DNA of 10,255 nt from Candidatus Coatesbacteria bacterium RBG_13_66_14. GTDB lineage: Bacteria; RBG-13-66-14. Numbering within the stretch: position 1 is the stretch's first letter; every line of letters begins with the position of its first letter. Both the position numbers and the translations under genes were made by a program. The stretch is taken from contig MFAF01000082.1 of the NCBI GenBank assembly GCA_001774505.1, positions 1-10,255 of the forward strand. Direction: 5' to 3'. Below are positions 1-10,255 of the stretch, one piece after another. A model generated the notes under the pieces. That model did no database searches and was not told where the DNA came from. It saw nothing but the letters and a program-made list of their open reading frames with translations.

Positions 1-6
1 CCGCGG

Positions 7-23
7 CGGGGATAGAACCCCCG
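7..23 (-). terminator. Hairpin just past the stop of the first propeller lipoprotein (possible terminator)
   Basis: CGGGG at 7-11 can pair with CCCCG at 19-23 around a 7-base loop, two bases beyond the minus-strand stop codon at 26-28. It resembles the other intergenic GGCGGGG hairpins in the window. Any T-tract on the minus strand would lie beyond the window edge, so its role as terminator cannot be confirmed. Confidence 0.3.
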
Positions 24-25
24 AC

Positions 26-1162
26 CTACTCCTCGTCGGGGCCGGAGCGCAGGCAGTACACGTTCCCCGAAAAATCGCCCACGTACACGAAGCCCTCTAA
101 CACGGCGGGGACGCCGTCCTCCACGATGCCCGGAACGTCGTATTCCCAAATTACGGTGGCGTCGGCGGCGGCGAGGCAGCTCACGGTGTTCCCCCGACCG
201 AAGAAGACGTTCCCCTCGGCGATCGCCACGCCGGATATCTCCGCCCCGTCGTAGGTCCGGACCCACACCTCGGCCCCCGAGGCCGCGTCCAGGCAGTAAA
301 CCGTGTCGTCGGCGGCGAAGACCACGTAGGTCCCGTCGGTCACGGGGTCAGTGGGGAAATCCTTGCCCGAGGCGTACTCCCAGGCCACGGCGCCGTCGTC
401 GGCGTTCCGGGCGGCCAGGACGCCGTAGCCGTCGGCGGTGAAGACGAATCCCCCGCCCACCGTCGGGCGGCGGTGGATGTAGTTCGTCGCCGGCGTACGC
501 CAGACGACCGCGCCGTCGTCGGGGTTCAGGCGGACGACGAAGTTGCCGTCGTTGTACTCCGCGAAATAGATGCCGTTACCCGCCGATGCGGTGCTGGTCA
601 TGAAGAGGTCGGACGGGTAGCGCCAGACCGTTGAGCCGTCGGTCTCATCGAGGCAGTAGAGGTCGTTGGTGTTGGAGGGGGCGTAGCGGCCGTCGGCGAA
701 CACATAATCAATAAAACATGTGGGGCCGGTGGTCAGGACGCCCGAGAGGTCCTTGCGCCACTCTTCGGTCCCGTCGGCCGAGTCCAGGGCGAAGAGGGTT
801 TTCGAGGATTCCTGGCCGTCGTCGGTGTGGCTGTTGACGAAAACGAAGCCCTCTGGGTCCAGGGCGGCGCTTTCCAGCACCGGGCCGTCAGCGGCGAAGC
901 GCCAGACCTCCGCGCCGTCATCGGCGGCGAGGCAGTAGAGGTTGCCGTCCCGGCTGCCGACGAAGACGTTCCCTTCGTAAACCGCCGGTCGGGCTACCAC
1001 GGCGCCGCCGGTGGCGAAGGTCCAGACCAGGCGCGGGAGATCGTCGTCCCCGTCGCCGTCTCCGTCGCCATCACCGTCCCCGTCGGCGGGGGTCGTGCAG
1101 AAGAGGAGGCCGAAGGAGAGGAATAACGAAACGAGCAGGTAAATGACCGCCGTCGGGCGCAT
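26..1162 (-). CDS. PQQ-like (BamB/YncE-type) eight-bladed beta-propeller lipoprotein
   Basis: The 378-residue product starts with a hydrophobic signal (residues 5-21) ending in GLLFC, so Cys22 is the likely lipidated residue. Phe at -1 is atypical for a lipobox. Residues 27-41 are an alternating Asp-Gly linker encoded by a 6-base repeat. From about residue 45 the chain is a run of PQQ/pyrrolo-quinoline-type repeats: each has a V/E-x-W-x-[FY] strand start, then 'FVG..DG.LYCLDA.DG'. Eight such Trp-centred units can be counted (LVW, EVW, EEW, TVW, VVW, VAW, EVW, VIW), matching the eight blades of the BamB fold. Quinone binding is not implied, since this repeat is mostly structural in such lipoproteins. 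It probably sits on a membrane facing the periplasm or cell surface. An AAAGGCGG ribosome-binding site precedes the ATG, and a good promoter lies just upstream. The substrate or partner cannot be told from sequence. It is similar in design to the lipoprotein at 3666-4733. Confidence 0.85.
   Translation of the reverse strand: MRPTAVIYLLVSLFLSFGLLFCTTPADGDGDGDGDGDGDDDLPRLVWTFATGGAVVARPAVYEGNVFVGSRDGNLYCLAADDGAEVWRFAADGPVLESAALDPEGFVFVNSHTDDGQESSKTLFALDSADGTEEWRKDLSGVLTTGPTCFIDYVFADGRYAPSNTNDLYCLDETDGSTVWRYPSDLFMTSTASAGNGIYFAEYNDGNFVVRLNPDDGAVVWRTPATNYIHRRPTVGGGFVFTADGYGVLAARNADDGAVAWEYASGKDFPTDPVTDGTYVVFAADDTVYCLDAASGAEVWVRTYDGAEISGVAIAEGNVFFGRGNTVSCLAAADATVIWEYDVPGIVEDGVPAVLEGFVYVGDFSGNVYCLRSGPDEE
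1050..1085 (-). repeat. Six-unit hexanucleotide repeat coding the Asp-Gly linker
   Basis: Six consecutive 6-base units of the form CCGTCN (plus strand; one unit is CCATCA) encode the alternating Gly-Asp spacer behind the lipidated cysteine. Changes in copy number keep the frame, so they would alter linker length but not switch the gene off. Confidence 0.75.
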
Positions 1163-1196
1163 GGGGACCGCCTTTCACGCTTTTCTGTAGAAGTCG

Positions 1197-1226
1197 AGTA
1201 AACCACCCCGGGTCGCGGTTTGTCAA
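1197..1226 (-). promoter_or_regulatory. Sigma70-like promoter of the first propeller lipoprotein
   Basis: On the minus strand a perfect TTGACA (1221-1226) is followed after 18 bases by TTTACT (1197-1202; 4 of 6 to TATAAT). Transcription would begin near 1190, leaving a leader of under 30 bases to the ATG at 1162. Confidence 0.6.
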
Positions 1227-1294
1227 GCCGGGGCGGCGTCCGTCCCGCATAACCATGTAATATGTCATTACTTAATAAAACCTTGATAAAATAA

Positions 1295-1329
1295 TTGACA
1301 AAAACTGCTAAACTCATTAACGTTAAAAT
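1295..1329 (+). promoter_or_regulatory. AT-rich promoter candidate overlapping a palindrome
   Basis: TTGACA (1295-1300) and TAAAAT (1324-1329) lie upstream of the gene start at 1353, but their 23-base spacing is too long for a normal sigma70 promoter. At 17 bases from TTGACA the hexamer is TAACGT, a weak match. The palindrome TTAACGTTAA (1317-1326) overlaps the -10 area, where a repressor could bind. This is tentative. Confidence 0.3.
1317..1327. promoter_or_regulatory. Palindrome TTAACGTTAA(A), copy 1
   Basis: This perfect 10-base palindrome plus one extra A lies 26 bases before the ATG of the frameshifted gene. An identical 11-base string occurs at 1772-1782 before the next gene. Two copies in like positions suggest an operator; the alternative is a direct repeat left by insertion or duplication of the AT-rich segment. 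Confidence 0.4.
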
Positions 1330-1352
1330 ACTAGCAGATAAAGGAGATTACC

Positions 1353-1764
1353 ATGAAGACGCTCTTGCTTTGCCTGGCTGTTTTGTCGCTTGCTTCTTTT
1401 GCTTACGACGTCATTGACGTAGACAATGCAGCTGTTCCGCCTTATCCGCCTAGTCCACCTGCACTTCTCGGCAGATATTTAGATGCAGAGGAAGCGTATT
1501 ATGGAGATGATAGGACATCACATGTTGTTTATACTAGAGAGCATGGAAACGTGCAAGAAATCTGGTACGCCACCTAGTGTAACTAACCACTGGGAAAAAG
1601 AAGAAGTTGCTACTGTTACTTATCCTTGTGAAATAAACTCGAGGATTGAAATAGGCGCATCTTTATACGACGATGAGCTTCACTTACTTGTTGCCTATGA
1701 CATGGTTAACACTCAAACAGATATTTACTATATAATGAAAACAGAGAAAGTAAATGGTAAGTAA
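1353..1764 (+). pseudogene. Frameshifted small secreted protein, propeller-repeat remnant
   Basis: An ATG with a strong AAGGAG site six bases upstream opens a frame that begins MKTLLLCLAVLSLASFA, a clear Sec signal peptide, followed by a Pro-rich stretch. This frame stops at TAG 1575-1577 after 74 codons. The next frame (+1, codons in phase with 1570) continues seamlessly from about 1570 to the stop at 1762-1764. Joined, the pieces read SHVVYTREHGN...IWYA then PPSVTNHWEKEEVATV...GASLYDDELHLLVAY...DIYYI. That echoes the 'W-x-x-x-T-V ... TSLALD ... HISYYD ... LKYA' pattern of the protein encoded directly downstream. I read it as a short, broken relative of that propeller, holding about two repeat units where the neighbour has seven. 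Codon use is far more A/T-rich than in every neighbour. A sequencing error or a real +1 frameshift at ACC-TAG is possible; no known slippery site is evident. Confidence 0.6.
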
Positions 1765-1770
1765 TCCTCA

Positions 1771-1782
1771 TTTAACGTTAAA
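1771..1782. promoter_or_regulatory. Palindrome TTTAACGTTAAA, copy 2
   Basis: This perfect 12-base palindrome ends 11 bases before the ATG of the seven-bladed propeller gene. Eleven of its bases repeat the element at 1317-1327. It sits just upstream of the GAGG ribosome-binding site, so protein binding there could affect transcription from upstream, and the hairpin could affect translation. Confidence 0.4.
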
Positions 1783-1793
1783 GCGAGGTAGCG

Positions 1794-3377
1794 ATGAAAA
1801 CCATACACTGCGTCCTTCTCGCGCTGACGTTGGTCGTCACAACCTTGGCCGGCGAGTGGCACATCGAGACGGTGGACTCGGAGGGGGATGTAGGCGAGTA
1901 CACCTCCCTGGCGCTGGATGACGCCGGTCTTCCCCATATCTCATATTATGACAAGACCAACTATGACCTTAAATACGCCCGATGGGACGGCGACGAATGG
2001 CAGATAGAAACCGTGGAGTCGGTTAATTGGGTGGGCGAATACACTTCCCTAGCATTAGACTCCTCCGACCACCCCCATATCTCGTATTACAACCACACCG
2101 GCAATAATCTGAAATATGCCCACTGGAACGGTAGCTCTTGGTATAACGAGTTTGTGGACCCGACGGGACGTGGCGCGTACAGCTCCCTGGCGCTGGATTC
2201 CTCCGGCCGACCCCACATCTCGTATCAAGGCGACATTACTCTTAAATATGCTCGCTGGAACGGCAGCTCTTGGCAGATCCAGACCGTGGATTCAGCGGGA
2301 AGCGTAGGCTGGTTTACCTCCCTGGCGCTGGATTCCTCCGGTCATCCCTGCATCTCGTATTACGATTTCTCCAACTCTGCTCTTAAATACGCCCACTGGA
2401 ATGGTAGCACCTGGCAGATCCAGACTGTGGACACGTCGGGAGACGTGGGCCTTTACACCTCACTGGCGTTGGACTCTTTGGATCACCCCCATATATCGTA
2501 CTTCAACGACACCAGTAAAGACCTTAAATACGTCCGCTGGAACGGCGACATCTGGTGTAAAGAGACCGTGGACTCAAACGGAGACGTCGGCATGTACACC
2601 TCTCTGGTGGTAGACTCCTCCGACAATACCCACATCTCGTATTACGATAAAACCAATGGCGCCCTTAAATATGCACACTGGAACGGCAGCTCCTGGCAGA
2701 TATGCACCGTGGATTCGATGGGAGACGTGGGCATGTACACCTCCCTGAAGGTGGATACCTCCGGCAACCCTCACATCTCGTATTACGACGAGAGTAACAC
2801 TTCCCTGAAATACGCCCACTGGGAAGGCGGGCCGGGGGTGGAGGGGGCGGAGGTTTTTGCGAATGTCGGCGACGGGGGCGTGCTGGTAAATTGGGCCATC
2901 ACCGGTGAAATACCTGCGGGCCTGCGCGTCCTGCGGTCGGCGGGGGATGGAGAGCCGCTTAATGTTTCCGGATCGTTGCCGGGAGAGGCTCTGCGCTGGC
3001 TGGATACGAGAGTGGACGCGGGAGTCGAGTATCGCTATTGGCTGGAGACGGTTTACGCGGACGGGACGGTGAGCCGCTTCGGGCCGTCGGAGGCGGTGAC
3101 GTTCCCCGGAGTTTCGGGAGAATTGGCCCTGTCCATCTACCCCAATCCGTCGAGCGGCTCATTCACGGTGGATTACACGCTGCCTAAGGACGGCCGTATA
3201 ACTATATCGCTATACGACCTCTCGGGCCGGCGGGTGGCGACGGTTTTCGACGGGGAGACGACCGCCGGGCGGCACGATATTTCTTGGGAGACCTCGACGC
3301 CCCCGCCGGGTGTGTACCTCGTCCGTCTGGCGACCGATTCCGGGACGCTCACCCGGCGGGTGGTCGTCGCGCGGTAA
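1794..3377 (+). CDS. Secreted seven-bladed beta-propeller protein with T9SS-type C-terminal tail
   Basis: The 527-residue product begins with a Sec signal peptide (residues 1-19, cleavage after TLA). Residues 22-347 are seven tandem repeats, six of 47 residues and the third of 44. Each begins at a Trp and follows W-x-I-x-T-V-D-S-x-G-D-V-G-x-Y-T-S-L-A-L-D, then PHISYYD and LKYAHWNG. Seven units imply a closed seven-bladed propeller. Residues about 350-440 look like a fibronectin III-type domain ([23 protein letters not shown]). Residues 444-527 match the T9SS type A sorting or FlgD-like C-terminal fold: [17 protein letters not shown], then [11 protein letters not shown], then GVYLVRL and a short basic end. 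The protein is therefore probably exported through the outer membrane and attached or released. GAGG five bases before the ATG supports the start. The ligand is unknown. A hairpin terminator follows the stop. Confidence 0.85.
1857..2834 (+). repeat. Seven tandem 141-base coding repeats
   Basis: The propeller blades are encoded by seven tandem units starting at 1857. All are 141 bases except the third, which is 132. Strings such as TACACCTCCCTGGCGCTGGA and TGGAACGGCAGCTC recur nearly unchanged, so the array could gain, lose or homogenise units by recombination. Confidence 0.85.
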
Positions 3378-3403
3378 TCCTCCGATTGACCCAAATGTAG
3401 TAG

Positions 3404-3432
3404 GGCGGGGACTTTAATCCCCGCCGCTTTTT
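3404..3432 (+). terminator. Rho-independent terminator of the seven-bladed propeller gene
   Basis: GGCGGGGA (3404-3411) pairs with TCCCCGCC (3418-3425) over a CTTTAA loop, and a T-run follows at 3428-3432. It starts 27 bases after the stop codon and belongs to the dispersed hairpin family seen across the window. Confidence 0.75.
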
Positions 3433-3438
3433 AGCTGC

Positions 3439-3513
3439 ACCCCTCACCCTGGCCCGTAAGCGCGCTTCCCCCCAGAGGGGGGAGGAAGCCGTTTTCAGCC
3501 CTCACCTCGGCCC
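3439..3513. repeat. CCCTCACCC-type intergenic palindrome unit with truncated second copy
   Basis: CCCTCACCCTGGCCC at 3441-3455 leads into an inverted repeat, CTTCCCCCC/GGGGGGaGGAAG, around an AGA loop (about 3465-3488). A second leader, CCCTCACCTCGGCCC (3499-3513), has lost its palindrome. The same unit recurs near 4850, 4885 and repeatedly at 8065-8492. Confidence 0.7.
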
Positions 3514-3556
3514 AAACCTGCTTGTCAGTTGCGCTCCGCGGACGCTCGATTAATTA

Positions 3557-3584
3557 TTGAAATAAACAGCGGGGGGAGTATAAT
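3557..3584 (+). promoter_or_regulatory. Strong sigma70-like promoter of the second propeller lipoprotein
   Basis: TTGAAA (3557-3562) is separated by 16 bases from a perfect TATAAT (3579-3584). Transcription would start near 3591, giving a leader of about 75 bases before the ATG at 3666. The region is A/T-rich inside GC-rich DNA. Confidence 0.7.
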
Positions 3585-3665
3585 GGATATGCGTCGAGGA
3601 AGCGCCTCTAGTGTTTAACCTTGTGGTACGGGTGTTCCGGGCAAGTAACGCGGGCGGTGGTTAGC

Positions 3666-4733
3666 ATGCGTTATCCAATCGTATTCCTCCATCTTGCGTT
3701 TCTCCTGTTCCTGGCGGGCTGCGACGACGGACCGGGGCCGGACGGCGAGGACCCGCTGGAGGTCGTCTGGACGTACCAGACCGAGGGGGCGATCCGCACC
3801 ACGCCGATGCGCATCGGCGGCTACATCTTCTTCGGCTCCGACGACGGGACGGTGTACTGCCTGGACGAGGAGGACGGGAGTCTGGAGTGGGCCTTCCCCA
3901 CCGGGGGCCCGGTCCGCTCCGACGTGGAGAACTTCATCGTCAGTTACGTCTACTTCGGCTCCGATTCCGGGCGTGTCTTCTGCGTGGACACCTGGACCGG
4001 CGTGGCGAGGTGGTTCTACGACGCGGGCGACCCGGTGCGGACGACGCCCTGTTATTCGACCACCGGTCTAGTCTACTTCGCCGACACCGCGGGTAACGTC
4101 CACTGCGTTCAGGCCGGCGACGGGGCGGACGTGTGGACGGCGCAGGTCCCCGCCGGGGTGGAGTCGGACCCCTGGGTGGACGCCGAGCGGGTTTACTTCG
4201 GCTGCGACGACGGCTGCGTGTACGCCCTGGACGCGGCCACGGGCGCGGAAGTCTGGAGCTACGCCACCGGCGGGCCGGTGACCGCCCCGATGCTCAAGCT
4301 CATGGACCGGATTATCGTCGGCTCCGGGGACGGTTTCCTCTACTCGCTCAATCCCGAGGACGGCGCGCTCGTCTGGCGCTACGACGCGGGCTCGCCCATC
4401 CAAGGCGCGGCGTGCCCGAGGTACGGGGCGGACGCGGTTTTCGTCGGCACGGACGACGGCCTCGTGGTGTGCGTGGACCTGGACGGGGCTTTCCTGTCCG
4501 AGTTCGATTCCGGGGCGGCGGTCACCGGCGCGCCCGACGGCTACGGGGCGGTCTACGCCGTCGTCTTCGGCAACCACGACGGGCGGCTGTTCCAGGTGGA
4601 CGACGGGGTCCAGGACTGGCGTTTCGAGGTCGGCGACTCGCCCATCCAGGCGTCCCCCGCGAATTTCGGGGACATGATTTTCGTCGGCGCGGACGACGGC
4701 TGCATGTACCGCCTGGACCCGACGGGGGAATAA
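3666..4733 (+). CDS. PQQ-like eight-bladed beta-propeller lipoprotein
   Basis: The frame is open from a TTG at 3621, but the ATG at 3666 gives a textbook lipoprotein signal (RYPIVFLHLAFLLFLAGC) with lipobox LAGC and lipidated Cys19, so I start there (355 residues). The two residues after Cys are Asp-Asp; in enterobacteria Asp at +2 keeps lipoproteins on the inner membrane, though that rule may not apply here. A short Gly/Pro/Asp linker leads to eight Trp-centred repeats (VVW, LEW, ARW, DVW, EVW, LVW, a degenerate AFL unit, QDW). Most contain 'VYFGSDDGxVYCLD..DG', the PQQ/BamB propeller motif. The seventh blade has lost its Trp. It probably acts as a membrane-anchored scaffold or sensor facing the periplasm; the partner is unknown. 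The ribosome-binding site before 3666 is weak (GGCGGTGG). It resembles the lipoprotein at 26-1162 in repeat type, blade count and acidic linker. Confidence 0.85.
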   Translation: MRYPIVFLHLAFLLFLAGCDDGPGPDGEDPLEVVWTYQTEGAIRTTPMRIGGYIFFGSDDGTVYCLDEEDGSLEWAFPTGGPVRSDVENFIVSYVYFGSDSGRVFCVDTWTGVARWFYDAGDPVRTTPCYSTTGLVYFADTAGNVHCVQAGDGADVWTAQVPAGVESDPWVDAERVYFGCDDGCVYALDAATGAEVWSYATGGPVTAPMLKLMDRIIVGSGDGFLYSLNPEDGALVWRYDAGSPIQGAACPRYGADAVFVGTDDGLVVCVDLDGAFLSEFDSGAAVTGAPDGYGAVYAVVFGNHDGRLFQVDDGVQDWRFEVGDSPIQASPANFGDMIFVGADDGCMYRLDPTGE

Positions 4734-4769
4734 GGCTCAATGTCCTTCGCCTCGGCTTCCAAAATGTAG

Positions 4770-4796
4770 GGCGGGGACTTTAGTCCCCGCCGTTTT
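4770..4796 (+). terminator. Rho-independent terminator after the second lipoprotein
   Basis: GGCGGGGAC (4770-4778) pairs perfectly with GTCCCCGCC (4783-4791) over the loop TTTA, followed by TTTT at 4793-4796. It is a near copy of the terminator at 3404-3432, preceded in both by ATGTAG-like bases. Confidence 0.75.
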
Positions 4797-4810
4797 CACC
4801 CCTCACTCTC

Positions 4811-4836
4811 GGTTGTGATGACGTAGGGCGGCCCCG
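4811..4836 (+). repeat. GGTTGCGATGACGTAGGG-type repeat module, copy 1
   Basis: The module reads GGTTGTGATGACGTAGGG then CGGCCCCG. Copies are at 6241-6266 (reverse strand), 8127-8145, 8351-8376 and, without its first bases, 8497-8514. Here it follows a CCCTCACTCTC leader, as at 8116-8145. Confidence 0.75.
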
Positions 4837-4848
4837 CCCCCCTCCTCA

Positions 4849-4920
4849 ATCCTCCCCCCAGAGGGGGGAGAGGATTCATCGCACCCCTCACCCTAGCCCT
4901 CTCCCCAGAGGGGAGAGGGG
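4849..4920. repeat. Two CCCTC...GAGGG palindromes in tandem
   Basis: The first palindrome is CCTCCCCCC-AGA-GGGGGGAGaGG (about 4851-4873). The second has leader CCCTCACCCTAGCCC from 4885 and a perfect 10-base stem, CCCTCTCCCC (4897-4906) with GGGGAGAGGG (4910-4919), over the loop AGA. No T-run follows, so it is a repeat element, not an obvious terminator. Confidence 0.75.
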
Positions 4921-4925
4921 ATATG

Positions 4926-4971
4926 CGGCTGCCCGCGCCATGCGGGTTGCGAATGCGGGGCGGCCGTTTTT
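4926..4971 (+). terminator. Terminator-like hairpin upstream of the selD promoter
   Basis: CGGCTGCCC (4926-4934) can pair along all nine bases, with one G-U, with GGGCGGCCG (4958-4966), and TTTTT follows at 4967-4971. The 23-base interior can itself fold. It lies only 11 bases before the selD -35 box and could insulate selD from upstream reading. Confidence 0.4.
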
Positions 4972-4982
4972 CCCGGCTCCGG

Positions 4983-5011
4983 TTGACTGCCGGGGCCGGA
5001 TTTCATATTCT
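4983..5011 (+). promoter_or_regulatory. Sigma70-like promoter of selD
   Basis: TTGACT (4983-4988) is followed at exactly 17 bases by TATTCT (5006-5011). The predicted transcript would start around 5018, just before the ribosome-binding site of the ATG at 5034. This supports the upstream start used for selD. Confidence 0.55.
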
Positions 5012-5023
5012 TGGCGGGACCGT

Positions 5024-5036
5024 GAGGAGGTCAATG
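5024..5036 (+). promoter_or_regulatory. Ribosome-binding site deciding the selD start
   Basis: GAGGAGG at 5024-5030 lies three bases before the ATG at 5034-5036. The later candidate start, GTG at 5136, lacks such a site and would remove the active-site loop. The site therefore favours translation from 5034 through the UGA at 5100. Confidence 0.65.
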
Positions 5037-6092
5037 CCCGACGACCGTGATCAGCGCAAAGAGCTCAAGCGGCTGACGGCCAGCGTCCGCTGCTCGGGGT
5101 GAGCGGGTAAGCTGGGCCCCGCGGCCCTGCGGCAGGTGCTGGACGCCCTGCCCCCCGTCACCGACAAGCGGCTGCTCTCGCCCATCCACCACGCCGACGA
5201 CGCCGGCGCGGTGCGGTTGGGCGACGGTCGGGTCCTTTTGGCCACCACGGACTTCTTCACCCCCGTGGTGGACGACCCGGCGGACTACGGCCGCATCGCC
5301 GCCGCCAACGCCCTCTCCGACATCTACGCCATGGGCGCCGAGCCCCTGGGGGCGCTCAACATCGCCTGCTACCCGGACCGGGACTTCCCGCTGGAGTATC
5401 TGATCGAGGTCCTCCGGGGCGGGCAGGAGAAGATGGACGAGGCCGGGGCCCTGCTCCTGGGCGGCCACACGGTCACCGACGTGGAGTTCAAGTACGGCCT
5501 GGCGGTGTTCGCCATCTGCCGCGAGGAGGATCTCTGGCAGAACAAGGGCGCACAGCCGGGCGACTTCATCGCGCTCACGAAGCCCTTGGGCTCCGGGATT
5601 CTGGCCACGGCGCAGAAGGCGGACGACCTCTCCCCCGAAGGCCTGAAAAAACTGGTGGCCGTCGCCTCCCGGCTGAACCGCTACTCGGCGAAAATCATGC
5701 GATCCTTGGAGCCCCGCGCCGTAACCGACGTCACCGGGTTCGGCCTTGTGGGGCACGCCCTCGAGGTGGCCCGCAACTCCCAAGTCCGGCTGGAAATCGC
5801 CACGGACGCCCTGCCCCTCATCTCCCCCGAGGTTCTGGCCGCCATGGACGAGCGGCTCAAGCCCGGCGGGCTCTTCAAGAACATCGCGGCCTACGCCGAC
5901 GAGGTGACGGTCCGGGAGGGGGTGCCCGAGCGGCTGGCGCACCTGGCCCACGACCCGCAGACCTCGGGCGGGCTGCTCTTTTTCGACGCCGCGCCCAAGT
6001 GGCCGGACTACGAACGGGCCTTCGCCGCCGCCGGCGAGACCCTCTGGCGCATCGGCGAGGTCACCCGCGGCCGGGGGATGTACCTGAAGTGA
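5034..6092 (+). CDS. selD: Selenophosphate synthase SelD, a selenocysteine-containing form (UGA at 5100-5102)
   Basis: SelD makes selenophosphate from selenide and ATP in the cytoplasm, the selenium donor for selenocysteine-tRNA. Reading from the ATG at 5034 gives 352 residues (E. coli SelD has 347) if the in-frame TGA at 5100-5102 is read as selenocysteine. That places Sec23 in RCSG-U-AGKLGP, exactly where E. coli has catalytic Cys17, with the essential Lys three residues later (Lys26; E. coli Lys20). Other family marks keep a constant offset of five from E. coli: Asp56 in ADDA, Asp73 in TTDFF, Asn92 and Asp96 in NALSDIYAMG, and Asp232 in DVTGFGLVGH. DPQTSGGLL at residue 307 closes the C-terminal domain. 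It has its own promoter and a strong ribosome-binding site, and a bidirectional-looking terminator lies downstream. The alternative, a truncated gene starting at the GTG 5136, would lack the catalytic loop and is unlikely. selA, selB and selC must lie outside the window. Confidence 0.93.
5100..5130 (+). promoter_or_regulatory. UGA-Sec codon with candidate bacterial SECIS hairpin
   Basis: Eight bases after the UGA, GC-T-GGGCC (5111-5118) can pair with GGCCC-T-GC (5123-5130), leaving a T-T mismatch and the loop CCGC. The loop starts 16 bases after the UGA, within the usual bacterial SECIS distance, and holds one G, although as its third base and not among the first two. Competing folds exist in this GC-rich stretch. 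Confidence 0.45.
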
Positions 6093-6202
6093 TTGTTCGA
6101 GGCCTCGATAATCCACCGCCGGAGTGGAGAGGGTGACGGGCGGATGCGTAAACACACCCCTACGAGTTGCAATTGTTGGCGGTCAACGAGGGCCGATGTA
6201 GA

Positions 6203-6222
6203 GGCCGACCTTTAGGTCGGCC
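6203..6222. repeat. TTTA-loop hairpin without T-tract
   Basis: GGCCGACC (6203-6210) and GGTCGGCC (6215-6222) form a perfect 8-base stem over TTTA. It has the same shape as the terminators at 4770 and 8143 with a different stem, and no T-run follows on either strand. Confidence 0.7.
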
Positions 6223-6277
6223 CGCGAAGGACTCGTCCTACGGGGCCGCCCTACATCATCGCAACCGGGGGTGAGGA
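6215..6277 (-). repeat. GGTTGCGATGA-type module with compound hairpin, reverse-strand copy
   Basis: On the minus strand, CCTCACCCCC and GGTTGCGATGATGTAGGG (from 6266) lead into GGCGGCCC (6250-6243), an inner hairpin AGGAC-GA-GTCCT (6239-6228) and a closing arm GGGCCGAC (6223-6216; one mismatch to the outer arm). The same arrangement in the opposite orientation occurs at 8351-8401. Confidence 0.7.
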
Positions 6278-6293
6278 TTTTTCCATTATAACG

Positions 6294-6319
6294 AAAGGCG
6301 GCTCCGGGGCCGCCTTTTT
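6294..6319. terminator. Bidirectional terminator between convergent selD and the 16-residue-repeat gene
   Basis: GGCGGC (6297-6302) pairs with GCCGCC (6309-6314) over TCCGGG, flanked by AAA on the left and TTTTT on the right (6315-6319). The plus strand thus ends in a T-run for selD, about 200 bases after its stop. The minus strand reads out into a shorter TTT for the gene ending at 6341. Confidence 0.7.
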
Positions 6320-6340
6320 ATATGGGAGAGCTAGGGGCGC

Positions 6341-6811
6341 CTAGTCGAAGATGTCCGAGAAGTAGAGCAGGAACAGGATCGCGTTCTCGCCGGGCATGCC
6401 CTCCATCTCCTCGGGGGTGTCCAGGTCGTCGTGGTCGTAGTAGGCCAGAATCTCGTCGTCGTCGTTGGTGATGCGCCCGCCGTCGAAGTAGGCGATGATG
6501 CCGAATCGCTTGTCCTTGAGGCGGCCGGTGTCTTCCTCGCCCAGCTCGATGTAGTACTGGGTGACGTAGGAGATGTTCTTCACCAAAATCTCCTCGCCCT
6601 GCTCCAGCCGGGCCAGGATTTTGTAATCCTCGTCCTTGACCCGGTCGCTCTCGATGTAGCCGATGACCTCGTAGTCGGTGTCCAGGATCCGGTTGTCCTC
6701 GTCAATGAAGCCGAGGGTCTGGTAGCCGGCGTCCTGGATGCGCCACTCGGTGCCGGTGGCGGCCAGGGCGGGGAGGAGTATGACGGTCATTGACGCAAGG
6801 ATTGTCTTCAC
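6341..6811 (-). CDS. Exported protein of 16-residue repeats, unknown function
   Basis: I start at GTG 6809-6811, five bases after GAGGGGG; the longer frame from TTG 6847 runs back over the promoter. The 156-residue product opens with a Sec signal peptide (KTILASMTVILLPALAA, cleavage near residue 18-20). Residues 24-128 are repeats of about 16 residues: R-[IV]-x-D-x-[DG]-[YF]-x-[IV]-[IL]-[GA]-[YF]-[IF]-[ED]-x-[DG]. Units start at Arg24, Arg41, Arg57, Arg97 and Arg113, with a longer divergent one at 73-96. The alternation suggests short beta-hairpins in a flat or circular beta array. It resembles the 'I-x-D-x-x-G-x-x-I-G' repeats of small beta-flower-type domains, but I cannot assign a family. 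The C-terminus (129-156) is acidic, then hydrophobic (AILFLLYF). The protein is very acidic and lacks a lipobox. It is monocistronic, convergent with selD and divergent from the cysteine-rich gene. Confidence 0.75.
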   Translation of the reverse strand: MKTILASMTVILLPALAATGTEWRIQDAGYQTLGFIDEDNRILDTDYEVIGYIESDRVKDEDYKILARLEQGEEILVKNISYVTQYYIELGEEDTGRLKDKRFGIIAYFDGGRITNDDDEILAYYDHDDLDTPEEMEGMPGENAILFLLYFSDIFD

Positions 6812-6837
6812 GACGACCCCCTCGTAACGGTTTTTAT

Positions 6838-6866
6838 ATTCTAGCAAGTTTGGGGGGATATTTCAA
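6838..6866 (-). promoter_or_regulatory. Promoter of the 16-residue-repeat gene
   Basis: On the minus strand TTGAAA (6861-6866) is followed at 17 bases by TAGAAT (6838-6843), five of six matches in each box. Transcription would start near 6831, 20 bases before the GTG start. This rules out the TTG at 6847 as the translation start. Confidence 0.65.
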
Positions 6867-6875
6867 ATCGCCGCC

Positions 6876-6904
6876 TTGACGGGGCCGGCGGGCGCGGCTA
6901 AGAT
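6876..6904 (+). promoter_or_regulatory. Promoter of the cysteine-rich small protein gene
   Basis: TTGACG (6876-6881) is followed at 17 bases by TAAGAT (6899-6904). Its -35 box lies only nine bases from the -35 box of the divergent gene, so the two polymerase sites are back to back and one regulator could affect both. Confidence 0.5.
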
Positions 6905-6937
6905 GGGCCGTGGAACCGCGCGAGCCGGGGAGACGCC

Positions 6938-7159
6938 ATGGACTGCGACCGCCGCGAGATCAACCTCGGGCACTGCAACTGCACCTACTCCTGCGACAAG
7001 CACGGCCGCTGCTGCGAGTGCCTGCACTACCACCGGGAGCGGATGGAGCTGCCGGCGTGCTACTTCGACGCCGCGTCCGAGCGGACCTGGGACCGCAGCA
7101 TTTCGTACTTCGTCGCGCGCCTGTTCCCGCGTTCCAAGCAGGGTAAGCCCCCGGCCTGA
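6938..7159 (+). CDS. Small cysteine-rich DUF6485-family-like protein
   Basis: The 73-residue product has a GGGGAG ribosome-binding site five bases before its ATG. It carries eight cysteines: Cys3, 13, 15, 19, 25, 26, 28 and 41, in the pattern C-N-C-x3-C-x5-C-C-x-C, followed by [14 protein letters not shown] and a [10 protein letters not shown] segment. From memory this matches the small DUF6485 family, found in anaerobes and uncultured phyla, which shares the CNCTY, CCEC, LPACYF and DRSI elements and this length. The cysteine set could bind zinc or an iron-sulfur cluster in the cytoplasm (no signal peptide). Function is unknown. It has its own promoter, divergent from the 16-residue-repeat gene. 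A longer overlapping frame from 6876 is a composition artefact. Confidence 0.82.
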
Positions 7160-7175
7160 CGGTTTTTTAAAACCG
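7160..7175 (+). terminator. Weak terminator candidate after the cysteine-rich gene
   Basis: CGGTTTT (7160-7166) and AAAACCG (7169-7175) are inverted repeats directly after the stop codon. The stem is A/T-rich with almost no loop, and no T-run follows. The remaining spacer to 7304 also holds a perfect palindrome CGGCGGCCGCCG (7201-7212) next to a run of nine A (7215-7223). Confidence 0.3.
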
Positions 7176-7244
7176 CGGCGCTTCGTATTTCGCCGGCCTT
7201 CGGCGGCCGCCGTTAAAAAAAAACGCCCCGCCGCCCCGGGGGAC

Positions 7245-7273
7245 TTGCCTCGGGCGCGAATCGGGGCTATATT
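7245..7273 (+). promoter_or_regulatory. Promoter of the zinc-ribbon protein gene
   Basis: TTGCCT (7245-7250) is separated by 17 bases from TATATT (7268-7273; TATTAT overlaps at 7270-7275). Transcription would start near 7280, about 25 bases before the ATG at 7305. Confidence 0.55.
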
Positions 7274-7304
7274 ATCAGCACACATTAAAAAAGCCGCGAG
7301 AGCC

Positions 7305-8039
7305 ATGTTCACCGGAAAGTGGAAGACGAAGAAGCTCACCTGCCCCGCGTGCGGGGGGGACATTACGGCGCTGCCCGGCGACCGGGCCTTCGCCTGCTCG
7401 CGGTGCGAGCTGGGTTTCGAGCTGGCGGACGGCCGGGTCGGCCGTCTCTCGGCGAACCAGGTCTACCGCGGGTGGTGGCTGCGCGCCCGGCCCGGAGGCC
7501 CCGCGGGCGAGGGCGCCGGCAAGGTCGTGCTGCTGCCCTTCTGGCGCTTCGAGCTGACCTCGCCCGCCCAGGCCTTCACCCTCCAGGACACCGGCAAGGT
7601 CCCGCCGAAGGTCCGCAAGAGCATGCGCGACGAGGAGCGGTTCGACCTCTCCCGGCACCGCGTCTTCGCGTACTACCCGGCCTTCCGCACCGCGCACGCG
7701 CAGACGGCCTTCAATCTGTCGGCGACGCTCACCGACACCCAGCCCGCCTACGAGCTCTCCGCGGGGGCGTATTCGGCGGGGGCGGTCCACGCCTCCGACG
7801 CGGCCGAGCGGGGTCTGTGCTTCGCCTCGGAGCACCTGGGGGACCATTCGCCGGGCCTGGCGCTGACCGGGCTCTGCGGGCGCGGGTCGCCCCAGTTGGT
7901 TAGCCTGCCCTTCGAGAGGCGCGGGGCGGAGCTGGTGGAGGGCGTGTCCGGGGCGCGGTTCCCGGCGGGGGAGCTGGACGAGTCGCTTTTGGCGCTGAAT
8001 CAGGAGTACAAATCGCCCCCGGAGGGCGAAAAGACGTAG
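7305..8039 (+). CDS. Zinc-ribbon protein of unknown family
   Basis: The frame is open from further upstream, but the ATG at 7305 starts right after a promoter and gives a sensible N-terminus, MFTGKWKTKKLTCPACGGDI; the ribosome-binding site is weak (GCGAGAG). The product has 244 residues. Residues 13-34 form a zinc ribbon: Cys13-x2-Cys16 and Cys31-x2-Cys34, with 14 residues between the pairs. The rest (about 45-244) is soluble and has no signal or membrane segment. It contains VVLLPFWRFEL, FAYYPAFRTAHAQTAFNLSATLT and a Gly-rich RGLCFASEHLG...LTGLCGRG stretch. The first two short motifs recall the 'LPFW-x-F' strand that follows zinc ribbons in several uncharacterised proteins, but I do not recognise the family. 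A ribbon plus a beta-rich body could bind nucleic acid or protein; this is a guess. The gene stands alone, followed by repeat-filled DNA. Confidence 0.75.
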   Translation: MFTGKWKTKKLTCPACGGDITALPGDRAFACSRCELGFELADGRVGRLSANQVYRGWWLRARPGGPAGEGAGKVVLLPFWRFELTSPAQAFTLQDTGKVPPKVRKSMRDEERFDLSRHRVFAYYPAFRTAHAQTAFNLSATLTDTQPAYELSAGAYSAGAVHASDAAERGLCFASEHLGDHSPGLALTGLCGRGSPQLVSLPFERRGAELVEGVSGARFPAGELDESLLALNQEYKSPPEGEKT

Positions 8040-8062
8040 GGGCCGACCGACCAGTCGGTCCG
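8037..8062. repeat. GTAGGGGCCGACC hairpin overlapping the zinc-ribbon gene stop
   Basis: GACCGAC (8045-8051) pairs with GTCGGTC (8054-8060). The unit starts inside the stop codon (TAG 8037-8039). The string GTAGGGGCCGACC is repeated in inverse orientation at 8603-8615, at the end of the neighbouring minus-strand gene. Confidence 0.6.
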
Positions 8063-8126
8063 TCTGCCCCTCACCCCAACCCTCCCCCCAAAGGGGGGAG
8101 GGGGTTTACGGTGGCCCTCACCCTCG

Positions 8127-8171
8127 GGTTGCGATGACGTAGGGGCGGACCTTTAGGTCCGCCCTCTTTTT
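8127..8171 (+). terminator. GGTTGCGATGACG module ending in a terminator hairpin
   Basis: GGTTGCGATGACGTAGGGG (8127-8145) runs into GGGCGGACC (8143-8151) paired with GGTCCGCCC (8156-8164) over TTTA, followed by TCTTTTT (8165-8171). It is the first good plus-strand terminator after the zinc-ribbon gene, about 100 bases from its stop. Confidence 0.65.
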
Positions 8172-8350
8172 ATAAGGTAGCCCTCACCCTTTGTCCCTCT
8201 CCCACGGGGAGAGGGAGACCGTGGGCCGCCGCGTTCTGCCCCTCACCCTAGCCCGTCGGCGAACCGCCCCCAAAGGGGGGAGGGGGGACGCTTCGCCCCC
8301 CTCACGGGTACATAGGCGACCCTTTCCCTTAAAAGGAGAGGGGACAGGCA

Positions 8351-8401
8351 GGTTGCGATGACGTAGGGCGGCCCCGTGGGATGAATCCCCTGCGGGCCGC
8401 C
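8351..8401 (+). repeat. GGTTGCGATGA-type module with compound hairpin, forward copy
   Basis: GGTTGCGATGACGTAGGG (8351-8368) leads into the outer stem GGCGGCCC (8367-8374)/GGGCCGCC (8394-8401) with an inner hairpin GGGA-TGAA-TCCC (8378-8389). The inner stem differs in paired bases from the copy at 6215-6277. Confidence 0.7.
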
Positions 8402-8493
8402 GTGTTTTCTCCGTACCCTACCCCGACCCTCACCCCGGCCCGTCGGCGCGCCGCTCCCTGGAAGGGAGAGGGGACCGCTGCAGCCCTCACCCG

Positions 8494-8526
8494 CAATTGC
8501 GATGACGTAGGGGGTGTCCACACCCG
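8494..8526 (+). repeat. Truncated TTGCGATGACGTAGGG module with a short hairpin
   Basis: AATTGCGATGACGTAGGG is followed by GGGTGT (8512-8517) paired with ACACCC (8520-8525). The leader is conserved but the hairpin is unrelated in sequence to those of the other copies. Confidence 0.6.
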
Positions 8527-8561
8527 CCCCCAGCATTTCGGATTTGCGTTTTATATAAGCA

Positions 8562-8584
8562 GGGCGGGGCTCTTTACCCCGCCC
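8562..8584 (-). terminator. Hairpin downstream of the DUF4388 gene (likely terminator)
   Basis: GGGCGGGG (8562-8569) pairs with CCCCGCCC (8577-8584) around CTCTTTA. It lies 30 bases past the minus-strand stop at 8614. The minus strand continues into TGCTTATATAAAA, a poor T-run, while the plus strand continues GTTCTT, so termination may be partial or bidirectional. Confidence 0.45.
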
Positions 8585-8593
8585 GTTCTTAGC

Positions 8594-8611
8594 GCCGACC
8601 GGCCGGTCGGC
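8594..8611. repeat. Perfect 18-base palindrome at the end of the DUF4388 gene
   Basis: GCCGACCGGCCGGTCGGC reads the same on both strands and ends two bases before the minus-strand stop codon at 8614. With flanking bases it is an inverted relative of the element at 8037-8062. Confidence 0.65.
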
Positions 8612-8613
8612 CC

Positions 8614-9378
8614 CTACTGGAAGATGGAGTTGACGTACCCCACCAGCTCGTCGTGGAGCGCCTTGGACTCGGCGCGGGAGATGTAATCCCGGGCGAACCC
8701 CTCGGCGTTCCGGCAGACCTCCAGGAGCTCGCGGCGGTTGGCCAGCTCTATCTCGCCGTCCAGGCGCCGCACCTCCCGCTCGATGAAATTCCGGGCCGAG
8801 GGGCCGATGTAGCCGGAAAGCAGCCGCTCGAGGCGGTCCGAGACGGGGTTGCGGTCCACGGCGATGACGCCCGCGGCCAGGAACTTCGCCAGCACCAGGA
8901 GCACCTGGCGCATGGCCAGGCCGACGAGGTTGGCCAGGGTGTGGATGTTGCGGCGGCCGTCAATCAGCAGGAAAACCTTCCGCTCGGGGGATTCGCGGTC
9001 GTAGAGGGTGGGCTCTATCTTGCCCACGAGGCGGGGGATGGAGAGGCCGTTGCCCACCTTGCGGCGGAGCTCCTCCCATTCCCCGGCGCGGCGGACGGCC
9101 TCGAAGAGCATCTGCTGCCAGTTGCGGCCGAGTTTCTGCTCGGTGTCTATCTTGAAGTCGGGGTTGAACTCGAAGCCGCCCGAGTCCCAGCAGAAGGGGT
9201 CGTAGAAGGCCGGCTCACCCTCGAGCTCGCCCGAAACGGCGTTGACGATGGCGCCCGCGAGGAAATCGAAGAACGCCCGGCGTTGGTCAGATTCCAGGTA
9301 AAGGCGGCCCGTCTTCCGGTTCATCACCAGAAGCTGGACGACGTCGGCCAGGGTGATTTCCTTGAGGGTGCCCTTCAA
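8614..9378 (-). CDS. DUF4388 (PATAN) domain protein
   Basis: Translation starts at TTG (9376-9378) with GGAG five bases upstream (CTCC on the plus strand at 9384-9387); the resulting MKGTLKEITLADVVQLL is the typical beginning of DUF4388 proteins, which supports this rare start. Of 254 residues, about 1-100 form the DUF4388/PATAN domain: RKTGRLYLE, AFFDFLAGAIVNAVSGELEGEPAFYDPFCWDSGGFEF. Such domains occur with response regulators and gliding or motility regulators, where they mediate protein contacts. Residues about 105-185 (GKIEPTLYDRESPERKVFLLIDGRRNIHTLANLVGLAMRQVLLVLAKFLAAGVI, broken here only for description) look like the helical, winged-helix-like segment often following this domain. The rest is a charged helical tail with RLDGEIELANRRELLEVC. 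There is no receiver domain or signal peptide. It is probably cytoplasmic and regulatory. It lies 94 bases after the 22-residue-repeat gene on the same strand and may share its transcript. Confidence 0.82.
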   Translation of the reverse strand: MKGTLKEITLADVVQLLVMNRKTGRLYLESDQRRAFFDFLAGAIVNAVSGELEGEPAFYDPFCWDSGGFEFNPDFKIDTEQKLGRNWQQMLFEAVRRAGEWEELRRKVGNGLSIPRLVGKIEPTLYDRESPERKVFLLIDGRRNIHTLANLVGLAMRQVLLVLAKFLAAGVIAVDRNPVSDRLERLLSGYIGPSARNFIEREVRRLDGEIELANRRELLEVCRNAEGFARDYISRAESKALHDELVGYVNSIFQ

Positions 9379-9472
9379 CGCCGCTCCGTTTTTTGTTATT
9401 CGCGGTCCGTAAACCGGCGCTGGTTGTTATTTTAACATATCCGGGCGGGGGGCCTCACCGGTGCGGGGCCTT

Positions 9473-10231
9473 CTACGGTGCTTCCCAGATCGGTGCACCG
9501 TTCTTGTCGTACAGGACCAGCGCAGGTCCGTCTTCGGCCTCGAACAGCCTAATGAGTTTGTCACCGTTCTTGCCGTACATACCAAGCACCGGCCCGTTTT
9601 TAGTCACGACTAGTGCGGTGCGGAAAATGAAGTTCTCATCGAACATTTTCAGTTGTGGCCCTTCCTTGTCCACGAATAAATAGGTGCGGACCTTGCCGTT
9701 CTTGTCGAACAGGACCATCGCAGGTCCGTCTTTGTCCTCGACCAGCCCGGCGATATTGACACCGTGCTTGTCGAACAGGACCAATCCCGCCCCATCCGCG
9801 GTCACATTGAATGTGGTGCGCAGATTGCCTTTTTCGTCGCTCAGGGAAAGTGCTGGTCCACCCTTGAGTGCGGCCAGTCCGACTCGTGTGTTGCCATTCT
9901 CGTCGCGCAGGCTCAGCACGGGCTCGTCACCTACCAGGCCCAGCCCTGCGCGGGAAGTACCTTTTTCATCCCATACAAATATCCCCGGTCCGGATTCGGT
10001 CACACGCAGTTCAATGCGGGTTCGACCCTCATCGTCAACTAGTACGAATCCCTTGGCCCGAATGATATTATCGGTTTCCTGGGCCAGGACAGGGCCCGCG
10101 CTACCCGTGGTAAACCAGGCCAGGGTCAACAGCCCCAGCGTCAGGCCCGCCGCTATTATCAGATGCCGGTTGCGGCGCTTCGCGGCGGCCAGCTCCCGCT
10201 CCAGCTTCTCCAGCCGTTCTTCGACGGTCAT
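9473..10231 (-). CDS. Membrane-anchored coiled-coil protein with nine 22-residue repeats
   Basis: AAGGAG six bases before the ATG supports this start. The 252-residue product opens with a short coiled-coil (VEERLEKLERELAAAKRRN, residues 3-21). One membrane segment follows (about 24-44, LIIAAGLTLGLLTLAWF), with basic residues on its cytoplasmic side. The region after about residue 57 is nine tandem 22-residue units of the form G-P-x-L-x-L-x-D-E-x-G-x-x-R-x-x-L-x-V-x-x-x, for example PALSLSDEKGNLRTTFNVT and PAMVLFDKNGKVRTYLFVD. The last is cut short at PIWEAP. Regular alternation with Gly turns suggests a beta-solenoid or stacked hairpins facing the periplasm. Proteins of this design, coiled-coil plus membrane helix plus 'LxDExGxxR' repeats, occur in many phyla without known function. 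Base composition is less GC-rich than in its neighbours. Its promoter would lie beyond the window end. Confidence 0.8.
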   Translation of the reverse strand: MTVEERLEKLERELAAAKRRNRHLIIAAGLTLGLLTLAWFTTGSAGPVLAQETDNIIRAKGFVLVDDEGRTRIELRVTESGPGIFVWDEKGTSRAGLGLVGDEPVLSLRDENGNTRVGLAALKGGPALSLSDEKGNLRTTFNVTADGAGLVLFDKHGVNIAGLVEDKDGPAMVLFDKNGKVRTYLFVDKEGPQLKMFDENFIFRTALVVTKNGPVLGMYGKNGDKLIRLFEAEDGPALVLYDKNGAPIWEAP

Positions 10232-10237
10232 TTCTAG

Positions 10238-10243
10238 CTCCTT
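10238..10243 (-). promoter_or_regulatory. Ribosome-binding site of the 22-residue-repeat gene
   Basis: AAGGAG on the minus strand (CTCCTT on the plus strand) is spaced six bases from the ATG at 10229-10231, fixing the start of the last gene. Confidence 0.7.
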
Positions 10244-10255
10244 ATCCTGGGACGG

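Follow-up and report, generated by a model that had tools for sequence, protein, structure and literature searches.

A selD Gene with an In-Frame UGA Codon in Candidatus Coatesbacteria Probably Encodes a Selenocysteine-Containing Selenophosphate Synthetase

Introduction

The reading frame of a gene for selenophosphate synthetase (SelD) in a genome of the Candidatus Coatesbacteria family contains a TGA triplet at the position of its catalytic residue, which raises the question of whether this triplet is a stop or a codon for selenocysteine (Sec). SelD is described as present in almost all bacterial lineages (PMC5029168). According to another report, 19% of the SelD genes in a reference set carry Sec, in every case at the catalytic position, while the others carry Cys, and bacterial SECIS elements of Sec-SelD genes were recovered with RNAz (PMC4561486). 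The gene described here lies in a stretch of 10,255 nucleotides (the window), which makes up the whole of contig C82. The draft bin to which this contig belongs (G000 in the following) comprises 2.06 Mb in 152 contigs and is 75.6% complete. Among named relatives, the closest one found is L078, a Candidatus Coatesbacteria bin (DAOVLG010000310.1), with 81% protein identity. Judged from sequence comparisons, the gene is, with a probability of about 96%, an intact selD whose product is a selenophosphate synthetase containing Sec, with UGA 5100–5102 read as Sec.

The selD Gene and Its Catalytic Site

The features of the locus are as follows.

4983..5011, + strand, sigma-70-type promoter-like site, TTGACT-17-TATTCT (found by a scan as a consensus match; the same pair occurs in three same-genus genomes)
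5024..5030, + strand, GAGGAGG, a Shine-Dalgarno-like sequence ahead of the ATG
5034..6092, + strand, selD, 352 residues with proposed Sec23 and stop TGA 6090–6092 (translation, TIGR00476, AIRS/AIRS_C, PDB SelD chains)
5100..5102, + strand, in-frame TGA, proposed selenocysteine codon 23 (aligned codons in 110 loci; TGA in 6/6 family copies)
5109..5111, + strand, codon of Lys26, aligned to chain residue 20 of 3u0o_A (alignment, sequence)
5114..5148, + strand, candidate bacterial SECIS hairpin (low synonymous divergence; hairpin kept in 6/6; fold no better than shuffles)
5136..6092, + strand, shortened 318-aa ORF from GTG, as given by a standard ORF caller (ORF listing)

The frame, the homology of its product, and the position of the UGA are direct observations. 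When UGA is read through in translation, selD starts with ATG 5034–5036, passes TGA 5100–5102 as codon 23, and continues to the next in-frame stop, TGA 6090–6092, yielding a product of 352 residues that includes the UGA-coded residue 23. This protein scores 338.3 bits against the TIGR00476 model, far above its curated cut-off of 125, whereas its score against a separate SelD model, NF002098, is narrowly under the cut-off (285.8 bits vs 299). It comprises the domains AIRS and AIRS_C and matches the PDB SelD chains 2yye and 3u0o. The match to TIGR00476 begins already at residue 13, and the similarity of the protein continues on both sides of TGA 5100–5102. In a phmmer alignment to 3u0o_A, residue 23 corresponds to chain residue 17 and Lys26 to chain residue 20. 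We take 3u0o to be the SelD of E. coli, with Cys17 and Lys20 as its catalytic residues, the lysine being essential. UGA codon 23 and Lys26 thus show the arrangement expected of a SelD, in which the catalytic position is Cys or Sec and a Lys follows three residues on. The original prediction had placed the TGA at the position of E. coli Cys17, with the Lys three residues later, and the alignment to 3u0o_A bears this out.

The upstream signals named in that prediction are all present in the sequence as well, that is, ATG 5034 with GAGGAGG ahead of it, a 17-spaced promoter, and an in-frame run through the TGA into the body of SelD. The promoter-like boxes, TTGACT (4983–4988) and TATTCT (5006–5011), are separated by a spacer of 17 bases. 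In three genomes of the same genus, selD is likewise preceded by such a pair with the same spacing, the second box being TATTCT, TATTCT, and TATCCT, respectively. A scan of the region 4700–6330 gave two promoter-like sites, compared to a mean of 0.2 in shuffled sequences, with the second site on the minus strand. The description of the gene as hidden from ORF calling is correct for the catalytic N terminus, which is missed, but not for the body of the protein, which is still listed as a 318-aa ORF from GTG 5136.

About 200 bases past selD, an inverted repeat followed by TTTTT (6294–6322) resembles a terminator, although it was absent from the results of a terminator scan of 4700–6330. At the level of the whole 10,255-nucleotide window, an Rfam scan gave no matches at gathering scores, and a tRNA search found no tRNAs.

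Codon 23 in Related selD Genes

The codon aligned to position 23 of the window protein was compared in 110 SelD loci, of which 30 came from a whole-genome search and 80 were kept from 206 relatives found by a genome-contig search. TGA occupies this position in 66 loci, and the two Cys codons, TGC and TGT, in 22 each; no further codon occurs. Two of these loci, L021 and L078, are apparently the same 3,036-base record, giving a distinct TGA count of 65/109. Since the loci were chosen in order of their similarity to a query of the Sec type, the proportion of TGA among them does not reflect its frequency in nature, and the key point of the tally is the restriction of this position to Sec or Cys codons. 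In homologues of a selenoprotein gene, the position of the in-frame UGA is expected to be occupied by UGA or by a Cys codon, and in all 110/110 loci the aligned codon was TGA, TGC, or TGT. The alignment with Sec- or Cys-type SelDs proposed for this gene therefore gave the predicted outcome.

The conservation of the UGA within the family of the window, comprising its Candidatus Coatesbacteria kin, is also directly observed. SelD is found in six of the seven family genomes, and every copy has one internal TGA; the seventh genome, in which no SelD was found (G005), is 70% complete. The terminal stops of the six selD genes are TGA, TAA, TAA, TAA, and TAG, with the sixth gene running off its contig. 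Since the terminal stops vary and the internal TGA is constant, UGA is kept specifically at codon 23. In addition, the selD of the window itself ends in UGA, so this triplet still functions as a stop there.

A second, intact selD with a Cys codon would argue against this reading, and none was found in G000 or in the sister genome G001. The sole other match in G000 has a score of 22 bits, and G001, listed as 100% complete, has a single SelD match, which contains TGA. The absence of a second selD rests partly on G001, since the assembly of G000 is 75.6% complete.

Selenocysteine Machinery in the Genome

The genes selA and selB, as well as most of a tRNA-Sec, are observed directly in the source genome, in which a search for selA, selB, and selC had been proposed. 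SelB is encoded on contig C91 (295.6 bits, cut-off 242.25), and SelA on contig C6 (377.8 bits, cut-off 267.9). The tRNA-Sec is partial and below its cut-off. In G000 the tRNA-Sec model matched at 11 places, all of them under the cut-off of 47 bits; the partial tRNA-Sec itself reaches 38.4 bits. For eight of these matches the loci were fetched, and a tRNA search assigned seven of the eight to Arg, Ser, Val, or Tyr tRNAs. The same search placed a further match, C116:5156–5232, on an Arg tRNA in locus L002, so that the check covered all but the matches on contigs C66 and C16.

The remaining one of the eight, C91:5005–5073, directly adjoins selB and has a readable UCA anticodon, with the 5′ part of the tRNA located inside a run of N. 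This run (about positions 1500–1697 of locus L006, taken from C91) spans the 3′ end of selB as well as the 5′ part of tRNA-Sec. Over its 80 readable bases, the tRNA is identical to the 3′ end of the 98-base tRNA-Sec stretch in G001, where the match scores 75.3 bits. The tRNA search found no tRNA at C91 because the tRNA-Sec is interrupted by N, and for the same reason both the tRNA finder and the Rfam cut-off miss selC in G000. Automated surveys could consequently score this genome as one without selC. The presence of selA, selB, and an N-interrupted UCA tRNA-Sec adjoining selB, together with the lack of a second SelD in the searches described above, supports the original claim that the organism decodes UGA as Sec.

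The same machinery is found in most members of the family. SelB is above the cut-off in six of the seven genomes (the exception, G002, is 96% complete), and a strong tRNA-Sec match is present in five of the seven (G001, G002, G004, G005, and G006). In a set of 61 genomes, tRNA-Sec was found in 31/37 genomes with SelD and in 1/24 without it (Fisher p 4e-10); when only the TGA-type SelD is counted, the corresponding values are 30/36 and 2/25 (p 3e-9). SelD was called here at E < 1e-40 and tRNA-Sec at ≥59 bits, a line drawn post hoc, as no match scored between 52.7 and 59.3 bits. These p values are rough, since the genomes are related and the tRNA-Sec search was more strictly filtered. The SelD-containing genomes with no strong tRNA-Sec match are G000, G003, G012, G038, G044, and G054.

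Alternative Explanations of the TGA

The single base that separates TGA from both TGC and TGT, as well as the fragmented state of the draft bin, might suggest that selD is a pseudogene or that a Cys codon was misread as TGA in sequencing. The same TGA, however, recurs in five further genomes of the family and is more common than any other codon among the 110 loci, while the 329 codons that follow it stay open and the SelD protein of the window is 93–94% identical in two sister genomes. With the TGA kept in kin and the downstream frame open, this explanation was rejected, and its probability is negligible. A genome-wide reassignment of UGA to an amino acid other than Sec, such as Trp or Gly, was rejected as well and is just as improbable. 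While it agrees with a frame that is open once UGA is read as a residue, the selD of the window terminates in UGA where the sister genes have TAA, the genome contains selA, selB, and a UCA tRNA-Sec, and codon 23 is aligned with Cys codons elsewhere, not with those of Trp or Gly.

Marginally less improbable, yet still very unlikely, is translation from an internal start at GTG 5136, with TGA as an ordinary upstream stop. Such a start corresponds to the 318-aa ORF produced by a mechanical ORF caller, and one PDB SelD chain, 2zau_A, aligned only from residue 52. A protein initiated at this GTG would nevertheless lose the catalytic residues. The SelD family model matches already from residue 13, and the motif around TGA is in frame in 6/6 family copies. 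Additionally, both the promoter-like and the Shine-Dalgarno-like sites suit the upstream ATG. This internal start was thus rejected on the basis of the N-terminal homology, the conserved motif, and the upstream signals, leaving the reading of UGA 5100–5102 as Sec as the preferred one.

Candidate SECIS Element

If UGA 5100–5102 is read as Sec, a SECIS element should be present next to it. Synonymous differences were counted at same-amino-acid sites among the six family sequences, with pairs among the three closest left out. The divergence in codons 25–41 is 10/194 (5%), the lowest among 336 windows of 17 codons, compared to 15/194 (8%) in codons 24–40, 58/170 (34%) in codons 2–22, and 815/2878 (28%) in the whole ORF. 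Two further stretches of low divergence are found in codons 86–102 (11%) and 324–340 (9%, few sites). The synonymous constraint is directly observed, and low synonymous change right after UGA is what should be expected from an RNA element (SECIS) at this place.

The candidate hairpin (5114–5148) has its upper stem in 5122–5141 and the loop CGG in 5130–5132. This loop is located 27 nt past the UGA, and a bacterial SECIS hairpin is expected 16–37 nt past it. The candidate is within the limits published for bacterial SECIS elements, as given in PMC13188914. The upper stem is kept in 6/6 family sequences, with a single change from U-A to U-G. The fit of the hairpin is by itself weak evidence, since 44/59 control codons of the GC-rich selD fit the same SECIS model (6/59 with a stem of at least 8 bp) and the fold is no more stable than those of shuffled sequences. 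Four single-sequence folds around TGA did not surpass their shuffled counterparts (z −0.27 to 1.44). In a comparison of 65 TGA and 44 Cys loci, from which L078 was dropped as a duplicate, the hairpins that follow the codon were slightly more stable in the Sec loci than in the Cys loci (median z −0.74 vs −0.30, one-sided p 0.014); hairpin stability in the six sequences of the family was unremarkable (z −0.45 to 0.81). Thus, a SECIS element is likely to be present after the UGA, with its exact fold uncertain.

Proposed Path of Selenocysteine into SelD

In the proposed mechanism, SelA would convert Ser-tRNA-Sec and selenophosphate into Sec-tRNA, and SelB would deliver Sec on this tRNA, with its UCA anticodon, to a ribosome that reads UGA 5100–5102 as selenocysteine. 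The RNA element just past the UGA, presumably folded as a SECIS, would recruit SelB. The resulting SelD is predicted to make selenophosphate from selenide and ATP by means of Sec23 and Lys26, so that the enzyme would supply the very pathway on which its own residue 23 depends.

Other Selenoproteins in the Family

The expectation that other selenoproteins of this genome are probably mis-annotated too is so far unsupported, with none found among the few families tested in the seven family genomes. These searches covered matched domains in a handful of families. No internal stops were found within the matched stretches of the FlpD (18), AhpC/TSA (36), and NiFe-hydrogenase (24, in 5/7 genomes) domain matches of the seven genomes. 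The molybdopterin-oxidoreductase family, which includes the formate dehydrogenase FdhA, was found in 0/7 family genomes, with the control found in 11/14 genomes. In turn, tRNA selenouridine synthase was found in 0/7 family genomes, with its control found in 7/14 and above the cut-off in one. GrdB was found in 0/7, a result that carries no information, as its control had no match in any genome. A scan for paired in-frame UGAs in the contigs carrying FlpD and hydrogenase genes was swamped by wrong-frame matches when unfiltered. Once a codon-position filter was applied, over 28 loci, no candidate other than SelD was recognised as a gene read in its coding frame, and several of the other candidates were antisense to selB or hydrogenase genes.

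FdhA is reported in 67/75 Sec-using bacteria, and SelD is described as the single selenoprotein of several species, where this is explained by their selenouridine trait (PMC1794560). Compared to the pattern outlined in that source, a lineage with Sec-SelD and with neither the FdhA family nor selenouridine synthase is somewhat unusual. We can speculate that the Coatesbacteria family may keep the whole Sec apparatus mainly, or only, for SelD itself, although this is unlikely; a selenoprotein in some unsearched family is more likely than a SelD-only system, and further selenoproteins in this family are possible. If it exists, a Sec system that serves SelD alone, with no selenouridine, would represent either a self-serving loop or a pointer to an unknown use of selenophosphate.

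Comparison with Known SelD Proteins

Sec-containing SelD has long been described, and the gene of the window adds one more such member. It shares with the Sec-containing bacterial SelDs of TIGR00476 the domain architecture, the place of the UGA, and the Lys three residues on, as well as the synonymous constraint past the UGA and the presence of selA, selB, and tRNA-Sec in the genome. There is no essential difference; Gly25 is found here where 3u0o_A has Cys19, in a position that varies among the 110 loci (Ala, Ser, Gly, Cys). The Cys-containing SelDs have the same fold and reaction, with a Cys codon at position 23 in 44/110 loci, but carry Cys in place of Sec and hence do not need UGA decoding. 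Full-length SelD matches without a stop have frames of 744–748 codons, consistent with the N-terminal oxidoreductase–SelD fusions described in PMC4561486, whereas the SelD of the window has no such extension.

A search of open-licence PMC literature found nothing that pairs Coatesbacteria with selenocysteine or selenium, and the Sec trait of this lineage may therefore be undescribed. The present analysis lends support to a functional Sec trait in an uncultured lineage that has received little study. It also serves as a warning for annotation, as a standard gene call would place the start of selD at GTG 5136, so that the catalytic residue is lost. Beyond annotation, the understanding of selenocysteine decoding is unchanged.

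Other Features of the Window

The sequence GATGACGTAGGG is present five times in the window (four exact copies and one with a mismatch), compared to 0.06 expected by shuffling. The copies are found at 4817–4828, 6249–6260 (− strand), 8133–8144, 8357–8368, and 8501–8512. They are intergenic and lie alongside short GC-rich inverted repeats, forming a dispersed intergenic repeat. An AT-richer stretch (1353–1764) includes two overlapping frames, one with 75 codons between ATG 1353 and a TAG and the other with 93 codons beginning at ATG 1483, which look like either a frameshift-broken gene for a secreted protein or two short ORFs. The region that follows (1794–3377) encodes a 527-aa protein with repeated HISYYD...LKYA.W.G units and a terminal Por_Secre_tail sorting domain (PF18962, 44.7 bits). 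Past selD, a 73-aa Cys-rich protein (6938–7159) matches DUF6485 (PF20095, 27.5 bits, cut-off 24).
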